Assembly: GCA_903832055.1 (NCBI GenBank)
Contig: CAILAC010000002.1
Coordinates: forward strand, 434,001-498,000
From: an uncultured Acidobacteriota bacterium
Lineage (GTDB): Bacteria > Acidobacteriota > Terriglobia > Terriglobales > Acidobacteriaceae
Length of the DNA: 64,000 nucleotides
Direction of reading: 5' to 3'
Both the position numbers and the translations under genes were made by a program. Position 1 is the first letter of the stretch; the number at the start of each line of letters is the position of its first letter. Shown here in pieces: positions 1 through 64,000 of this stretch. The notes below the pieces were generated by a model. It worked only from the letters and a program-made list of their open reading frames with translations. It did not search any database and had not been told where the DNA came from.

Positions 1-2395
1 CCGGGTGGCTTTCGCTTCGAGGGTTACTGGCTTCATTGACTCGAGAGCGAGCAGGTTGTCGGGCTCAGAGGTGCTGCCACGCCAGTAGAAATTCTCAGAA
101 ATGGGAGCCCCGGCGGAGTCTTTGAGCACCAGGCGGACGAAGTGGACCTGGGTGGAGAAGACTTTGCAGGCGGGGTCCCATCCATCGCAGAAGCCGCCAA
201 AAGGGTCAGCTTGGCCGAGATTGATGGCAGAGGTGGCGGGGCCAGTGACGTCGAAGTCGTGTTCAAAGCCCAGGGTACCGTCGAGGGCGTAGATGGATTC
301 GTGGACGGTCGCGCCTTTGAGGATTTCGGGGCGGTTGTTGATGACCTGGAGTTCGCCATTCGATTCGTTGAGCTGGACATGGACCATTTCGCCTGCCTTT
401 TTCACGGCGAAGAGTGAGGCGTTGGGCTCAAGGTCGTAGTGGTAGAGCTGCCAGACAAAACTGGGCTGGGCGGGGGCGCTCATCCAGGTAATGACGGCGG
501 TGGCGGGGTTGAAGAGCTTGGCGTTGCGCCCCTCATACATCGCCCGGTAGGCCTCGTAGTTGGCGAGCTGGCTCTTGCGGACGAAGTCGGCCATGTTGGC
601 GAGCTTGCCATAACGATTCGCCAGCGTGGTGGGGTAGGTGTCGCCGGCTGAGGCTCCGCGGGCGAGGTCATGCTCAGCCCAGTCGTCGTTGATCTGCTCC
701 CAATCCTTCTGGGGCATCATGCCCTGGAGGCTCTCGATGGTGGGGATGGAGGAGCTGCCGAGCTCGGTTTTGAAGGCTTCGGAGTAAGCGTAGTATTCGC
801 GGGGGGTGCGCCAGCGGTAGGGGCCGCCGGAGTTGACGCCGTGGCCGGAGGTGGAGCTGGGCTGGTAGAGGCGGGTCGGTTCGAGCTCTGCCATGAGGAT
901 GCGGAGCTGGTCGTCGATTTCCTTGGGCGGAAAGCCCTCGTTGCGGGCGCACCAGACGGCGATGGAGGGATGGTTGCGGTAGCGCAGAATCTTGTCGCGT
1001 ACATTGGCCATGTAGGTGGGCAGGTCGGTGGGGTTGGGGCCATCGGAGGGGTTGGGCTGGAAAAACTCGTCCCAGAGGAGGATGCCGTATTTGTCGGCGA
1101 GCTCGTAGAAATCTTCGCTGGTGGATTGACCGACCCAGTTGCGAATGAGGTTCATATTGGCGAGCTGATGGAGGCGAAATTCTGCATCGAGGCGCTCGCG
1201 GGAGAGGCGCTTGAGGCCTTCGTCGAGACCCCAGTCGCCGCCGCGGATGAAGATGCGGACGCCGTTGACGGAGATGGTGAGGTTTTCAGAGTCGGGGACG
1301 GTGTATTGAATCTTGCGGACGCCGACCTCGAGGGTCTGGCTGTCGGAGGTGGTGCTGCCGACTTCAAAGCTGAGCTTGAGGGGGTAGAGGTTTTGCGGGC
1401 CGTAGCCGTTGGGCCACCAGAGTTTGGGATTGAGGAGGTGGAGGGTGGGGAAGGCTTTGGGATCGAGGGTGATGGGGGTGGAGGCGTGGGGGGGGGAGGG
1501 TGACCTGCCGCTGGACGGAGATTTCGCCGAGTTTAGCTTTGAGGAGGCCGGTCTGGGGCTGGTCGGTGAGGTTCTGGAGTGTGGTGGAGATCGCGACGTC
1601 GGCGGAGTCGGTTTTGGGCAGCGGGAGATCGGTGGTCACGAGGGGGTCTTTGACGAGGACGGGGCCTGAAGTGGAGAGAAAGACCTTGGCCCAGATGCCG
1701 GAGTCGCGGTCGCGGATGCCAGGGAGCCAATCCCAGCCGATGGTGGAGAGGAAGGTGGGGCCGTCGATGGCGGTGATGCCGCCGTTGGTGACCATGCCGT
1801 CGGCGATGGTGTGTTCGTGAGGATCGCCGGGATGGGGCTGGGGGGTGATGAGGACGGCGATCTGGGCAGGTTTACCGGGGGTGACCTGCGAAGTGATGTC
1901 AAAGATGCCGCGCTTGAATGCTCCGCGCATGGTGCCGACTTGTGTGCCGTTGACCCAGACCTCGGCGGAGTAGTTGATGCCATCGAAGTTGAGCCAGGTG
2001 TGGCGGCCTTTAGACTCTGCGGGAACGATCGAGCTCGTGACGTACCAGTAAGAATTGCGGCTGAGGGAGTCGGGGATGCGGTTGGGGCGGTTGTTTTCGC
2101 CGTAGAGGGGCTCGGGGTAGACTCCGGCTTTGACCAGCGTGGTAAGCACGGTGCCGGGGACGACGGCCTGATACCAGCCGGCGGGTTTGAAGCCGGGGGT
2201 GGAGAGGGCTGCGCCGGATTCAGTGACCTTGGCGGCAAACTGCATTTGCCAGCCGCAGTCCAACACGATAACGGGACCGGAGCCATTGCCACAGCCGGAG
2301 GCAAGAGCGGACTGGGTCTGGGCTGAAGTGGCGGGAAGAGCGGCGAAGAGCAGGGAAAACAGAAGCGGCGTCAGCAGTTTCAAGCGCATTTGCAA
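1..2395 (-). pseudogene. GH2 exo-beta-D-glucosaminidase-like glycosidase, frameshifted, 3' end outside window
   Basis: Exported family GH2 enzyme, most like exo-beta-D-glucosaminidase or beta-mannosidase relatives that remove terminal sugars from chitosan- or mannan-type chains. The first about 300 residues start with a signal peptide (ATSAQ near residue 25) and continue through the N-terminal galactose-binding-like domain (WLNFDGINYSAEVWVNG). The reading frame then breaks at a run of nine G (positions 1488-1496, C on the coding strand). The next frame is open from there to base 1 and carries GH2 landmarks: WWPNGYGPQNLYP, the acid/base pair NE in WCARNEGF (Glu codon 937-939) and a likely nucleophile Glu in IPTIESL (733-735). 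Removing one base from the run restores one continuous protein, so this is either a single-base insertion mutation or a sequencing error. The C-terminus lies beyond the window. The GH2 assignment is firm; the substrate is inferred. Confidence 0.85.
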
Positions 2396-2483
2396 GGAAA
2401 GGGTTCCTCTCGTGGTGGCGGGATGCTACGACTAATCTTAACTGCCCGCACCCGGCATGTGCAGCTACGCACTCAGGTAGACG

Positions 2484-2519
2484 CACAAAGGCCCGAAGCG
2501 GATGCTCCGGGCCTTTGTG
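2484..2519 (-). terminator. Terminator hairpin after tsf
   Basis: Perfect 12-bp inverted repeat (CACAAAGGCCCG and CGGGCCTTTGTG) with a 12-nt loop, beginning about 20 nt after the tsf stop codon. The U-tract is weak, but the position between two genes and the stem strength fit an intrinsic terminator. Confidence 0.7.
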
Positions 2520-2540
2520 GATTGGTGCTGAAGAAAGCAA

Positions 2541-3200
2541 CTACTCGGCTGAGGTGCCTTCGACGAGCTTGGTGGTGGCGACGGTCCAGTTGGGGTCGCC
2601 GACCTTGAAGCGGGCGAAGCGGCGAACGGTGATGTTTTCACCGAGTTTGCCGACCTTTTGCGCGATCAGTTCCTTGATGGAGATGGACTGCTCCTTGATG
2701 AAGGGCTGCTCCAGGAGGCAGACTTCCTCGTAGAACTTGGCCATCTTGCCAACAACCATCTTTTCGGCGATCGCTTCCGGCTTGCCGCTGGCGATGGCCT
2801 GCGCCTTGTAAATTTCCTTCTCGCGGTCGAGATCTTCAGTGGTTACGTCTTCGGGACGCACGTAACGGGGGTCGCTAGCCGCGATGTGCATCGAGATGTC
2901 CTTGAGCAGGTTCTGGAAGTCATCGGTGCGGGCAACGAAGTCGCTCTCGCAGTTCACTTCAAGCAGGACGCCGATCTTGCCACCAGCATGGATGTACGTT
3001 CCGACCGCACCCTCGTTGGTGCTGCGTGAGGACTTCTTTGCCGCTGAGGCCATGCCCCGCTTGCGCAGAACCACAAAAGCGTCTTCGATATTGCCTTTGG
3101 ACTCCTGCAACGCCTTCAAACAATCGCCCATGGGCGCGCCAGACTTCTCGCGCAGTTCCTTGACCAGACCCGCACCAATCTTTTCTGTCACCGTCGTCAT
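2541..3200 (-). CDS. tsf: Translation elongation factor Ts
   Basis: EF-Ts, the nucleotide-exchange factor that regenerates EF-Tu-GTP in the cytoplasm. The N-terminal UBA-like domain is clear (LVKELREKSGAPMGDCLKAL), followed by the core motif NCESDFVAR about residue 80. At 219 residues it is the short form, lacking part of the second core subdomain of the 283-residue E. coli protein. The frame could begin at a GTG at 3206, but the ATG at 3200 is preceded by ACGGAG at about 5 nt and gives the usual start MTTVTEKI. It follows rpsB as in most bacteria, although a terminator-like hairpin separates them, so part of its expression may come from its own promoter or from read-through. Confidence 0.97.
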   Translation of the reverse strand: MTTVTEKIGAGLVKELREKSGAPMGDCLKALQESKGNIEDAFVVLRKRGMASAAKKSSRSTNEGAVGTYIHAGGKIGVLLEVNCESDFVARTDDFQNLLKDISMHIAASDPRYVRPEDVTTEDLDREKEIYKAQAIASGKPEAIAEKMVVGKMAKFYEEVCLLEQPFIKEQSISIKELIAQKVGKLGENITVRRFARFKVGDPNWTVATTKLVEGTSAE

Positions 3201-3270
3201 CTCCACTCCGTTCGTTTTGCTTCAATCCTGATTTGATTCAATCTTGCGCTGAAAGTTTCTGACACAAGAA

Positions 3271-3303
3271 AAGCGTGGCGCTGAGAACCGGGCGGCCACG
3301 CTT
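3271..3303 (-). terminator. Terminator hairpin between rpsB and tsf
   Basis: Stem AAGCGTGGC / GCCACGCTT with a 15-nt loop, followed on the minus strand by a CTTTTCTT tract. It sits just after the rpsB stop codon and would attenuate read-through into tsf. Confidence 0.7.
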
Positions 3304-3337
3304 CTTCTCATTGTGCGCCTTTGGGGGGCGCGGAAGA

Positions 3338-4222
3338 TTACAGGGCTGTTTCAGCCGCCTCAGGTTCTGCATCAAGGGCTGAAACGACGCCTGGGGCCTT
3401 GCGAATTCCGCCGCCCAAAGCCGCTTCCAGATCAATTACATCGCCGACTTCGCCAATCTCTTCGCCTTCGCCGGTCACTTCCATGGTGATCAGTTCGGCG
3501 GGAACTTCTTCGACTACCTCAGCGAACGCCTTTTCACCGACCAGGTTCACGCCCTCGATTGCCGAATCGGAAATCTTGGAGGTGAAGAGGCGGATGGCGC
3601 GCAGGGCGTCGTCGTTGCCAGGAATCACGTAGTCAACCACCGTTGGGTCGCAATTGGTATCAACGACTGCAACCACCGGGATGCCGAGCTTGCGGGCTTC
3701 CGATACGGCGATGGCTTCATTGTTGGAGTCAACGATGAAGAGTGCATCGGGCAACCGCTTCATGTTCTTGATGCCGGCTAGGTTGGCCTGCAGATGCTTG
3801 CGCTCGCGCTCAAGCTTGATGACTTCCTTTTTGGTGAGCAGCTCGTAACGACCATCGGTGGCCATTTCGTCGAGTTCCTGAAGGCGCTTCACCGACTTCT
3901 GCACGGTGACCCAGTTGGTGAGGAGGCCGCCCAGCCAGCGCTGGTTGATGTACGGCATTCCGGCGCGGGTTGCTTCTTCGGCAACCGCATCCTGGGCCTG
4001 ACGCTTGGTTCCGACGAAGAGCACCGTCTTGCCGCTGGCGCACAGGTCGGTCACATACTTGGACGCGTCCTTGAACATCTTGAGCGTCTTCTGCAGGTCG
4101 ATGATGTAGATGCCGTTGCGCTCGCCGAAGATGTATTCCTTCATCTTGGGGTTCCAGCGCTTGGTCTGATGCCCGAAGTGCACACCGGCTTCGAGCAGTT
4201 CCTTCATGGTAATGGTTGCCAA
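3338..4222 (-). CDS. rpsB: 30S ribosomal protein S2
   Basis: Ribosomal protein S2 of the small subunit. The N-terminus [20 protein letters not shown] aligns directly with E. coli S2 ([20 protein letters not shown]). The start codon is therefore TTG at 4222, supported by AAGGAG 5 nt upstream; the first ATG, at residue 6, would be about 20 nt from that site. The core ends around residue 235 ([16 protein letters not shown] and [10 protein letters not shown] motifs are present). A further 50-60 residues form an acidic, low-complexity C-terminal tail ([20 protein letters not shown]), giving 294 residues against 241 in E. coli. It lies between rpsI and tsf on the same strand. Confidence 0.97.
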
Positions 4223-4317
4223 TGGAGCTCCTTATTGCGTTGCATCCGGGCTGGCGTTCGCCTTGTCCGGATTGAATCCTGCCTGAACGGATCAGGCTCG
4301 GAAGATTGAGAAACCAA

Positions 4318-4381
4318 GTGTGGAGTGTGAAGTGTGGAGTGTGAAAAACATCATCACACCTCGCACTCCACACTTCACACT
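4318..4381. repeat. Tandem 14-bp repeat inside an 18-bp perfect inverted repeat
   Basis: Two perfect tandem copies of GTGTGGAGTGTGAA (4318-4331 and 4332-4345). The same block forms an 18-bp perfect inverted repeat, AGTGTGAAGTGTGGAGTG (4324-4341) against CACTCCACACTTCACACT (4364-4381), with a 22-nt loop. It begins 5 nt after the rpsI stop codon, so it may act as the rpsI terminator or block 3' exonucleases, but its repeat structure suggests a dispersed element. Confidence 0.75.
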
Positions 4382-4386
4382 GAAAA

Positions 4387-4782
4387 CTATCTCTTCGAGA
4401 ACTGGAAGCGAGCGCGAGCGCCCTTCTGTCCGTACTTTTTGCGTTCCTTCTGGCGCGCATCGCGGGTCAGGAGGTCTTCAGACTTGAGCAGCTTGCGCAG
4501 TTCGGGGTTGAAAACCACGAGAGCGCGGGCTGAACCCATCTTGACGGCATCGGCCTGGGCCGAAACGCCACCGCCCTTGACCGTGGTGACCACGTCAAAG
4601 GAGGAAAGCAGTTCAGTAAGTACCAGCGAGCGCTTGCCAGCCACTCGCTGAGCAGGGGTCACGAAGTACTCTTCGTAGCCTTTGCCATTGACCTTGATCT
4701 CACCCGTTCCGGGGCGCAGGAAAACACGGGCGATCGCCGACTTGCGGCGGCCCGTTCCGTAGTATTGAACCAAATCTGCCAT
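4387..4782 (-). CDS. rpsI: 30S ribosomal protein S9
   Basis: Ribosomal protein S9, whose C-terminal tail reaches the P site of the 30S subunit. The 131-residue sequence has the family start (VQYYGTGRRKSAIARVFLRPG) and the invariant basic tail ending FSKR, so the gene is intact. It follows rplM by 68 nt on the same strand, the usual L13-S9 operon, and shares the strong promoter upstream of rplM. Confidence 0.98.
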   Translation of the reverse strand: MADLVQYYGTGRRKSAIARVFLRPGTGEIKVNGKGYEEYFVTPAQRVAGKRSLVLTELLSSFDVVTTVKGGGVSAQADAVKMGSARALVVFNPELRKLLKSEDLLTRDARQKERKKYGQKGARARFQFSKR

Positions 4783-4850
4783 GTGCTCTCTTCCGCGCCC
4801 TCTATGAGGGCTGCAACTGATTGCCGGAACAATCCCGGCGAAAACCTGGG

Positions 4851-5276
4851 TTATGCCAGAACTTCCGGCAACTGCGCTTCGTGAGGATGCTTGTCGCCCT
4901 TGTAGACCTTGAGCTTGGTGCCCATCTGGCGGCCCATCTTGGACTTGGGGAGCATGCCCCGGATTGCTTCTTCAATGATCTTTTCAGGACGGCGATTGAG
5001 AAGGCGCGTAAAAGACTCTTCGCGCAGACCGCCGGGGAAACCGGTGTAGCGGCGATAGAGCTTCTGCTGCGACTTGAGGCCGGTGAGCACGATCTTTTCT
5101 GCATTGATGACGATGACGTGATCGCCCATGTCAATGTAGGGGACGTACTTGGGGTTCAGCTTGCCGCTCAGTATGTCGGCAGCGTGGGTGGCCAGGCGGC
5201 CCAGGGTCTTGCCACTGGCGTCCACAACGAACCATTTGCGGTTGATTTCTTTCGCGCTCGGGATATAGGTCGACAT
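4851..5276 (-). CDS. rplM: 50S ribosomal protein L13
   Basis: Ribosomal protein L13 of the large subunit, 141 residues. Recognisable blocks are [17 protein letters not shown] near the N-terminus, [16 protein letters not shown], and [13 protein letters not shown] near the C-terminus. The open frame extends 28 codons further upstream, but the ATG at 5276 ([11 protein letters not shown]) is preceded by AGGAG at a normal distance and matches the usual protein length. First gene of the rplM-rpsI unit. A consensus sigma-70 promoter about 310 nt upstream implies a long untranslated leader, a possible site for autogenous control. Confidence 0.97.
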
Positions 5277-5577
5277 CTCGCTCCTGCTTCTCACTTGGGC
5301 CAAAACATCTGGCAAAACTCGTTCGTACTGAGAAAAATCAGCACGATATGCCCACGCCAAACATGGCGGGGCTTAATCTGAAACCCACGGCTAAACAAAT
5401 CTGTTCGCGTGAGGCCCTACCGGGCTCTTGATCCTCGTGGATGTGGTCTGAATGCAGCCGACCAGAATCCGCGAGGTGGATGTGCTCTGCCTTGAACGCT
5501 TGCCTGCACTCGAATCCGGATGACGAACCACACAGATTTTTTGGAGCACAAGCACAGCAGACGCAACACCGCGCAAG
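5277..5577 (-). other. Long 5' leader of rplM-rpsI
   Basis: About 300 nt between the predicted transcription start and the L13 start codon. No convincing reading frame is present. The stretch holds short GC-rich complementary segments (for example GAGCCC / GGGCCTC near 5411-5427) that could fold. L13 and S9 operons in other bacteria are autoregulated through leader RNA, so a control element is plausible but not shown here. Confidence 0.4.
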
Positions 5578-5583
5578 GACTTC

Positions 5584-5612
5584 AGAATACCCGAAAATGG
5601 GTGTGGAGTCAA
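5584..5612 (-). promoter_or_regulatory. Sigma-70 promoter for rplM-rpsI
   Basis: On the minus strand TTGACT (5607-5612), a 17-nt spacer, then TATTCT (5584-5589): a near-consensus housekeeping promoter. It lies in the gap between the P450 gene and rplM and points at rplM. Confidence 0.75.
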
Positions 5613-5712
5613 CGAAACTGAGGAACGACGTTGAAACCATTCAATGCGTGCTTCTGACAGGCAAACGTGCGGCCGGATCAATGACGTCGCTGCGAATTGG
5701 AAGTCGTGGAAT

Positions 5713-7164
5713 TCAGGTGATGGCGCGGCGCTGAACCCTTAGCCGCACCGGCCCGTGAGGCCGTAGTGAAATCGAGGGCGCAATGGGGATCGGCCCTTTA
5801 TCGCCAGCGAGCGGCAAAAGCTGCCAGTGCTGGGCGATGGTCGCGAGGGCGAGAACGCCCTCCATCCAGGCGAGGCCTTCGCCGATACATTGGCGATTCC
5901 CTGCTCCGAAAGGGAAATAGGCACCGCGGGGGCGGACGGCTTTGGCGGCGGTGGTGAATCGCTCCGGGTCAAAGCGGTCAGGGTCTGGCCACCAGCGCGG
6001 ATCGCGATGGACAGCGTACTGCGGGGCAACGAGGATGGTTCCCTGGGCGATGGAGATGCCTCGATATTCGTAAGCTTCTGCGGCGGTGCGGGCGGTGACC
6101 CAGACGGGTGGGTAGAGGCGGAGGGCTTCGGCGAAGACTCTCTCGGCCAGGGGCAGGCGCGCGTAATCCTCTGCAGTGGCAGGGCGGTCGCCCAGGACGT
6201 CACGCGATTCGGCGGCAAGCTGCTCTTGAATTTCCGGGTGGTCGGCGAGCAGACGCAGGGCAAAGCTGAGGGCGTTGGCAGTGGTTTCGTGGCCGGCGAG
6301 CAGAACGGTAAGGCACTCGTCGCGGACCTGCTGGTCGGTCATCGTTGTGGCGGGTGCTGCGGATGGGGCCTCTTCGTCTACGGCGGCGAGGAGCATGCTG
6401 AGCAGGTCGCCGCGGTCGGTCGAGTCAGCGCGGCGCTCGCGAATCATGCGGTAGATGAGCTCATCGAGACCGGCGCGCCCGTCGCGAATGCGGCGCATGG
6501 CGGGCAGAGGCAGCCGGACGATGAGGTCGGGAAAAGGAAGAAAGGCGAGCGGCATGAAGCCCATGAAGGCTTCAACGGCGGCGGCAATTTTACCGACTTC
6601 CTGCTCAACATTGGTATCAAAGAGCGTTTTGCCGACGATCCGAAGGGCGAGCAGGAGCATTTCTGCGTGGACGTCAACGACAGAGCCGTCAGCCCAGCCC
6701 TGGGTCATTTGCCGGGTGAAGTGGGTGATGACCTGGCCGTAGGCAGCGATCCGCTGGCGGTGGAAGGCGGGCGCGGCCATGCGGCGCTGGCGCATGTGCA
6801 GGGGTTCTTCGCTTGTGAGCAGGCCCTCGCCCAGCACCATTTTTGAGCGCTGCATGACCATGTTGCGGTGATGGTGGGGCGCGTCGCGGACGAGCATTTC
6901 CTGCACCAGCACGGGGTGGTTGAACTGCAGGACGCGGACGCCGAGGGTTTCAAAGTAGACGAGGTCGCCGAACTGGCGGGCGTTTGACTCAAGAAAGCTG
7001 GCTGCGTTTTGGCGGAATACGTCACCGCGCAGCAGTCTAGGCCAGAAAGCGGGGCCGACTGGCTGGCGGGTGCCAGGCTTGAAGCGAATCTCGGGGGTGG
7101 CGCCGGGGTTTGTCAACGGCCTGATGATAGCGTGTTCCGACGCTGAAATCTGCGGAGATGCCAT
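5713..7164 (-). CDS. Cytochrome P450
   Basis: Soluble bacterial cytochrome P450 of 483 residues, a haem-thiolate monooxygenase. All family signatures are present in order: I-helix oxygen-activation motif AGHETT (about residue 295), ExxR as EALR (about 350), the PERF block, and the haem-binding loop FPFGAGNRQCIG with the axial Cys near residue 430. No membrane anchor or fused reductase is visible, so it must use external redox partners, none of which are nearby. The sugar-porter gene ends 42 nt upstream on the same strand, so the two are probably co-transcribed. The start ATG at 7164 lies in the arm of a 10-bp hairpin and has no normal Shine-Dalgarno sequence. The substrate cannot be told from sequence. 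Confidence 0.93.
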   Translation of the reverse strand: MASPQISASEHAIIRPLTNPGATPEIRFKPGTRQPVGPAFWPRLLRGDVFRQNAASFLESNARQFGDLVYFETLGVRVLQFNHPVLVQEMLVRDAPHHHRNMVMQRSKMVLGEGLLTSEEPLHMRQRRMAAPAFHRQRIAAYGQVITHFTRQMTQGWADGSVVDVHAEMLLLALRIVGKTLFDTNVEQEVGKIAAAVEAFMGFMPLAFLPFPDLIVRLPLPAMRRIRDGRAGLDELIYRMIRERRADSTDRGDLLSMLLAAVDEEAPSAAPATTMTDQQVRDECLTVLLAGHETTANALSFALRLLADHPEIQEQLAAESRDVLGDRPATAEDYARLPLAERVFAEALRLYPPVWVTARTAAEAYEYRGISIAQGTILVAPQYAVHRDPRWWPDPDRFDPERFTTAAKAVRPRGAYFPFGAGNRQCIGEGLAWMEGVLALATIAQHWQLLPLAGDKGPIPIAPSISLRPHGPVRLRVQRRAIT

Positions 7165-7187
7165 GGAATCTCAAGGAGAGATTCCAT
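7163..7187 (-). promoter_or_regulatory. Hairpin or operator covering the P450 start codon
   Basis: Perfect 10-bp inverted repeat ATGGAATCTC / GAGATTCCAT with a 5-nt loop. The start codon of the P450 gene forms part of one arm. In mRNA it would hide the initiation site; as DNA it could be an operator. Confidence 0.6.
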
Positions 7188-7206
7188 CGCATGCAAAAGC
7201 GGGAAC

Positions 7207-8535
7207 CTATTCGCGCACGAGTTTGCGCTGGAGGGCTTCGAGGGTCTGGCCCTTGGTTTCGGGGTACATGAGCAACACCACGATGAACTGGACAATCGTC
7301 ATCACGGCAAAGAATACAAAGGGAGCGCCACCCGACTTAGCCGCGAGGATGGGGAAGACAAGCGCGATGGCTGCGTTCATGATCCAGTGAGAACTGTTGC
7401 CGACGCTCTGGCCCTTGTTGCGGACAACGTTGGGGAAGACTTCGCCGATGTAGACCCAGATGACGGCTCCCTGCGAGACGGCAAAGAAGGCGATGTAGAC
7501 AACCAGCAGCCAAAGCAGCGCGGCTTGATGAGATTGCGTCAGAAAGACATACGCCACGCCGCTGAGGCAGGCGGCACAGCCGGCAGCGCCGATGAGCAGC
7601 AGGGTTTTGCGGCCGAGCCGGTCAATCAACGTCATGCCAATAAGCGTGAAGACAAGATTTGTGGCGCCAATGGCGATGGCCTGCAGATCGCCGGAGAGCT
7701 GCGTGAATCCAGCCGACGCGAAGATGTTGTTGAGGTAGTAGAGGATGGCGTTGATGCCGGCGAGCTGATTGAATGCGCCGATGGTGATGGCGAGGAAGAG
7801 TGGATAGCGGTACTTCCACTGGAAGACGGGCTCATTGGCGACAGCGTGGCTCTCTTTGAGGGCTTGCTGAATGTCGGCGAGTTCGGCTTCGGGGTCAGGG
7901 TCGCCCATGAGTTTGAGCACTTCCATGGCCTCGTCGATGCGGGCTTTTGAGACGGACCAGCGCGGGCTGCGGGGAATGCCGAAGAGCAGGATGAGGAACA
8001 GGACGGCGGGCACGGCGGCAATGCCGAGTTGCACGCGCCATTCAGCATCACCCAAATGGAAGAGGCGGACGGCGAAGTTCGAAGCGTAGGCGAGAAGGAT
8101 GCCGATGACGACGTTGATCTGAAACGTACCGACCATGCGACCGCGCCATTTGGCGGGTGCGAGTTCGGTGATGTAGACCGGCCCGAGAACGGAAGAAGCG
8201 CCGATGCCGAGGCCGCCGAGGAAGCGGAAGGCGAGCAGGGAGGGCCAGTTCCACGCCAGGGCACAGCCGAGGGCTGAGATCACATAAAAGATAGCCGTAA
8301 TGCGCAGAATCTCGCGGCCACCGAACTTTTGCCCCAGGGAGCCCGCAAACATTGAGCCGACAACTGTACCGGCTACCGCGATGAAGACGGTGAATCCCTG
8401 CGTACGGTCGCTCAGGTGATAGAGCTTGGTGAGGGCATCGATTGCGCCCGCGATGACTGCTGTGTCAAAGCCAAAGAGGAGTCCGCCCAAGGCACCGCTG
8501 ATGGTTGCCTTCATCAAATAGAAATTCGGTCGCAT
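7207..8535 (-). CDS. MFS sugar porter family transporter
   Basis: Major facilitator of the sugar porter family (XylE/GalP/AraE type), a proton-coupled monosaccharide importer in the inner membrane. Family signatures seen are GGLLFGFDTAVIAGA in the first helix, KWRGRM in the 4-5 loop, DRLGRKTLLLIG between the halves, and PETKGQTLE at the C-terminal end. Hydropathy fits 12 membrane segments over 442 residues. The frame can be read from a GTG at 8589, but the ATG at 8535 (MRPNFYLMKATISG) has GGAG 6 nt upstream and puts the first helix at the usual distance. It precedes the P450 gene by 42 nt and is divergent from the DUF481 gene. The sugar is unknown; the surrounding glycosidases suggest pentose or hexose uptake. 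Confidence 0.94.
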   Translation of the reverse strand: MRPNFYLMKATISGALGGLLFGFDTAVIAGAIDALTKLYHLSDRTQGFTVFIAVAGTVVGSMFAGSLGQKFGGREILRITAIFYVISALGCALAWNWPSLLAFRFLGGLGIGASSVLGPVYITELAPAKWRGRMVGTFQINVVIGILLAYASNFAVRLFHLGDAEWRVQLGIAAVPAVLFLILLFGIPRSPRWSVSKARIDEAMEVLKLMGDPDPEAELADIQQALKESHAVANEPVFQWKYRYPLFLAITIGAFNQLAGINAILYYLNNIFASAGFTQLSGDLQAIAIGATNLVFTLIGMTLIDRLGRKTLLLIGAAGCAACLSGVAYVFLTQSHQAALLWLLVVYIAFFAVSQGAVIWVYIGEVFPNVVRNKGQSVGNSSHWIMNAAIALVFPILAAKSGGAPFVFFAVMTIVQFIVVLLMYPETKGQTLEALQRKLVRE

Positions 8536-9269
8536 CCATTTCTCCGCTGGTTCTCTGCTTATTTCTTCGCATGGCTCTCCGCCAGCCACGTCTCCGCCGG
8601 TTCACGACCCGGTTGCAGGAACATCGGCCATCATACATGGAAATGCCGTGTTTCAAGCCGTTGAATCGAGAGGCAGCAGAGCGACGGCACGAACCGAAGG
8701 TGCAAGCCTGTTTACGAGGATGCAGGTTTCGGAAATGCCGGGGAGATTACCTTTGTTCACCCCCAAAAAGGGGGGGGTGGGGGTATTTTGCGCAAAATGA
8801 ACGCCAACGTCCTTACTATGAATGACTTATGAGGTGGTTACCAGGTGTATTTTGTGCGTTTATTGTCACTCTTTGTGCTGCGCGTCGAGTCTGGTTACGC
8901 GAGGAAACTGTGCATGCAGGGGACGCCAACGGCAAACTTTTCCCTACTTTACGCCACGTGCAATTGATTGTACGCAAACGCTCAAAGTATGGAAACGCAC
9001 AAAACAGCGTGGCATTGGCTGAAGCTGGAGCTCTTGTTATCAAGCATTTGCAGCCCGGATGATGCCGCGCACTTTTCAAAAGACCCAGACGACAATCTTC
9101 ATGGGGAACACCTTGAGCCACGCCAGCAAAACCAGGTATGCCCCAAAGGAAATCAGCATTCAGTGAAACCCGCTGGGGTAAAATAGCCTGAGACTCATCG
9201 TCGCTCATGTGGGCCCGTAGTTTGGGAGTCCGGACGCGAATGGCGCGGGGTCTTGAAAGGAACTCTCCC
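8536..9269. other. Divergent intergenic region, no gene supported
   Basis: 734 bp between the divergently transcribed sugar porter and DUF481 genes. Short frames on both strands look like chance. It contains a C5-A5-G8-T-G5 tract (about 8760-8783), a 14-bp palindrome (8785-8798), and a TAAAAT hexamer (9179-9184) that could be the -10 box for the downstream plus-strand gene, without a convincing -35. Base composition is less GC-rich than in the flanking genes. Confidence 0.5.
8785..8798. promoter_or_regulatory. 14-bp perfect palindrome
   Basis: ATTTTGCGCAAAAT is a perfect palindrome directly after a G-rich tract, about 250 bp upstream of the sugar porter start. It has the look of a dimeric regulator site, but no regulator can be assigned. 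Confidence 0.35.
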
Positions 9270-10448
9270 ATGAACACATCTGCTGCTTCATTCCCTTTCG
9301 CACGCGGGCTTTGCCGATCGCGTTTTCAGTTTTCTGGACGGCTTTTGCGCGGCATTGCGCTGGCAGGTTTTGGATTGACTGTTTCATCACTGGCGCTGGC
9401 CGACTCCATCACTCTGAAGAATGGCGACCATCTGACCGGAACTGTCACGCAACTGGCTGGAGGCAAATTGACCCTGACGACGAGCTATGCCGGGGCCGTG
9501 ACCATCAGCTGGGACGAAGTGACGAACGTGAAGCTGGACAAGTCGCTTCTTTTGCCGACGGAAACCAAGAAGGGCAAGACGGTAGAGATTCACACCGAGG
9601 CGATTACCGCCATTGAGCGCACCAGCACTGGCTTTGTGGTGACTACGGCGCAGGGTCCGGAGCCGGTACCGGCGACTGGCCTGACGACGCTGCGCGATGC
9701 GGCGGCACAGCAGGCGTATGAAGCATCTCTGCGGCCGGGTTGGACACATGGATGGGCCGGTTCGACCAACGTGAGTTTTGCCCTGGCTTCGGGCAACAGC
9801 CAGACCACTTCGCTTGGTGCGGGCGTGAATGTGGCTCGCCCGACGCGCACCGACAAGACCTCACTTTACTACGCCACGATCTATTCGCATGACGGCATAC
9901 TCAAGGCCACCACAGCGGAATCGAGCACGGGCGGTCTTCGCTACGACCATAATGTGAACCCCAAGCTGTTCACGTTTGCAACGGCTGACTTAGCCACCAA
10001 CAAGCTGCAGTATCTTGACCTGCGCACGGTGCTGGGTGGCGGTTTTGGATGGCATGCGTATGCCAAGCCGATTCAACAGTTGGATGTGTTTGGCGGCGTG
10101 GTCTGGACTCATGAATCCTATGGGCAGGTGCCGATCAGCGTTACCGGCAATCCCAAGCCGACGCCTGCGTATACCAACAGCTTCGCGGCGCTTGACTTTG
10201 GCCAGCAGTATTCACGCAAGCTGGGCAAGACGAGCAGCTTTACGGAACAGGCGTATATCTTTCCGGATCTGAACGACACCAGCCAGTACCGGATGACCGG
10301 CAACGCCGCCTTGAATACGCGGATCAATTCGTTCCTGAGCTGGCAGACCGCCCTGAGTGAGACGTACGTTTCTCTGCCACCGGCGGGCACCAAGCACAAT
10401 GACCTGATACTGACGACCGGGCTCGGTTTCAGCTTCAGCAAGAAGTAG
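9270..10448 (+). CDS. DUF481 family outer-membrane protein
   Basis: 392-residue exported protein. A signal peptide (hydrophobic GIALAGFGLTVSSLALA before DS) is followed by a short SH3-like beta segment (ITLKNGDHLTGTVTQLAGGK). From about residue 145 a DUF481 beta-barrel domain like E. coli YdiY begins (GWAGSTNVSFALASGNSQTT, with alternating strands to the C-terminus GLGFSFSKK). The family is thought to sit in the outer membrane; its role is unknown and in some bacteria it responds to salt. The ATG at 9270 has AAAGGA at a normal distance; the upstream in-frame start gives a non-signal extension and was rejected. A strong terminator follows, so it is monocistronic. Confidence 0.85.
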   Translation: MNTSAASFPFARGLCRSRFQFSGRLLRGIALAGFGLTVSSLALADSITLKNGDHLTGTVTQLAGGKLTLTTSYAGAVTISWDEVTNVKLDKSLLLPTETKKGKTVEIHTEAITAIERTSTGFVVTTAQGPEPVPATGLTTLRDAAAQQAYEASLRPGWTHGWAGSTNVSFALASGNSQTTSLGAGVNVARPTRTDKTSLYYATIYSHDGILKATTAESSTGGLRYDHNVNPKLFTFATADLATNKLQYLDLRTVLGGGFGWHAYAKPIQQLDVFGGVVWTHESYGQVPISVTGNPKPTPAYTNSFAALDFGQQYSRKLGKTSSFTEQAYIFPDLNDTSQYRMTGNAALNTRINSFLSWQTALSETYVSLPPAGTKHNDLILTTGLGFSFSKK

Positions 10449-10468
10449 CCTTTTGCCGGTAGCATCCT

Positions 10469-10529
10469 GCTCTGAAGGGGGTTGGCACGTGGCGCAATGC
10501 CGCTTGAGCCACCCCTTCAGAGCTTTTTT
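10469..10529 (+). terminator. Rho-independent terminator after the DUF481 gene
   Basis: GCTCTGAAGGGG (10469-10480) pairs with CCCCTTCAGAGC (10512-10523), directly followed by TTTTTT (10524-10529). Classic intrinsic terminator with a larger GC-rich loop. Confidence 0.88.
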
Positions 10530-10710
10530 CACGATGCGGTCGATGGGCAATTGTGCAGACCTGTCGAGGCATGGCCGCAGACTGAGTTGATGACACCAAG
10601 CCAAGTAAAGCGATAAAGCTAGCCAAAACAACCCTCAAGCCTGTAGATTCTTCCGGTACACCTCTGCCTGGTTTTCCGGCTTCCTGAATTGTCTTGAGGA
10701 GAAATATCGC

Positions 10711-13449
10711 ATGAACTGCCGCACGATTTCGTCGCTGACTCACCGCTTTGTGTTCGCCACATTGCTCCCGCTGGCCCTGGTTTTCACCGCATCTGTCGTT
10801 GCAAACGGGCAGCAGCCGGACTACCAGAACACCCAGCTCAGCCCCCAGGCCCGCGCCCATGACCTGGTAAGCCGCATGACTCTCGATGAGAAGGCGGCGC
10901 AGCTCGAAGATTGGGCGACGGCGATTCCGCGCCTTGGAATTCCCGATTACCAGACATGGAATGAATCGCTGCACGGTGTGGCGCGCGCGGGTTATGCGAC
11001 GGTCTTTCCGCAGGCGATTGGCATGGCGGCGACGTGGGATCCGAAGATTGTGCACGCCATGGGCGACGTCATTTCCACCGAGGCGCGGGCGAAGTACAAC
11101 CAGGCGCAGCGCGAAGGGAACCACCGCATTTTCTACGGGCTGACTTTCTGGTCGCCCAACATCAACATTTTTCGTGATCCGCGCTGGGGACGGGGCCAGG
11201 AAACCTACGGCGAAGACCCGTTTCTGACGGGCAAACTGGGCGTCGCGTTCATTACCGGCGTGCAGGGCGATGACCCGAGCCATCCCAAAGCGATGGCGAC
11301 GAGCAAGCACTTTGCCGTGCACAGCGGCCCGGAATCGCAGCGCCACGGATTCAACGTGAATCCCAGCCCGCGCGACCTGGAAGAGACCTATCTGCCTGCC
11401 TTTCGCACAACCGTCATCGATGGCCATGTGGCCTCGGTGATGTGCGCGTACAACGCCATTGATAATGACGCTGCATGTGCGAACAAGAACCTGCTGACGG
11501 AGCATCTGCGCAAGGCGTGGGGCTTTCAGGGCTTTGTGGTTTCAGATTGCGGAGCCATCCAGGACGTGACCAACGGCCACCACAACGCGCCGGACATTCT
11601 GCACGCGTCGGTCATTTCGCTCGAAGCCGGTACGGATCTGTCATGCAGCATCTGGGCGCCGGGCTTCAACACGCTGGCAGATGCCGTGCGCCAGAAGGCG
11701 GTTTCTGAAGACCTGGTGACCCGCGCCGCTGAGCGTCTCTATACCGCGCGCTTTCAGCTTGGCCTCTTTGATGCGCCCGGCAGCAGCCCCTACGACAGCA
11801 TCCCGTTCAGCGCCAATGACTCGGCGGCCAACCGCGCCGTGGCTCTCAAGGCAGCTGAAGAAGCGATTGTCCTGCTCAAGAACGATGGCACCCTGCCGCT
11901 CACCAAGGCCGCCAACATCGCGGTAGTCGGCCCCGAGGCTGACCTTATCTATGGCATCGAAGGCAACTACAACGGCGTTCCGCATCACCCGGTAGAGCCG
12001 GTGGACGGCATCACAGCCCAGTTCAAGAATGCGCAGATTCACTACGCCCAGGGCGCAACGCTTGCTGAGGGTTCGGGGGTACCGGTTCCGCGAACAGCCT
12101 TCAATGGCGGCGCGGGGTTGACCACGGAATACTTCGCCACCACCGATTGGACTGGTCGCCCGGTCGCCGTCGGCACAGACCACAACATTCAGGCGGAGTG
12201 GGGCGATTCGCTGCCGGTGCCTGAGATTCGCACGCACAACTACTCGGTGCGCTGGAGCGGCAAGCTCACAGTGCCGGCGGCTGGACACTATACCTTCTCG
12301 GTCGAACCGGCTGATTCCTTCCCGTATTCGCCCAAAGACAGCGTTCGCATCACGCTTGACGGCAAGGTGATTGCGGAGGGCAGTTTGCGCAAATCCAGCG
12401 ACTCGCTGAATATGGGCAACTTCAAGTTTGCTCCGGGAGCGTCGCCCACGGCACCGCCGGTCATGAATGGCGGCGGAACGGTGGTGGTCTCGTATGACTT
12501 CGCCGATACCAATCCGCATGACTTCAAGCTGGAGTACAGCCACTCCGGCGACCAGGCTGGTGGAGGCGTCTACTTCAAGTGGCAGGCTCCGGCGCAGGCT
12601 CTGCTCGATGAGGCTGTTGCAGCCGCTAACAAGTCCGATGTTGTGGTGGTCTTCGTGGGTCTCGATGCTCAGCTTGAGGGCGAAGAGATGGACGTGAAGA
12701 TTGACGGCTTTGCTGGCGGCGACCGCACCAAGATTGCGTTGCCTGCTTCCCAGGAAAAGCTCATTGAAGCCGTCGCGGCCACCGGCAAGCCCGTAGTTGT
12801 GGTGGTGCAGAGCGGCTCGGCAATTGCTTTGCCGTGGGCGCAGGAGCATGCTGCGGCGATTCTGGAAGCGTGGTACCCCGGCGTCGAGGGTGGCACAGCC
12901 ATTGCCCGCACGCTTGCCGGGCTCAACAACCCAGCTGGCCGCCTGCCTGTCACCTTCTACAAGGGAGTGGAGGATTTGCCGGCGTTTACCGACTACGCGC
13001 TCAAGGGCCGCACCTACCGCTACTACACGGGCAAACCGGAGTGGGGCTTTGGATTTGGGCTGAGCTATTCCAAGTTCACCTACGGCCCTGTGAATCTGTC
13101 TTCAGCCTCGCTCAAAGCTGGCGAACCGCTTAGCGCCACGGTCAGCGTGACGAACGCGAGTGCTCTCGCTGGCGACGAGGTGGTTGAAGCCTATTTGAAG
13201 ACGCCTCAGACCGGTGGCCCTATTCACTCGCTTGCGGCCTTTGAGCGGGTGCACCTGCAGGCTGGTGAAACCCGCGATGTCACGCTGCACTTCGATCCCC
13301 GCACGCTCTCCAGTGTGGACGAGAAGGGCGAGCGAGCGGTTCTGGCCGGCAAGTACACGCTGACGCTGGCGAGCACTCAACCGGATGAGACCAAAACCAA
13401 GTCGGAAACCAGCTTTACCGTAGTCGGGACGCAGCCGCTGCCTCGCTAG
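10711..13449 (+). CDS. GH3 beta-glycosidase with PA14 domain
   Basis: Exported family 3 glycoside hydrolase of 912 residues (beta-glucosidase or beta-xylosidase type), removing terminal sugars from oligosaccharides in the periplasm or outside. Order: signal peptide (1-33); (beta/alpha)8 domain with SKHFAVHSGPESQRHGF and the nucleophile Asp279 in FVVSDCGA; second alpha/beta domain (PVVVVVQSGSAIALPWA) interrupted by a PA14 insert (about residues 470-630, YFATTDWTGRPV through GVYFKWQAP); C-terminal fibronectin-III-like domain (GDEVVEAYLKTP). The start ATG has GAGGAG upstream. It is followed by a terminator and then a LacI regulator on the same strand, a plausible controller. The exact sugar specificity is not determinable. 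Confidence 0.95.
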   Translation: MNCRTISSLTHRFVFATLLPLALVFTASVVANGQQPDYQNTQLSPQARAHDLVSRMTLDEKAAQLEDWATAIPRLGIPDYQTWNESLHGVARAGYATVFPQAIGMAATWDPKIVHAMGDVISTEARAKYNQAQREGNHRIFYGLTFWSPNINIFRDPRWGRGQETYGEDPFLTGKLGVAFITGVQGDDPSHPKAMATSKHFAVHSGPESQRHGFNVNPSPRDLEETYLPAFRTTVIDGHVASVMCAYNAIDNDAACANKNLLTEHLRKAWGFQGFVVSDCGAIQDVTNGHHNAPDILHASVISLEAGTDLSCSIWAPGFNTLADAVRQKAVSEDLVTRAAERLYTARFQLGLFDAPGSSPYDSIPFSANDSAANRAVALKAAEEAIVLLKNDGTLPLTKAANIAVVGPEADLIYGIEGNYNGVPHHPVEPVDGITAQFKNAQIHYAQGATLAEGSGVPVPRTAFNGGAGLTTEYFATTDWTGRPVAVGTDHNIQAEWGDSLPVPEIRTHNYSVRWSGKLTVPAAGHYTFSVEPADSFPYSPKDSVRITLDGKVIAEGSLRKSSDSLNMGNFKFAPGASPTAPPVMNGGGTVVVSYDFADTNPHDFKLEYSHSGDQAGGGVYFKWQAPAQALLDEAVAAANKSDVVVVFVGLDAQLEGEEMDVKIDGFAGGDRTKIALPASQEKLIEAVAATGKPVVVVVQSGSAIALPWAQEHAAAILEAWYPGVEGGTAIARTLAGLNNPAGRLPVTFYKGVEDLPAFTDYALKGRTYRYYTGKPEWGFGFGLSYSKFTYGPVNLSSASLKAGEPLSATVSVTNASALAGDEVVEAYLKTPQTGGPIHSLAAFERVHLQAGETRDVTLHFDPRTLSSVDEKGERAVLAGKYTLTLASTQPDETKTKSETSFTVVGTQPLPR

Positions 13450-13466
13450 AGCAAAAAACAACTCCT

Positions 13467-13512
13467 GAGACCCCACCCATGTGCGCAGTGAATGCGACAA
13501 GAGTGGGGTCTC
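13467..13512 (+). terminator. Terminator hairpin after the GH3 gene
   Basis: GAGACCCCAC (13467-13476) pairs perfectly with GTGGGGTCTC (13503-13512), followed by TTAACAGTTGT. It separates the GH3 gene from the LacI regulator. Confidence 0.75.
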
Positions 13513-13613
13513 TTAACAGTTGTGAAATAAATTAAGCAACATTGTTATATCAATCACTCAAAAGAACTTCTCAAATCTTGGTACCTGAATCAAAATGCGG
13601 TACCCTAGGTTTT

Positions 13614-14693
13614 GTGAGTCGTAAAGGAAGCCGTACCACCGTATCCAGCAAACCAGACATTCGAACCGTAGCCGCTTTGGCCAAGGTTTCGATTGCTACA
13701 GTGTCGCGCACAATCAATTCTTCGCCGGCTGTCAGCGACAAGCTTGCTCAGCGCGTCTGGCAGGCGATTGAGCAGCTCAACTACTTCCCCAACACCCACG
13801 CGCGCAGCCTGGTCTCGGGCCGCAGCCGCATCTTTGGCATCATCGTCGAAAACATGACCAACCCATTCTTTCCTGAACTGATTTCCAGTTTTGAAGAGAT
13901 TGCGGTCGCGAATGGCTACGAGATCCTTGTCAGCTCCACCAATATCAACTCGGCCAGCCAGCTGACCGGTTGCGTGCGCCGCATGCTGGAGCGCAAGGTT
14001 GAGGGCGTGGCCGTGCTGACCTTTGGCAGCGAAGAATCGGTGCTTGACCAGCTCGCCGTCCACAACATGCCGATCGTGCTGTGTGAATTCCACGTGGATG
14101 ACCCGAAGATTTCGACCATCCTGCTCGACTATTCAGCTGGAATTCACGCGGCTGTAGCGCACCTCGTCAAGCTGGGCCATTCGCGCATCGGCTTTCTGGC
14201 TGGGCCGCACACTTTGCACTCAGCGATTACACGTCTTGAAGCCTTTCAGCAGACGATGGTTGAATCAAACCTCGAGGTGCACAAGAACTGGATTATCGAG
14301 TGCGACCACACACTCAAGGGCGGCGTTGCCGGGTTTGGCAAGCTGATGAACCTCGAATCGCGGCCTACGGCTCTGATCTGCTCCAACGACATGACGGCCA
14401 TTGGCGTTTTGCGCGCGGTCTACATGGCGGGTCTGCGTGTGCCAGAGGACCTCTCGGTAATCGGCCTTGATGACATTGACTTTGCTGAATTCACCCTGCC
14501 TCCACTGACTACAATCCGCCTTTCACGGGTTGAGCTTGCCAGAGCGGCCTTCGACGCGCTGCTCTTCCAGGCTGAAAATTCGGCAAACCCGGCGGCACCG
14601 TCTGCTATCCAGCGTGAGTTTCTGGTCTCGACCACGCTTGTGGTACGCGGCTCGACCGCGCCTCCAGCCGAGGAAAAGAATCTGCAGGGCTGA
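13614..14693 (+). CDS. LacI family transcriptional regulator
   Basis: LacI/GalR-type DNA-binding regulator. The N-terminal helix-turn-helix and hinge are clear (TVAALAKVSIATVSRTIN, then RVWQAIEQLNYFPNTHARSL), followed by a periplasmic-binding-protein-like sensor domain (FGIIVENMTNPFFPEL through SVIGLDDIDFAEFTLPPLTT). The frame is open from a TTG at 13542, but the GTG at 13614 gives a more usual N-terminus with a weak AGG upstream; the start is uncertain. Its position next to the GH3 gene and near the sugar porter suggests control of sugar-utilisation genes. The region before the start contains two copies of GGTACC, 19 bp apart, which could be an autoregulatory site. The effector sugar is unknown. 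Confidence 0.92.
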   Translation: MSRKGSRTTVSSKPDIRTVAALAKVSIATVSRTINSSPAVSDKLAQRVWQAIEQLNYFPNTHARSLVSGRSRIFGIIVENMTNPFFPELISSFEEIAVANGYEILVSSTNINSASQLTGCVRRMLERKVEGVAVLTFGSEESVLDQLAVHNMPIVLCEFHVDDPKISTILLDYSAGIHAAVAHLVKLGHSRIGFLAGPHTLHSAITRLEAFQQTMVESNLEVHKNWIIECDHTLKGGVAGFGKLMNLESRPTALICSNDMTAIGVLRAVYMAGLRVPEDLSVIGLDDIDFAEFTLPPLTTIRLSRVELARAAFDALLFQAENSANPAAPSAIQREFLVSTTLVVRGSTAPPAEEKNLQG

Positions 14694-14720
14694 AGCGCCG
14701 CTCTCGCGAGTGAACTGACC

Positions 14721-15467
14721 TCAGTTCCCCGAGCGCATCCCCGAGACCGTGTCGTGTGCGCGCCAGGCGGCGGCTTTGCGATCGGGAAAAGCTTCCGGGG
14801 TTCCAAACCGCACTACTGCTGAAAACCTTTCAACACCGAGCACCTGCAGCAGGTGGGGCAGGAACGGATCGTTGCCGAACCAGCACAGATCGCGCTCAGT
14901 GGCGCTGCCATGCGCCTCGTAGAAGACTGCGGCGGGTGTCACCGTCAATCCTCTTTTGATCGCCGGTTCAAACAGGGTTGAATGAAATCGTTGGACTTCG
15001 ATGCCGTCTGTACTCGTGCCCTCGGGAAAGAAAAGCACCGGAACCCCGATGGCAAGCCGCTCGGAGATCGCCTGCGCTGTTTCCCAGGCACTTGCGCGGC
15101 TGGCTCGATCAACGAAGATCGTACCTCCCATACGCGCCAGTGAACCAAAGCCCGGCCAATCAGCGATTTCAATCTTGGAAACAAAGGCGCAGGGAACGGC
15201 CGCGCTCAGTATTGCAATATCCAGATAACTCAGATGGTTGGCGACGATGAGCGTAGGGCCGACAGGCAACCTGCCCTCGATGCGATAGTGAATTCCCATC
15301 GCCGGGAGCGTAATACGTCCGCAGAAATGCATCCACTGGGCCTTCTGCTGCGCCGTCACTTCCCTGCCCCGCAGTGCGGCCATCAGACGCAGTGCCTGAA
15401 AGTGCAGAAAGCAGAACAAAAGAGATAGCAACAGGACAAAGCCGCGGCGAACGGCCCGCAGACTCAC
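14721..15467 (-). CDS. olsA: 1-acyl-glycerol-3-phosphate-type O-acyltransferase (OlsA/PlsC family)
   Basis: Membrane-associated PlsC-family acyltransferase, 248 residues, with an N-terminal hydrophobic helix (GFVLLLSLLFCFLHFQAL), the catalytic NHLSYLD (NHx4D box, about residues 76-82) and FPEGTSTDG. The start is a GTG whose GTGA overlaps the stop codon of the upstream N-acyltransferase gene, so translation of the two is coupled. This pairing points to OlsA, which adds the second acyl chain to lyso-ornithine lipid, rather than general phosphatidic acid synthesis. The family call is firm; the OlsA role is inferred from the neighbour. Confidence 0.8.
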   Translation of the reverse strand: MSLRAVRRGFVLLLSLLFCFLHFQALRLMAALRGREVTAQQKAQWMHFCGRITLPAMGIHYRIEGRLPVGPTLIVANHLSYLDIAILSAAVPCAFVSKIEIADWPGFGSLARMGGTIFVDRASRASAWETAQAISERLAIGVPVLFFPEGTSTDGIEVQRFHSTLFEPAIKRGLTVTPAAVFYEAHGSATERDLCWFGNDPFLPHLLQVLGVERFSAVVRFGTPEAFPDRKAAAWRAHDTVSGMRSGN

Positions 15468-16399
15468 CCGGCCAGCGGAGCCAGGAACCGGTTCCGCGCA
15501 GACGACGTAATCGCGCGCAGATCAAGAAGTGTCAGGAAGTCGATGGTGCCAAATTCCTTGTCCCAGGCCGGCGCACTGCAGATGCGCGCCCCGATTGCCA
15601 GATAAGTCTTCAGGAGCTTGGGTGCCTTGGTGGGGACGGCATCCGGCTCTGTAACCTGCTCTTCTCCCTCGCCCGGGCAGACAAAACCCGTCATGGGGTG
15701 TGTCTCAAATTCATGAGACGCGCGGTACTGGCCGAGCTGGGCGTACATCTCCCAGCCCTCCCGCGGATCCACGGAATTGAGCGACGAGCAACCGATCAGG
15801 TAGCGCAACTGCATATCGGTAGCATACTGCGCAATGCCGCGCCAGAGCAGGGTCAGCACTTCGGGGGTGCGATGTTCGCGATCGATGGCGGCCCGGCCCA
15901 GCTCCAGAATTTCGCCGCGCATGGCCTCGTAGGGCGAAAAATCAAATTCCTGTTCAGAGTAGTAGCCCAGATTGTGCGCAGCCGTCACACCGGACTGCAT
16001 CCGGTATGTGCCCACGATACGGCGGGCTGAACCGGTCTCAGCCTGCTTGTCTTCGACGATCAGGTGTTCGCAAAAGAGGTCGAAGTGGTCGGTATCGAGG
16101 CCGGTTTCGTAAGATGCCTCAAGCCCCTTGCCCAGCTCAATATTGAATACCTTGAAGCGCAACCGGCAAACGGCGTCGCGGTCGGCAACAGTCTCAGCAA
16201 GGCGCAGTCGGTAGCGGCCGACCTCGGCATGGATGCGGGGACGCGCAGCCCGTAGAGGAACGGCGACGCGCAACTCCGGCGTCGAGACATTCCCGGCAGC
16301 CCCGGCAACAACCCCGCCACCCGAAAGAGAAACATCCCAAAGCGGCGAAACAGCCACCGCCATCCTGGAAGGAACCTGCAATCTTGTCTGAGATTTCAC
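15464..16399 (-). CDS. olsB: OlsB-like N-acyltransferase (GNAT fold, ornithine-lipid synthesis)
   Basis: 311-residue protein with the acetyltransferase-like domain shared by OlsB and hemolysin-related acyltransferases (YRLRLAETVADRDAVCRLRF, then DHFDLFCEHLIVED, ELGRAAIDREHR, GCSSLN). OlsB transfers a 3-hydroxyacyl chain from acyl-ACP to the alpha-amino group of ornithine, giving lyso-ornithine lipid. The N-terminal about 50 residues are low-complexity and may be partly untranslated. It overlaps the downstream PlsC-type gene by 4 nt, exactly the arrangement expected for an olsBA operon. Ornithine lipids replace phospholipids under phosphate limitation in other bacteria. The acyl acceptor could also be another amino acid. 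Confidence 0.8.
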   Translation of the reverse strand: MKSQTRLQVPSRMAVAVSPLWDVSLSGGGVVAGAAGNVSTPELRVAVPLRAARPRIHAEVGRYRLRLAETVADRDAVCRLRFKVFNIELGKGLEASYETGLDTDHFDLFCEHLIVEDKQAETGSARRIVGTYRMQSGVTAAHNLGYYSEQEFDFSPYEAMRGEILELGRAAIDREHRTPEVLTLLWRGIAQYATDMQLRYLIGCSSLNSVDPREGWEMYAQLGQYRASHEFETHPMTGFVCPGEGEEQVTEPDAVPTKAPKLLKTYLAIGARICSAPAWDKEFGTIDFLTLLDLRAITSSARNRFLAPLAG

Positions 16400-16499
16400 T
16401 GGACGATTATGGCAAGAACTTTGCTAAAGGATGGTGAACCCTGTGCGAACGGAGTGCAAATTGTTGGGTTCTGCGCCGGGTAGATGCGCGAGACTGGCC

Positions 16500-16781
16500 C
16501 TAGACCAGGCCCCCGGCAATCGAAGGGATCACCAGCACTTCATCGCCATCCTGAAAGGCGTAGCCCTCGTTGCCGAGGAAGCGGATGTCTTCTTCGTTGA
16601 CGTAGAAGTTGATGAATTTGCGCACCTGGCCGTCTTCTCCGCGCAGGTGCTGGCGGAGTGCGGGGAAACGGGCTTCCATGTCTTTGACCAGCTCGGGCAG
16701 ATTGGCGGCGGTGCTTTCGATTTCGCGAACGTTGTTGGTGTGCTTTTGAAACGCGTTGGGCAATAGAACCTTAATCGGCAT
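16500..16781 (-). CDS. CysO/MoaD/ThiS-like sulfur-carrier protein with GGLV tail
   Basis: 93-residue ubiquitin-fold sulfur carrier. It resembles mycobacterial CysO in length and in the block KFINFYVNEEDIRFLG followed by DGDEVLVIPSIAGG. Sulfur carriers bear sulfide as a thiocarboxylate on a terminal Gly-Gly; here two residues, Leu-Val, follow the Gly-Gly, so a protease would have to trim it, as reported for QbsE and HcyS. The ATG overlaps the end of the upstream threonine-synthase-like gene by 11 nt and uses a Shine-Dalgarno (GGGAG) inside it, so the two are translationally coupled and stoichiometrically linked. It lies downstream of a SAM riboswitch. No activating E1-like enzyme or JAMM protease is encoded in the window. 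Confidence 0.9.
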   Translation of the reverse strand: MPIKVLLPNAFQKHTNNVREIESTAANLPELVKDMEARFPALRQHLRGEDGQVRKFINFYVNEEDIRFLGNEGYAFQDGDEVLVIPSIAGGLV

Positions 16782-18054
16782 AGACCGCTCCCGCCAGGCT
16801 CAGTGCCCGACCATTCTCAAGTTTATCCTGCTGCTCTATATAGGCTGCAAAGTCTGCCATGCGGGGCCGCACGGCTTCGTGCGCCTCGTAGGCGCCTTGC
16901 AGCACGTCGGTGGTTTTAAGGCCGTTGCCGGTGATGCAGCTGACGGTCAGTTCGTCTGCCTTGATGCGGCCGCTGGCGTAGAGGCGGGCGGTGACAGCGG
17001 TGGTGACGCCGCCGGCTGTTTCGGTGAAGACGCCCTCGGTCTCGGCGAGCTCCTGAATGCCGGAGACGATCTCAACGTCTGAAACATCCTCAGCCCAGCC
17101 GCCGGAGTCGCGAATGGCGCGAATCGCATAGGGACCATCAGCGGGGTTGCCGATCGCCAGCGAACGCGCAATGGTGTTGGGGCGCTGCGGCTCAATGCCG
17201 TCTGCACCGTTGCGCACGGCGGTGGTGATCGGCGAACAGCCGGTGGCCTGCGCGCCAAAGAACTTCACAGGCTTGTCGGCGACGAGACCGAGGGCGACGA
17301 GTTCCTTGAACGCCTTGCGAATCTTGGTGATGAGCGAGCCGCCGGCCATGGGCACGACGACGTTATCAGGCAGACGCCAGCCGAGCTGCTCGGCGATTTC
17401 AAAGCCGACCGACTTCGAACCCTCGGCGTAGTAGGGGCGCAGGTTTACGTTGACAAAGCCCCAATTGTACTTCTCTGCAATCTGCGAGCAGAGGCGGTTG
17501 CAGTGGTCGTAGTTGCCGTCAATGCGAATCAGGTTTGCGCCGTAGACCTGGGTATTGAGGATCTTGGCTGGTTCCAGATCGCCGGGAACGAGGATGTAGG
17601 TCTTCAGGCCGAGGCGGGCGGCTCCGGCGGCGACCGCGTTGGCGAGATTGCCGGTAGATGAGCAGCCGACGGTGTCGAATCCGAACGAAACGGCGTTGGC
17701 GAGGGCAACAGCAACGACGCGATCTTTGAAGCTGAGGGTGGGCAGGCAGACGGCGTCATTTTTGATGTAGAGGTTTTTTGCGCCAATGCGGGCACCGAGC
17801 CGGGGAGCTTCCATCAACGGCGTCAGGCCGGTCGGCGTCGTGGGAATGTAGCTGTCGGCAACCGGGAGCAGCGCACGGTAGCGCCATATGTTCAACGGGC
17901 CGCTCTGGATGGCGTCGCGCGTGAAGCGGCTGCGGGCGTAGTCCAGGTCAAAATCTACTTCCAGGGGAGAAAAACAGTCGTCACAGATCGAAAGGGGCTG
18001 ATTCCCATAGCTCTTGCCGCACTCCCGACATCGCAATTCGTAAGCCGTCGTCAC
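16771..18054 (-). CDS. thrC: Threonine-synthase-like PLP enzyme, SAM-riboswitch controlled
   Basis: 427-residue fold-type-II PLP enzyme. An N-terminal zinc-ribbon-like element (Cys9, Cys12, Cys24, Cys27) precedes the PLP lysine in LSFKDR and the phosphate-binding CSSTGNLANAVAAGAA. By family it is threonine synthase (O-phosphohomoserine to threonine), close in fold to cysteine synthases. Start is a GTG with GAGG at 5 nt. Two things argue for a sulfur role or at least methionine-linked control: the leader is an S-box SAM riboswitch with terminator, and the next gene, overlapping by 11 nt, is a CysO-like sulfur carrier. It may therefore use a protein thiocarboxylate to make homocysteine or cysteine, or be a true threonine synthase shut down with methionine synthesis. 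Sequence alone does not decide. Confidence 0.9.
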   Translation of the reverse strand: MTTAYELRCRECGKSYGNQPLSICDDCFSPLEVDFDLDYARSRFTRDAIQSGPLNIWRYRALLPVADSYIPTTPTGLTPLMEAPRLGARIGAKNLYIKNDAVCLPTLSFKDRVVAVALANAVSFGFDTVGCSSTGNLANAVAAGAARLGLKTYILVPGDLEPAKILNTQVYGANLIRIDGNYDHCNRLCSQIAEKYNWGFVNVNLRPYYAEGSKSVGFEIAEQLGWRLPDNVVVPMAGGSLITKIRKAFKELVALGLVADKPVKFFGAQATGCSPITTAVRNGADGIEPQRPNTIARSLAIGNPADGPYAIRAIRDSGGWAEDVSDVEIVSGIQELAETEGVFTETAGGVTTAVTARLYASGRIKADELTVSCITGNGLKTTDVLQGAYEAHEAVRPRMADFAAYIEQQDKLENGRALSLAGAVYAD

Positions 18055-18141
18055 AGTTCCCTCGCAGTATGCGAGAGCAGTTGGAAAACGAGTACGCCTA
18101 AACCGACTCCATTTGGAGTGAACTGAGAGGATTCTGTCTGC

Positions 18142-18177
18142 AAAAACGCCCCGGACCCCAGGTCCAGAAGCATTTTT
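18142..18177 (-). terminator. Riboswitch expression-platform terminator
   Basis: Immediately after the SAM aptamer: a stem of 16 pairs, including the run AAAAA/TTTTT at its base and GGACC/GGTCC at the top, with one bulged U and a UGG loop, ending in a UUUUU tract. It lies about 90 nt before the start codon, so SAM binding would favour premature termination. Confidence 0.85.
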
Positions 18178-18178
18178 C

Positions 18179-18290
18179 GAATCTCATGTCCCCCGTTGCC
18201 GGGCGAGAGTTGACACCGTGATCCAGAATTGCTCCGGCCGGTTGTCGTGGCGTCAAAGGGCTCGTCCCTCAACCACTCTTCATGAAATCC
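18179..18290 (-). promoter_or_regulatory. SAM (S-box, SAM-I type) riboswitch aptamer
   Basis: The minus-strand leader of the thrC-like operon matches the S-box. P1 is a 10-bp helix GGAUUUCAUG (18290-18281) with CAUGAGAUUC (18188-18179). The conserved core AAGAGTGG-TTGAGGGA-CGAGCCC-TTTGACG-CCAC-GACAACC follows the S-box order, with GUGG/CCAC closing P2 and the kink-turn GAGGGA/UGA. P3 is GC-rich. The conserved GGTGTCAAC comes next, and P4 is CCCG-GCAA-CGGG before the 3' P1 strand. A terminator follows directly, so the mechanism is transcription attenuation: OFF at high SAM. Assignment rests on motif and helix matching by eye. Confidence 0.88.
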
Positions 18291-18329
18291 AGGCTCGACC
18301 CCGTCAGGACCGAACCAGAATATATATCT

Positions 18330-18358
18330 GGTATAGCAGAGCTTGCTTGCCAACGCAA
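18330..18358 (-). promoter_or_regulatory. Probable promoter of the SAM-riboswitch operon
   Basis: Minus-strand TTGCGT (18353-18358), 17-nt spacer, TATACC (18330-18335) preceded by TGC, an extended -10. The transcript would start about 35 nt before the aptamer P1 helix. Confidence 0.45.
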
Positions 18359-18372
18359 CATCACGTACAGCG

Positions 18373-18405
18373 AACGGCGCCATTGAGACTTTCAAAGGCG
18401 CCGTT
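18373..18405 (-). terminator. Hairpin after the GH16 gene
   Basis: AACGGCGCC / GGCGCCGTT, 9-bp perfect stem with 15-nt loop, 24 nt beyond the GH16 stop codon. The U-tract is poor, so termination is probable but not certain. Confidence 0.55.
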
Positions 18406-18428
18406 GGGTGGTTAAAAAGGATCGCGAG

Positions 18429-19541
18429 CTAGTTGGTATATAGCCGGACGTAATCGACCTGCACCTCAGAGGGAAAGACCGTCGTTCCATCGGGCGCGCC
18501 TGGCCAACTGCCGCCAACGGCGAGGTTGAGAATCACGAACTGCGGCCCAGCCTCAAAAGGCCAGGTGCCCGTCTGCGAACTGGCTGGAAAGGTAGCGTAG
18601 ACGTTGGTCGGGTCGTCGATGTAGTAGTCGACCTCGCCCTTCTTCCAGATCATGCCGTAGGTATGCCAGTCGGTTGCCGAGAAGCCCGCCGGGTGGTACT
18701 GTGTGCCACCGTTCATACCTGTGCCGTGGATTGAACCCTGCGTCCAGTCAAAGCCCTCGTTCTGGGGATTGCTGCCGTTGATGTGCTCCATCACGTCGAG
18801 TTCGCCGCAAGCAGGCCAGTTGACGGTGGCAATGTTATTGCCGAGCAGCCAGAAGGCGGGCCACATGCCCTGCGACTCCGGCAGCTTCATCTTTGCCTCA
18901 AGCCGCCCGTATTGGAAGCTGAACAGCCCTTGCGTTTTCATGCGAGCCGAGGTGTACACGCCCGCCGAGGGCTTGCGCGCCACAATGTGCAGCACCCCGT
19001 CGGTGCCGATGTAGGCGTTGGGATTGGCCGGGTCGCAGGGCGAAGACGCCGAACCTGCGGCGCAGTAGTTTTCCTTCTCGTTGTTACCAAAGCCGCTGTT
19101 GCCGGTGTCATAGCCCCAGGTCGCCGCATCAGGCAACTGGTTGCTTCCGGTTGCGTTGGCAAATTCGTCGCTCCAGACCAGCGTCGCTGAGGGCACGTTG
19201 GCGGTAATCGTCTGGCTGCTGACCGCGCTGTCAGTGTCGCCAGAAAGGGTCGCGTAGACCTTGAGTGTGGCGTTGGCAGTGACCAGGAACGGAGCAAGAT
19301 ACTGCGTGGATGATTTGCTCGGCGTCGTGCCATCGAGCGTGTAATAGATGCTCGCGCCGGAGGTCGTCGTCGAAAGACTTACGATCTGTGCGCCATTCTG
19401 GGCCGCCTTCGTCACCGCGGCAGGCGTCGCTACCTGGGTCTGGGTGGGCGGAGTCACAGTGGCTGAGCCACTGCCGCCACAACCGAGCAGAAATGATGAG
19501 AATAAAAGCGATAAACAAGCCAAACGATATCCAGCAGCCAT
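18429..19541 (-). CDS. GH16 endo-beta-glucanase (laminarinase-like) lipoprotein
   Basis: 370-residue secreted lipoprotein. A lipobox LLGCGG (Cys about residue 21) gives a lipid-anchored N-terminus. Residues about 38-115 form a chitobiase-type C-terminal-like beta domain (GASIYYTLDGTTP), used here as a spacer or binding module. The GH16 jelly-roll follows (LVWSDEFANATGSNQLP) with the catalytic ELDVMEH block (ExDxxE) and MWPAFWLLG and WHTYGMIWKKGEVDYYID. Such enzymes cut beta-1,3 or mixed-linkage glucans such as laminarin and fungal wall glucan. GAGGAG lies upstream of the ATG. Likely monocistronic, with hairpins on both sides. Confidence 0.93.
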   Translation of the reverse strand: MAAGYRLACLSLLFSSFLLGCGGSGSATVTPPTQTQVATPAAVTKAAQNGAQIVSLSTTTSGASIYYTLDGTTPSKSSTQYLAPFLVTANATLKVYATLSGDTDSAVSSQTITANVPSATLVWSDEFANATGSNQLPDAATWGYDTGNSGFGNNEKENYCAAGSASSPCDPANPNAYIGTDGVLHIVARKPSAGVYTSARMKTQGLFSFQYGRLEAKMKLPESQGMWPAFWLLGNNIATVNWPACGELDVMEHINGSNPQNEGFDWTQGSIHGTGMNGGTQYHPAGFSATDWHTYGMIWKKGEVDYYIDDPTNVYATFPASSQTGTWPFEAGPQFVILNLAVGGSWPGAPDGTTVFPSEVQVDYVRLYTN

Positions 19542-19659
19542 ACGGGATTCTCCTCTTGCAGCGTGCCATTTTCAGGAACCTGCAATGAACCGTTTTAGCA
19601 CCGCAGTTAGAAGGGCGTCAAACATCGTGTTTTCATACATTTATCCCCTATTGAAAAGA

Positions 19660-19693
19660 CGAACGGCCGGGAGTGGATCACCCCGGCCGTTCG
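19660..19693 (-). terminator. Terminator after metH-HEAT operon
   Basis: CGAACGGCCGGG pairs perfectly with CCCGGCCGTTCG (12 bp, 10-nt loop), followed on the minus strand by TCTTTTC. It lies about 110 nt beyond the HEAT-repeat gene. Confidence 0.75.
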
Positions 19694-19802
19694 AAGGAGG
19701 TCGCATGACTTTTCGTCATCGCCTATGGATAAGTCTTGCTGAAACACGGGAAATTATCGGCAAATATTGCTTAGAAACTTTTGCGGACCCAACCTAGCTG
19801 TT

Positions 19803-20864
19803 TTAGCTATCCAAAGCAACTTCGTCTGCGGTCGCAGGAAAATACTGCCGATAGGCCAGAAGTACGCGCTCGCTTTTAGAAGCAGTCACTGCACCATAGA
19901 CCCTGGCTCGCATCCCTTCTGACTGGTAGACACGGCTGATCGCTTCCAGGGCTGAAGCTGCCTGACGTGCGTCGTTTTCAATCATTCCTAGAAGAAATTC
20001 CAATCCCTCTTCAAGTCTGGTAAGCGCAATCGCGTTATCGAGCACCGAAGCAAACCACACATCAGCGGCTTTGCGGCGTCGGGTTACCAACGTTGCCAGA
20101 GCCGCCGGGTCATGCGTCTCGGCCAATGCAAACGCCGCCTCTGCCGCTGCCTCTTCTCCATCATCAAGACAGTCAGCGACCAGCCGGATCGTACCCGACT
20201 TATCGACAGAGTCCATCCCCAGCAGAGCAGAGAAGCAGGCGCCAAGAACTTCTGGTTCTTCTTTGCGAAGGAGAATCCCCAGCTTCAGGATCAAGGCCGC
20301 GCTGACTCCGCCGACCTGGCCAAGTGCGCGCGCAGCTTCCATGCGTACAGTCTTGTCCAGATCAACCAAAGGCTCCAGCAGGATATTAAGCAGATCGAAG
20401 TCTTTCAGTCCCTCGCAATCGACCAGTGCATGCGTGCAGGTTGCCCTCAATGCGCCTGCCGTATCCGATTGCCCACCCCAGACTGGCTCCTCCTGATGGT
20501 GGCGCAGGCCGCGCAGGTAGACTTCAGCGTCGCGACACTCCAACTTGACCAACGTCTTGGCCAGTGCATTCTTGGCCCAGCACTGCGGATCAGTCTTCAC
20601 TGGATCGATAAAGAAGCGGTTGAAGGCCGTCAGCACCTGAGGCAGCAGACTTACAAGCGAATGATCTGCGATTATCCGCGCGGCTTTCGCGACCAGATAG
20701 TTATTCTCTTTACCCAAGGCGGCGTGCAGGCGTTGAATTCCGGCGTCGTCCGGGATTTTTCCGCTCATGGCCTCCAACTGAGCCAATTCCCGCTCAAACG
20801 TGCGATTGACAGGCATACGACTCCCGATTCGGCTCGTTGCCGCACTCGCCATCGACGATTTCAT
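19803..20864 (-). CDS. HEAT-repeat protein downstream of metH
   Basis: About 353 residues built of tandem alpha-helical HEAT-like repeats: DKTVRMEAARALGQVGG, EPEVLGACFSALLGM, EEAAAEAAFALAETHDPAAL and similar. These form a superhelical protein-binding scaffold; no enzyme motif is visible. The frame can be extended to 20900, but the ATG at 20864 (MKSSMASAATS) follows a strong purine-rich GGGGGGAAGGA, which decides the start. It begins 32 nt after the metH stop on the same strand and shares its terminator, so it is probably co-transcribed with methionine synthase. Whether it assists MetH or is an unrelated passenger is unknown. Confidence 0.8.
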   Translation of the reverse strand: MKSSMASAATSRIGSRMPVNRTFERELAQLEAMSGKIPDDAGIQRLHAALGKENNYLVAKAARIIADHSLVSLLPQVLTAFNRFFIDPVKTDPQCWAKNALAKTLVKLECRDAEVYLRGLRHHQEEPVWGGQSDTAGALRATCTHALVDCEGLKDFDLLNILLEPLVDLDKTVRMEAARALGQVGGVSAALILKLGILLRKEEPEVLGACFSALLGMDSVDKSGTIRLVADCLDDGEEAAAEAAFALAETHDPAALATLVTRRRKAADVWFASVLDNAIALTRLEEGLEFLLGMIENDARQAASALEAISRVYQSEGMRARVYGAVTASKSERVLLAYRQYFPATADEVALDS

Positions 20865-20896
20865 TCCTTCCCCCCTGAGTGACTGAGGCCCCCGCC

Positions 20897-23800
20897 TCAT
20901 GCCACAAAGTACTTCGCCTGCGGATGATGCACCAGAATTGCGTTTGTACTCTGCTCTGGTTCCAGGTGGTAGCCCTCAGTCAATCGCACTCCAATTGACT
21001 TTTCGGGCTCAAGCAGTCTAAATATCTTCGCCTGGTCCTCGAGGTTCGGACAGGCTGGATATCCAAAAGAGTAACGCGAACCTTGGTACTTCTGGTGAAA
21101 AAGATCGGTTACTTTTGCAGAATCTGCTCCGGCAATTCCCAAAAGCTGTCTTGCCTGTTTGTGAACGTACTCGGCAAGAGCCTCTGCCGTCTCCACTGAA
21201 AGTCCATGCAAGTATAAATACCGAGTGAAATCCCCCGCTTCAAACAACTTCTGTGTTTCTAGTGATGCCTGATCGCCGATTGTGACAATCGTGAATCCAA
21301 TTACGTCTCTTTTTTCTGCACTATCGCTTCGAAGCGGTTCAAAATAGTCTGCAATCGAGAGCCGCCGCCCCTGAGCCTGCCGTGGAAAGGTAAATCTTTC
21401 AATTTCCCGGTCCTGCTCCATAGGGTCATAGACAATCACGTCGTTGCCCTGGCTATTGCAGGGATAGAACCCGATGACCGACTTGGGATGAAAGCACCCG
21501 GCTGCTTTTACTTCTTCCTTCAGGTGCTCGAGGATAGGCCGATACTTTTCCTCTACGATGCGCAGATAGTCCCCCTGAGCCGCTGTCTTTAGCTGCCACT
21601 GATTCTTGAAGAGCGCCGTCTCATTCAAATAAGGGAACAGATCTTCAAGTCGGTAGTCTGTATAAATTCGCGCACCCCAGTATGCAGGCACCGGAATCTT
21701 CGTCGCAGATTCAATCGCGGGCGAGCGGCCTGCGGCCGTCAGTTCGACTGACTCCAGCTCCAGCGAAGCTCCCTTACCTTTGGCATAGATTTTTACCGTC
21801 TTGCCTTCGGTGATGCGCGCCTCGCGCACGGCCCCATCGCTACTGGTGAGATCGGCAATGATGTGCAGCCCGGCAAAAGCGTCTTCTGCATAGTAGACAG
21901 GTCCGGCGTACTCCTGACGCAGGTCCTCTTCTACGTATTTGCGGGTCAGGGCTGCGCCGCCACAAATCACCGGAATCTCAAGGCCCAGCCGCTCCAGATC
22001 CTGCAGCACGTACTTCATCTCCAAAGTCGATTTGACGAGCAACCCACTCAATCCGATAGCATCGGTCGCATTTTCCCGCGCCGCGTGCACGATCACATCC
22101 GAGGGCTGCTTGATGCCGAGGTTGATAACCCGGTAACCGTTGTTGGTCAAGATGATATCCACCAGATTTTTGCCGATGTCGTGGACGTCGCCTTGGACGG
22201 TGGCCAGCACCATGGTTCCCTTGCCGCCGCCATCCGCCTTCTCCATCTTTGGCTCAAGATAGGCAACCGCAGCTTTCATCACGGCCGCCGAATCCAGTAC
22301 CGAAGGCAGTTGCATCTTGCGCGAACCGAATAACTCGCCCACCGTCTTCATCGCATCCAGCAGCACGTCATTGATCAGTTGCAGAGGCGTGTAAGTCGCG
22401 AGCGCCGCCTCCAGAGCCTCATCAAGCGACTGCTTGTTTTCGCCCAGGCCGATCGTTCGTTCGCCGCGAATGACGAGTTGCTTGAGGCGGTCTTCGATGC
22501 TCAGGTTTTCTACTTCAACGACATCTTCCTGCACCGAGCCTTTGGTCAGGCTGGTGAAGTAGGCCATGTACGCCTGGAGAGGATCCGATTTTGCTTCGTC
22601 GGGGCCCCAGTCCTGGAAGATCAGTTTCCGCGCCAGTTCCACTTCCTTCGCGGGAATCTTGTACAGCGGATAGATCCGTGAGTAATTCACAATCGCCGTA
22701 TCCAGACCGCGATCCACGGCTTCCTTCAAAAACACCGAATTCAGCACCCGCCGCGCATAGGCATTCAAGCCAAACGAAACATTGGATACGCCGAGAACAG
22801 TCTTGCACTCCGGCAGCTCCAGCTTGATGCGCCTGACGGCTTCGAGCGTCTCAATGGCCGCCGAGCGGTAATCCTCCTGCCCGGTCGAAATCGGCAGAGT
22901 CAGCGGGTCAAAGATCAGGTCCTGCGGGCGCAGGCCGTAGCGATGGACGGCCATATCGTGGATGCGGTGGGCGATGGCGACCTTCTTGTCGGCGGTGAGG
23001 GCCATGCCGGCTTCGTCGATGGTGAGCGCAATGACCGCTGCGCCGTAGCGACGCGCCATGGGCAAAACCTTGCTGGTGCGCTTTTCACCGTCTTCAAGAT
23101 TGATGGAGTTGATAATCGGCTTGCCCGGGATGCGCTTCAACGCCTCTTCAATCACCTCCGACTCAGTCGAATCCACCACAATTGGTGCCAGCACGCGCGT
23201 GGCGATCTTTTCGAGCACCGCGTTCATGTAGGCCTGCTCGTCTTCGCCGACAATCGCGCAGCACAGGTCAAGCATCTGCGAACCCTCACCGACCAGCCGC
23301 TTGGCCAGCGTGAGAATTCCGTCGTAATCCTGCTCGCGCACCATGTTGCGGAAGTGCTCGAGGCGCGTCGTGGTGTTCATTTCCTCGGCGATAACGACGG
23401 GCTGTCCATCCATCTCCAGCGGCACGGCGGCAAAGGCGCTCGCCACGACGGACTGCGGCTTGTTGTTGCGGACCAGCGGCGTCAGGCCGTGGACCGCCTC
23501 GGCGACGGCGCGCAAATGCTCCGGAGTCGTTCCGCAGCAGCCGCCGACGACGCTGACACCGTATTCGGTCACAAACCGACGCTGATGGGCGGCCAGTTCG
23601 GCCGGGGTCAGCTTGTAGACGGCGCGACCTCCCTCGTTCTGCGGCAGGCCTGCGTTTGGTAACACAGAGATCGGGAGCGTCGAATTCTGGCAGAGAAAGC
23701 GGACCGCGTCGTTCATTTCCTCGGGTCCGGTAGCACAGTTGAGGCCTATGACATCGGGCTGAAATGCCTCAAGCACGGCCAAAGCCGCGCCGATTTCAGA

Positions 23801-24412
23801 GCCCAGAAGCATGGTGCCAGTGGCCTCAAGGGTTACTTGCACCTGCAGCGCGACACGACGGCCACCGCGCGCAACCTCAGCGTTGATCGCGTCCTGGCAG
23901 GCAGCCATCGCGATGCGGGCCTGCAGCAGGTCCTGGCAGGTTTCGATGAGCAGAATGTCAACGCCGCCCTCGATCAGGGCAGAGGCCTGCTCCCGATAGC
24001 TCGCCGCCATCGCGTCATAGCCAATGTGCCCCAGCGAAGGCAGCTTGGTCGTCGGCCCCATCGAACCGGCGACAAAGCGCGGCTTTTCTGGCGTCGAATA
24101 AGCATCTGCCACTTCGCGAGCCAATCGCGCGGCAGCGACATTCAATTCGTGGGCGCGGTCTTCCAGCTCGTATTCAGCCAGCACAATGCTCGCGGAACCA
24201 AAGCTGTCGGTCTCGAGCACATCGCAGCCAGCCTCAAGAAAGGCCGCATGCACCTGACGAATCACGTCAGGCCGCGAGAGTACGAGAATTTCGTTGCACC
24301 CCTCTTTGCCCCAGAAATCTTCAAGCGTCAGCGCATGTTTTTGTAGAGTTGTGCCCATCGCGCCGTCATAGACGAGCACGCGATCCTTAAGAAGTGAAAG
24401 AAAATCCGCCAA
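20897..24412 (-). CDS. metH: Cobalamin-dependent methionine synthase
   Basis: Full-length MetH of 1171 residues: 5-methyltetrahydrofolate + homocysteine to methionine + tetrahydrofolate. All four modules are seen in order: homocysteine-binding barrel with zinc cysteines (IGLNCATGPEE and VVGGCCGTTPEH, about residues 220-300), pterin-binding barrel (about 340-620), cobalamin-binding module with GDVHDIGKN (lower-ligand His, about 750-880), and the C-terminal SAM-binding reactivation domain ending near EQSTNAILVHHPQAKYF. The start is TTG at 24412 (ADFLSLLKDRVLVYDGAMGTT), since the next Met would cut into the conserved N-terminus. It lies 59 nt downstream of hipA, leaving little room for a riboswitch of its own, and is followed by the HEAT-repeat gene. 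Confidence 0.97.
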   Translation of the reverse strand: MADFLSLLKDRVLVYDGAMGTTLQKHALTLEDFWGKEGCNEILVLSRPDVIRQVHAAFLEAGCDVLETDSFGSASIVLAEYELEDRAHELNVAAARLAREVADAYSTPEKPRFVAGSMGPTTKLPSLGHIGYDAMAASYREQASALIEGGVDILLIETCQDLLQARIAMAACQDAINAEVARGGRRVALQVQVTLEATGTMLLGSEIGAALAVLEAFQPDVIGLNCATGPEEMNDAVRFLCQNSTLPISVLPNAGLPQNEGGRAVYKLTPAELAAHQRRFVTEYGVSVVGGCCGTTPEHLRAVAEAVHGLTPLVRNNKPQSVVASAFAAVPLEMDGQPVVIAEEMNTTTRLEHFRNMVREQDYDGILTLAKRLVGEGSQMLDLCCAIVGEDEQAYMNAVLEKIATRVLAPIVVDSTESEVIEEALKRIPGKPIINSINLEDGEKRTSKVLPMARRYGAAVIALTIDEAGMALTADKKVAIAHRIHDMAVHRYGLRPQDLIFDPLTLPISTGQEDYRSAAIETLEAVRRIKLELPECKTVLGVSNVSFGLNAYARRVLNSVFLKEAVDRGLDTAIVNYSRIYPLYKIPAKEVELARKLIFQDWGPDEAKSDPLQAYMAYFTSLTKGSVQEDVVEVENLSIEDRLKQLVIRGERTIGLGENKQSLDEALEAALATYTPLQLINDVLLDAMKTVGELFGSRKMQLPSVLDSAAVMKAAVAYLEPKMEKADGGGKGTMVLATVQGDVHDIGKNLVDIILTNNGYRVINLGIKQPSDVIVHAARENATDAIGLSGLLVKSTLEMKYVLQDLERLGLEIPVICGGAALTRKYVEEDLRQEYAGPVYYAEDAFAGLHIIADLTSSDGAVREARITEGKTVKIYAKGKGASLELESVELTAAGRSPAIESATKIPVPAYWGARIYTDYRLEDLFPYLNETALFKNQWQLKTAAQGDYLRIVEEKYRPILEHLKEEVKAAGCFHPKSVIGFYPCNSQGNDVIVYDPMEQDREIERFTFPRQAQGRRLSIADYFEPLRSDSAEKRDVIGFTIVTIGDQASLETQKLFEAGDFTRYLYLHGLSVETAEALAEYVHKQARQLLGIAGADSAKVTDLFHQKYQGSRYSFGYPACPNLEDQAKIFRLLEPEKSIGVRLTEGYHLEPEQSTNAILVHHPQAKYFVA

Positions 24413-24471
24413 GACAAACGACCTCAGAACCGCTGAAGAGACAAACGGCTAACTATTCAGAATAAACAACT

Positions 24472-25782
24472 CTACGAAAGCAGACAGAAATCACTCTGAA
24501 CCTGCGCCGCCGTTTTTGAATCAATCGCGGCTTCGTCAGCGAATTGAGACCAGTTCCTCACTGCGTCACGGACGCGCTGCAACAGATCCTTTGGCCGGCG
24601 CACTCCAAAGCGATCGGCCACCGCCAACAGGTCTTCCACCTCAATTGCAGAAAACTTGCCGTTGACGCTCATCAGGTGCTGGTAGGTCCACGCGCCTCTG
24701 GGATTGTAAGCATGCGTGATGTCGTACGCCGGAGCCAGTTCCCACGCAGCGCCTCGCTTCATGCGAAAGCTGAAGTTCTTCGTATGGTCATCGCAGTTCC
24801 GCGCCATCACATTCAACGCCATCCGCAAAAATGCCTGTCGAAATGCCTCATCGTCCAGTTCTAGTCGCTGAAGCACCATAAACAGCTGGTTGTAGCTGTG
24901 CGTTGCCCGCTGTTTGAAGTCAAGATGATCCATTGCACAGAGTGTCTGCAAATGATGCTTCACCGTCCTGCCGTCGACCACGTCGCGGTCAAAGCGTCGC
25001 GTCATGAAGTGGGCGCGGCCGTTCTCCTCAAGCAGCCGGCAAGGCTCCATGATGATGCCTGCTGCCAAAGCCATCCGGTGATAGGCATACTCGATCCGCC
25101 CATACTCCTCGCCTGTCCCCAGTTCCGCATCCCGGCCCATGCCGTCAAACTTCAGCAGCCAATGCTCAAACCCGCCCGCAGCATCGAACTGCCCGCTGCG
25201 TATCTGGTCGGTCCTGGGATTCCAGGCAATGACCGCTTTGGCCCGCGCACCGCCTGCCGAGGTGCCCACGCGAATAATGTTCGCCAGGGCAGCCTGCGCC
25301 TGCGTCGATTCTTCCGAAGTCCCGTTGAGATGGATGCTGCCCGTGACCAGCCTGCGCGCTTCCTCCACCAGAGCCTGCATCGCAAGCGGAGCTTCGCTCT
25401 CCCGGTGCGAACCCTGCGCCGGACGAAATTCCAGTGCGCCCATCCCTCGCTTACCCATGTACGCCAGGCGGTCGAGTGCCGTAATTGCGCTCTTTTTCAC
25501 GCCGCGCTGTGCCATCCAGGCGTCAATCAGCGCATTGCCAAAGTCGTCTGGCAGGGCATCTGCCACCATTGCCGGCAGACCATGAAACGTCGACTTGGGC
25601 AGCTCAGGAAAGGCAAAAACAGGTTGCCGGCTTTTCACCGGCATCGCCAGCGGAGCCAGCTCCTGCCAGCCGCGCTTCCATGCAGGGTCGTAGGCAAACA
25701 CGTAACAGCCCAGACGGGCGTCCTCCGCCAGCGCCCCGACAAACTGGTCCCAGAGATGAACCTCCAGCAACTTCGTGGGCAT
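24472..25782 (-). CDS. hipA: HipA-type serine/threonine kinase toxin
   Basis: 436-residue HipA family kinase. Seen in order: HipA N-terminal-like segment, the glycine-rich loop VGTSAGGARAK, the catalytic NCDDHTKNFSF (Asp followed by HxKN) and metal-binding APAYDITHA. E. coli HipA phosphorylates glutamyl-tRNA synthetase and induces persistence. All catalytic residues appear intact. Its ATG overlaps the hipB stop as TGATG, the usual coupled antitoxin-toxin arrangement. The gene ends 59 nt before metH on the same strand. The target here is unknown; HipA relatives differ in target tRNA synthetase. Confidence 0.92.
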   Translation of the reverse strand: MPTKLLEVHLWDQFVGALAEDARLGCYVFAYDPAWKRGWQELAPLAMPVKSRQPVFAFPELPKSTFHGLPAMVADALPDDFGNALIDAWMAQRGVKKSAITALDRLAYMGKRGMGALEFRPAQGSHRESEAPLAMQALVEEARRLVTGSIHLNGTSEESTQAQAALANIIRVGTSAGGARAKAVIAWNPRTDQIRSGQFDAAGGFEHWLLKFDGMGRDAELGTGEEYGRIEYAYHRMALAAGIIMEPCRLLEENGRAHFMTRRFDRDVVDGRTVKHHLQTLCAMDHLDFKQRATHSYNQLFMVLQRLELDDEAFRQAFLRMALNVMARNCDDHTKNFSFRMKRGAAWELAPAYDITHAYNPRGAWTYQHLMSVNGKFSAIEVEDLLAVADRFGVRRPKDLLQRVRDAVRNWSQFADEAAIDSKTAAQVQSDFCLLS

Positions 25783-26099
25783 CAGCCGCGCTCCTCACCG
25801 CGCTTGCGGCGAATCCGCTGCGGGAGTCGCGCCCCTCGCATCAGGGTCAGCGGATTTACCGACGGCTCCGGCACCAGCAGGTCCAGCACATCCAGGCCGT
25901 CAAGCGCCCTGAGCGTTCTCAGCAGGGTTTCTACGGTCGAGCCGCGCCCACCTTCCAGATTCCGCAACGCCTTCTCCGAGATGCCGGCCCTCTCCGCCGT
26001 CGTCACCTGGTCCATCTCCCGTGAAAGGCGCAGACGACGTATCCGCTCCCCCAGCGCCTCTTGCAGTTCTGCATCCACGCGCTCAATTACTTTGTCCAT
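25782..26099 (-). CDS. hipB: HipB-like antitoxin, helix-turn-helix repressor
   Basis: 105-residue XRE-type DNA-binding protein with a helix-turn-helix (LRLSREMDQVTTAERAGISEKALRNLEGG, about residues 24-52), typical of HipB: the antitoxin that binds HipA and represses the operon. The C-terminal part is basic (RLPQRIRRKRGEERG) and longer than E. coli HipB (88 residues). The stop overlaps the hipA start. The start codon is only a few bases from a 10-bp inverted repeat in AT-rich DNA, probably its own operator, and no Shine-Dalgarno is present, suggesting a very short or leaderless mRNA. Confidence 0.88.
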   Translation of the reverse strand: MDKVIERVDAELQEALGERIRRLRLSREMDQVTTAERAGISEKALRNLEGGRGSTVETLLRTLRALDGLDVLDLLVPEPSVNPLTLMRGARLPQRIRRKRGEERG

Positions 26100-26101
26100 A
26101 C

Positions 26102-26157
26102 CGGCTTAATTGTACCAGTAAACATAAATTTTATCAATAATAAGCATAATTAAGCCG
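26102..26157. promoter_or_regulatory. Probable HipB operator in AT-rich region
   Basis: CGGCTTAATT (26102-26111) and AATTAAGCCG (26148-26157) form a 10-bp inverted repeat about 46 bp apart, centre to centre. Between them lies a smaller palindrome ATAAATTTTAT (26124-26134). The block abuts the hipB start codon. Confidence 0.65.
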
Positions 26158-26335
26158 CTTAAGAATTTTTATTTTTTTTATTTAATCGGTATTTTTATGC
26201 CTTTTATTAGGAATTTTATGGTTAATAGGCATATATTTACCACTTACGAACTTGCTCCCAACTAATCCTTGGAGGGGCTGAAAATAAATTCCCCCAGGAA
26301 TTACGCCGATATGGGGGATTGCCTTCCCTGTGCCG
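26158..26335. other. AT-rich intergenic DNA
   Basis: Very AT-rich up to about 26250 (runs of T and A such as ATTTTTATTTTTTTTATTT), in sharp contrast with the GC-rich genome. No gene supported. It is likely promoter DNA of hipBA, possibly carried in with the toxin-antitoxin module. Confidence 0.5.
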
Positions 26336-26452
26336 ATGCCCGATGAATTGCATCGGCACGCGGCGGAATTGAATATCAGCCTACAGGCGGTGATCAAAAA
26401 ACTGCTGCGGAAGGCACTGGACCAGCATTCCATGGCCGGCAAGACTCACTGA
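26336..26452 (+). CDS. Possible mini-ORF, ribbon-helix-helix-like (remnant?)
   Basis: 38 codons reading MPDELHRHAAELNISLQAVI and on to KKLLRKALDQH. The pattern resembles the helical half of HicB/Arc-type ribbon-helix-helix antitoxins. No Shine-Dalgarno precedes the ATG, and in-frame codons continue upstream to a TAA at about 26285, so it may be the 3' remnant of a longer gene. Its position beside hipBA would fit a decayed second antitoxin. Weak evidence; could be chance. Confidence 0.3.
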   Translation: MPDELHRHAAELNISLQAVIKKLLRKALDQHSMAGKTH

Positions 26453-26477
26453 GCAGGCAGACCATCGGGCTTCACTT

Positions 26478-27083
26478 ATGACAAGATTGAGCGTGCGACA
26501 CGCAATTCCATGGCTGCTGGTGGTCTTCCGGGCGCTACTCGCGCCGCTGATGTTCGCTGCTGTGCTCACGATTGCAGAGCCGCAGCCCTGGCTGGGAGCC
26601 ATGATTGTTTCCGGCTTTCTCTCGGACGTATACGACGGCATTCTCGCCCGTCGCTGGGGCACGGAGACGGCGTCGCTGCGCGTTGCAGACTCAATCGCCG
26701 ATACAGTTTTCTACCTGGGAGTGCTCGCTGCAATCATCCTGCGCCACTGGCCCGTGCTTCGAGAGCGCATCTGGTTGTTGGGCGCACTGCTGGCCCTTGA
26801 AGCCCTGCGCATGGCATTCGATTGGATGAAATACCGGCGAATGGCGAGTTACCACTCCTACGCTGCGAAGCTTTGGGGAGTACTGCTGGCGACAGCAACG
26901 GTGGCGCTGCTTTGCTTTGACCGCGGATATTGGCTGTTGACTGTGGCGCTGTGCTGGGGAATTGTATGCGACCTGGAGGGGCTATTGATGTCGGCCCTTT
27001 TGCCCCGTTGGACGCACGACGTCAAAACACTTCGCCGCGCAATCCAGATTCGAAGAGAGTTGCTGGCAGAGAGCGTCCGCTAG
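26478..27083 (+). CDS. CDP-alcohol phosphatidyltransferase family membrane protein
   Basis: 201-residue integral membrane protein with about six hydrophobic segments. The CDP-alcohol phosphotransferase signature is present as SDVYDGILARRWGTETAS followed by LRVADSIAD: four Asp and the AR are in place, but the second conserved Gly (G before x3-D) is Leu. The family transfers a phospho-alcohol from CDP-activated donors to make phospholipid head groups, for example PgsA or PssA. The substitution could mean altered substrate or activity. It sits alone between the hipBA region and convergent nuoI, whose stop is only 1 nt away. Confidence 0.8.
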   Translation: MTRLSVRHAIPWLLVVFRALLAPLMFAAVLTIAEPQPWLGAMIVSGFLSDVYDGILARRWGTETASLRVADSIADTVFYLGVLAAIILRHWPVLRERIWLLGALLALEALRMAFDWMKYRRMASYHSYAAKLWGVLLATATVALLCFDRGYWLLTVALCWGIVCDLEGLLMSALLPRWTHDVKTLRRAIQIRRELLAESVR

Positions 27084-27084
27084 A

Positions 27085-27552
27085 CTACTTCCCCGTCAGC
27101 GCGGCTACCGGCACGAGCATGTTTTCCTTGCGCATGACGAGGCTGGTGGCGTTGAGGGTGGCGAGCTCGAAGCCGTGGCCGTGGGTGATGGCGTCTGTGG
27201 GGCAGGCCTCGACGCAGTAGCCGCAGAAGATGCAGCGGTTGTAGTCGATGTTGTAGGTCTTGGCGTAGCGCTCGCTGGAGGAGATACGCACTTCGGCCGT
27301 GTTCTCGGCTGCTTCGATGAAGATGCAGTTTGAGGGGCAGGCGGCGGCGCAGAGGAAGCAGGCGACGCATTTTTCCAAGCCATTTTCGTCGCGCTGCAGC
27401 TCGTGGGCTCCGCGATAGCGCTGTTCGAATTTGGCTCCCTTGAGCGGCCCTGGGCCGTCGGGATAGTTTTCTACCTGCGTCGGCTCCAGCATCTCCCCGA
27501 AGGTGATGCTCATGCCCTTGGCAATTGCCGCGATGTTGCGCACGATCGACAT
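27085..27552 (-). CDS. nuoI: NADH-quinone oxidoreductase subunit I (orphan)
   Basis: Ferredoxin-like subunit of respiratory complex I with two 4Fe-4S motifs: CVACFLCAAACP and CIFCGYCVEACP. The N-terminal MSIVRNIAAIAKGMSITF is the amphipathic segment usual for NuoI. The frame also allows an ATG at 27591 (MVKASRIP), but this would overlap the divergent gene's start; the ATG at 27552 matches homologues better. No Shine-Dalgarno favours either. No other nuo gene is in the window, so this is an isolated copy whose partners must be elsewhere. Confidence 0.9.
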   Translation of the reverse strand: MSIVRNIAAIAKGMSITFGEMLEPTQVENYPDGPGPLKGAKFEQRYRGAHELQRDENGLEKCVACFLCAAACPSNCIFIEAAENTAEVRISSSERYAKTYNIDYNRCIFCGYCVEACPTDAITHGHGFELATLNATSLVMRKENMLVPVAALTGK

Positions 27553-27589
27553 AGGGCCAGTATACGATGGAATCCGAGAGGCTTTCACC

Positions 27590-28156
27590 ATGCTGAAGAG
27601 GATTTCCGTTGCCGTTTTCCTGTTTACGTTCCCGTTGATCGTCGCGTCAACAACTGCAACCGCGCAGGCGCCCGAGCCAATGGGCGGAATGAAGATGGAT
27701 CACGCGATGGGGGGCCAGGCGGCCAAGCCGATGGGCCCAGCCAGCCCTCTCAAAATAAGCTATGAAGGCAAGTCCGCAGAGTGGACGCCGACAGCGCTTA
27801 CTGCCCTGCCTCACACCAGCATCACGGTTTTCAATGAGCATGCAAAAGCCAACCAGACGTATTCCGGAGTTCCGCTGATCGCCTTGCTGGGCCGCCTTGG
27901 CCTGCCGGAAAAGCCTCACGGAGGTGCGGATCTGCACCTGTACCTGGTGGCGGAGGGAGCTGATGGATACGGTGTGGTCTATTCTTATGCGGAAATCGCA
28001 CCGAGCGTTCACGACGCGACGGTGCTGGTCGCCGACACTCTCGACGGCAAGCCTCTAGGCGAGAGCGGCCCCTTCCAACTGGTAGCTACCGGTGAAAAGC
28101 ACCCCGGCCGCTGGGTACGCAATCTGGCAGCGATTCGGGTGATGACAGCGCAGTAG
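27590..28156 (+). CDS. Exported molybdopterin-binding-domain-like protein
   Basis: 188-residue protein with a signal peptide (ISVAVFLFTFPLIVASTTATAQA) and a Met/His-rich stretch (MGGMKMDHAMGG) that could bind copper. The rest looks like the oxidoreductase molybdopterin-binding fold: YSGVPLIALLGRLGLP, DGYGVVYSYAEI, and a C-terminal block with PFQLVATGEKHPGRWVRNL. The cofactor-binding cysteine of sulfite oxidase relatives is not evident, so it may not carry molybdenum. The ATG shares its CATG with an alternative start of divergent nuoI. Function unknown. Confidence 0.65.
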   Translation: MLKRISVAVFLFTFPLIVASTTATAQAPEPMGGMKMDHAMGGQAAKPMGPASPLKISYEGKSAEWTPTALTALPHTSITVFNEHAKANQTYSGVPLIALLGRLGLPEKPHGGADLHLYLVAEGADGYGVVYSYAEIAPSVHDATVLVADTLDGKPLGESGPFQLVATGEKHPGRWVRNLAAIRVMTAQ

Positions 28157-28164
28157 GCCCGGCG

Positions 28165-29157
28165 CTACTTCTTTACTTCAGCGGGTTTGGGGGCAGGTGG
28201 ACGCGCTCCGGGCGGAGTTGCGCGGCCGTGATTATTGGCTGGCGGCGTGGTCACGGGCCTGCGGGTGGGCTTGGACTTGGTATTGAGCTGGATCAGATCG
28301 CGGCACAGGGATGAATCCTGTCCGCGGGCAAGTTGAGCCAGCGCCGGATCGACTTGGGCCGGATCAGCTTTGCAGAGCAGCAGCATCATGGCCTCTGCGT
28401 GGTCTCCACTGAGGCCCTGGGTCTGTTCAAGGGCTGTCGCCGGATCGACGCTGTAGACGAAGACGTAGTCCTCGGCAGGCTTTGCATTGCCGTAATCGAG
28501 ATGATTCCAGGTGGCCAGTACATCCCGGCCGGGTGGTTCCGTCAGCAGGCCGTAAATCTGCGTCTTTGTGACGCCGTCAACTGAACCGGCAGACCAGAGC
28601 GCCGCCCCCTGATCCCCATGAACCCATCGCGCCCGCCAGCCATGGTCAGGAAAGCTGTAGTAGAGCGTCGTGAAATACGTTGAGGCCGCATCGCAGGCGA
28701 AGCAGTCGTCATATACCAGGCCGAGTTCCGGAGTTCTCAGGCTGGCGCCGGCAAAGGTTGTCCAGTTGAGAATGCGCGGGTTGACGCCGTGCAGCAGCGG
28801 CTGCGCCTCATGTTTCGAGAGGGACACACTCCAGACGGTGTAGACATCGGATGGGGGGGTGGACTGGGGCGTGCTGCGAAGCGAGGTGAGGACCAGGGCT
28901 GAATCCCACTGGACGCCAATTTCGCGGATTGAGGTCCAGCTTTCTGCTTTCAGGGACTGGGTGACCCAAGCCAGGAAGGGGGCGTCTTTGTCAGAGTGAA
29001 AGTCGACCCAGTGAAAGCCCTCGATGGTCTGCTGGGCCACCGCCGTCGGTGCAGGCAGTGTGAACGCAGCGGCGAGCAGAGCAATTGAAACCGAAATCTT
29101 CGCCAGCCTCGTTGGGCTTTGGAATTTGAAATGGATCGGCAATCGGGGAAATCGCAT
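28165..29157 (-). CDS. Exported hypothetical protein
   Basis: 330 residues, not recognised. A signal peptide ends near residue 41 (FTLPAPTAVAQQ). The body is a globular, mostly beta-strand-like region rich in Trp and Tyr (EGFHWVDFHSDKDAPFLAWV, WTTFAGASLRTPELGLVYDD) with cysteines at CFACD that could bind metal or form a disulfide. The last about 40 residues are Pro/Arg-rich low complexity, ending KPAEVKK. It is convergent with the preceding molybdopterin-like gene (8 nt apart). Probably a periplasmic protein restricted to acidobacteria. Confidence 0.65.
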   Translation of the reverse strand: MRFPRLPIHFKFQSPTRLAKISVSIALLAAAFTLPAPTAVAQQTIEGFHWVDFHSDKDAPFLAWVTQSLKAESWTSIREIGVQWDSALVLTSLRSTPQSTPPSDVYTVWSVSLSKHEAQPLLHGVNPRILNWTTFAGASLRTPELGLVYDDCFACDAASTYFTTLYYSFPDHGWRARWVHGDQGAALWSAGSVDGVTKTQIYGLLTEPPGRDVLATWNHLDYGNAKPAEDYVFVYSVDPATALEQTQGLSGDHAEAMMLLLCKADPAQVDPALAQLARGQDSSLCRDLIQLNTKSKPTRRPVTTPPANNHGRATPPGARPPAPKPAEVKK

Positions 29158-29289
29158 GCCTTTAGTATGCCCCGAGAGCCGCTTGTTTCGGGGTCTGGGT
29201 GCGCGCCGGGAATCAGGAAAGCACCTGCGGTGAGGGCAGAGTTGCCACCTTCGGAGGTTACCGTGGAGTCACCGCTGAAGGCGTTCGCG

Positions 29290-29317
29290 TTGACATATTC
29301 GACAACTGTGCTACTCT
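29290..29317 (+). promoter_or_regulatory. Sigma-70 promoter for the DEAD-box helicase
   Basis: TTGACA (29290-29295), 16-nt spacer, TACTCT (29312-29317): a consensus -35 and good -10. The first gene in this direction is the helicase at 29731. Confidence 0.65.
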
Positions 29318-29323
29318 TGAAAT

Positions 29324-29730
29324 GCGCTCAGTTGTTTGGTTGTGAGCCATTCTCGCTCTCCGGCATTTCGTAAAAGGTTCGGAGAATTTGGCCCCTTCCC
29401 TGGAAAAGGTGAATGGGAGAGCCATAAAGCAAGACTGCCCCGCAAAGAAATCCCCCAAGCCCCTCAGCGTAGCCGCTCATTGTGAAGTTCGAGCGGACGA
29501 GCAGATCGACCGGAGCACAGGCTCCTTCGATCAGAGGCAGCGTGCGGCAGGGCCGGGTTGAGTCCATTACTTCCACTCAACCATCTGGGTTTTTACACTT
29601 CCCTTCGGTACTCCACTACGCAATCATTCTGGATTCTCTTCTGGCGTTTGAAGCCGCCGACGAGATAGAACTATCGGCTGACGGCCCCGATCTTCGGGCG
29701 AGCTGTATGCGGCCGCGTACAAGGACATAA
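29324..29730 (+). other. Long 5' leader of the DEAD-box helicase mRNA
   Basis: About 400 nt without a convincing gene between the promoter and the helicase. An 82-codon frame (29482-29730) ends right before the start but lacks protein-like composition. Cold-shock helicase and csp mRNAs in other bacteria have similar long structured leaders. Confidence 0.45.
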
Positions 29731-30855
29731 GTGACTCAATTCGCTGACTTTAATATTTCTGAAGCGCTCAAGAAGCGCATCTCTTCCCTCAATTTTGTTA
29801 CCCCTACGCCTGTTCAGGCTGGCGCAATTCCGCCGGCGCTTGAGGGCAAAGACGTACTCGCCACTGCGCAGACCGGGACTGGCAAGACGCTGAGCTTCCT
29901 GCTTCCCATTCTGGAAAGGCTTGCCAAGACGGAATCCCGTTCGGCAACCGCGTTGATTCTGCTTCCGACCCGCGAGCTGGCCATGCAGGTTGAAGTTGCC
30001 TTCCGCAGTGTGAACACCAACCCTGCCAACACCGTTGCTCTGGTTGTGGGTGGCATGGCCGAGGGGCCGCAGTTGCAGCTTATCCGTCGCGGTGCGCGCC
30101 TGATCGTCGCAACGCCGGGCCGCCTGGAAGACTACCTTGACCGCAAGCTGGTGAAGCTCGACCAAGTACAGATTCTCGTCCTCGACGAAGTAGATCGCAT
30201 GCTGGACATGGGCTTCAAGCCCGCTATTCGCCGCATCGCGAGCTGCCTGCCGTTGAGCCGCCAGACGCTTTGCTACTCTGCCACGCTCGACGCGCAGATC
30301 CGCGAAGTCGTCCGCGAATACATGACTGACCCGGTCCGCATCGAGATTGGTTCGGTTCTCAAGCCCTCAGAGAATGTTGAATTACAGACATTTGAGGTGG
30401 AGCAGGATAAGAAGCATGAGCTGCTTGAGCATTTGCTTGAATCCGGCGAAGGCAGCTTCCTGGTCTTCGTGCGCACCAAGCACGGCGCAGACCGCGTGGC
30501 CAACCGGCTGGTGCGCTCAGGCCACTCGGCGACGCAGATTCACGGCGACCGATCGCAGGCGCAGCGTAACCAGGCGCTCAAGAGTTTCTCTGAAGGTCGT
30601 CACAGGATTCTCGTAGCGACTGACGTGGCCGCTCGTGGTATTGACGTGAAGCATGTCGCTCACGTGGTGAATTACGATATCCCGAAAGTTGCTGAAGATT
30701 TCGTCCACCGCATCGGTCGTACCGGCCGCGCCTCAAGCAAGGGTATTGCTTCAACCTTCGCATCTGCCGCAGAACGCAGCGATTTACGTAAAATAGAACG
30801 CTCGCTCTCAATTTCAATGAAACGATTTCGGGTCACAGCGCCACAAAGCGCGTAG
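29731..30855 (+). CDS. DEAD-box ATP-dependent RNA helicase (RhlE-like)
   Basis: 374-residue compact DEAD-box RNA helicase that unwinds RNA duplexes in ribosome assembly or mRNA decay. Motifs in order: Q motif (TPTPVQAGAIP), Walker A AQTGTGKT, PTRELA, TPGRLEDYL, DEVD in place of DEAD, SAT, then VATDVAARGID and HRIGRTGR of the second RecA domain. No C-terminal extension, so it is near the minimal RhlE type. The start is a GTG with AAGGA 5 nt upstream. A zinc-ribbon/glycine-rich protein follows 56 nt later and shares a terminator, suggesting an RNA-handling pair. The leader and pairing hint at cold-shock control. Confidence 0.95.
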   Translation: MTQFADFNISEALKKRISSLNFVTPTPVQAGAIPPALEGKDVLATAQTGTGKTLSFLLPILERLAKTESRSATALILLPTRELAMQVEVAFRSVNTNPANTVALVVGGMAEGPQLQLIRRGARLIVATPGRLEDYLDRKLVKLDQVQILVLDEVDRMLDMGFKPAIRRIASCLPLSRQTLCYSATLDAQIREVVREYMTDPVRIEIGSVLKPSENVELQTFEVEQDKKHELLEHLLESGEGSFLVFVRTKHGADRVANRLVRSGHSATQIHGDRSQAQRNQALKSFSEGRHRILVATDVAARGIDVKHVAHVVNYDIPKVAEDFVHRIGRTGRASSKGIASTFASAAERSDLRKIERSLSISMKRFRVTAPQSA

Positions 30856-30911
30856 ACTATCTGTACCCGCGCACTCTACGGGTTTTCACAAACTGAAAAA
30901 GGGGAAACACA

Positions 30912-31331
30912 ATGGCTGGAGATCTGCAACTTACCTGTAGCGACTGCGGACGGGAATTTACTTTTACTGCTGCTGACCAAACGTTCTTCCAGGAACGTGG
31001 ATATTCGACGCCGAAGCGCTGCAAGCCTTGCAGACAGGCCAAGAAGGCCGACCAAGCTGGTGGTGGCGGCGGTGGATTTGGTGGCGGCGGAAGCAGCTAC
31101 GGCGGCGGCGGTGGCGGTTATAGCTCCCGCGCAACCACGGGAACGGCAGTTGTCTGCTCTGGCTGTGGCCAGCAGACGACGGTTCCGTTCGAGCCCAGGG
31201 GCGATCGTCCGGTATTCTGCCGCGACTGCTTCCAGGCACAAAAGGGTGGTTCTGGCGGTGGCGCTGGCGGCCGCGGACGTGGCGGGAATGACCGCGGCGG
31301 ACGTGGCGGTGGCGGCGGCGGTCGCTACTAA
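30912..31331 (+). CDS. Zinc-ribbon, glycine-rich RGG-type protein
   Basis: 139 residues in three parts. (1) A zinc-binding domain, residues 1-45, with CSDCGREFTFTAADQTFF and KRCKPCR. (2) A Gly-rich linker (GGGGGGFGGGGSSYGGGG). (3) A second Cys pair set (VVCSGCGQQTTVPFEP, FCRDC) followed by a RGG-like tail (GGRGRGGNDRGGRGG). Such tails bind RNA and are found in cold-shock RNA-binding proteins. AAAAAGGGG precedes the ATG. It directly follows a DEAD-box helicase and precedes a strong terminator, so the two form an operon. Probable RNA chaperone; function inferred. Confidence 0.85.
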   Translation: MAGDLQLTCSDCGREFTFTAADQTFFQERGYSTPKRCKPCRQAKKADQAGGGGGGFGGGGSSYGGGGGGYSSRATTGTAVVCSGCGQQTTVPFEPRGDRPVFCRDCFQAQKGGSGGGAGGRGRGGNDRGGRGGGGGGRY

Positions 31332-31357
31332 ACTGCTTCTCGCGAAATACTCAACAT

Positions 31358-31393
31358 AAAAGAGCCGGACCCTTGATGGGGTCCGGCTCTTTT
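31358..31393 (+). terminator. Rho-independent terminator
   Basis: AAAAGAGCCGGACCC pairs with GGGTCCGGCTCTTTT: a 15-bp perfect stem with a 6-nt loop, running into TTTTGC. It ends the helicase/zinc-ribbon operon and, being symmetrical, could act in both directions. Confidence 0.9.
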
Positions 31394-31407
31394 GCATGCT
31401 TCAGGGA

Positions 31408-31521
31408 ACCTCTGAACAAGTCTGCACTGGGCTTCCCTCAGGGGCTAAAGCCCATTGATTCTGCTGGAATTGATGTACGGGCTGAAGCCCGTGCCCTTCG
31501 AAATGCGAGCTTAATCAGAGG
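31408..31521. repeat. REP/MITE-like palindromic element
   Basis: 114-bp unit bounded by an imperfect inverted repeat (ACCTCTGAACAAG at 31408, complementary to CTTAATCAGAGGT ending at 31521, two mismatches). Inside are two smaller hairpins, GGGCTAAAGCCC (31442-31453) and ACGGGCTGAAGCCCGT (31477-31492). The GGCTGAAGCCC motif is typical of dispersed repeats in acidobacterial genomes. No transposase is present. Confidence 0.7.
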
Positions 31522-31530
31522 TCTTTCAGG

Positions 31531-33282
31531 TTATGGCAGGATGTAGCGCAGGTTTACGAACTGCATGTAGACGTGCGCATTCTTGGGTGCTCCGGGCGCT
31601 ACATACCATGGTGAGCGATTGACATACGAGCCCTGGGTGATGAGCTGGAACGATCCGTACGTCGGATTCTTCCAGAGCGTTGTCACGCTGGAGAAAGACC
31701 CCTCCTGCACGGCGCGGTTGTTGGTGTTGGCACTTCCCTGAAATCCATAACCAACCAGACCGCCGGTGGCACTGCTTGGATCGACTGACCAGGCGCGGCC
31801 GTAGTAGGCTCCACCGTAATAGGCTGATAGAACTGTTGACTTGGTGGCCTGCCATTCAAAGCCGCCCAGACCGCCACCCGAATGAATCAATTGCGCGGTA
31901 AAGGGTGCCTTGGTCGAGCCCAGTTGCGCCGCTGCAAAGTCGGGCCCGAGGCCACCGAGATAGCGGCCGCCGCCATCGCTCCAGTAGCTGTCGGCGATGA
32001 GATGCAGCCTTTTGAAGATTTCGAGATTGATGTTGGCAGAGATCGCTCCGCCCTCTTTGTCTTCGGTTACGCTGGTCTGCTTGGTCACGCTGGCAGGGGT
32101 CGCGATTCTGATGCCGTGGAGCAGGCCCGCAACTTCAAAATGCCAGAGCCGCTCTCCGAGATGGGCGTCTTCAGCAATCTTGGCGATCACGTCCGGATGC
32201 AGATTGGGGGTAGCTGTTCCTCCGCCCGCGTTGGTGCCGGAATTGAGGTCAACCTGCGAAGTGCTGAACAGCGTCGGAAAGGTGACGCCTGGGCCCGTGT
32301 ACTGCTCGGGATTTTCAAGTGACAGACCAATCGCCGAATCCTTGCCGGGATGGTAGACCGCTCTCAGCACAGCCTGGCGCGCGTAGGTCAGGCCGACCTG
32401 GTAGTTCGTGTCCACGTGAAAGGTGTTGAAGATATCGGAAGGAAATGGCGAAAGTCCGCGACGATTGGGCGTCAACAGGGACCAATCCTGGCCTCCCATC
32501 ACATCCCACTTGCCAAATGACGCGTTGATGAAAGCAAGTCGCAATCGCAGCGAAGCAGGGGACGTGGTGACATAGGCATTGCTGGCCAGATAGCCGTTGA
32601 AATCTGCCTCGACAAAGGCCTGAAGTTTTGCATTTTTGATTTTCTCTTCAGCGCGGAGCGAAAAGCGGCTGGACTGGGCGCTGAAGCGGGTTTCGCTGAG
32701 CAGGCCTGCGGCGGTGTTGTTGAACGGGATGCTGGCAAAGGTGGTTCCGTTGCCGCTGCCTACGTCTGTCGTACGGTAGATGGTCGTAAAGTCAACCCAG
32801 CCGCCGGGGGTGAACTGCGCGTTCCCAATGCGCACGGAAAGGGGAGCCGCGTCGGTTGCGTTCTGCTTCAGCTCTCCGTTCTGCGCTGTCTGGGGAGCTG
32901 TCGTTGTGACAGTAGTGGCGGGTGACTGGACAGGCTGCGCAACTGCCGCTGTCGTTGGAGCGCTGCCTGATGACGCGCCTGCTGCCTGAGCGAGGGTTTG
33001 CCCTAGTTGCTGTTGCAGGGTATCGAGCTGCTTCTGCTGGTTTGCGATCTGTTGCCGCTGGGCTTCGAGCTGCGCGCCTTGCTCGCGAATCAGGCGCTGG
33101 GTCTGTTCCAGAAGTCCGCGGATCTCGCTGAGACTTAAAGGTGCACTGTCAGCAACCGGTTGTGCAGGAGTGGACTGGGCACTCATGCCGGAAGTCAGGA
33201 TCAGAGCGAAAAATGACAGGACAACTGCAAAGAAAACTTTGGCACGGATGGTGGAATACGAAGTACGCACGAAGGGGCGCAT
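31531..33282 (-). CDS. Outer-membrane porin-like protein with coiled coil
   Basis: 583 residues. Signal peptide (FFAVVLSFFALILTSGMSAQ), then a coiled coil at about residues 50-95 (LEQTQRLIREQGAQLEAQRQ), a Thr/Ala/Pro-rich linker, and a beta-barrel with alternating aromatic-flanked strands (FTPGGWVDFTTIYR, SRFSLRAEEKIKNAKLQAFV, WDVMGGQDWSLLTPN). It ends in a strand with terminal hydrophobics (HVYMQFVNLRYILP). The pattern fits phosphate-selective or carbohydrate porins whose N-terminal coiled coils trimerise and bind peptidoglycan. Solute unknown. Divergent from fba across about 460 bp. Confidence 0.82.
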   Translation of the reverse strand: MRPFVRTSYSTIRAKVFFAVVLSFFALILTSGMSAQSTPAQPVADSAPLSLSEIRGLLEQTQRLIREQGAQLEAQRQQIANQQKQLDTLQQQLGQTLAQAAGASSGSAPTTAAVAQPVQSPATTVTTTAPQTAQNGELKQNATDAAPLSVRIGNAQFTPGGWVDFTTIYRTTDVGSGNGTTFASIPFNNTAAGLLSETRFSAQSSRFSLRAEEKIKNAKLQAFVEADFNGYLASNAYVTTSPASLRLRLAFINASFGKWDVMGGQDWSLLTPNRRGLSPFPSDIFNTFHVDTNYQVGLTYARQAVLRAVYHPGKDSAIGLSLENPEQYTGPGVTFPTLFSTSQVDLNSGTNAGGGTATPNLHPDVIAKIAEDAHLGERLWHFEVAGLLHGIRIATPASVTKQTSVTEDKEGGAISANINLEIFKRLHLIADSYWSDGGGRYLGGLGPDFAAAQLGSTKAPFTAQLIHSGGGLGGFEWQATKSTVLSAYYGGAYYGRAWSVDPSSATGGLVGYGFQGSANTNNRAVQEGSFSSVTTLWKNPTYGSFQLITQGSYVNRSPWYVAPGAPKNAHVYMQFVNLRYILP

Positions 33283-33745
33283 GGTGTGCTCCTCTCTGCC
33301 TGAACGGGCAGCAGAAATATTTGAATTGGCTCAGTGGGAATAGGAAGATTCAGCTGGTGCAGCCGAAATCTGCCCCGAAACGCGCGAGGTGTCTAGCGAC
33401 AACAACAACATGGCACAAGGGCTGTGCCAGCGACGCGAGTCGGGTTGGAAAGAATAAACGTCATGGAATCTGTTGGACCTGATTCAAGCCTATCGCAAGG
33501 TCGAGCTTCTGTCGAATTCGCCGGGACCATTGGGGAGTCCAAAAGCTCATTGGAGATATCGGGTAGAGTGGTGCGCTCCGGCACGTTCCAGCGGCAAGGT
33601 GTCTGATACCATAAGGACGATTGCTGTCTCCGCCTGAATCGATATCAGGATGCGAAACCGGCTGAATGCTTGCAGGGATTCGTTCCCCACGCAAATTGAC
33701 GTTGGACGCAGAAGGTGGACAAAGCACGAACGAAGGAGATTTCCT
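33283..33745. other. Divergent intergenic region, porin to fba
   Basis: 463 bp. No gene is supported; short frames on either strand have no family features. A GGCACA/TGTGCC hairpin lies near 33410-33427. TTGACG near 33700 might be a -35 box for fba, but no clear -10 goes with it. Confidence 0.5.
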
Positions 33746-34795
33746 ATGCCATTAGTTTCTATGCGCCAACTACTCGACGAGGCCGCCAAAGGCGGATACG
33801 GCGTCGGTGCCTTCAACGTCAACAACATGGAACAGATCCAAGCCATCATGGAAGCGGCGCAGCAGACCAAGTCGCCCGTCATCATCCAAGCCAGCCGCGG
33901 AGCACGGCAGTACGCGCAGGATCGCTATCTTTATCACCTTATGCTGGCAGCGGCTGAGCTGTATCCGGAAATTCCGATTGCTATGCACCAGGACCACGGC
34001 AACAGCTTCGAGACCTGCAAGAGCGCCATCGAACTGGGCTTCACCTCGGTGATGATGGACGGATCACTGAAGGCCGACGGCAAGACCCCGACCGATTTCG
34101 AAGAGAATGTCGAAGTCACCCGTCGTGTTGTCGACTATGCGCACGAGCGCGGCGTCACGGTTGAAGGCGAAATCGGCGTTCTCGGCGGCGTTGAAGATGG
34201 GCACGGCGCCGGCGGCGATGGCCTTGACCACATCACCGACCCCGACCAGGCAGTGGAATTTGCCGAGCGCACCGGCGTTGACGCCCTTGCAATCGCCATT
34301 GGGACCAGCCACGGCGCTTACAAGTTCACCAAGAAGCCAGATGGCTCTGTGCTCAAGATGGACGTGCTCATCGCGATTCACAATCGTCTGCCCAAGACCC
34401 ACCTGGTCATGCACGGCAGCTCTTCGGTGCCGAAGGATCTGCAGGACGTCATCAATCAATACGGTGGCCACCTGAAGGAAACGTGGGGCGTGCCGGTTGA
34501 AGAAATTCAGCTGGGCATCCGCAACGGCGTGCGCAAGATCAATGTGGACACCGACAACCGTCTCGCCATCACTGGCGCGATCCGCAAGGTTCTCTGGGAA
34601 AGCCCGGAGAAGTTTGACCCGCGCGACTACAACAAGCCGGCGCGCGAAGCCATGCAGAAGGTTGTCGCTCTTCGCATGACCCAGTTTGGCCAGGCCGGTC
34701 ACGCTGGCGACTATAGCCCTATCTCGATTGAATCGATCGCCAAGGGTTATGCCGACGGTTCGCTGAGCACGACGCCCCTGGTCGCAGCCAAGTAA
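33746..34795 (+). CDS. fba: Class II fructose-bisphosphate aldolase
   Basis: Zinc-dependent aldolase of glycolysis and gluconeogenesis: fructose 1,6-bisphosphate to DHAP + glyceraldehyde 3-phosphate. 349 residues with zinc and catalytic motifs [27 protein letters not shown] and VMHGSSSVP, and the phosphate loop NVDTD. The long insert [19 protein letters not shown] is typical of the longer class IIA/B-like enzymes seen in Calvin-cycle-type bacteria. ATG at 33746 has AAGGAG at 7 nt; the upstream frame extension has no such site. A hairpin terminator follows. Confidence 0.96.
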
Positions 34796-34816
34796 CTCTT
34801 CAGGCACGTCATCAAC

Positions 34817-34844
34817 GGGCCACTTCGCAACAGCGGAGTGGCCC
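34817..34844 (+). terminator. Terminator after fba
   Basis: GGGCCACT / AGTGGCCC with additional CGC/GCG pairing inside; 8-bp outer stem, 22 nt after the stop, followed by ATCTTACGTTT. Confidence 0.7.
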
Positions 34845-34915
34845 ATCTTACGTTTGCGCCCAGAAAATGCCCAGAATTGAACCCCATATTGCCGTGAGCG
34901 CGAGACAATAACTAC

Positions 34916-35539
34916 ATGATGCTGATGCTGCAAACCCCTCTCACCCAGATGTTTCACGATTCATACAGCCACATGTTCTCCCTGCAGTTGCCAATTATCG
35001 AGAAGCTGGTCAGGCCGATCATTGTGTACCTGGTGCTGGTGTTACTACTGCGCATCTTTGGCAAGCGCGAACTCGCCCAGTTGAATCCCTTTGACCTCGT
35101 GGTGCTGCTTTCGCTGTCAAACACGGTGCAGAATGCGATTATCGGCGACGACAACACGATTTCTGGCGGCGTCCTGGGGGCCTTTTCACTGCTCGCGATT
35201 AACTGGATCGTCGCACGCGTGCTCTTTCGTTCGCAGAAAATCACGCGGGTCGTCGAGGGTAGGGCGACCCTGCTGGTGCGCGATGGCGTTGTCGACAAAA
35301 AGGCCATGGAACGCGAGTCATTATCGATGGAAGACCTGCTTTCAGCGCTGCATCGGCAGGGTTTTACCCACCTGCAAGACGTGCGCCGCTGCGAATTGGA
35401 GCCGAACGGAACCTTTTTCGTGGAAGGTCGAGAGCCTGCACGGACCGACCGTCAGCACGCCGAATTGATGCTGCGCATTGAAGAGCTTGCGCTGGAGATA
35501 AAGCAGATGCGCGAGCAGACTGGTGGGGAAGCGGCGTAG
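34916..35539 (+). CDS. YetF-like DUF421 membrane protein
   Basis: 207 residues. An N-terminal membrane region of about three helices (RPIIVYLVLVLLLRIFGKRE, LLAINWIVARVLF) carries the DUF421 signature FGKRELAQLNPFDLVVLLSLSNTVQNA. The cytoplasmic YetF domain follows (VEGRATLLVRDGVVDKKAMERES, with LSMEDLLSALHRQGF and GTFFVEG). The C-terminus is a short coiled-coil helix. The family is linked to spore and envelope functions in Firmicutes but has no established role here. The M1/M2 start is uncertain by one to four codons. Monocistronic. Confidence 0.9.
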   Translation: MMLMLQTPLTQMFHDSYSHMFSLQLPIIEKLVRPIIVYLVLVLLLRIFGKRELAQLNPFDLVVLLSLSNTVQNAIIGDDNTISGGVLGAFSLLAINWIVARVLFRSQKITRVVEGRATLLVRDGVVDKKAMERESLSMEDLLSALHRQGFTHLQDVRRCELEPNGTFFVEGREPARTDRQHAELMLRIEELALEIKQMREQTGGEAA

Positions 35540-35568
35540 AAGGTTCGTCCGTAGCCTGAGCCGTGCAG

Positions 35569-36813
35569 TTATCGGCGATCGAGCGCTTGCTGGATGTTCG
35601 CAACCGTACGGTCCTGATAGCCCTGCCAGTGGAGATGCGCGGCCTGTTCCCGGGCAGAGTTGCTCATGCGCAGGAGTAACTCGCGGTCTTCGTGGAGTTG
35701 CATCAGACGGTGCGCTATCGCCTCGGAATCACGAATCGGCACAATGAATCCGTCGCGACTATCGCGCAGGATGTCTGTGCCGCCAGAGTTAGGCGTCGTA
35801 ATCACAGGAAGCCCCTGCGAAACAGCCTCACCGAGTACAAGCGCCAGGCCCTCGAACAGCGATGGAAAGACAAAGACATCGTGGCTCCGCATCTCTGCGA
35901 GGATCTCGGTGTGGGCCAGGGAAGATAGCCAGCGATGCTGACTGCAATACCTGTCGAGCACATCAGACTGGCCGACCTTGCGCCCAATGACTGTAAGTGT
36001 GACGGCTTTGCCGAGCTTCTCAACTGCTTCGAAAAGATAGCTAATTCCCTTGCGCTGGGTAAGTGAGCCTACAAAGAGAACCCGCAGCGGCTGGGTCGAA
36101 CTGGTCAACGCACGCGGATCAGAAAGTGTTGCTGGAACGCCGAAGGGATTAACGATAACTTTCTTCTTTTCTGGATACATCTCCAGTGTGCTTTTGACGA
36201 AAGTGCTGGGCACAAAAACCGTATCCGCAAGCGCGAGCTCTTCATCTTTGAGCGCGCATTTTGCCGGGCTGTCGAGCAGTGAGTTAAGTGTGCCCTTCCA
36301 TTGCGGCTGTAACTCGGCTTCCTCGGCTGAGACTTGCTGGTTTGCCCGCCAATAGCCAATCGGCAAGTCATAAATAGTGTGCAAACCAAGCTTGTGCGCT
36401 TCGCGAAACTGCCTCAGAGCGCCATCCTCGTAGGCGTAAACAGCCCGCAATCCGGGATAAGAATGAAGACTACGGGCGACGTGTTGATCCAGGTCGCGAT
36501 AGACGCCGTCAATCGAGAAGGGATTGGTGTAGGCAGAGATAAGCTGTCGCTTGCCTGCCTTGATGAGAAGATTGCGCACTAACTCTCGTACGGGGCGCGT
36601 GTGCACGAGTTCAGGAGGTAACTGTACCCGCGCCCGCCGCTGCAACATGGACTTGAGGCCTCCGGGCACAAGCTTTGCCAGAGCACTCTCAGGCCTCCAC
36701 ACAATGCAAGTGTAGAAAGCGGCCAATAACTCCTGCTCATGCAGCGCGCTGACAACCGCAGTTACATTTGCGTTGCCTGTGGGATGGCTGACAATGACGT
36801 TGCCAGTGATCAC
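35569..36813 (-). CDS. Glycosyltransferase family 4 (GT-B)
   Basis: 414-residue GT-B glycosyltransferase. The C-terminal donor-binding domain shows LRVLFVGSLTQRKGISYLFEA and the EX7E block FPSLFEGLALVLGEAVSQG (about residues 315-335). The N-terminal acceptor domain is less conserved. Such enzymes add a sugar to a lipid, polysaccharide or small-molecule acceptor; the acceptor is unknown. It starts 3 nt after the guaA stop codon, so the pair is co-transcribed, although no functional link is evident. No membrane helix; probably peripheral. Confidence 0.9.
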   Translation of the reverse strand: MITGNVIVSHPTGNANVTAVVSALHEQELLAAFYTCIVWRPESALAKLVPGGLKSMLQRRARVQLPPELVHTRPVRELVRNLLIKAGKRQLISAYTNPFSIDGVYRDLDQHVARSLHSYPGLRAVYAYEDGALRQFREAHKLGLHTIYDLPIGYWRANQQVSAEEAELQPQWKGTLNSLLDSPAKCALKDEELALADTVFVPSTFVKSTLEMYPEKKKVIVNPFGVPATLSDPRALTSSTQPLRVLFVGSLTQRKGISYLFEAVEKLGKAVTLTVIGRKVGQSDVLDRYCSQHRWLSSLAHTEILAEMRSHDVFVFPSLFEGLALVLGEAVSQGLPVITTPNSGGTDILRDSRDGFIVPIRDSEAIAHRLMQLHEDRELLLRMSNSAREQAAHLHWQGYQDRTVANIQQALDRR

Positions 36814-36816
36814 GGC

Positions 36817-38382
36817 TTATTCCCACTCAATAGTGCCGGGCGGTTTGGAAGTAATGTCATAGACGACTCGATTGATGCCGCGCACCTCGTTGACGATGCG
36901 GCTCGACATCCGCTTCAGCACTTCGTAGGGTAGCGGCACCCAATCAGCCGTCATGCCATCCTCGGAATGTACCGCGCGAATGGCGCAGGTGTTGGCGTAC
37001 GTCCGCTGGTCGCCCATCACTCCGACGCTGCGCACGGGCAGCAGGACGGCGAAACTCTGCCATATCTTTGAGTAAAGGCCGGCGGCCTTGATTTCGCTGA
37101 CGACAATCTCGTCGGCTTCCTGCAGGATGGCGACGCGTTCGGCTGTGACTTCGCCGAGGATGCGAACGGCGAGGCCGGGCCCCGGAAATGGCTGGCGGCC
37201 GAGGATATCTTCGGGCATTTGCAGGTCACGACCGATGCGCCTTACTTCATCTTTGAACAAGTCGCGAAGAGGCTCGATGAGCTTCATCTTCATGTGATCG
37301 GGCAGGCCGCCGACGTTGTGGTGGCTTTTGATGGTCTGCGAAGGGCCGCGCACGCTGGAGGACTCGATGACATCGGGATAGAGAGTTCCCTGCACCAGCC
37401 AATCGACGCCGCCGGATTGCTGGGCGATCTTTGCCGCTTCATCGTCAAAGACGGCAATGAATTCGCGGCCGATGATCTTGCGCTTGGTCTCTGGGTCAGT
37501 CACTCCGGCCAGCTTGTCCAGGAACCGTTCGCTGCTGTCAACGGGGACCAGGTTCAGGCCGAGTTTGTCGCGTAGATTTTGGGTGACCTGGGCAAATTCA
37601 TTCTTGCGCAGAACGCCGTTGTTCACGAAAACGCAGGTCAACTGGTCGCCGATGGCGCGATGCACCAAGACAGCCGCCACGGACGAATCGACGCCGCCTG
37701 ACAGCGCGCAAAGGACGTGGCCCTTGCCGACTTTTTCGCGGATGCCGGCTACGGTCGCTTCAATGAAATGAGCGGGAGTCCAATCTCCCAGTGCGCCGCA
37801 GATGCCAAAAACGAAGTTGCGGAGCAGGTCGCGCCCGAGCGGGGTGTGGTGGACCTCGGGGTGGAACTGCACGGCGCAGATATTGCGCTCAGGATTGGCG
37901 ATTCCTGCCAGCGCATTGGAGGTGATGGCGGTGCGGTGAAAGCCGGGGGGCAGTTCCAGCGCCTCATCGCCGTGGCTCATCCATACCTGCAAGGTGGCGG
38001 GGAACCCGGCAAAGAGCGGCGACGTGGTGTCTTCAATCATGACTTCGGCGTGGCCATACTCGCGCTTTTCGGCAGAGATCACCTTGCCACCGAGGTGATG
38101 CACGATGAACTGCAGCCCGTAGCAGATGCCCAGCACCGGCAGGCCCAGCTTGAGAATGCCGGGGTCTGCGTCTGGCGCGTCGGCGTCATAGACGGAGCTT
38201 GGACCGCCTGAAAGGATGATGCCAATGGGGGCGTATGCCTGGATTTCAGCGATCGAAGCTGTGCAGGGCAGCACGGCTGAAAAGACGTTGAACTCCCGGA
38301 TGCGACGCGCAATCAGCTGCGTATACTGCGATCCGAAGTCCAGAATGACAATGCTTTGGGTGACGGGGCTTTGGGTGTCCAC
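36817..38382 (-). CDS. guaA: GMP synthase (glutamine-hydrolysing)
   Basis: Converts XMP to GMP using glutamine and ATP, cytoplasmic. Glutamine amidotransferase domain first: [20 protein letters not shown], the nucleophile in GICYGLQF, and [12 protein letters not shown]. Then the ATP-pyrophosphatase P-loop ALSGGVDSS and the dimerisation domain ending KPPGTIEWE. The open frame runs 90 codons upstream, but the family begins just before SIVILDFG; the GTG at 38382 ([10 protein letters not shown]) gives 521 residues, close to the normal about 525. No Shine-Dalgarno is evident. GTG start and possible short leader. Confidence 0.95.
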
Positions 38383-38492
38383 AATCCAGTGTCGCAGGCT
38401 AGCAAGCGGGATGTAAAGGCACAAACTGTCCGAGCGTACTCTGGATTGGTTTGAGCGAAAGGTGTACTCTACAGTGCAAGGGAGTCCGAGTG

Positions 38493-38795
38493 ATGAGCGT
38501 TGACGAGGATATGCGTCAGGTTCTACAGGATTTTTTGGCTCCCGAATTACGAGAGATTCGAGGCCACCTTGACTCGATCGACAAACGACTTGACTCGTTG
38601 GATAAGCGGATTGACACGGTCGAGAGTGGAAACGATGTGCGATATCAGGCACTCGTCCAGAGAATCGACATGGTTGAGAATGCTAATGGCGTGAGGTATC
38701 AAGCCATTATTCAGAGGCTTGAGCAAATTCAGCAGTCTTTTGCCTTCGACCGGCGAATTTCCGATCTAGAATCACAAAAAACACGATCTGCATAA
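38493..38795 (+). CDS. Small coiled-coil protein
   Basis: 100 residues, almost entirely alpha-helical with heptad spacing ([44 protein letters not shown]). Repeated units of 10-11 residues ([13 protein letters not shown]) suggest a short tropomyosin-like or phage-tail-fibre-like rod. No domain is recognised. The ATG at 38493 has AAGGGAG about 8 nt upstream. The gene is noticeably less GC-rich than its neighbours. It is divergent from guaA and convergent with the LeuS-coupled membrane-protein gene. Confidence 0.7.
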
Positions 38796-38820
38796 TTCGT
38801 GCTTCTATCGATTGCTTGAG

Positions 38821-40041
38821 TCAATCCCTTCTTACAATCCGCCGAAGTATTTTCCATAGTAGTGCGCCCTCAATGTCTGATACATCCACTCCGTAGACTT
38901 TTTTTATTCGCTCGATGTAGGGCTCAAGAGTTCTGCCAGTCGCGAAGTCCCAGAGTGAGGATTTGTCTGAAACCCATAATTCCTGATACTCCTCGCCGTA
39001 GACATTTTTGAAAAAATCATCGAGATGTGAGGAATAAACATCGATCTGGTTTGTAGAAGCCAACTTCAGAACCTTTTTCAATTTGCTCCTGTCGGAGAAG
39101 TGCCGCCAGAACTCCGCAAAGCTGCGCAGCCGCACCACATGAAAATAGTCGTTGGCGATTAGAAACGCGACGGCAATCAGCATATACAGCACATGTAGCA
39201 CATCCGGCCCAAACTGGTCGCTGAAGGGCAGTGGAGCGGCGGAGAAGACCATGGCCAGCACAATCAGCGCGATCTTGACGATGGCCATGACCAGATTGAT
39301 TTCCATCAGCTTGCTTGAGAAGGCCCGGCCGAGGCGAAAGCTTCGCACCAGCGCTGCGCCGCTGTTCAGGCTTGGCTCGTGAAAGAGCAGCACCGGCGCG
39401 ACCGACAGCACCCAGCTAAGCAGCGCCCACAGGACGAAAAACCCCAGGGAGAGAAAGATGAGCCAGATGAGGTAGCCAATCAAATCGGGCTCGGCTGCGG
39501 AGGTGATGTGCGTCTCTGCGGCCCAGGCAACGCCGCGATACCAGAGCCAGAAGCAGCCGAGCAGCACCAGCAGCCACAGCTCCTGCAGGACGATAAAGCC
39601 CGGCAGCCGCCGCAGGGCAAAGCCTAAAGTCGGTGCGCCGGCAGCAGAATCCAGAGACCGTATCCGCCACAATACCAGGGTCCGCCCGATGCCAGAGAGG
39701 ATGGCCCAGGCCACAATCGCTATCGGCACTATCGTTCGAAGCGCCTCGGCCACGGCAGGATGATAGATGCCCGCAGCGTCAGCGAGCAGTACGGACGAGG
39801 TCCATGGATTCTGGAAGTTAATCCTGTCGAGCCCGGCGGACTCGGGCGGAATCGCCACCAGAATCCGCTGCGCCTGCCCCCACAGAAGCGTCAGGAACGG
39901 GATGCCGAAGAGCCAGCGCCACCCCACTTCCAAAGCCAGCACCGAAGGATGCCGCCAGCAAAAGCTCATGTGGCTTACCAGCGTCTGCGTAGCACGCACT
40001 TCCGTGCCGCGCCGCCGAGCCTCATCTTCGGTCGATAGCAC
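38821..40041 (-). CDS. Membrane protein translationally coupled to leuS
   Basis: 406 residues, unrecognised. About six hydrophobic segments occupy residues 25-310 (WRWLFGIPFLTLLWG, IVPIAIVAWAILSGIG, LWLLVLLGCFWLWY, LGFFVLWALLSWVLSVAPVL, INLVMAIVKIALIVLAMVF, VLYMLIAVAFLIA). A soluble C-terminal tail of about 90 residues is rich in Lys, Asp and Tyr (DVYSSHLDDFFKNVYGEEYQ) and clearly lower in GC than the rest. The start is a GTG overlapping the leuS stop as TAGTG, so it is translated together with leucyl-tRNA synthetase. The tail may be an added or fused segment. Confidence 0.7.
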   Translation of the reverse strand: MLSTEDEARRRGTEVRATQTLVSHMSFCWRHPSVLALEVGWRWLFGIPFLTLLWGQAQRILVAIPPESAGLDRINFQNPWTSSVLLADAAGIYHPAVAEALRTIVPIAIVAWAILSGIGRTLVLWRIRSLDSAAGAPTLGFALRRLPGFIVLQELWLLVLLGCFWLWYRGVAWAAETHITSAAEPDLIGYLIWLIFLSLGFFVLWALLSWVLSVAPVLLFHEPSLNSGAALVRSFRLGRAFSSKLMEINLVMAIVKIALIVLAMVFSAAPLPFSDQFGPDVLHVLYMLIAVAFLIANDYFHVVRLRSFAEFWRHFSDRSKLKKVLKLASTNQIDVYSSHLDDFFKNVYGEEYQELWVSDKSSLWDFATGRTLEPYIERIKKVYGVDVSDIEGALLWKILRRIVRRD

Positions 40042-42569
40042 TACTTCACCACCAGATTGACCAGCTTGCCGGGAACAATAATCACCTTCACCACGGTCTT
40101 GTCGGCGATCCACTCCTGCACCTTCGCGTCGGCCAGCGCTGCGGCTTCAATCGCGGCCTTGTCGGCGTCCACCGCCACCCGTACGACAGCACGCAGTTTC
40201 CCGTTTACCTGGACTGGAATCTCAATCTCGTCTTCCCGGGCAAGTGCTGCATCCGAAACGGGCCAGGGTTGCTTGAAAACTTCACCGGCTCCGCCAAGCT
40301 CCGCCCAGAGTTCCTGCGAAAGAAAGGGCGCGAGGGGGGCGAGCAGCAGCACCAGCGAGCGCAGCAACTCGCTCAAGACCACTGGCGGCACTTCACCTGA
40401 TGCCAGCGATGCTTCGGCGGCAAAGAGCTCGTTGACCAGCTCCATGATGGCGGCGATGGTGGTGTTGAAATGCCAGCGGCCGGAGAAATCCTGCGTGATT
40501 TTGGCAATGGTCTGATGCAGCTTGCGCAGCAGTGCGAGTGAGACGCCGGTCGGAGCCTCCGCTCTCTTCCCTGCCCCGGCCCGCGCAATCGGAGCAAAGC
40601 GCATGACCAGCCGATAGACGCGCGACAGGAAGCGGCTGACACCAGCGACGCCATCCTCCTGCCAGTCGAGGTCGCGGTCTGGCGGCGCGGCAAACAGCGC
40701 ATACATGCGCGTCGCATCCGCGCCATAACGGGCGATCATGTCATCCGGCGACACGACGTTGCCCTTGGACTTTGACATTTTTGCGCCGTCTTTGATGACC
40801 ATACCCTGGGTGAAGAGGCGGGTCGCCGGCTCGTCATTGACGATAAGCCCGAGATCACGCATCACCTTGGTCCAGAATCGCGAATAGATCAGATGCAGAA
40901 TCGCGTGCTCGACACCGCCGATGTACTGGTCGATCGGGAACCAGTACTGCGCCACCGCCGGGTCAAAGGGCGCATTGGAATTCTGCGCGTCGGTGTAGCG
41001 ATAGAAGTACCAGCTCGAATCGACAAATGTGTCCATCGTATCGGTCTCGCGCCGGGCCGGGCCGCCGCATTTCGGGCAGGTCGTGTTGAGAAAGGCTGCA
41101 ACGCGCCCAAGCGGCGAACCGCCCTCCTGCGTAATCTCAATCTGCTCGGGCAAGAGCACGGGCAACTGATCGTCTGGCACCGGAACCAGACCATCCGACG
41201 GGCAATTGACCATGGGAATGGGAGTGCCCCAGTAGCGCTGACGGCTTACGCCCCAGTCGCGCAGGCGGAAGGTGACCTTGGCTTCGCCAAAGGCACCGTC
41301 GGCGGCGACTGATTGCAGCTTTTTCTGGGCCGCCTCGCAGGTGAGACCGTCGTAGGCTCCCGAATGAATGAGTGCGCCCTCTTCTGAAATAAACGGGAGG
41401 GCAATGGCTTCTTCGGTCTTGGCGACGGGCTCGATGACCTGACGAATTTCCAACCCGTACTTCACCGCAAACTCGTAATCGCGCTCGTCGTGGGCAGGCA
41501 CGCTCATGATTGCGCCGGTGCCGTACTCCATCAGCACGTAGTTCGCCACCCAGATCGGCACCCGTTCGCCGCTGTAGGGATTGGTCGCGTAGCTGCCCAG
41601 CGCGATTCCCTGCTTCTCTACCGCGCCGAGGTCGCCTGCCTCGCGTGCGCGCTTCTGCTCGTCGAGCATGGCGGCTACGGCATCGGCGAGCTGAGAGTTA
41701 CCGGCGATCAGCTTTTTGACCAGCGGATGCTCTGGCGCGAGTTGCACGCTGGTCGCGCCAAAGATGGTGTCGACGCGGGTTGTGAAGACGCGGATCTTTT
41801 CTTCAGGATAACTTTCTACGCCAAAATCAACTTCGGTTCCCTCGCTGCGCCCGATCCAGTTGCGCTGCATGGTGCGCACTTTCTCAGGCCAGCCGGGCAG
41901 CTTGTCCAGCCCGTCGAGCAACTCCTGTGCGTAGGCGGTAATCCGGTAGAACCACTGCTCCAGGTTGCGGAGTTCGACAGGGGTGTCTTCGTGGCGCCAG
42001 CAGCAGCCGTCGATGACTTGTTCGTTGGCCAGCACTGTTGCGCAGAGGTTGCACCAGTTGACCTTGGATTGCTTGCGGTAGGCGAGGCCGCGCTCGTACA
42101 TGCGCAAAAAGAACCACTGGTTCCAGCGGTAGTAATCCGGCAGACAGGTCGTTACTTCATTGGCCCAGTCATAGGCCAGGCCGAGGCGCTGCATCTGCCG
42201 CTTCATTGCGGCGATATTCTGCAGGGTCCATTGGCGCGGAGGGGTATTGTTCTTGAGCGCGGCGTTCTCCGCGGGCAGGCCAAAGGCATCCCAGCCCATT
42301 GGATGCAGCACGTTGTACCCCTGCATGCCCATATAACGCGCGAGGGCGTCGCCGATGGCATAGTTGCGCACGTGGCCCATGTGCAACTGGCCGCTGGGGT
42401 AAGGCAGCATTTCGAGCACGTAATACTTGGGCTTAGTCGATGCGTTTGGGCCTGAGGCTGGCTCTGCGGCGTATAACGCCGGGTTGGCCGCCCAGATGGC
42501 CTGCCATTTGGGTTCAATTGTGCCAGGGGTGTAGCGCAACTCTTCGCGAGGATCTTTTTCTTCTGACAT
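40041..42569 (-). CDS. leuS: Leucyl-tRNA synthetase
   Basis: Class I aminoacyl-tRNA synthetase charging tRNA-Leu, cytoplasmic. 842 residues with the HIGH-like signature PYPSGQLHMGHVRN (about residues 55-68), the CP1 editing domain (about 230-430), a zinc-binding-like cysteine set (TCPKCGGPARRET), and KMSKS as GAKMSKSKGN. The anticodon-binding region and C-terminal domain ending KLVNLVVK are complete. The gene precedes and overlaps by one base the membrane-protein gene. Full length, no anomalies. Confidence 0.98.
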   Translation of the reverse strand: MSEEKDPREELRYTPGTIEPKWQAIWAANPALYAAEPASGPNASTKPKYYVLEMLPYPSGQLHMGHVRNYAIGDALARYMGMQGYNVLHPMGWDAFGLPAENAALKNNTPPRQWTLQNIAAMKRQMQRLGLAYDWANEVTTCLPDYYRWNQWFFLRMYERGLAYRKQSKVNWCNLCATVLANEQVIDGCCWRHEDTPVELRNLEQWFYRITAYAQELLDGLDKLPGWPEKVRTMQRNWIGRSEGTEVDFGVESYPEEKIRVFTTRVDTIFGATSVQLAPEHPLVKKLIAGNSQLADAVAAMLDEQKRAREAGDLGAVEKQGIALGSYATNPYSGERVPIWVANYVLMEYGTGAIMSVPAHDERDYEFAVKYGLEIRQVIEPVAKTEEAIALPFISEEGALIHSGAYDGLTCEAAQKKLQSVAADGAFGEAKVTFRLRDWGVSRQRYWGTPIPMVNCPSDGLVPVPDDQLPVLLPEQIEITQEGGSPLGRVAAFLNTTCPKCGGPARRETDTMDTFVDSSWYFYRYTDAQNSNAPFDPAVAQYWFPIDQYIGGVEHAILHLIYSRFWTKVMRDLGLIVNDEPATRLFTQGMVIKDGAKMSKSKGNVVSPDDMIARYGADATRMYALFAAPPDRDLDWQEDGVAGVSRFLSRVYRLVMRFAPIARAGAGKRAEAPTGVSLALLRKLHQTIAKITQDFSGRWHFNTTIAAIMELVNELFAAEASLASGEVPPVVLSELLRSLVLLLAPLAPFLSQELWAELGGAGEVFKQPWPVSDAALAREDEIEIPVQVNGKLRAVVRVAVDADKAAIEAAALADAKVQEWIADKTVVKVIIVPGKLVNLVVK

Positions 42570-42594
42570 GACTACTCAAGTGTAAATGGAGGGC

Positions 42595-42786
42595 TCAATC
42601 ACACCTGAGCTGGCAGGTCTTTTCGCCTGCTCGCTTTCCAAATTCGGCTAAAACACACACCGCATTTCGCTCGGGCACTGAGTTCTGCGGCTTCAAAACG
42701 AACTCGAAACCTGAGTGGTCTGTATCAATTGCAACTTTGCACGCGGCGCAAATCCTCATATTTGAGGTGCAGCTCAAATGCCACAC
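42595..42786 (-). CDS. Small Cys-rich hypothetical protein
   Basis: 63 codons from a GTG with AGGAG 9 nt upstream. A CxxC (Cys13, Cys16) and a C-terminal CQLRC are the only features. The sequence (VAIDTDHSGFEFVLKPQ) looks protein-like rather than random, and neither strand encodes anything else here. It is tentative; a comparison with related genomes would decide. Confidence 0.4.
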   Translation of the reverse strand: MWHLSCTSNMRICAACKVAIDTDHSGFEFVLKPQNSVPERNAVCVLAEFGKRAGEKTCQLRCD

Positions 42787-42835
42787 GCCAACTTACTCCT
42801 GAATCTTGCGCCACTTGAAAGCTACTGACACTTGT

Positions 42836-43102
42836 TCAGCGCTGCGAACTTGCGCCGTGCATCGTGCCAGGATGGGCAGAATTCCTCGCTAAATGATGCA
42901 TCTGCTTCCCGCCCTTGGGCATGGCAAACACTGGCGGCGAGGGGTCGCACTGCGCACAAAACACCCCATACCGGCTGCGATGCGCGTGATTTTCGCAAAC
43001 CATATGCTCACACGCAAATGAGCATTCATAGTAGCCTTCACATTTGTAGATGGGAGTGCCTTCCGGACTGCAACCTTCTCCATGATGCATGCAAGACGCC
43101 AT
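42836..43102 (-). CDS. Small Cys/His-rich probable zinc-binding protein
   Basis: 88 residues, no named family. In the first 52 residues there are nine to twelve potential zinc ligands: Cys4, His6/7, Cys11, Cys21, Cys27, Cys31, His33, Cys36, His39, His41, Cys49, Cys52, spaced like a double zinc finger (CEGYYECSFACEHMVCENHAH). The tail is unstructured. An ATG at 43102 has GAGG 5 nt upstream; an upstream start in frame is less favoured. It lies in an otherwise gene-free interval beside the other Cys-rich small protein. Confidence 0.6.
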   Translation of the reverse strand: MASCMHHGEGCSPEGTPIYKCEGYYECSFACEHMVCENHAHRSRYGVFCAQCDPSPPVFAMPKGGKQMHHLARNSAHPGTMHGASSQR

Positions 43103-43248
43103 AGCAACCTCGCTTTCCACTATGGCAACAACCGTACCACTGTTTCAGTGTCACTGGAAAGTTACGCCGGAATTATTTTCAATAATAAAAAGTAAGTCGA
43201 TTTAGCGAGTGATCAAACGGAAAAGTGAACGTTTACAAGGGTCGAAGC

Positions 43249-44463
43249 CTACTGCAGCGTCCGCGCCACGGCCGCGAAGAAAGCCTCATCGGAGATAGGA
43301 CTCCGTGCTGAATCCGGCTTGGGACGGGCGCTTAAAACCACGATTACCAGTTTCTCGCGTGGATTGATGTAGATATGCTGACCAAAGATTCCGACCGCTT
43401 GAAACGCACCCTCGTGGATTGGATCACTTTTTGGAATTGGCCACCACAGGTAGCCATAATCCACCGATTTCCCATTGAACTCATGCGCCTTGCCTGACTC
43501 CTGAAACCACCCCTCCGGCACCACTCGCTCACCCCGGACCACGCCATCGTCGAGCACAAACTGCCCGAACCGCCCAAAGTCCCGCAGCGTCGCGCCCAGG
43601 CCACTTCCGGCCAGCCCCATGCCACCCCGCGATTCAAGCCACCACGTGGCATCCTGCTCCATACCGAGCTTTGTCCAGAGCGTTTCAGAGAGATAGGTTG
43701 CGAGCGGTTTGTGGGTTGCACCCTCAATCAACGCGCCGACAAGAAATGACTCGCCCGTGCTGTAGTTCCAGACAGTACCCGGGGCGGCCGCCCTGGGCAG
43801 GCTTTTCATAAATTCGACAATCGTTCCCGGCTTGCCCTTTAACTGGATTTCCAGCAGCTTCCTGCGATCTGAGCGCGGGTCCGTGTAGGTCTCGTCCCAT
43901 TTCACGCCCGACGCCATTTGGAGCAGATTGCGCACAGTCACCGGGTCATAAACGCCACCCTTGAGCGCCGGAACGTACTTGATGACAGGGTCGTCAATGC
44001 TGGCTATGAGCCCCTGCCTGATCGCCGCACCCACCAGCATCGAAGAAATGGATTTCGCCATCGAAAACGATATCCAGCGCGTGTCGGGCCCGATGCCAAG
44101 CTCGTAGTCTTCCATGACCACTTTGCCGTTTTTCAGAATCAGCAACCCGGCCACGCGGTCATCCGCGAGATAGTCGAACAGGTCAAAATCCTGGCCATCT
44201 GCTTTGAAATGCACATTGCTCAGCGTTCGGCTCGACTTGTCAAAGCCCCGCACTGGCCCGCCGCGCGGCACCACATTCACGGGAAACAACGTGTCACTGT
44301 GCGAAAACGTCGCAGCTTCAACGCTGGGCAGCATGGTTCCATCAAAGACCTGCCGCGCGCCGGCAAGTTCCTGGCCGGTGGCCTGGTTGCCAATTGCGAT
44401 CAGCAGGACTGCGGGCAAGACGCCCAGGAATGCGCGGAAGCTGTGTGAGATGAAGCGTGGCAT
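43249..44463 (-). CDS. Serine hydrolase, beta-lactamase class C/DD-peptidase family
   Basis: 404-residue exported protein of the beta-lactamase/transpeptidase-like fold. Signal peptide (FLGVLPAVLLIAIGNQATG), catalytic SxxK as SMAK (in ISFSMAKSISSMLVG), and the YxN-equivalent NYSTGE. No third KTG motif is obvious, and in this group it is often degenerate. Members include esterases and D-aminopeptidases; the substrate cannot be predicted. The ATG at 44463 has no Shine-Dalgarno, and the longer frame adds an unlikely N-terminus. It lies downstream of nfo on the same strand. Confidence 0.88.
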   Translation of the reverse strand: MPRFISHSFRAFLGVLPAVLLIAIGNQATGQELAGARQVFDGTMLPSVEAATFSHSDTLFPVNVVPRGGPVRGFDKSSRTLSNVHFKADGQDFDLFDYLADDRVAGLLILKNGKVVMEDYELGIGPDTRWISFSMAKSISSMLVGAAIRQGLIASIDDPVIKYVPALKGGVYDPVTVRNLLQMASGVKWDETYTDPRSDRRKLLEIQLKGKPGTIVEFMKSLPRAAAPGTVWNYSTGESFLVGALIEGATHKPLATYLSETLWTKLGMEQDATWWLESRGGMGLAGSGLGATLRDFGRFGQFVLDDGVVRGERVVPEGWFQESGKAHEFNGKSVDYGYLWWPIPKSDPIHEGAFQAVGIFGQHIYINPREKLVIVVLSARPKPDSARSPISDEAFFAAVARTLQ

Positions 44464-44555
44464 GCAGTTGAATCTAGGCGCAAGAGCGGAATCTGGCAAT
44501 GTGAAACCAGATTCCCTCAAGCAAAGGCAGTGGCAAAGCCTCGCATGGAGGGCTA

Positions 44556-45413
44556 TCAATGCTCTACCAGGCTTTTCAAGACCCGGACATTGCGCTCATC
44601 GTCGCCGGGCTCATCGACGGGCGTCTCAGCGATGAATGCACTATGGGCGAAGCGCGCATCATTCAACAGCCACCGAAACGGCTCGATGCCGATGGTCCCC
44701 TGCCCGATATTCTCGTGGCGGTCGAGTTTGGAGCCGCGCGCCGCTTTGGCGTCATTGCAGTGCCAGACTCTGACCGCAGCCAGTCCCATCGTCGCCTCGA
44801 TCTGCTGGACAGTCGCTTCATACCCCTCTGGCGAGACAAGATCGTATCCCGCGACGTGTGTGTGGCAGGTGTCAAGGCAGACCCCCATCGGAGCCGTTGG
44901 GCGCAGGCGCTCAACCAGCTCGGCTACCTGCTCAAAGCTCCCGCCCAGCGAAAACTCAGCCCCAGCGGTGTTTTCAATAAGAATGTGAAAGCCGGTGCCC
45001 TGCCACGGCAGCCCGTCGATCGACTCCGTGATGGATTCCGCAGCAAGACGCAGCCCGTCTTCGCGGGTCAGCCCCTTCCACGAGCCGGGGTGCAGAACGA
45101 GGAATTCAGCGCCCAACTGCAAGGCACGCTCAATCTCTCCACGGAAAGCGGCAATGCTCTTCTGCCGCACTTCTTCGTTCTGGCTGCACACATTTACCAG
45201 GTAGCTGGTGTGGATAACCAGCGGGCCAATGTCGAATTGCTCCCGCAGCGTCTTCAAACGCGCAGCCTGCACAGGATCAACCTTCGGGGACTTCCACATG
45301 CGGGGGCTGGAGGAGAAGATCTGGAACGTGTTGGCGCCAATCTCACGGGCGCGTTCAACTGCCGTCGAGGGCCCGCCCGCCGTTCCCAGGTGAATGCCGA
45401 TGCGTTTCGTCAT
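44556..45413 (-). CDS. nfo: Deoxyribonuclease IV (AP endonuclease)
   Basis: 285-residue Nfo/EndoIV TIM-barrel that cuts the backbone 5' of abasic sites in base-excision repair; three-zinc centre. Seen: RIGIHLGTAGG, VIHTSYLVNVCSQ, EFLVLHPGSWKG, LIENTAGAE, GVCLDTCHTHVAGYD, VWHCNDAKAARGSKLDRHEN. All zinc ligands fall in these blocks. Full length. The serine hydrolase gene follows after 92 nt. Confidence 0.95.
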   Translation of the reverse strand: MTKRIGIHLGTAGGPSTAVERAREIGANTFQIFSSSPRMWKSPKVDPVQAARLKTLREQFDIGPLVIHTSYLVNVCSQNEEVRQKSIAAFRGEIERALQLGAEFLVLHPGSWKGLTREDGLRLAAESITESIDGLPWQGTGFHILIENTAGAEFSLGGSFEQVAELVERLRPTAPMGVCLDTCHTHVAGYDLVSPEGYEATVQQIEATMGLAAVRVWHCNDAKAARGSKLDRHENIGQGTIGIEPFRWLLNDARFAHSAFIAETPVDEPGDDERNVRVLKSLVEH

Positions 45414-45446
45414 ATGGCTAGTCTAAAGGCCCCGGTTCGCCCGATA

Positions 45447-47363
45447 CTACGGGCATTCCAGCTTGATGGTCTGCACCTTGTCTGCTGTCAGTTGCACCGG
45501 AACCGTACACGTCTTGCCACCCGCGACCGCTGTAATGCTGTAGCTGCCTTTGAACGCTCGCACAGCGTAACTGCCGTTGACGCTTGTCGTGCCCTTGGTG
45601 TGTGTTTGCCATGTCTGCTGCGTCAGCGTCTGGTACACCTTCCCCGAAGGCTTCAGCGACCAGTTCAGGTTGTAGAGCGGCGCGCTGTTGAGCCAGTGAG
45701 CACCGTCCCAGAAGCCCCACATCAAGAATTCATTGAACTTTGGCTGCCCAAAGATAAATGTCATATAGTCCCGCGTCAGGTCTGCCTGCAACGCAGGATC
45801 AATCAGAGTAAAGTCAAACTCCGTCGCGCCATACTTGGGAATCAGCGGGTCGAGGTCGTTCAGTGTCGCCTGCATTTCCGAAAAAATCGGCCCCGCCTGG
45901 CCAAAATGTGATTCAAATCCAAAGCCCCCGACGCTCGCTCCCTGCGCGTGAATGTATTTCACCAGCGCTAGATCGTATGCCTCGTGCTTCGGCTCCCTGG
46001 ATTCAAAGATGTTGTAGTCGTTCAGGTTGAGCACCGGGTGAGAATCGGTCGTCGCCGCCAGCGCATACCAGTTCGCAATCGCTGTATTCCCCAATACTCC
46101 CTGCGAAGGCGTCACTCCCGTCACCCCGGCAATCAACCCCTGCACCTGGTTGCACGTATAGGGCTCATTGACCACATCCCACTCGTATGGCACCCCCTTC
46201 AGCGCTCCCTCTTCCCCCACAAAATGATCGTGAATCCGGGTCGTCAGCGCCGAGGCCCCAAGCTTTGAAGTATCCGACGGCATCCACTGAAAACACGGCC
46301 AGATCAGGTTATGGCCGCGCAACGCCAGCTTGTTCTTCTTCGCAAAGGCAATTCCGTCTGTTGAATCCTGACGGCAGCACTCCCAGTTCGGCCACTTCAG
46401 ATCGTTCTCCAGCACCACTGTGTTGAAGTTCTTCACGATATTCGCGTTATAAAGCGCTGTGTTCTGCGCGCTCAGGCACCGCCCCGCCACATTGCAACCC
46501 GACACCGCCGAACCCCATTGGAAAGCCGACGCAGTCTGGTTCACCGTCACAGCCGCGTTGGCGACCGCCTTGCCCCCCATCGTCACGTTCACCTGCAGCT
46601 GCGCCATCCGCGTCTTGGCGATATTGCTCGCCGCCGCTATTCTCCAGGCTGCCTTTGCGTCAGTCCGACTCGGGTAGTAAAACGAAAACGTAGAGGTCAG
46701 CGCCGAGGGCAACGGATTCCCCACCTGCCCATAGTCCTGCAATTGAATCCCGCCCAACTCGAGCGACTGCACAGTATCTCCAAAGAAAAACTCCAGCTGT
46801 GCTCCGTTCCCATTGACCTGGTAAATCTGGTTCGCGCGGAACGGAATCACATACTTCTGCCAGCCTGCAATATCCACCGGAGCATTCGTACTTAAGCTCT
46901 GGTCATAGGTCTTCGCGTCCTGCAACACTGGCCGTAGGTGAAGGACATGCAAGTCCGAATTCGTGTTCTTCACCCAGAAAGTCAACACCAGCAGGTCATT
47001 GAGCGGAATATTCCGTGCGATCGTCCACCCCAGCCCTGCAGAATAGTCGAACTGTCCCGCCGTAGCCCGCTGCAGCTCAATCGCCTGGGTAAATGGCAAA
47101 CCGGCTTGAGACACCGTCACCAAGCCAGAAGAACTCGCACCGTACACCGAATAGCTGTTCAAGACGTTCGATGGCAATACCGAAACCCCTGTCAACGTCT
47201 GCGCTGAAACCCGTCCCTCACTCTGCCCAACCGGCGCGACCGCGACCCTTCCCTGCGCCGGAACTGACTGCGCACAGAGAGAACCAGCAAACGAAGCCGA
47301 AATCACGATCCAACTGAACATCAAAGCCAGCCTGCTCAATAGCGAATACTCTGCCTTCCGCAT
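45447..47363 (-). CDS. GH10 endo-1,4-beta-xylanase with CBM-like N-terminus
   Basis: 638-residue exported xylanase. Signal peptide (LMFSWIVISASFAGSLCAQ), then a region of about 200 residues with beta-sandwich character like a CBM4/9-type domain (WTIARNIPLNDLLVLTFWVK). The GH10 barrel follows with the acid/base Glu in WDVVNEPY and the nucleophile in YGATEFDFTL, and GHNLIWP. A carboxypeptidase-regulatory/Ig-like C-terminal domain (TSVNGSYAVRAFKGSYSITAV) ends the protein. The ATG at 47363 is chosen because AAGG lies about 7 nt upstream; the longer frame is not supported. Breaks the backbone of xylan. Confidence 0.94.
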   Translation of the reverse strand: MRKAEYSLLSRLALMFSWIVISASFAGSLCAQSVPAQGRVAVAPVGQSEGRVSAQTLTGVSVLPSNVLNSYSVYGASSSGLVTVSQAGLPFTQAIELQRATAGQFDYSAGLGWTIARNIPLNDLLVLTFWVKNTNSDLHVLHLRPVLQDAKTYDQSLSTNAPVDIAGWQKYVIPFRANQIYQVNGNGAQLEFFFGDTVQSLELGGIQLQDYGQVGNPLPSALTSTFSFYYPSRTDAKAAWRIAAASNIAKTRMAQLQVNVTMGGKAVANAAVTVNQTASAFQWGSAVSGCNVAGRCLSAQNTALYNANIVKNFNTVVLENDLKWPNWECCRQDSTDGIAFAKKNKLALRGHNLIWPCFQWMPSDTSKLGASALTTRIHDHFVGEEGALKGVPYEWDVVNEPYTCNQVQGLIAGVTGVTPSQGVLGNTAIANWYALAATTDSHPVLNLNDYNIFESREPKHEAYDLALVKYIHAQGASVGGFGFESHFGQAGPIFSEMQATLNDLDPLIPKYGATEFDFTLIDPALQADLTRDYMTFIFGQPKFNEFLMWGFWDGAHWLNSAPLYNLNWSLKPSGKVYQTLTQQTWQTHTKGTTSVNGSYAVRAFKGSYSITAVAGGKTCTVPVQLTADKVQTIKLECP

Positions 47364-47467
47364 CTTCAATCCTTCTCTCCGATCACTCGTAAGAATCTCA
47401 ACACATTCCGGTGTCACAGCACAAGCTGACCGCGCAACGCCTGAGCTTCGCAATAGACAACGCCTGA

Positions 47468-47492
47468 CTTTAGTAACAAAAAGCTACTAAAG
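47468..47492. promoter_or_regulatory. Inverted repeat upstream of a small ORF
   Basis: CTTTAGTA (47468-47475) and TACTAAAG (47485-47492), 8-bp perfect arms with 9-nt spacer, lying between the divergent xylanase gene and a small coiled-coil gene. A possible operator for either. Confidence 0.45.
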
Positions 47493-47532
47493 TAATGAAG
47501 CTATGCTCATCGATTGCCGATAACATCTGTTT

Positions 47533-47817
47533 ATGTTTGACTACCTTTCCCATATCTACCAACTGCTCATGGAAGTGATCCTGCCAAGTTTGAAAGGGAT
47601 AGAGTCCAGCCAGGCGGAACAGCGCCTGCAGACTGACCGCCTCAACCAAAACCTCGAAGAGTTTCGCACGGAAATGCACATCTGCTTTGCCGAGATACGT
47701 GCCGAGGTTGCCGCCTGCCGGGCTCAGGTGGAGGATGTCATGGTGACAATTCGCGAGAGTGAAGCTGCAAGCGACAGCGCCTCCACCGCACGCGGCAGCA
47801 AGCCCCAGATTCACTGA
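47533..47817 (+). CDS. Small coiled-coil hypothetical protein
   Basis: 94 residues, mostly amphipathic helix (LKGIESSQAEQRLQTDRLNQ, RTEMHICFAEIRAEVAACRA) with a Ser/Ala-rich tail. The pattern resembles the other small coiled-coil gene at 38493 in size and style, but no domain is recognised. There is no clear Shine-Dalgarno before the ATG. A longer frame of nagA starts within it, but the real nagA start is downstream. Coding is likely but unproven. Confidence 0.5.
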   Translation: MFDYLSHIYQLLMEVILPSLKGIESSQAEQRLQTDRLNQNLEEFRTEMHICFAEIRAEVAACRAQVEDVMVTIRESEAASDSASTARGSKPQIH

Positions 47818-47884
47818 GGCCGACAGCGCGCGCCGAAACGCCTCCCTCTGGACTCATATCCGCCGAGGCTGCGATGATGCGGCC

Positions 47885-49042
47885 ATGGGGAAATTCATTA
47901 CAGCGGCCCGGCTTTGGGATGGAGAGGGCCAGACGGTTGACCCGGTCATCGAAATTGAAGACGGGTTGATTGCTGCGATTTGGCCGCGTGCGGAGCGTGC
48001 GCTGTCCGCAGAACTGCCCGAGCAGCACTTCGCCGGGGCAACGCTGGCACCAGCCTTCTTCGATGTACACATTCACGGCGCGGCAGGCCACGATGTCATG
48101 GAGGCGACGCCCGAGGCCCTCGCAAAGGTCAGTCAGTTCCTGGCGTCGCGCGGCACCGGCAGCTATCTCGCGACCACCGTTACCGCTCCGCTCGACGCCA
48201 CGCTGCAATCGCTCTCAGGGCTGGCCGGCCGCCTTGCCGTGGCGGAAAGTCCTGACTGGCAGGGCGCGCGGCCTGTCGGCATCCATCTCGAAGGACCTTT
48301 TCTCTCCCACGCCAAGCGGGGCGTTCATCCTCCGGCACACCTTCTTGCTCCCAATATCGCGATATTCGACCGCATGTATAACGCCGCCGAAGGCAGAATC
48401 CGCCTGATGACGCTCGCTCCGGAGCTGCCCGGCGCCATCGAACTGGCGGCGCACGCAACTGCAAAGGGCGTGCGGGTTTCCCTCGGCCACTCCAACGCGA
48501 CGGCTGCTGAAGCGGAGCTCGCCATCACCGCAGGTGCTTGCTCAGCAACGCATACTTTCAACGCCATGCGTTCACTCGACCATCGCGAGCCGGGCATCCT
48601 GGGCACCGTACTCACCACCGATGCGCTCTTCGCCGAACTGATCTGCGACGGAATCCACGTTCACCCATCGATGGTCAGGCTTTGGTGGCGGACCAAGGGA
48701 GGGGCGCGCGCAATCCTGGTAACAGACGCGATGGCAGCAACAGGCATGCCCGAGGGCGAATACATGCTGGGCGGCTTCCCGGTGCAGGTAGCGGATGGGC
48801 GCGCAACGGCAAACGGAGTCCTCGCCGGCAGCGTGCTCACGCTCGACCGGGCGCTTGAGAACTTCATCCGCTTCACGGGCGAATCAGTCGCCGCTGCGCT
48901 GCCGCTCGTCACGCAAAACCCGTCAATAATGACGGGCGTAACGCGAGGAAACCTCGAAGTGGGTCAGCCCGCCAATCTTGTCGCCATCAACCCTGACGGC
49001 TCGCTCGCCGCTTCATTTATCCGCGGGCAACTTCAACTCTGA
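47885..49042 (+). CDS. nagA: N-acetylglucosamine-6-phosphate deacetylase
   Basis: Amidohydrolase that turns GlcNAc-6-P into glucosamine-6-P for use in peptidoglycan recycling or catabolism. 385 residues with metal-site motifs DVHIHGAAGHD, GIHLEGPF (Glu), SLGHSNA, THTFNAM and the catalytic Asp in LVTDAMAATG. The frame could extend 42 codons upstream, but the ATG at 47885 begins immediately at the conserved N-terminus. Works with the GlcNAc kinase at 52.2-53.1 kb, which would make its substrate from imported GlcNAc. Confidence 0.95.
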   Translation: MGKFITAARLWDGEGQTVDPVIEIEDGLIAAIWPRAERALSAELPEQHFAGATLAPAFFDVHIHGAAGHDVMEATPEALAKVSQFLASRGTGSYLATTVTAPLDATLQSLSGLAGRLAVAESPDWQGARPVGIHLEGPFLSHAKRGVHPPAHLLAPNIAIFDRMYNAAEGRIRLMTLAPELPGAIELAAHATAKGVRVSLGHSNATAAEAELAITAGACSATHTFNAMRSLDHREPGILGTVLTTDALFAELICDGIHVHPSMVRLWWRTKGGARAILVTDAMAATGMPEGEYMLGGFPVQVADGRATANGVLAGSVLTLDRALENFIRFTGESVAAALPLVTQNPSIMTGVTRGNLEVGQPANLVAINPDGSLAASFIRGQLQL

Positions 49043-49113
49043 TCGTGTGCGTAAACCGCGCCTGCTCCTTGCGGCGGCCGTCTGGCGGGGAAGGCCGCGA
49101 TTGCCACAATCCA

Positions 49114-52011
49114 TCAGGGCAAAATGGTTAACGATCCTCTGACGCAACTCATGCGGTAATCGTGCGCCCTCAGGCTGCCGGTAGAGATATAGATCGGGTA
49201 TGTGCCCGGTCTGGTGTTGCTTCGTGCGTCGGTCCACAGGATCGGCGCGCCCGAGACAACGGATGCGTTATCTCCGTTGGCGAAGCCGTTGAAGGTATAC
49301 GTAATTGCCGGCATCGGATCGCCGCGGTGCATGGTGAGGTGATCTACGTTCACAGTGAGAGGAGCCTTGGTCACATGCAGCACACTGTGTACTGAGAATG
49401 GAACCAGGAAATAGTTGGCTGCTGAAAGTGTGCTAATACCGATGCTGAACGGGTAATAGCCCACATGCGTTGTCGATGTCACTGCAGTTGAAAGGGTCGG
49501 TGAACCCGTGACAACTAAGGCTGTATCGCCGTTCATGAATCCAAAAAACGAGTACGAAGTGGGCTGGGATGGCGTCTGGCCGTACTGTGACGTATAACTG
49601 CTGGCCGTGACATTCAAGCGCGCCTTGCGGACCTGAAGCGTTGCGGGAACGACGGTTGCAACATAATTCCCAGAGTCAGGACCGATCACTGTTGCCGTTA
49701 TTGGATAGTTCCCAACTGGTGATGTCAGGCCTGCCGTGGTCTGGGGAAGGGCGGTCACTGAATCCGAACCGATCAGACCGGAGATTGTCACGCTGAAAAC
49801 CGGGTTGACGCCACCATAATAGCGCAGTGCGCCGCGCAGTCTGACCGTAAGTGGCGCGGGAAGCCCAGTCACCGACGTAGTTGCTGTCAGAGGCGCACCA
49901 TTGGGGACATTAACCGTTGCGACGGCCACCATTGACCCTACCTTATTTGCATAAAGATATACATAAATCAGTCCCTCACCATTCGTTAGATTTGGTTGAA
50001 ACGCGGGGACGAAACGAAGGCCATCGCCAGAAAAATTCACCGAGAGGCCCTCTACAGGATTCCCGTCGGCATCTGTTACGCGGCCCCCAAATACCAACCC
50101 GATCCAAGGGCCGTAAGTTACAGGAACATTGTCCCAAAGAAATGTGATTTTCGCCGGCTTGCTTCCAACAATTGCAAAAGGTGCTACCGCGCTGGTTACG
50201 CTCTGGTAGTTTACGTCGCCAGAATATGTTGCCGAAGCCATATAACTTAGAACTGGGAGAGCCGACGATGTCCATCTGGCAACCCCATTTGCGTCAATCG
50301 CCACCACGGGAGCGGGCAGACCGACGCCATTAAACGTGATAGTACCGGTGGGTAGGGGGCCCCCTTTCGGGACCACGACTGAGGCGGACAATGTCACAGG
50401 CCAGCCCGCTGGCACGGTGTAAGCGCCGGTCTTCAATGTCACCTGGGGGACAAAAGGCTGATTGCCCTGGGCCAAGAGCGCAATTTTTTGAGTGGCATAC
50501 CCATCATGCAAGGGAGCGTTCGGGCTGTTGTCAACAATGTCCAATGCGCCGGTAAAGACTTCAGGCTGGACCGGCATATAGCTGATCGACAGTTTGCAAT
50601 TGCTTCCGGGGTCCAGGGTCGCCGCCGATACAGCGCTCGATTCCACCAACGGGCACGCGCCCGCGGCGCTGCCGTCAAGGCTGAAATTAGTGCTGATGCT
50701 GGGGTTACTGCCCGTCGACGGAACGGGGAACGAAAGCGCGGCATTCCCCACGTTTTCAACCGAAACAGTCTTTGGGCTATCGCTGCTGGTAGTTCCAACC
50801 GAAGTTGAGGCAAATGCCAGACTGGGCGGATTGGAGAGGTCCTCTTTCAAGACACGACCGTTATAGGCGTCTGAAATATAGATATTGCCCTTTTCATCGA
50901 TCGCGACTACCCAGGGCGAACTCAGAGGGCTGCTGGAGATTGTGCTCTCGATATAGTTTCCACCAGAGAGTGTTTCTTTAACAATCCGGTTATTCATGGA
51001 GTCTGCAATATAGAGATTGTCTCTGGCATCCGCCGCGATAGTCGAGGGCCAAGAAAGACCGCTTCCGAACGAGGTCTCAGTGTACTGACCTTCCAACAGT
51101 GTTTCCTTCAGGACGTAGGGTAGGTTGTTCGCGACAATATAGAGATTGCCAACGCTATCCAGGGTCAATCCGGAGCAGGTCTGCGAACCGGTGTAGCCGC
51201 AGTGGGTAATCACGCTTTCGGTATAGTTTCCCGCCGAGAGTGTCATCTTGAGTACGCAGCCGTTCAGCGAATCGGCGATGTAGAGATTGCCACTGCTATC
51301 AACGGCAAGGCCATTGGGTCTATTGACATCGCTGGTAATTGTGCTTTGAGTGTAGGCACCGCCCGACAAAGTCTCCTTTACAACGCGGTTTCCACCCCAG
51401 TCAGAGACGTAGAGGTTTCCCGCCCCATCCATCGCCAGTCCCGAAGCAAGGTTAAAACCGCTGGCAATCGTGCTTTTGGAGTAAGTGCCGTTCGCAAAAG
51501 TCAGTTTCAGAACGATGCCGTCACCGTAGTCCGCAACAAATACGTTGCCGCTTCCATCAATGGCAAGACCGTTTGGACTATAAGGACCATGTTCAATCGT
51601 TGACTCGTTTCCCGGCGAGAAGACGACCTGCGGGCCAGTGCCGAGGCCCTTAAGGAAGCTGGTGCCGGTGACGCTTCCCGAGTCATCAAGCAGAACAGCG
51701 GCCCCATGGCGCACTCCGGGACGCGTCGGCTTGAAACTCACCTGTACCGTGCAAGTAGCGTCGGCAGCGTAAACAATACCGACCCGGCAGGTTCCCCCGC
51801 CAGCATTGGTAAAGTCGAGATTTTCAACACCCTGGGTGCGAAGCAAGATGCTGCCCAGAGTCGCTCTGTTTGAAAACGTGACGGTGACCGCAGCCAAACT
51901 GCTGCCGCCGATAGCGACTGTGCCAAGGTCAGTCTGGGCGGCCAGAGTTGTGGCAAAAAGAACGACGAAGGAAGCCAATAGAATAGTTAAAGCCTGATGA
52001 AGCTTGTACAT
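49114..52011 (-). CDS. Secreted NHL-repeat / Ig-like / MBG-domain protein
   Basis: 965-residue exported protein. Signal peptide (residues 1-25), a choice-of-anchor-like Ig domain (about 30-130), then six NHL beta-propeller repeats (PNGLAIDGSGNVFVADYGDG, LASGLAMDGAGNLYVSDWGG and similar). Ig-like domains follow (SLAFASTSVGTTSSDSPKTV, PVTLSASVVVPKGGPLPTGT), and two to three MBG-type repeats at the C-terminus (LNVTASSYTSQYGQTPSQP, LTVNVDHLTMHRGDPMPAIT). Such architectures are common in acidobacteria and are thought to act in surface adhesion or extracellular binding. No enzyme motif. Target unknown. Confidence 0.85.
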   Translation of the reverse strand: MYKLHQALTILLASFVVLFATTLAAQTDLGTVAIGGSSLAAVTVTFSNRATLGSILLRTQGVENLDFTNAGGGTCRVGIVYAADATCTVQVSFKPTRPGVRHGAAVLLDDSGSVTGTSFLKGLGTGPQVVFSPGNESTIEHGPYSPNGLAIDGSGNVFVADYGDGIVLKLTFANGTYSKSTIASGFNLASGLAMDGAGNLYVSDWGGNRVVKETLSGGAYTQSTITSDVNRPNGLAVDSSGNLYIADSLNGCVLKMTLSAGNYTESVITHCGYTGSQTCSGLTLDSVGNLYIVANNLPYVLKETLLEGQYTETSFGSGLSWPSTIAADARDNLYIADSMNNRIVKETLSGGNYIESTISSSPLSSPWVVAIDEKGNIYISDAYNGRVLKEDLSNPPSLAFASTSVGTTSSDSPKTVSVENVGNAALSFPVPSTGSNPSISTNFSLDGSAAGACPLVESSAVSAATLDPGSNCKLSISYMPVQPEVFTGALDIVDNSPNAPLHDGYATQKIALLAQGNQPFVPQVTLKTGAYTVPAGWPVTLSASVVVPKGGPLPTGTITFNGVGLPAPVVAIDANGVARWTSSALPVLSYMASATYSGDVNYQSVTSAVAPFAIVGSKPAKITFLWDNVPVTYGPWIGLVFGGRVTDADGNPVEGLSVNFSGDGLRFVPAFQPNLTNGEGLIYVYLYANKVGSMVAVATVNVPNGAPLTATTSVTGLPAPLTVRLRGALRYYGGVNPVFSVTISGLIGSDSVTALPQTTAGLTSPVGNYPITATVIGPDSGNYVATVVPATLQVRKARLNVTASSYTSQYGQTPSQPTSYSFFGFMNGDTALVVTGSPTLSTAVTSTTHVGYYPFSIGISTLSAANYFLVPFSVHSVLHVTKAPLTVNVDHLTMHRGDPMPAITYTFNGFANGDNASVVSGAPILWTDARSNTRPGTYPIYISTGSLRAHDYRMSCVRGSLTILP

Positions 52012-52195
52012 TAGATAGTCCTCATACGCCTAAATCGCTATAAATCCGGCGAAATCATACTTTTGAATTGCAAGTTTTCAATCTATGCCGAAAGCCTGAC
52101 CAAGCGCAGCCCAATCGTACACCCGCTTGACTTGGAAACGAGTTACAATCCCGCTCTTGTTACTAATTGATGCAAAAAACAAAACTTCTTACGGC

Positions 52196-53122
52196 CTATT
52201 TCTCAACAAGATTGCTTGCGCGCCAGAGAGCGCCTTCAACCGCGACAACGCCATGCGCAGCGACATGCATTCCGGGCGCTGCCTCTTTGAGCAGTTCCAG
52301 CAGCCGGGTACGAACGATGGTAATTTTTTCAATCACACTGCCCGTCCAGGCGACTGGCACTTCGTCAATCAAGCCATGGCGTTCACGGAGTTTCTTGCGG
52401 ACAAGCAGGATTGATTCCGCCAGGTCCTCGGCGGCCTGATGCAGAATCATCGTCGCCACAGCGTCGCCCTCCTCAGCTGCCTGCGAAACCAGCGGTGCCA
52501 GAGCCGAGAAGTCCGGGCCGGGGATTGCGTTGCCGAGGTCTACGAGCTCTTCGAGCGTGCTGGTTCCCCAGGCTTCGCCTACGCGCGAGAGAATCAGGCC
52601 GGATTCTCCGCGGTCATAGGCATGGAGCGCCTGGCGAATGCCGTGCAACCCGATCCAGTAACCTGAGCCTTCATCGCCGAGAACAGAGCTGTAGCCACCG
52701 GCGCTTTCGCGTTCTCCCGCAGCCGTCCGGCCGATGCAATTGGAGCCGGTGCCGGCAATCTGCAGGATGCCCGCTCCACCCTGAAACGCTGCGTCAAGGG
52801 CAATCACTTCGTCGCCCACGACTTCTGAGCGATCAATGCCAAAGTCACGGAAGACATCCGTGATCCATTCGCGTATGCCAGGCAGAGATGCGCTGGCTAC
52901 GCCTGCGGAAGCAGCGTGTACATGGTTGACGCCCGCCGCGTCAAAGACTTCGCGAAGAAGGGCGCGCAGGTTCACTTCGGCAGCTTCAGGCCCCACACGC
53001 AGGCGCTTGATCGATCCGCCCATGGCGCGCGCCAGCACCTGCATTGAGGCAGAATCTGCCTGAGCGATGACTGCCCGGGTGTTGGTGCCGCCACCGTCAA
53101 TACCAAGAACAATGCGAGTCAC
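52196..53122 (-). CDS. N-acetylglucosamine kinase (BadF/BadG family)
   Basis: 308-residue ATP-dependent sugar kinase of the ASKHA fold. N-terminal phosphate loop GIDGGGTNTRAV, ADENOSINE-2 type motif AGTGSNCIGR, and GDEGSGYWIGLHG are those of bacterial and mammalian GlcNAc kinases. It phosphorylates GlcNAc at O6 for NagA. The start is a GTG, 6 nt after the stop of the phosphodiesterase gene, with AAGGAG about 9 nt upstream inside that gene, so the two are translationally coupled. A general BadF ATPase role is less likely given the neighbouring nagA. Confidence 0.88.
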   Translation of the reverse strand: MTRIVLGIDGGGTNTRAVIAQADSASMQVLARAMGGSIKRLRVGPEAAEVNLRALLREVFDAAGVNHVHAASAGVASASLPGIREWITDVFRDFGIDRSEVVGDEVIALDAAFQGGAGILQIAGTGSNCIGRTAAGERESAGGYSSVLGDEGSGYWIGLHGIRQALHAYDRGESGLILSRVGEAWGTSTLEELVDLGNAIPGPDFSALAPLVSQAAEEGDAVATMILHQAAEDLAESILLVRKKLRERHGLIDEVPVAWTGSVIEKITIVRTRLLELLKEAAPGMHVAAHGVVAVEGALWRASNLVEK

Positions 53123-53128
53123 GTACGC

Positions 53129-54481
53129 TTACTCCTTCGCCTTTGCAGCTGAATCCGGCGCGACGGGAACTGGGGCGGGTGATTCGCCGCCGTCGCGCAG
53201 CGTCCCAGCAAGAATGTTAAGGCTTCCATCCGACTTTGGCGCGGAAAGGCCAAGCATGTGGGCGAGCCATGGGTATAGATTCACATTTTCAAAAGGCGCA
53301 ACTGTCTTGCCGACCATGATGTCTGGACCGGCTGCAAAGAAACTGGCCTTCATTTCAGGCATTGACCGGGGATCAAAGCCGTGCATCCCGGCAATCGGCG
53401 GCATGTCGGCTTTGCCTGCTTCTGGCGCGCGCGCCCGAATTGACCAGGGGCCGGTAGCAATGACGACGGGATCGCCTTCCCGGGGATTTTCGTTGTAATG
53501 CAGACCCGCAGGCACATCCTTGCGCCGGTAAGCGTGGAACTTGTCCGAAGCCTTTTTGAGCTGGTTGTAGATGCGGGCACGATCCTCTTCTGTCTTCGGA
53601 TAGAGTAGCGTGCTTACGGTTTCAACGCCGGTCAGATCGGTGAACGAATCAAGCGTAACCCAGGGACCCTGCATTTTGACCATGCCGTGGTCGCTCACCA
53701 CCACGAGATCAATCGGCAGGTGAGTCGCCGCCAAAGCGGATTGCAGCTTGCCAACCAGCCCGTCGACCCGGATGACGGCTGCCTTGGTTTCGGGCGCATC
53801 CGGTCCAAAGTTGTGCCCGGCGTGGTCGACATCGGAGTAGTAGAGGGTGATGAAATGAGGTCGAGTGGCCTCTGGTTCGCTCAGCCACGCCAGCACCTGC
53901 CCAATGCGGGCGTATTCATCAACCTTGTCGTCAAAGTGGAGATATTCAGAAGGCAACTGCCCGGCAATCTTGGCCTCGGAGCCGGGCCAGAAAAGGCACG
54001 CGGCGCGCATGCCCTGGCTCTCAGCCAATGACCATAACGGTACGCCGCTGTACCATGAGCCGTCTGTAACCGCCTTGGCGTCGCCAATTCCGTATCGCGC
54101 CTGCTTCTCTTCGTCGAGAAATCCATTTGCCACCAGACCATGGTGCTCAGGGTAAAGTCCGGTGACAATCGTGAAATGATTTGGGAACGTGAGCGAAGGA
54201 AAACTTGGCAGCATGCCCTGCGGAGCAGTCACACCCAGCCTGCCCAGAGCAAGTAGATGTGTAGCGCCAAACTTCTGCGCATAGTCCCAGCGAAAGCCAT
54301 CCAGGGAAACCAAAACCACATAGTGCTGTCGTTGAGCCCAGGCTGAATTGGGGCCGTGATCGGTGTGAACCACCAGCGATGCCAGCGGGCCGACCGCAGA
54401 GGCTGGCTGAGCTGACAGAACTGCGGCACATGCCAGCAGCCAGCTCGCTACTCCTAGTTTCAAAACCCGGCGCAAACGCAT
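53129..54481 (-). CDS. Exported nucleotide pyrophosphatase/phosphodiesterase (NPP type)
   Basis: 450-residue alkaline-phosphatase superfamily enzyme. Signal peptide (LLACAAVLSAQPAS), then metal-ligand blocks: SLDGFRWDY (Asp), the nucleophile Thr in FPSLTFPNHF, YYSDVDHAGHNFGPD, VVSDHGM and the late His in GMHGFDPR. Hydrolyses phosphodiesters such as nucleotide sugars, dinucleotides or lyso-phospholipids. It overlaps functionally with the GlcNAc kinase that follows 6 nt later, so it might release or scavenge UDP-GlcNAc or similar for that kinase. Substrate not determinable. Confidence 0.88.
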   Translation of the reverse strand: MRLRRVLKLGVASWLLACAAVLSAQPASAVGPLASLVVHTDHGPNSAWAQRQHYVVLVSLDGFRWDYAQKFGATHLLALGRLGVTAPQGMLPSFPSLTFPNHFTIVTGLYPEHHGLVANGFLDEEKQARYGIGDAKAVTDGSWYSGVPLWSLAESQGMRAACLFWPGSEAKIAGQLPSEYLHFDDKVDEYARIGQVLAWLSEPEATRPHFITLYYSDVDHAGHNFGPDAPETKAAVIRVDGLVGKLQSALAATHLPIDLVVVSDHGMVKMQGPWVTLDSFTDLTGVETVSTLLYPKTEEDRARIYNQLKKASDKFHAYRRKDVPAGLHYNENPREGDPVVIATGPWSIRARAPEAGKADMPPIAGMHGFDPRSMPEMKASFFAAGPDIMVGKTVAPFENVNLYPWLAHMLGLSAPKSDGSLNILAGTLRDGGESPAPVPVAPDSAAKAKE

Positions 54482-54565
54482 GCCAACCTCACCGCACCAG
54501 CTTATCGCACCAGACGGCTCGGTCAGCGATTTCTCGCCGATCCGAGTCGTTGCGCTTGCCTGGTG

Positions 54566-56494
54566 CTATTTGCAGAGCACGCCGTTCAGCGTGAAGTTGG
54601 TCGGTGTTGCGTTCATCGTTCCTATATTTGCGGTAAACCCGATGCCGGTTACGCTGCCGCCGGGAGCAATTGGGCCGTTATAGCCAAGGTCCGTGACAGT
54701 GACGACGGCTGCGGTCTGGCTTTCAGCTCCCCCCCAGAAGCTGGTAATGGTCTGGCCATTGGCAAAGGTCCATTGCAAAGTCCACCCAGTCAGGCTGGTC
54801 GTGCCCGTGTTCTGGATTGTGACGCCGGCCTGGAAGCCGGTACTCCATGAATTCGTGACCGTATAGGCTACATGGCAGGCGGCACCGGCCGGCTTGGCAA
54901 GAGTTTTTGCGCTGGCCTGTGAAGAGCTGGCAGAGGAGCCATGCGCGTCCACGGCAACAACCTTGTAGTAGTAGGTCGTCGACGCCGTTAAGTTGCTGTC
55001 AGTGAAAGCCGCACTCGCGAGGCCTGACGCCACCTGATTTGTCGAGGCGGGCGTAAACCCGGATACAGTGCTGCGATAGACCGTATAGGTCACGGTGCAG
55101 TTGGTGGGAGTCGAAACCGCCTTCCAGCCAAGTTGCGCTGAAGAGTAGGAAACCGTCGTCGCGGCCAGGGTTGTTGGTACCGCAGGCGTTGTTCCGCAGG
55201 TCGGTGTGCCTCCGGCTCCGCCCAAACCCACCAGGTTGAACTTCAACGAAGAAAGCATCTGCTGTTTGATCGAGCTCACGGGAATTGCATCGTAGCTCTT
55301 GTCGAGCAGTCCGAAGTCATCTTCGCCATTCACCGCCCAGTAGGTCCAGTTGATATTCGGGTGGTTTGCCAGGAAGCTTACCAGCGCGGAGAACCACTGC
55401 CCCTGGCTGCCGGCGGCGCTGTTCTGAATATCGGTGCTCGTGTTGGTTGTGCCAAATTCGCCCAGCCAAACTGGCGCAACAAGATTCTGGCTGAGATAAG
55501 CCCACTGTTTGTTCCAGGCTGCGGTCAGCGTTGACGCTGACGTGGTCGACGTGAACCAGTTCTGGGTGCTCAAGTCTGGGCCGTAGTCATGCGCGGAATA
55601 CACCAGACGATTGGCGACCGAAAGCTGCAGAGGATAGCTGCCCGCCCCCTCCAGGTTGCCGCCCTGCCAGCCGCAGTCGCCGCTGTAGCAGTCAGTTCCT
55701 TCCACCGCGATGAGCAGGTTGGGATTCACCGCGAGAATCGCCTTGGCCGCGCGCGTTGCAGCTGCAGGCCAGTTCTGAGCCGTGTTTGTCACCGGGCAAC
55801 CGTTGGTCCAGGTGTCGCCGGTCCAGCAGGAGCCGGTGCGGGCACCGCCTGCCAGCAGATGCGGTTCATTGCGCAGGTCCACCGCAATCACGATGGGGTT
55901 GCCGTGGCTGTCGACATAAGTCTTGTAGCGGGTAACCAGCGTCTTCCAGTCGGCGATCCATTTGGCTTCAGGGTACGTTGCCGTGTACCAGAGGCCGTTG
56001 GGCTCGTTGCTGTTGCCCGCCTCAGAACGGTGATTGACCAGAATCACCTTCAGCCCCAGTGCTCCGGCAGCGCTGATGACCTTGTCCATGATCTGTAAAG
56101 AATTCAATCCCACCAGATCCGTATTGATCGGTCCGCCGGCGTTGCCCGTAGCAAGCGTTGTCGGAATAATCGGCGTCTCGACCATCTGGTTCGAATAGGG
56201 CAGACGGATGGTGTTGTAACCCTCGGCATGAATCGTGTTCAGGATGGTGTGATAGTCCTGCGCATAGAGTCCGTGCACCACTTCGTCGGTCGTTTCAAAT
56301 CCATACCAGTTGATGCCCGCGATACGCACGACGACGCCGTTGGCATCCAGAATCTGGTTGCCACTCGTATGCCAGTATCCAGCGCCCTGCGCCGTGGCAA
56401 ACCGAGGATTGGCAACCAATGCAACCATGGCAATGACAAGCGCACCCAACAGTTGAATCGATTGCCGTGACTTGAACCAGACCGAGATGAACAT
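54566..56494 (-). CDS. Modular GH5 endoglucanase with FN3 and CBM2
   Basis: 642-residue cellulase. Signal peptide (GALVIAMVALVANPRFATA), then GH5 catalytic domain (about 40-400) with the acid/base in DLRNEPH and the nucleophile in WLGEFGT. Next a fibronectin type III domain (PTTLAATTVSYSSAQLGWKA, about 430-520) and a family 2 carbohydrate-binding module (CHVAYTVTNSWSTGFQAGVT, aromatic residues at WTLQWTF) at the C-terminus. The CBM2 binds crystalline cellulose or xylan. Start ATG follows GGAGGG. Preceded upstream by the GH27 gene in divergent orientation. Confidence 0.95.
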   Translation of the reverse strand: MFISVWFKSRQSIQLLGALVIAMVALVANPRFATAQGAGYWHTSGNQILDANGVVVRIAGINWYGFETTDEVVHGLYAQDYHTILNTIHAEGYNTIRLPYSNQMVETPIIPTTLATGNAGGPINTDLVGLNSLQIMDKVISAAGALGLKVILVNHRSEAGNSNEPNGLWYTATYPEAKWIADWKTLVTRYKTYVDSHGNPIVIAVDLRNEPHLLAGGARTGSCWTGDTWTNGCPVTNTAQNWPAAATRAAKAILAVNPNLLIAVEGTDCYSGDCGWQGGNLEGAGSYPLQLSVANRLVYSAHDYGPDLSTQNWFTSTTSASTLTAAWNKQWAYLSQNLVAPVWLGEFGTTNTSTDIQNSAAGSQGQWFSALVSFLANHPNINWTYWAVNGEDDFGLLDKSYDAIPVSSIKQQMLSSLKFNLVGLGGAGGTPTCGTTPAVPTTLAATTVSYSSAQLGWKAVSTPTNCTVTYTVYRSTVSGFTPASTNQVASGLASAAFTDSNLTASTTYYYKVVAVDAHGSSASSSQASAKTLAKPAGAACHVAYTVTNSWSTGFQAGVTIQNTGTTSLTGWTLQWTFANGQTITSFWGGAESQTAAVVTVTDLGYNGPIAPGGSVTGIGFTANIGTMNATPTNFTLNGVLCK

Positions 56495-56711
56495 TCGCCC
56501 TCCGGCAAATTTGGAAAGTTCGGCGGGGACGGCCAGTTAGCCCATCGAGTCCGCCTACATCCATACTGGAGGAGGCCAGGTAATCTCGAAATGGAACGAA
56601 CGAGTAAATAAATGAAACTTTAGTGTCATTTGCGAATTACCGCGGACTACGAATAGAAGTCGCGCAAGAATCCGGAGTCAAAGGCGCGGCCGCTGTGGTA
56701 TACGTTTCCAC

Positions 56712-58124
56712 ATGTCGCGAACGAATCAAATCTGGTTGCTAAAATTCGTGTGCCTTGCGGTCGCGTTGCTGCACATCTCTTCTACCGTCGCGCGGGCTCA
56801 GGGCCTGGCCGGTACTCCGCCCATGGGCTGGAACAGCTGGGACGCCTACGGGCTCACCATTGACGAGGCCGACTTCAAGGCCAACACCACCGTGCTCGCG
56901 GGCATCAAGCAGTTTGGCTGGCAATACGCCGTCATCGATGAGGGCTGGTACCTGCAGAATCCTTTTGGCGCCGACACGGAATCGCAGAAATTCGTCTATG
57001 ACGCAAACGGCCGCCTGATTCCCGCACTCAATCGCTTTCCCGATGCGGCCAACGGAGCCGGACTCAAGCCCCTCGCAGACTGGGTCCATCAACAGGGCCT
57101 CAAGTTTGGCATTCACCTCATCCGCGGCATTCCCCGCGCCAGCGTTCGCGACAACAAGCCCATCGCGGGCTCCACTTTCCACGGCGCAGACGCAGCCGAC
57201 ACCACCGACGTATGCCCCTGGAACCAGGACAACTACGGCATCCGCGACAACCCCGCAGGCCAGGCCTGGTACGACTCCATGATCAGCCTCTACGCCAGCT
57301 GGGGTGTGGATTATCTCAAGGTCGATTGCATCTCTGACCGACCCTACAAGGGTTCTGAAATTCGCCAGATTGCCGCCGCGATCAAAAAGGCTGGCAGGCC
57401 CATCGTTCTCAGCCTTTCGCCCGGCCCCACCAAGCTGGAACATGCCGCCGAAGTTGGCAAATACGCACAACTGTGGCGAATCTCAGACGATCACTGGGAT
57501 GTGTGGCACAAAGATTCGGCGCCCGGCGAAGGCAGCGGCGAATTTCCCTTTGGACTCCGCGACGCATTCGACCGAATCGCCGCCTGGAATCCCTACGTCA
57601 AACCCGGCAACTGGCCCGATGAAGACATGCTCCCATTCGGATCCCTCACGCCTCACCCCGGCTGGGGCGAACCTCGCCAATCCCGCTACACGCAAGACGA
57701 GGAGCAGGCGGAATTTACCCTCTGGGCCATCTCCCGGTCGCCGCTCATTCTAGGCGCCAACCTGACCAAACTCGACGACTTTACCCGCTCACTGCTTACC
57801 AACAAGGACCTCGTCGAATTTAACCAGCACGCGCAGGAAAGCCACCCGGTAAAGAATTTGCCGCCTGGCTTTGAACAGATGCGGGTGTGGATTGCATCCA
57901 AACCAGGAAGGCCGAGCCCCGCGTATTTGATTGCGTTCTTCAATCTCGACGAGAAGCCGGTTGAGCTGCAAATCAACTTGCAACAACTTGGACTGCACTT
58001 CCCAAAAGATCAAACAGCGCATCTAGACTGCAACAAGATTAAAACCGGTGTGTCAGACTCTCAATCGATCACGGTTTTTGCGCACGCGCACGGCAGCACC
58101 GTTTGCAGGGTAGACATTTTCTAG
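56712..58124 (+). CDS. GH27 alpha-galactosidase
   Basis: 470-residue exported GH27 enzyme. Signal peptide (VCLAVALLHISSTVARAQG), N-terminal substrate block TPPMGWNSWDAYG, the nucleophile Asp in VDYLKVDCIS, and the acid/base Asp in WRISDDHWD. A C-terminal beta-sandwich domain follows (AYLIAFFNLDEKPVELQI). Removes terminal alpha-galactose from galactomannan or raffinose sugars. No Shine-Dalgarno before the ATG, but homology places the start correctly. Divergent from the GH5 gene across about 220 bp in which I see no other gene. Confidence 0.94.
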   Translation: MSRTNQIWLLKFVCLAVALLHISSTVARAQGLAGTPPMGWNSWDAYGLTIDEADFKANTTVLAGIKQFGWQYAVIDEGWYLQNPFGADTESQKFVYDANGRLIPALNRFPDAANGAGLKPLADWVHQQGLKFGIHLIRGIPRASVRDNKPIAGSTFHGADAADTTDVCPWNQDNYGIRDNPAGQAWYDSMISLYASWGVDYLKVDCISDRPYKGSEIRQIAAAIKKAGRPIVLSLSPGPTKLEHAAEVGKYAQLWRISDDHWDVWHKDSAPGEGSGEFPFGLRDAFDRIAAWNPYVKPGNWPDEDMLPFGSLTPHPGWGEPRQSRYTQDEEQAEFTLWAISRSPLILGANLTKLDDFTRSLLTNKDLVEFNQHAQESHPVKNLPPGFEQMRVWIASKPGRPSPAYLIAFFNLDEKPVELQINLQQLGLHFPKDQTAHLDCNKIKTGVSDSQSITVFAHAHGSTVCRVDIF

Positions 58125-58193
58125 GGCTGGCGGAAGGCTGATTTCTGGCTCGCTGGACTGCACTGATCTCTACGGTCATGCGAGGGTTTTTGC

Positions 58194-58820
58194 ATGCAAC
58201 GTCGCGCATTAATGTTTAGTCTCGCCGCCGTATGCATCAGCGCGCCGCTATCGGTGCGCGCTGAGGCAGGCAGCGGCCAGAAGCTGGCACGGGCGGCCCG
58301 ATCGCAAATTGGCGTAACACTCGGCTACGACCCGCGCTATACCCATTTGCATTACCCCGGCGGCGACGTGGACCGCAGCACCGGCGTCTGTGCCGATGTG
58401 GTTATCCGTGCGGCCCGGGACGCTTTTGGGATCGATATGCAACAACTCGTGCATGACGATATGGTCAGAGAATTCGACGCATATCCGGCGCGCCGGACAT
58501 GGGGATCGAAGACACCCGACGCCAACATCGATCATCGACGGGTGCTTAACCTCGAAACCTATTGGCAACGGGCTGGATGTCAGCTTTGGCATGCGAAAGG
58601 AAGCGTTCCCGGAGACGGCTTCCCTGCTCCGCTCGCGGTCGGCGACATCGTCACATGGCGACTCGACGCTCGGCTTCCGCATGTGGGAATCGTCGCCCAG
58701 TACACCCCACAGAGAGCAACAGTGATCCACAACATTGGCAATGGTGCTGAAGAGACACCGCTCCAGGCATTTCAAGGCCATCGCGCAACTGGACTTTACC
58801 GCTGGCCTAAAACTGCCTGA
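58194..58820 (+). CDS. DUF1287 family exported protein
   Basis: 208 residues with a signal peptide (MFSLAAVCISAPLSVRAEAG) and the DUF1287 pattern: GYDPRYTHLHYPGGDVD, STGVCADVVIRAARD (candidate Cys nucleophile), GIDMQQLVHDDM, and HVGIVAQYTP. The fold relates to NlpC/P60-type papain-like hydrolases, suggesting a role in cell-wall or amide hydrolysis, but activity is unproven. It follows the GH27 gene by 69 nt on the same strand and may share its transcript. Confidence 0.85.
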   Translation: MQRRALMFSLAAVCISAPLSVRAEAGSGQKLARAARSQIGVTLGYDPRYTHLHYPGGDVDRSTGVCADVVIRAARDAFGIDMQQLVHDDMVREFDAYPARRTWGSKTPDANIDHRRVLNLETYWQRAGCQLWHAKGSVPGDGFPAPLAVGDIVTWRLDARLPHVGIVAQYTPQRATVIHNIGNGAEETPLQAFQGHRATGLYRWPKTA

Positions 58821-58892
58821 AGTCCCTTAGCCTGGAGCCGATGACAAACTGAACTTTCATCTAACAGACCCGAAAAGCCATCGCCTTCCACT

Positions 58893-59465
58893 TTACTGCC
58901 CGGCCCGGGCAGCGCGCAGCAAGGGCTCAAGGTCTTTCGCGGCCCCGTGGCCATGCCAGCGAACCTGTCCCGCAGCATCCAGCAGCACGACATACGGATC
59001 CTTGTCCGTGGTCACGCCAAAGTAGCTGCGCCAGAGCTTCTCATCCTGCGTGAAGACAAGGAACTGTTCCTGATCGGCAGCAGGAACTCCTTTGCGCATG
59101 CCGCTCTTGATCACGCCGCGGATAAAGCCCGGCGCAGCCTCAAGCATGGCGATCTGATACACGAGCAGGTTGGTCAGCGCAGGGTCACCATGAAGGGTGC
59201 GCAGCCAAAGCCCGCAACTATCCCCTGCTTCGCGGCTAAAGCCAACGACGATCACAGCCGCATGACCGCGAAGCACATCGGCCAAAACCAGCCGCTTGCC
59301 GGTGAGGGTTTCGCCCGGCGTTGTGGGAAGTGCCTGCGACCGGGCCGGGGCACCGCAAAACGCCAGCAACGCGATCCATAGAGCGATCCGGCTCAGTTTG
59401 AGAGCCCTGCGATGCGCTACGCTTTTTTTGAAACGGCATCCAGTCGTGAAATGACCTATTTCCAT
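58893..59465 (-). CDS. ATP10/thioredoxin-like exported protein
   Basis: 190 residues. Signal-like segment (RIALWIALLAFCGAPARSQA), then a thioredoxin-fold-like domain. The block LTGKRLVLADVLRGHAAVIVVGFSREAGDSC resembles ATP10-type proteins of mitochondria, but the CxxC active-site pair is absent (only C in DSCGLW). A late DPYVVLLDAAGQVRWHGHG matches the C-terminal thioredoxin strand. Start ATG has AGGAGGAAG upstream. Convergent with the DUF1287 gene. Role unknown; no redox-active cysteines to support an oxidoreductase. Confidence 0.65.
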   Translation of the reverse strand: MEIGHFTTGCRFKKSVAHRRALKLSRIALWIALLAFCGAPARSQALPTTPGETLTGKRLVLADVLRGHAAVIVVGFSREAGDSCGLWLRTLHGDPALTNLLVYQIAMLEAAPGFIRGVIKSGMRKGVPAADQEQFLVFTQDEKLWRSYFGVTTDKDPYVVLLDAAGQVRWHGHGAAKDLEPLLRAARAGQ

Positions 59466-59606
59466 GGTGTGAACTTCCTCCTCGGCGATTTCGCCGCATG
59501 TGCGAAACTGAAGGTTCAGATGTGCGTCTGCCTCGGAGAGGTCTAAGCCCAGACCTCAGCATATACAAACCGGTTCGGAAAGTTCCACTGGGAGTATCTA
59601 CGGAAA

Positions 59607-60533
59607 ATGCCTCTGCTTCGTTCAGCATTCATCGCACTATCGACCAACCAGACAATGCGCCGTTTCAGCGAGAACTCTGGCGTCGGACGGAAGCTTAGTT
59701 CGCGCTTTGTTGCCGGCCTGGAAGTTGAAGACGTACTGCGCGCTGCCGAAATGCTGAACAACTATGGCATGACCGCAACCCTCGATTCGCTGGGTGAAAG
59801 CGTGGCCACCGAGATTGAGGCGCATCGATCAGCGGAAATCTACCATCGGCTGCTCGACTCCATCGCGGCCAAAAAACTCAAGGCCAACATCAGCGTGAAG
59901 CTGACCCAGATGGGACTGGAGCTGGACCCCGATCTGGCATACAAGATCGCTTCCGGGCTGACCGAGCACGCCCGCGCGACGGGCAATTTCTTGCGCATCG
60001 ATATGGAAGGGTCGCCGCTGACCCAGGTAACGCTCGACCTTGTGCGGCACATCCACGCCCGCGAAGAGTATCGCGGCCATATCGGCATCGTCATTCAGTC
60101 CTATCTTTACCGATCTGAAGCAGACATTCAGCAGTTGATCAATGACGGCATCCGCGTGCGTCTGTGCAAGGGAGCCTACCAGGAACCGCCCGCTGTCGCC
60201 TTCCCCAAGAAGACCGACGTAGACACAAACTACGTGCGGCTTATGGGCATTCTGCTCTCAAGCCCGCTGTACCACGGCATCGCCACCCACGACGAGGCGA
60301 TGATCGAGGCCACCAAGAACTACGCCAGCAACCAGGGCATCGCCCCTGACCACTTCGAATTTCAAATGTTGTTTGGAGTGCGCCGGGACCTGCAGAAGAG
60401 ACTGGTGCGCGAAGGATATAACGTGCGCATTTACATTCCTTTTGGGCGCGAGTGGTATCCCTACTTCATGCGGCGGTTGGCGGAGCGGCCCGCGAATGTC
60501 TTCTTCCTGGCAAAGAACCTGATCCGTTCCTGA
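59607..60533 (+). CDS. putA: Proline dehydrogenase
   Basis: 308-residue monofunctional FAD-dependent proline dehydrogenase (PRODH barrel) that oxidises proline to delta-1-pyrroline-5-carboxylate and feeds electrons to quinone. Seen: KLKANISVKLTQMGLELD, FLRIDMEGSP, GIVIQSYLYRSEADIQQLI, RLCKGAYQEP (flavin/substrate), and IPFGREWYPYFMRRLAERP near the C-terminus. No P5C dehydrogenase follows, so the partner is elsewhere. The symbol could equally be prodh/pruB; putA is used loosely for the activity. Confidence 0.93.
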   Translation: MPLLRSAFIALSTNQTMRRFSENSGVGRKLSSRFVAGLEVEDVLRAAEMLNNYGMTATLDSLGESVATEIEAHRSAEIYHRLLDSIAAKKLKANISVKLTQMGLELDPDLAYKIASGLTEHARATGNFLRIDMEGSPLTQVTLDLVRHIHAREEYRGHIGIVIQSYLYRSEADIQQLINDGIRVRLCKGAYQEPPAVAFPKKTDVDTNYVRLMGILLSSPLYHGIATHDEAMIEATKNYASNQGIAPDHFEFQMLFGVRRDLQKRLVREGYNVRIYIPFGREWYPYFMRRLAERPANVFFLAKNLIRS

Positions 60534-60551
60534 GCGGAAGATTTCGTCGGC

Positions 60552-61574
60552 TCAGCGCGGCGCTTGGTAGGGTTCAACGCGCAACAGGTTCTCAAGAATG
60601 CCGCGCTCTTCCGGTGAAAATGCCGAATTGTAGCGTGCTGAGTTTAGAACCGTGGCACGCTGGTCCATCGGAACTCCGCGCAGATCCTGGAAGGCACGAC
60701 GCACCTGCGTCTGCCTGTCAGGCGGCAGACTCGACATCTCGCGGGCCGACTGCGTGACCTGATTCCGCACAGAGGGTGACAGGTGTTCGAGAGCCTCTGC
60801 CCGCGCCAGACGGCGGTCGCGTTGCGGTTCAGGCAACTGGTTCATCTGGTGCAACTGCTGGACGACTCTCTGCTGTTCGCCGGGATTCAAATGCTTGAAC
60901 TCAGGCTCGCTTCGCAGCACCCGCTCCTGTTGATCAACGGGAAGGTTGCCGTGCTGGGCCATCCATTCCGGCAGATGTCCCGCGTACTGCGGGGCCATCG
61001 GACGTACAGAGTAGGGCGCGCCGGGATACTGCGGCCGATTCGACGGCAGCGCACTCCCTGGGGCGGATGAACGATTCATTCCCGTTGGGTTGCTGTTGCC
61101 GGGTGCATACCCCTGCGGGTAGCCGGACTGCGGGTAGCCGGACTGCGGATAACCAGAATTCGGATAGCCCGGCTGCGGCCGCATCGCATCCGGACGATAC
61201 GGTGAAGTATTCATTGGCTGCGGGCGCCCGGGCATGCCGCTGCCCGGATACGCATTCCCAGGGAAGCTGCGGCCGGGACGCGGAGCGTACTGAGGGCCGG
61301 GCATCGGACGGGACTGGGGTATGTTTTGCCCACGCGGTTGAGGCGCAAATTGCGGACGAGGCCCAGGTTGCGGTTGATACCCGGGCCGCTGCTGTGGCCC
61401 TGGGTGAGGATTGCTCTGGGGCCGTGCTGCCGGGGCCGGACGCTGCGGGGGAGGATTGCCATGCTGGGTTGGCTGGGCGATGAGAGACCCTGCGACCGCC
61501 GAGACAAAAATCCCCGCCAATGCAGCGATTGCCGCCTTGGGGGTGATTCTCGCGCTGTCACTCATCGTCTTCAT
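60552..61574 (-). CDS. Exported Pro/Gln-rich DUF3106 protein
   Basis: 340 residues. Signal peptide (IAALAGIFVSAVAGSLIAQP), a long low-complexity Pro/Gln/Gly region (GPQQRPGYQPQPGPRPQFAP), short tandem repeats of SGYPQ (about 61115-61165; the DNA repeats GGGTAGCCGGACTGC), and a C-terminal helical DUF3106 domain of heptad-like repeats (LPVDQQERVLRSEPEFKHLN, LPPDRQTQVRRAFQDLRG). ATG at 61574 follows AAAGG. It lies just after the anti-sigma factor on the same strand, so sigma, anti-sigma and this protein form one cluster; it may be an envelope sensor or target. Confidence 0.8.
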   Translation of the reverse strand: MKTMSDSARITPKAAIAALAGIFVSAVAGSLIAQPTQHGNPPPQRPAPAARPQSNPHPGPQQRPGYQPQPGPRPQFAPQPRGQNIPQSRPMPGPQYAPRPGRSFPGNAYPGSGMPGRPQPMNTSPYRPDAMRPQPGYPNSGYPQSGYPQSGYPQGYAPGNSNPTGMNRSSAPGSALPSNRPQYPGAPYSVRPMAPQYAGHLPEWMAQHGNLPVDQQERVLRSEPEFKHLNPGEQQRVVQQLHQMNQLPEPQRDRRLARAEALEHLSPSVRNQVTQSAREMSSLPPDRQTQVRRAFQDLRGVPMDQRATVLNSARYNSAFSPEERGILENLLRVEPYQAPR

Positions 61575-61660
61575 CGTGCTGCTACCTTTCTCTAGCCGCT
61601 CTCTCCGCGCATTTCCGGTTTGCATTGGGTGCGGGATTCAAATTCATTCCTACGCTGCGC

Positions 61661-62182
61661 TTAGTCGTTGTTCTGATTTGAGAGTGACTCTAACTGATCA
61701 AGCAACTGGGCATTGTTATCGAGCGTCTGCAGGTCATGAACCACCGCCGCCTGATTGGGCTGATCCGATTGACCAGAGAACAGGCCACCGTTGCTGAGGC
61801 TGATATACGCTCCACCACTCACCAGCAATGCCAGCGTCATCGCCATCGCCGCCACGGGCCGCATGGACCTCACTGACCAGCGTGAACCGTAGACAAATCG
61901 AGCTCGTACTCTTTCGAACCAACCTGCCGGAGCGGCCTCGCGCTCTTCGTCAAGGCGGGCATTGAGCCGCGTCAAAAAGTAAGGATTGGGCTCTGGAGCC
62001 TCCCACGTATCGAGCAGCGCCATCGTCGCGCGCAACTCAGCAAGCTGCTCACGACAATCGCTGCACTCGGCCAGATGCGCCTGAGTCTCGTTGAGACTAG
62101 CGTCATTGGTCACCGCGGCATTCAATTCTTCAGACTCGAAAAGCAGGTCAGGTAGCTTCGAGTTCATTTCGTTGCAGGTCAT
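61661..62182 (-). CDS. Anti-sigma factor (zinc-finger, membrane-anchored)
   Basis: 173 residues. The N-terminal zinc-binding anti-sigma motif HLAECSDC (HxxxCxxC) is followed by a linker, one transmembrane helix (VAAMAMTLALLVSGGAYIS, about 110-130), and a periplasmic tail with Gln/Asn-rich end. It would hold the adjacent ECF sigma factor at the membrane and release it on a signal. AAGGGAG is 7 nt before the ATG. Located between the sigma factor and the DUF3106 protein, same strand. Confidence 0.92.
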   Translation of the reverse strand: MTCNEMNSKLPDLLFESEELNAAVTNDASLNETQAHLAECSDCREQLAELRATMALLDTWEAPEPNPYFLTRLNARLDEEREAAPAGWFERVRARFVYGSRWSVRSMRPVAAMAMTLALLVSGGAYISLSNGGLFSGQSDQPNQAAVVHDLQTLDNNAQLLDQLESLSNQNND

Positions 62183-62237
62183 TGTGTACTCCCTTCTTCT
62201 TGCCGGTGTTCCCCGGCTTCGTCTCTATTCCCCTCGG

Positions 62238-63083
62238 CTATGTGTACTGCTTCAGCGTCTCACGCAAGGTCTGATAGGCGCGAAACAGAAGCGATTTAGT
62301 CGCCGATTCACTCAACTTCAAAACTTCGCCAATCTGGCGATAATCCATCTCCTGGTACTTGTGCATGAGCACTGCCATACGCTGGCGCTCTGGCAGGGCT
62401 GCAACCTGAGCACGAATCGCTGCCATACGCTCGTCTCGCAACATGCGCTGCTCGACGTTTGGATCGTCGTCGGGAACCTCAGGCGTTGCCCCCGTGTCGG
62501 AATCCGGTACATCCAGTTCAACGGTCTGCGCGGTCCGCTCGTATTTCGTGTCACGTGCATGGTTGACTGCAAGATTTGTAGCAATGCGATACAGCCACGT
62601 GCTGAATTTTGCTTCTGCGCGGTAGCTTTCCCGGGAGCGATAAACCCGAAGAAACACCTCCTGCGCCAATTCTTCGGCAATTGCCTCGTTATGCACCATC
62701 CGGAACAAGAAGCGAATGATGGCGCGGTGATACTTGCTGACCAGGTAGTTGTACCCGGCTTCGTCGCCAGCAGCCACCGCCAGCATGATCTCAGCGTCTG
62801 TACGTTCCGCCCCGGCAACCCGCTCTTCGGCGGCAAGATTGGCCACTGCCACGTTCGAATGGACCCTGGCGCCACCCTTGCCTTGCCCAACACTCAGCCC
62901 CGGATTGTGAATCGCCAGGCTTGCCATATCCTCTGGAACACCGCTGACGGAAAAATGTTGCGCTGCATCGGAAGATTCCTGCCCGTTCTGAATACGCGTT
63001 ACGGGGCCGGCGGAAGGTCCGGCTCCGGGGCCTGCCACTCCGTGCAACTCGCGGGGCAAGGGCGGCTCGGCAGAAGATCGCAT
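62238..63083 (-). CDS. ECF RNA polymerase sigma factor
   Basis: Sigma-70 family ECF factor. Region 2 (FLFRMVHNEAIAEELAQEVF, YRIATNLAVNHARDT) and region 4 (LPERQRMAVLMHKYQEMDYR, then QIGEVLKLSESATKSLLFRA) are clear. The N-terminal about 100 residues before LAAEERVAGAERTDAEIM are unusual and probably partly untranslated. Possible starts are TTG 63149, ATG 63104, ATG 63083 and ATG near 62927; none has a convincing Shine-Dalgarno, so the N-terminus is uncertain. It heads the sigma/anti-sigma/DUF3106 cluster and likely autoregulates. Confidence 0.9.
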   Translation of the reverse strand: MRSSAEPPLPRELHGVAGPGAGPSAGPVTRIQNGQESSDAAQHFSVSGVPEDMASLAIHNPGLSVGQGKGGARVHSNVAVANLAAEERVAGAERTDAEIMLAVAAGDEAGYNYLVSKYHRAIIRFLFRMVHNEAIAEELAQEVFLRVYRSRESYRAEAKFSTWLYRIATNLAVNHARDTKYERTAQTVELDVPDSDTGATPEVPDDDPNVEQRMLRDERMAAIRAQVAALPERQRMAVLMHKYQEMDYRQIGEVLKLSESATKSLLFRAYQTLRETLKQYT

Positions 63084-63149
63084 TGGCAGAAATCGCAGGC
63101 GCATTGCACAGAAAAGGGTCGAAACAAAGCCGGAACAGGACTGAACCAA

Positions 63150-63359
63150 AAGCTTTACGGGAAAGTCTACCGGAGCCGCTCCTGGTTTGGATGCATCTGC
63201 CGCCGGAAAAGCGTCAGCGCAGTGCTCATCCGGCCTTATCCAGACCCAGGTCGCTGTAGCTGGCAGCGTTGAAGCGCCCGGCTTGCTGATGATACTCTAC
63301 CGTAGTAGACCCCGCCTCAACCCCACGGCACCCCGCCTGGGCAGAAGTATTCAAAGCGC
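63150..63359. other. Intergenic before tRNA-Val
   Basis: Gene-free stretch between the sigma factor and tRNA-Val. No promoter stands out. Antisense frames covering the tRNA were rejected. Confidence 0.4.
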
Positions 63360-63434
63360 GGGCGATTAACTCAGCGGTAGAGTGCCACCTTCACACGGTG
63401 GAAGTCGCAGGTTCGAATCCTGCATCGCCCACCA
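63360..63434 (+). tRNA. tRNA-Val (anticodon CAC)
   Basis: Complete cloverleaf: acceptor GGGCGAT / ATCGCCC, D-arm ACTC-AGCGGTA-GAGT, anticodon stem CCACC / GGTGG with loop TTCACAC (anticodon CAC, decoding GUG), T-arm GCAGG-TTCGAAT-CCTGC, discriminator A and encoded CCA. 75 nt including CCA. Single tRNA, no neighbours in a cluster. Confidence 0.95.
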
Positions 63435-63508
63435 TAAATAGATAGACTTTTCGCCTGAATACTTCCAGATTTGCGTAATTCAATCGTGTCGTCGAAACTG
63501 TGTTGGCC

Positions 63509-64000
63509 ATGAGATTCGTTTGTTCTCTCGCTTCCGGTGTGTGCGCGCTCCTGCTGGCGGCCATGCCTGCCGCGGCGTCGCATCTGGTTACCGGCAACGG
63601 CTTTGGCTTTGCCGTGGTGTCACCGGAAACCGCCACCGTGACCAGGTTCTACGGGCACCCTTACAGCTTTGGAAAGCCGGACGCCCAGAACCCTCTCAGT
63701 GAAGGCGTGGAAACCCCCAATTTCATCAAGACGCTGGGCTGGGGCACGGGCGTTGCGCAAAGCCCTTCCGCAGAGTATGAAGCAGATTCGCAGGTCATCC
63801 GCGTACACAGGAGCGACGGCGAGGGACTGGTCTTCATGCCCTTTGGCTTGCGTCAGGCGACTCTCATCATCAGTTGGGAGCCAGCTCAGACGGAGTCGCC
63901 CGGGCGCGGCTTGCAGGTGGAGTGGAGCCGGCCAGTCAAGTCGAACACGGCGATGCGTATTTCGGGTCGCGACCTGCAGCTGCTGAGGTTTGAGGGCATC
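63509..64000 (+). CDS. Exported protein of unknown function, 3' end outside window
   Basis: The first 164 codons of a longer gene. A signal peptide is clear (SLASGVCALLLAAMPAAASH). The mature part begins TGNGFGFAVVSPETATVTRF and continues with alternating hydrophobic segments suggestive of beta structure (FGKPDAQNPLSEGVETPNFI). It is not recognised as a particular family; a carbohydrate-active enzyme N-terminal domain is possible given the neighbourhood. The C-terminus lies beyond the window. Confidence 0.7.
   Translation, partial: MRFVCSLASGVCALLLAAMPAAASHLVTGNGFGFAVVSPETATVTRFYGHPYSFGKPDAQNPLSEGVETPNFIKTLGWGTGVAQSPSAEYEADSQVIRVHRSDGEGLVFMPFGLRQATLIISWEPAQTESPGRGLQVEWSRPVKSNTAMRISGRDLQLLRFEGI

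Follow-up and report, generated by a model that had tools for sequence, protein, structure and literature searches.

A putative acidobacterial metM-metO operon with a predicted SAM-I riboswitch leader

Background

Carrier-dependent cysteine synthesis is known from CysO/CysM of Mycobacterium, and thiocarboxylate-dependent homocysteine synthesis from HcyS/MetY of Wolinella, where a JAMM-type protease trims the carrier end and the partner, a PLP enzyme of the MetY type, uses O-acetylhomoserine. The cysteate synthase of methanogens is a threonine-synthase relative that uses O-phosphoserine and sulfite without a carrier. In the MetM/MetO system of Streptomyces, thiocarboxylated MetO is reportedly the sulfur donor and O-phosphohomoserine the substrate.

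The homocysteine synthase MetM was identified in Streptomyces by Hasebe et al. 2024 (AEM 90:e01247-24), as related in the accessible part of PMC12172450. According to the same part of that source, a SAM riboswitch lies upstream of S. albulus metM, ThrC of Microcystis aeruginosa is 51.6% identical to MetM, and the carrier gene adjoining M. aeruginosa thrC has 47.25% similarity to S. albulus metO. In vitro, M. aeruginosa ThrC formed threonine from O-phosphohomoserine and also deaminated threonine; its gene is without a SAM riboswitch, and the authors questioned whether it fully acts as MetM in vivo (PMC12172450, accessible part).

In this study, a gene pair of this type in a 64-kb window (the whole stretch of DNA analysed) from an uncultured acidobacterium was compared with relatives in the same order, the phylum and other phyla. 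The initial annotation of the locus had named CysO/CysM and HcyS/MetY as parallels and had supposed that a SAM-switched pairing of this kind might not have been described. Since PMC12172450, as far as its text is accessible, describes enzyme, carrier and SAM riboswitch, MetM/MetO is the nearest parallel, and the pairing was already known from Streptomyces.

Results and discussion

Features of the locus

The features are listed in Table 1. A covariance-model scan with Rfam, proposed with the initial annotation, aligned the leader to RF00162 over the whole model (1-108 of 108) and above the gathering score of 44.4 bits (E 1.5e-14). No other riboswitch in the window exceeded its gathering score, and no other SAM-I was found in the whole source genome, which is 98.83% complete. 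The leader range 18142-18290, read in the initial annotation as a complete S-box, is right to within a few bases. In the minus-strand fold, a multi-branched aptamer is followed by a separate hairpin and TTTTT, in agreement with the adjoining terminator described before. The fold energy was ordinary (z -1.62, with 12 of 200 shuffles folding equally well), and because the number of terminator sites (2 in 2.15 kb) was close to that in shuffles (2.5), only the position of the hairpin directly after the aptamer is informative. Aptamer and hairpin together suggest a SAM-I riboswitch with terminator-type control. When 40 loci were surveyed, less one without the gene and one truncated, terminator-like sites lay within 150 nt before the metM-like gene in 13 of 38, against 0.8 expected from approximate shuffles; a terminator as a general feature of these loci was rejected, as the scan sees one in those 13 only.

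Table 1. Features of the putative metM-metO locus and its surroundings in the window
Feature	Coordinates	Strand	Evidence
metO-like sulfur carrier gene (93 aa, ending ...PSIAGGLV)	16500..16781	-	PF02597; profile match to 3dwg
metM-like gene (annotated threonine synthase, 427 aa)	16771..18054	-	TIGR00260; PF00291; tree; signature columns
Terminator-like hairpin and TTTTT, presumed expression platform	18149..18169	-	Terminator scan; fold
Predicted SAM-I (S-box) riboswitch aptamer	18181..18288	-	RF00162, 70.8 bits, full model
metH, B12-dependent methionine synthase	20897..24412	-	TIGR02082, 1225.8 bits (cut-off 1010.85)

The metM-like gene starts with GTG, preceded by GAGGG. Its product scored 282.4 bits against TIGR00260 (thrC; cut-off 167.1) and 228.2 bits against PF00291, and it belonged to PF00291 only, not to PF01053, the Cys/Met-metabolism PLP family. 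K110, placed by the motif SFKDR, is presumably the PLP lysine. Threonine synthases were the closest solved structures to the enzyme profile (2zsj, 9.1e-64), which also matched a cysteate synthase chain (9k3c, 1.6e-7).

The carrier gene overlaps the metM-like gene by exactly 11 nt, as the initial annotation had read for its CysO/ThiS-like protein. The carrier scored 43.9 bits against PF02597 ThiS (cut-off 22.5) and remained below the MoaD and SAMP1 cut-offs. A profile of 21 relatives matched best to 3dwg (5.9e-24), which we take to be CysO (the entry itself names cfp10A), and then to 4n6e, a ThiS/MoaD family protein (3.7e-23). Gly-Gly was invariant in these 21 carriers, a result partly built in, since they were picked by Gly-Gly and at most six residues at the end. 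The source genome has two ThiS-family matches, the other one being a MoaD-MoaE-like fusion (MoaE part by eye).

Distribution in the order

Among 120 genomes of the order, RF00162 was detected in 85, with 87 switches, and the metM-like gene, with a threshold of E 1e-75, in 90. Eighty-four of the 87 switches preceded the matched metM-like stretch on the same strand, at a distance of 97-272 nt (median 139). Another, in G023, was close to a contig end (210 nt) and was followed by 30 residues matching the start of the metM-like gene, with the full match on another contig, and the two remaining switches (G086, G117) precede cysteine desulfurase genes (family confirmed for G117). The 30 genomes of the order that lack the metM-like gene were all without a SAM-I switch by Rfam. 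Five of the 90 genomes with the gene were without a detected switch, one of which (G020) had a partial gene match; loose rescanning of three of the five (G020 and G080 left out) gave no hidden SAM-I. The order of riboswitch, enzyme and carrier, which the initial annotation had proposed to look for in related genomes, recurs across the order.

The distribution of other homocysteine genes was determined in the same genomes. MetY exceeded its cut-off in 35 of 120, and all 120 matched the MetY model somewhere, mostly below cut-off. MetX (E <1e-100) was present in 28, always beside MetY and never reaching the TIGR01392 cut-off; 22 further genomes with weaker MetX matches only (7.8e-31 to 5.9e-45) were not counted. 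MetA was present in 10. At the cut-offs used, MetX, MetA and MetY were all absent from 73 of the 90 genomes with the metM-like gene, 20 of these 73 having a weaker MetX-like match (7.8e-31 to 5.9e-45), and 17 of the 90 also had an acyl-homoserine route (MetX or MetA). Genomes without the metM-like gene had MetX or MetA in 19 of 30 cases (all 19 with both MetX and MetY) and neither in 11 (Fisher p 1.4e-5 for the metM-like gene versus MetX/MetA, ignoring shared ancestry). As nine of these 11 are 98-100% complete, some other route or auxotrophy exists, and the absence of MetX, MetA and MetY alone is no proof of a metM route, because these 11 of the 120 genomes have neither that route nor an acyl-homoserine one. 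A DUF39 route as an explanation for genomes lacking MetX, MetA and MetY was rejected, with DUF39 found in 0 of 120.

In the source genome, metH is on the same strand as the switch, 2.6 kb upstream of it with two other genes between. MetX and MetY are also present, so that the metM-metO pair would be an additional, SAM-controlled route. This genome further carries a gene resembling cystathionine gamma-synthase/lyase, with a cysteine-synthase-like gene nearby; an enzyme of this kind may provide transsulfuration as an alternative homocysteine route here and, judging from the MetY matches below cut-off, in relatives.

Distribution beyond the order

In the phylum as a whole, with the order members counted in, 102 of 247 acidobacterial genomes carried RF00162. 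Thirty loci were retrieved, most of them at the best-scoring RF00162 places. By tblastn, the genes beside the switch were MetM-like in four (L258, L267, L272, L286), E1 in five, all of family f18 (L259, L262, L263, L271, L275), MetY/MetX-superfamily matches in eight, MetH N-terminal matches in 10 and homoserine dehydrogenase in two; at one of the 30 (L269), tblastn gave no match beside the switch. In four f18 genomes (L288, L289, L290, L291), SAM-I is followed by E1, cysteine desulfurase, MetM-like and carrier genes, and in a fifth (L292) the contig ends within the MetM-like gene. The family assignments for this operon have been confirmed in L289 alone (PF00899; PF00266 and TIGR01977; PF02597).

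A GTDB-wide scan yielded at least 591 pattern matches, the best 80 of which, together with one Nonomuraea record, made up 81 loci. Of these 81 stretches, 75 contained the carrier, usually as the next gene and in a few cases up to 1.5 kb away. Neighbours on the sulfur side, in the same best 80 plus Nonomuraea, were E1 (14), CysM (8), TusA (7, with the query taken from one of the 81 loci) and JAMM (4); those on the substrate side were homoserine kinase, ThrB (6), and homoserine dehydrogenase (3). ThrC1 was a neighbour in five of the 81. When 45 loci from the best 80 were run through Rfam, SAM-I was found in 15, eight of them acidobacterial and the other seven labelled Kiritimatiellae, Mariprofundaceae (three), Gemmataceae, Deltaproteobacteria and Desulfuromonadales; at L228, SAM-I heads an operon starting with a CysM-like gene. 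None of 15 cyanobacterial loci scanned with Rfam carried SAM-I. In Nonomuraea, SAM-I, enzyme and carrier are in line.

Type of the PLP enzyme

The TIGR00260 score and the closest solved structures would also be expected of a further threonine synthase of the ordinary type, or of an enzyme with both synthase and deaminase activity, that is SAM-regulated to split O-phosphohomoserine while the carrier serves something else, and the threonine synthase and deaminase activity of the M. aeruginosa relative (PMC12172450, accessible part) points the same way; a canonical thrC, however, adjoins thrB in the same genome. Among nine PF00291 matches, the source genome has two other threonine-synthase-like proteins, 32-34% identical to the metM-like enzyme, one of which adjoins thrB (TIGR00191, 203 bits) and, with 279.9 bits, clears the TIGR00260 cut-off, so that threonine synthesis can be served by this other gene; the second matches PRK08197 at 533 bits.

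In a tree of 51 rows (41 MetM-like, eight ThrC1 and two of the third, PRK08197 type), a branch supported at 100/99 separated the 41 MetM-like rows from the others, a grouping partly expected because rows were chosen by similarity; the program warned of long branches, and in four rows a single stop was entered as X. The MetM-like group takes in Microcystis novacekii (L231) and the actinomycete Nonomuraea. Twenty-three columns were near-invariant in both the 41 MetM-like rows (>=93%) and the eight ThrC1 rows (>=85%) but with different letters, and the source enzyme carries the MetM-like letter in all 23, three of which are in or beside the SFKDR motif. The columns of canonical ThrC1 (such as PTGSFKD, RLEGQK and EPASA) were not those of the source enzyme. 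The TIGR00260 score and the closest solved structures place the enzyme in the threonine-synthase family, not among the cysteine synthases; a comparison with threonine synthases and CysM had been suggested earlier.

Because the genome has its thrC-thrB pair at another place and the signature columns differ, a plain threonine synthase is unlikely, and the presence of the carrier at 75 of the 81 loci also speaks against it. A SAM switch, too, suits methionine better than threonine synthesis; the initial annotation had said so of methionine or cysteine synthesis.

Carrier ends and the source of sulfur

The source carrier runs two residues past Gly-Gly. Ends were examined at 121 loci, 106 of them readable with a pattern requiring Gly-Gly; since some genomes are represented twice under different names, the counts are not independent. 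In Acidobacteriota, 63 of 70 readable ends extend 1-42 residues past Gly-Gly; in cyanobacteria, 0 of 23 do so and all 23 end at Gly-Gly. A Cys-rich tail was present at eight acidobacterial loci (L063, L065, L066, L067, L068, L177, L178, L223), L065 and L178 being the same contig judging by its length; in one subgroup of the carriers the Cys-rich tail is conserved (CSYCGQExCxC).

If free sulfide reacted with O-phosphohomoserine and the carrier were merely a partner or regulator, such ends, at Gly-Gly or some residues beyond (as read with a pattern that itself required Gly-Gly), and the associated E1, JAMM, TusA and cysteine desulfurase genes would be hard to account for; even with the unidentified peak near methionine that Na2S gave with the Microcystis enzyme (PMC12172450, accessible part), this alternative is highly improbable.

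A JAMM peptidase (PF14464) and an E1-rhodanese protein (PF00899, PF00581) are encoded side by side in the source genome, away from the metM-metO locus. Relatives have a run of cysM, JAMM, carrier and E1 (L130, L131, L134 and L136 by eye; L302 by tblastn), of which the source genome and G062 have only the JAMM-E1 part. The presence of JAMM does not discriminate, since it was found in 118 of 120 genomes. That the orphan JAMM-E1 pair serves MetO in the source genome is suggestive only; as proof of such a role the pair is weakened by G062, which keeps it without the metM-like gene.

A thiocarboxylate-dependent cysteine synthase like CysO/CysM, acting on O-phosphoserine, is scarcely tenable for this pair because relatives keep the separate cysM-JAMM-carrier-E1 operon, and, for all that CysO is the best match of the carrier profile and a CysM-like gene occurs at eight of the 81 loci, the enzyme groups with threonine synthases, homoserine kinase and homoserine dehydrogenase lie nearby on the substrate side, and SAM is what the switch senses. 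Of the protein-thiocarboxylate pathway to homocysteine or cysteine that had been proposed initially, the homocysteine part is supported by comparative genomics, as a prediction, and the cysteine part is improbable.

Proposed pathway

The locus is best read as an acidobacterial metM-metO operon under SAM-I that would form homocysteine from O-phosphohomoserine and the carrier thiocarboxylate, to which, judging from sequence comparison, we assign a probability of about 0.85. When SAM is scarce, the leader would escape termination and metM and metO would be expressed. A JAMM peptidase would trim the MetO residues after Gly-Gly, the E1-rhodanese enzyme would adenylate the Gly-Gly end, and cysteine sulfur would pass via a cysteine desulfurase to form the MetO thiocarboxylate. 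MetM would then swap the phosphate of O-phosphohomoserine, taken from the threonine branch, for carrier sulfur, and MetH would methylate the resulting homocysteine to methionine. Counted in favour were the placement of 84 of 87 switches, the lack of switches where the gene is missing, the thrC-thrB pair elsewhere, the MetX, MetA and MetY gaps, the carrier adjacency, the sulfur-side and substrate-side neighbours, the four-gene operon of f18, and the grouping with M. novacekii and Nonomuraea.

Counted on the other side were the MetX and MetY of the source genome itself, the acyl-homoserine route in 17 of the 90 genomes, the weaker MetX and MetY matches, the 11 genomes with neither route, the five switchless genomes, the in vitro activity of the Microcystis enzyme, and the JAMM-E1 pair of G062 without the gene.

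The carrier tails allow a possible, if doubtful, extension: acidobacterial MetO may be a pro-carrier, and its trimming by JAMM may gate the formation of homocysteine, with metal, thiol or redox state as conceivable signals. Such a gate would act in addition to the SAM switch, which in one family would control the whole relay of E1, cysteine desulfurase, MetM and MetO.

In 73 of the 120 genomes (20 of them with a weaker MetX-like match), the search for MetX, MetA, MetY and DUF39 at the cut-offs used recognised no homocysteine route besides the metM-like gene; MetB-type transsulfuration may be a further one. If the proposed pathway is true, automatic annotation could call many such soil bacteria methionine auxotrophs with a redundant threonine synthase. 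For reconstituting the pathway, the SAM-switched E1-desulfurase-metM-metO operon would offer a compact, testable set.

Comparison with known systems

The accessible parts of PMC5764234, PMC12910592, PMC7311316 and PMC12452182 do not mention such an enzyme-carrier pair. Among the matches listed in a search of titles and abstract openings, in a literature where subscription papers are mostly outside coverage, neither the system in Acidobacteriota nor an E1-desulfurase-metM-metO operon was found. The four-gene SAM-switched operon (E1, cysteine desulfurase, metM, metO) and the C-terminal extensions of the carriers look new. The pathway itself is well supported but already described, and the source locus would be an acidobacterial member of the MetM/MetO kind.

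Cysteate synthase of methanogens resembles the enzyme in being a threonine-synthase relative turned to a sulfur nucleophile, and differs in its substrates and in having no carrier. HcyS/MetY of Wolinella shares thiocarboxylate-dependent homocysteine synthesis, which is predicted here, and a carrier end trimmed by a JAMM-type protease, whereas the partner is of the MetY type there and a PF00291 enzyme here. With CysO/CysM of Mycobacterium the locus shares the carrier family (3dwg, 5.9e-24) and the E1/JAMM logic, but the partner is a threonine-synthase relative, not a cysteine synthase, and the substrate is presumably O-phosphohomoserine. Microcystis aeruginosa ThrC, judging from its relative in M. 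novacekii, falls in the same group as the source enzyme and has an adjoining carrier gene; it differs in being without a SAM riboswitch, in the cyanobacterial carriers ending at Gly-Gly and in its reported threonine synthase/deaminase activity (PMC12172450, accessible part). MetM/MetO of Streptomyces is similar in its threonine-synthase-like enzyme, adjacent carrier and upstream SAM riboswitch, all found here, and in the formation of homocysteine from O-phosphohomoserine, predicted here; likeness to the S. albulus MetM sequence is indirect, through the Microcystis and Nonomuraea rows of the tree. The present locus differs from that system in its acidobacterial host, in the additional presence of MetX and MetY and in a carrier that runs two residues past Gly-Gly, and the acidobacterial family f18 differs further by adding E1 and cysteine desulfurase to the SAM-switched operon.

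SAM-I switches, sulfur carriers and genomes without the MetM-like gene

At four loci (L288, L289, L290, and L291, from genomes G250, G136, G229, and G264, respectively), the genes for an E1 protein, a cysteine desulfurase, the threonine-synthase-like MetM-like enzyme and the sulfur carrier were found behind a single SAM-I riboswitch. Judged from this gene content, a whole sulfur relay is apparently contained within one operon. SAM-I switches immediately upstream of cysteine desulfurase genes were observed at two further loci (listed in the table). In family f2, the switch was flanked on its other side by a second threonine-synthase-like gene (L021, L022, L023, L025, L031, and L033), which was 30–38% identical and divergent from the MetM-like gene in all 6 loci.

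The carriers of L063, L065, L066, L067, L068, L177, L178, and L223 displayed a Cys-rich C-terminal tail beginning 5–30 residues past the Gly-Gly, with the motif CSYCGQExCxC (CSYCGLENCTC in L223). In the window, the carrier gene is followed by two genes resembling ornithine-lipid synthesis acyltransferases.

Nine near-complete genomes (G035, G063, G079, G088, G089, G098, G100, G103, and G109) had no detectable MetM-like gene, MetX, MetA, MetY (at the cut-offs used), or DUF39.

Other gene clusters

The adjoining helix-turn-helix and HipA-like genes of the window are possibly a toxin-antitoxin pair, and the gene row in L128 resembles a prokaryotic cluster for conjugation of ubiquitin-like proteins.

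Positions of the features and basis of their assignment
Locus	Position	Feature	Basis
L123	2530-2645	SAM-I switch; cysteine desulfurase (NifS/IscS type) immediately downstream	Gene by eye
L125	10458-10571	SAM-I switch; cysteine desulfurase (NifS/IscS type) immediately downstream	Gene by NCBIfam
Window	14721-16399	OlsB- and OlsA-like genes	Below NCBIfam cut-offs
Window	24472-26099	Small helix-turn-helix and HipA-like proteins	Both by eye only
L128 (G000:C3)	2329-5682	Small ubiquitin-like, E1-like, JAB-domain and further proteins	JAB domain by match; others by eye
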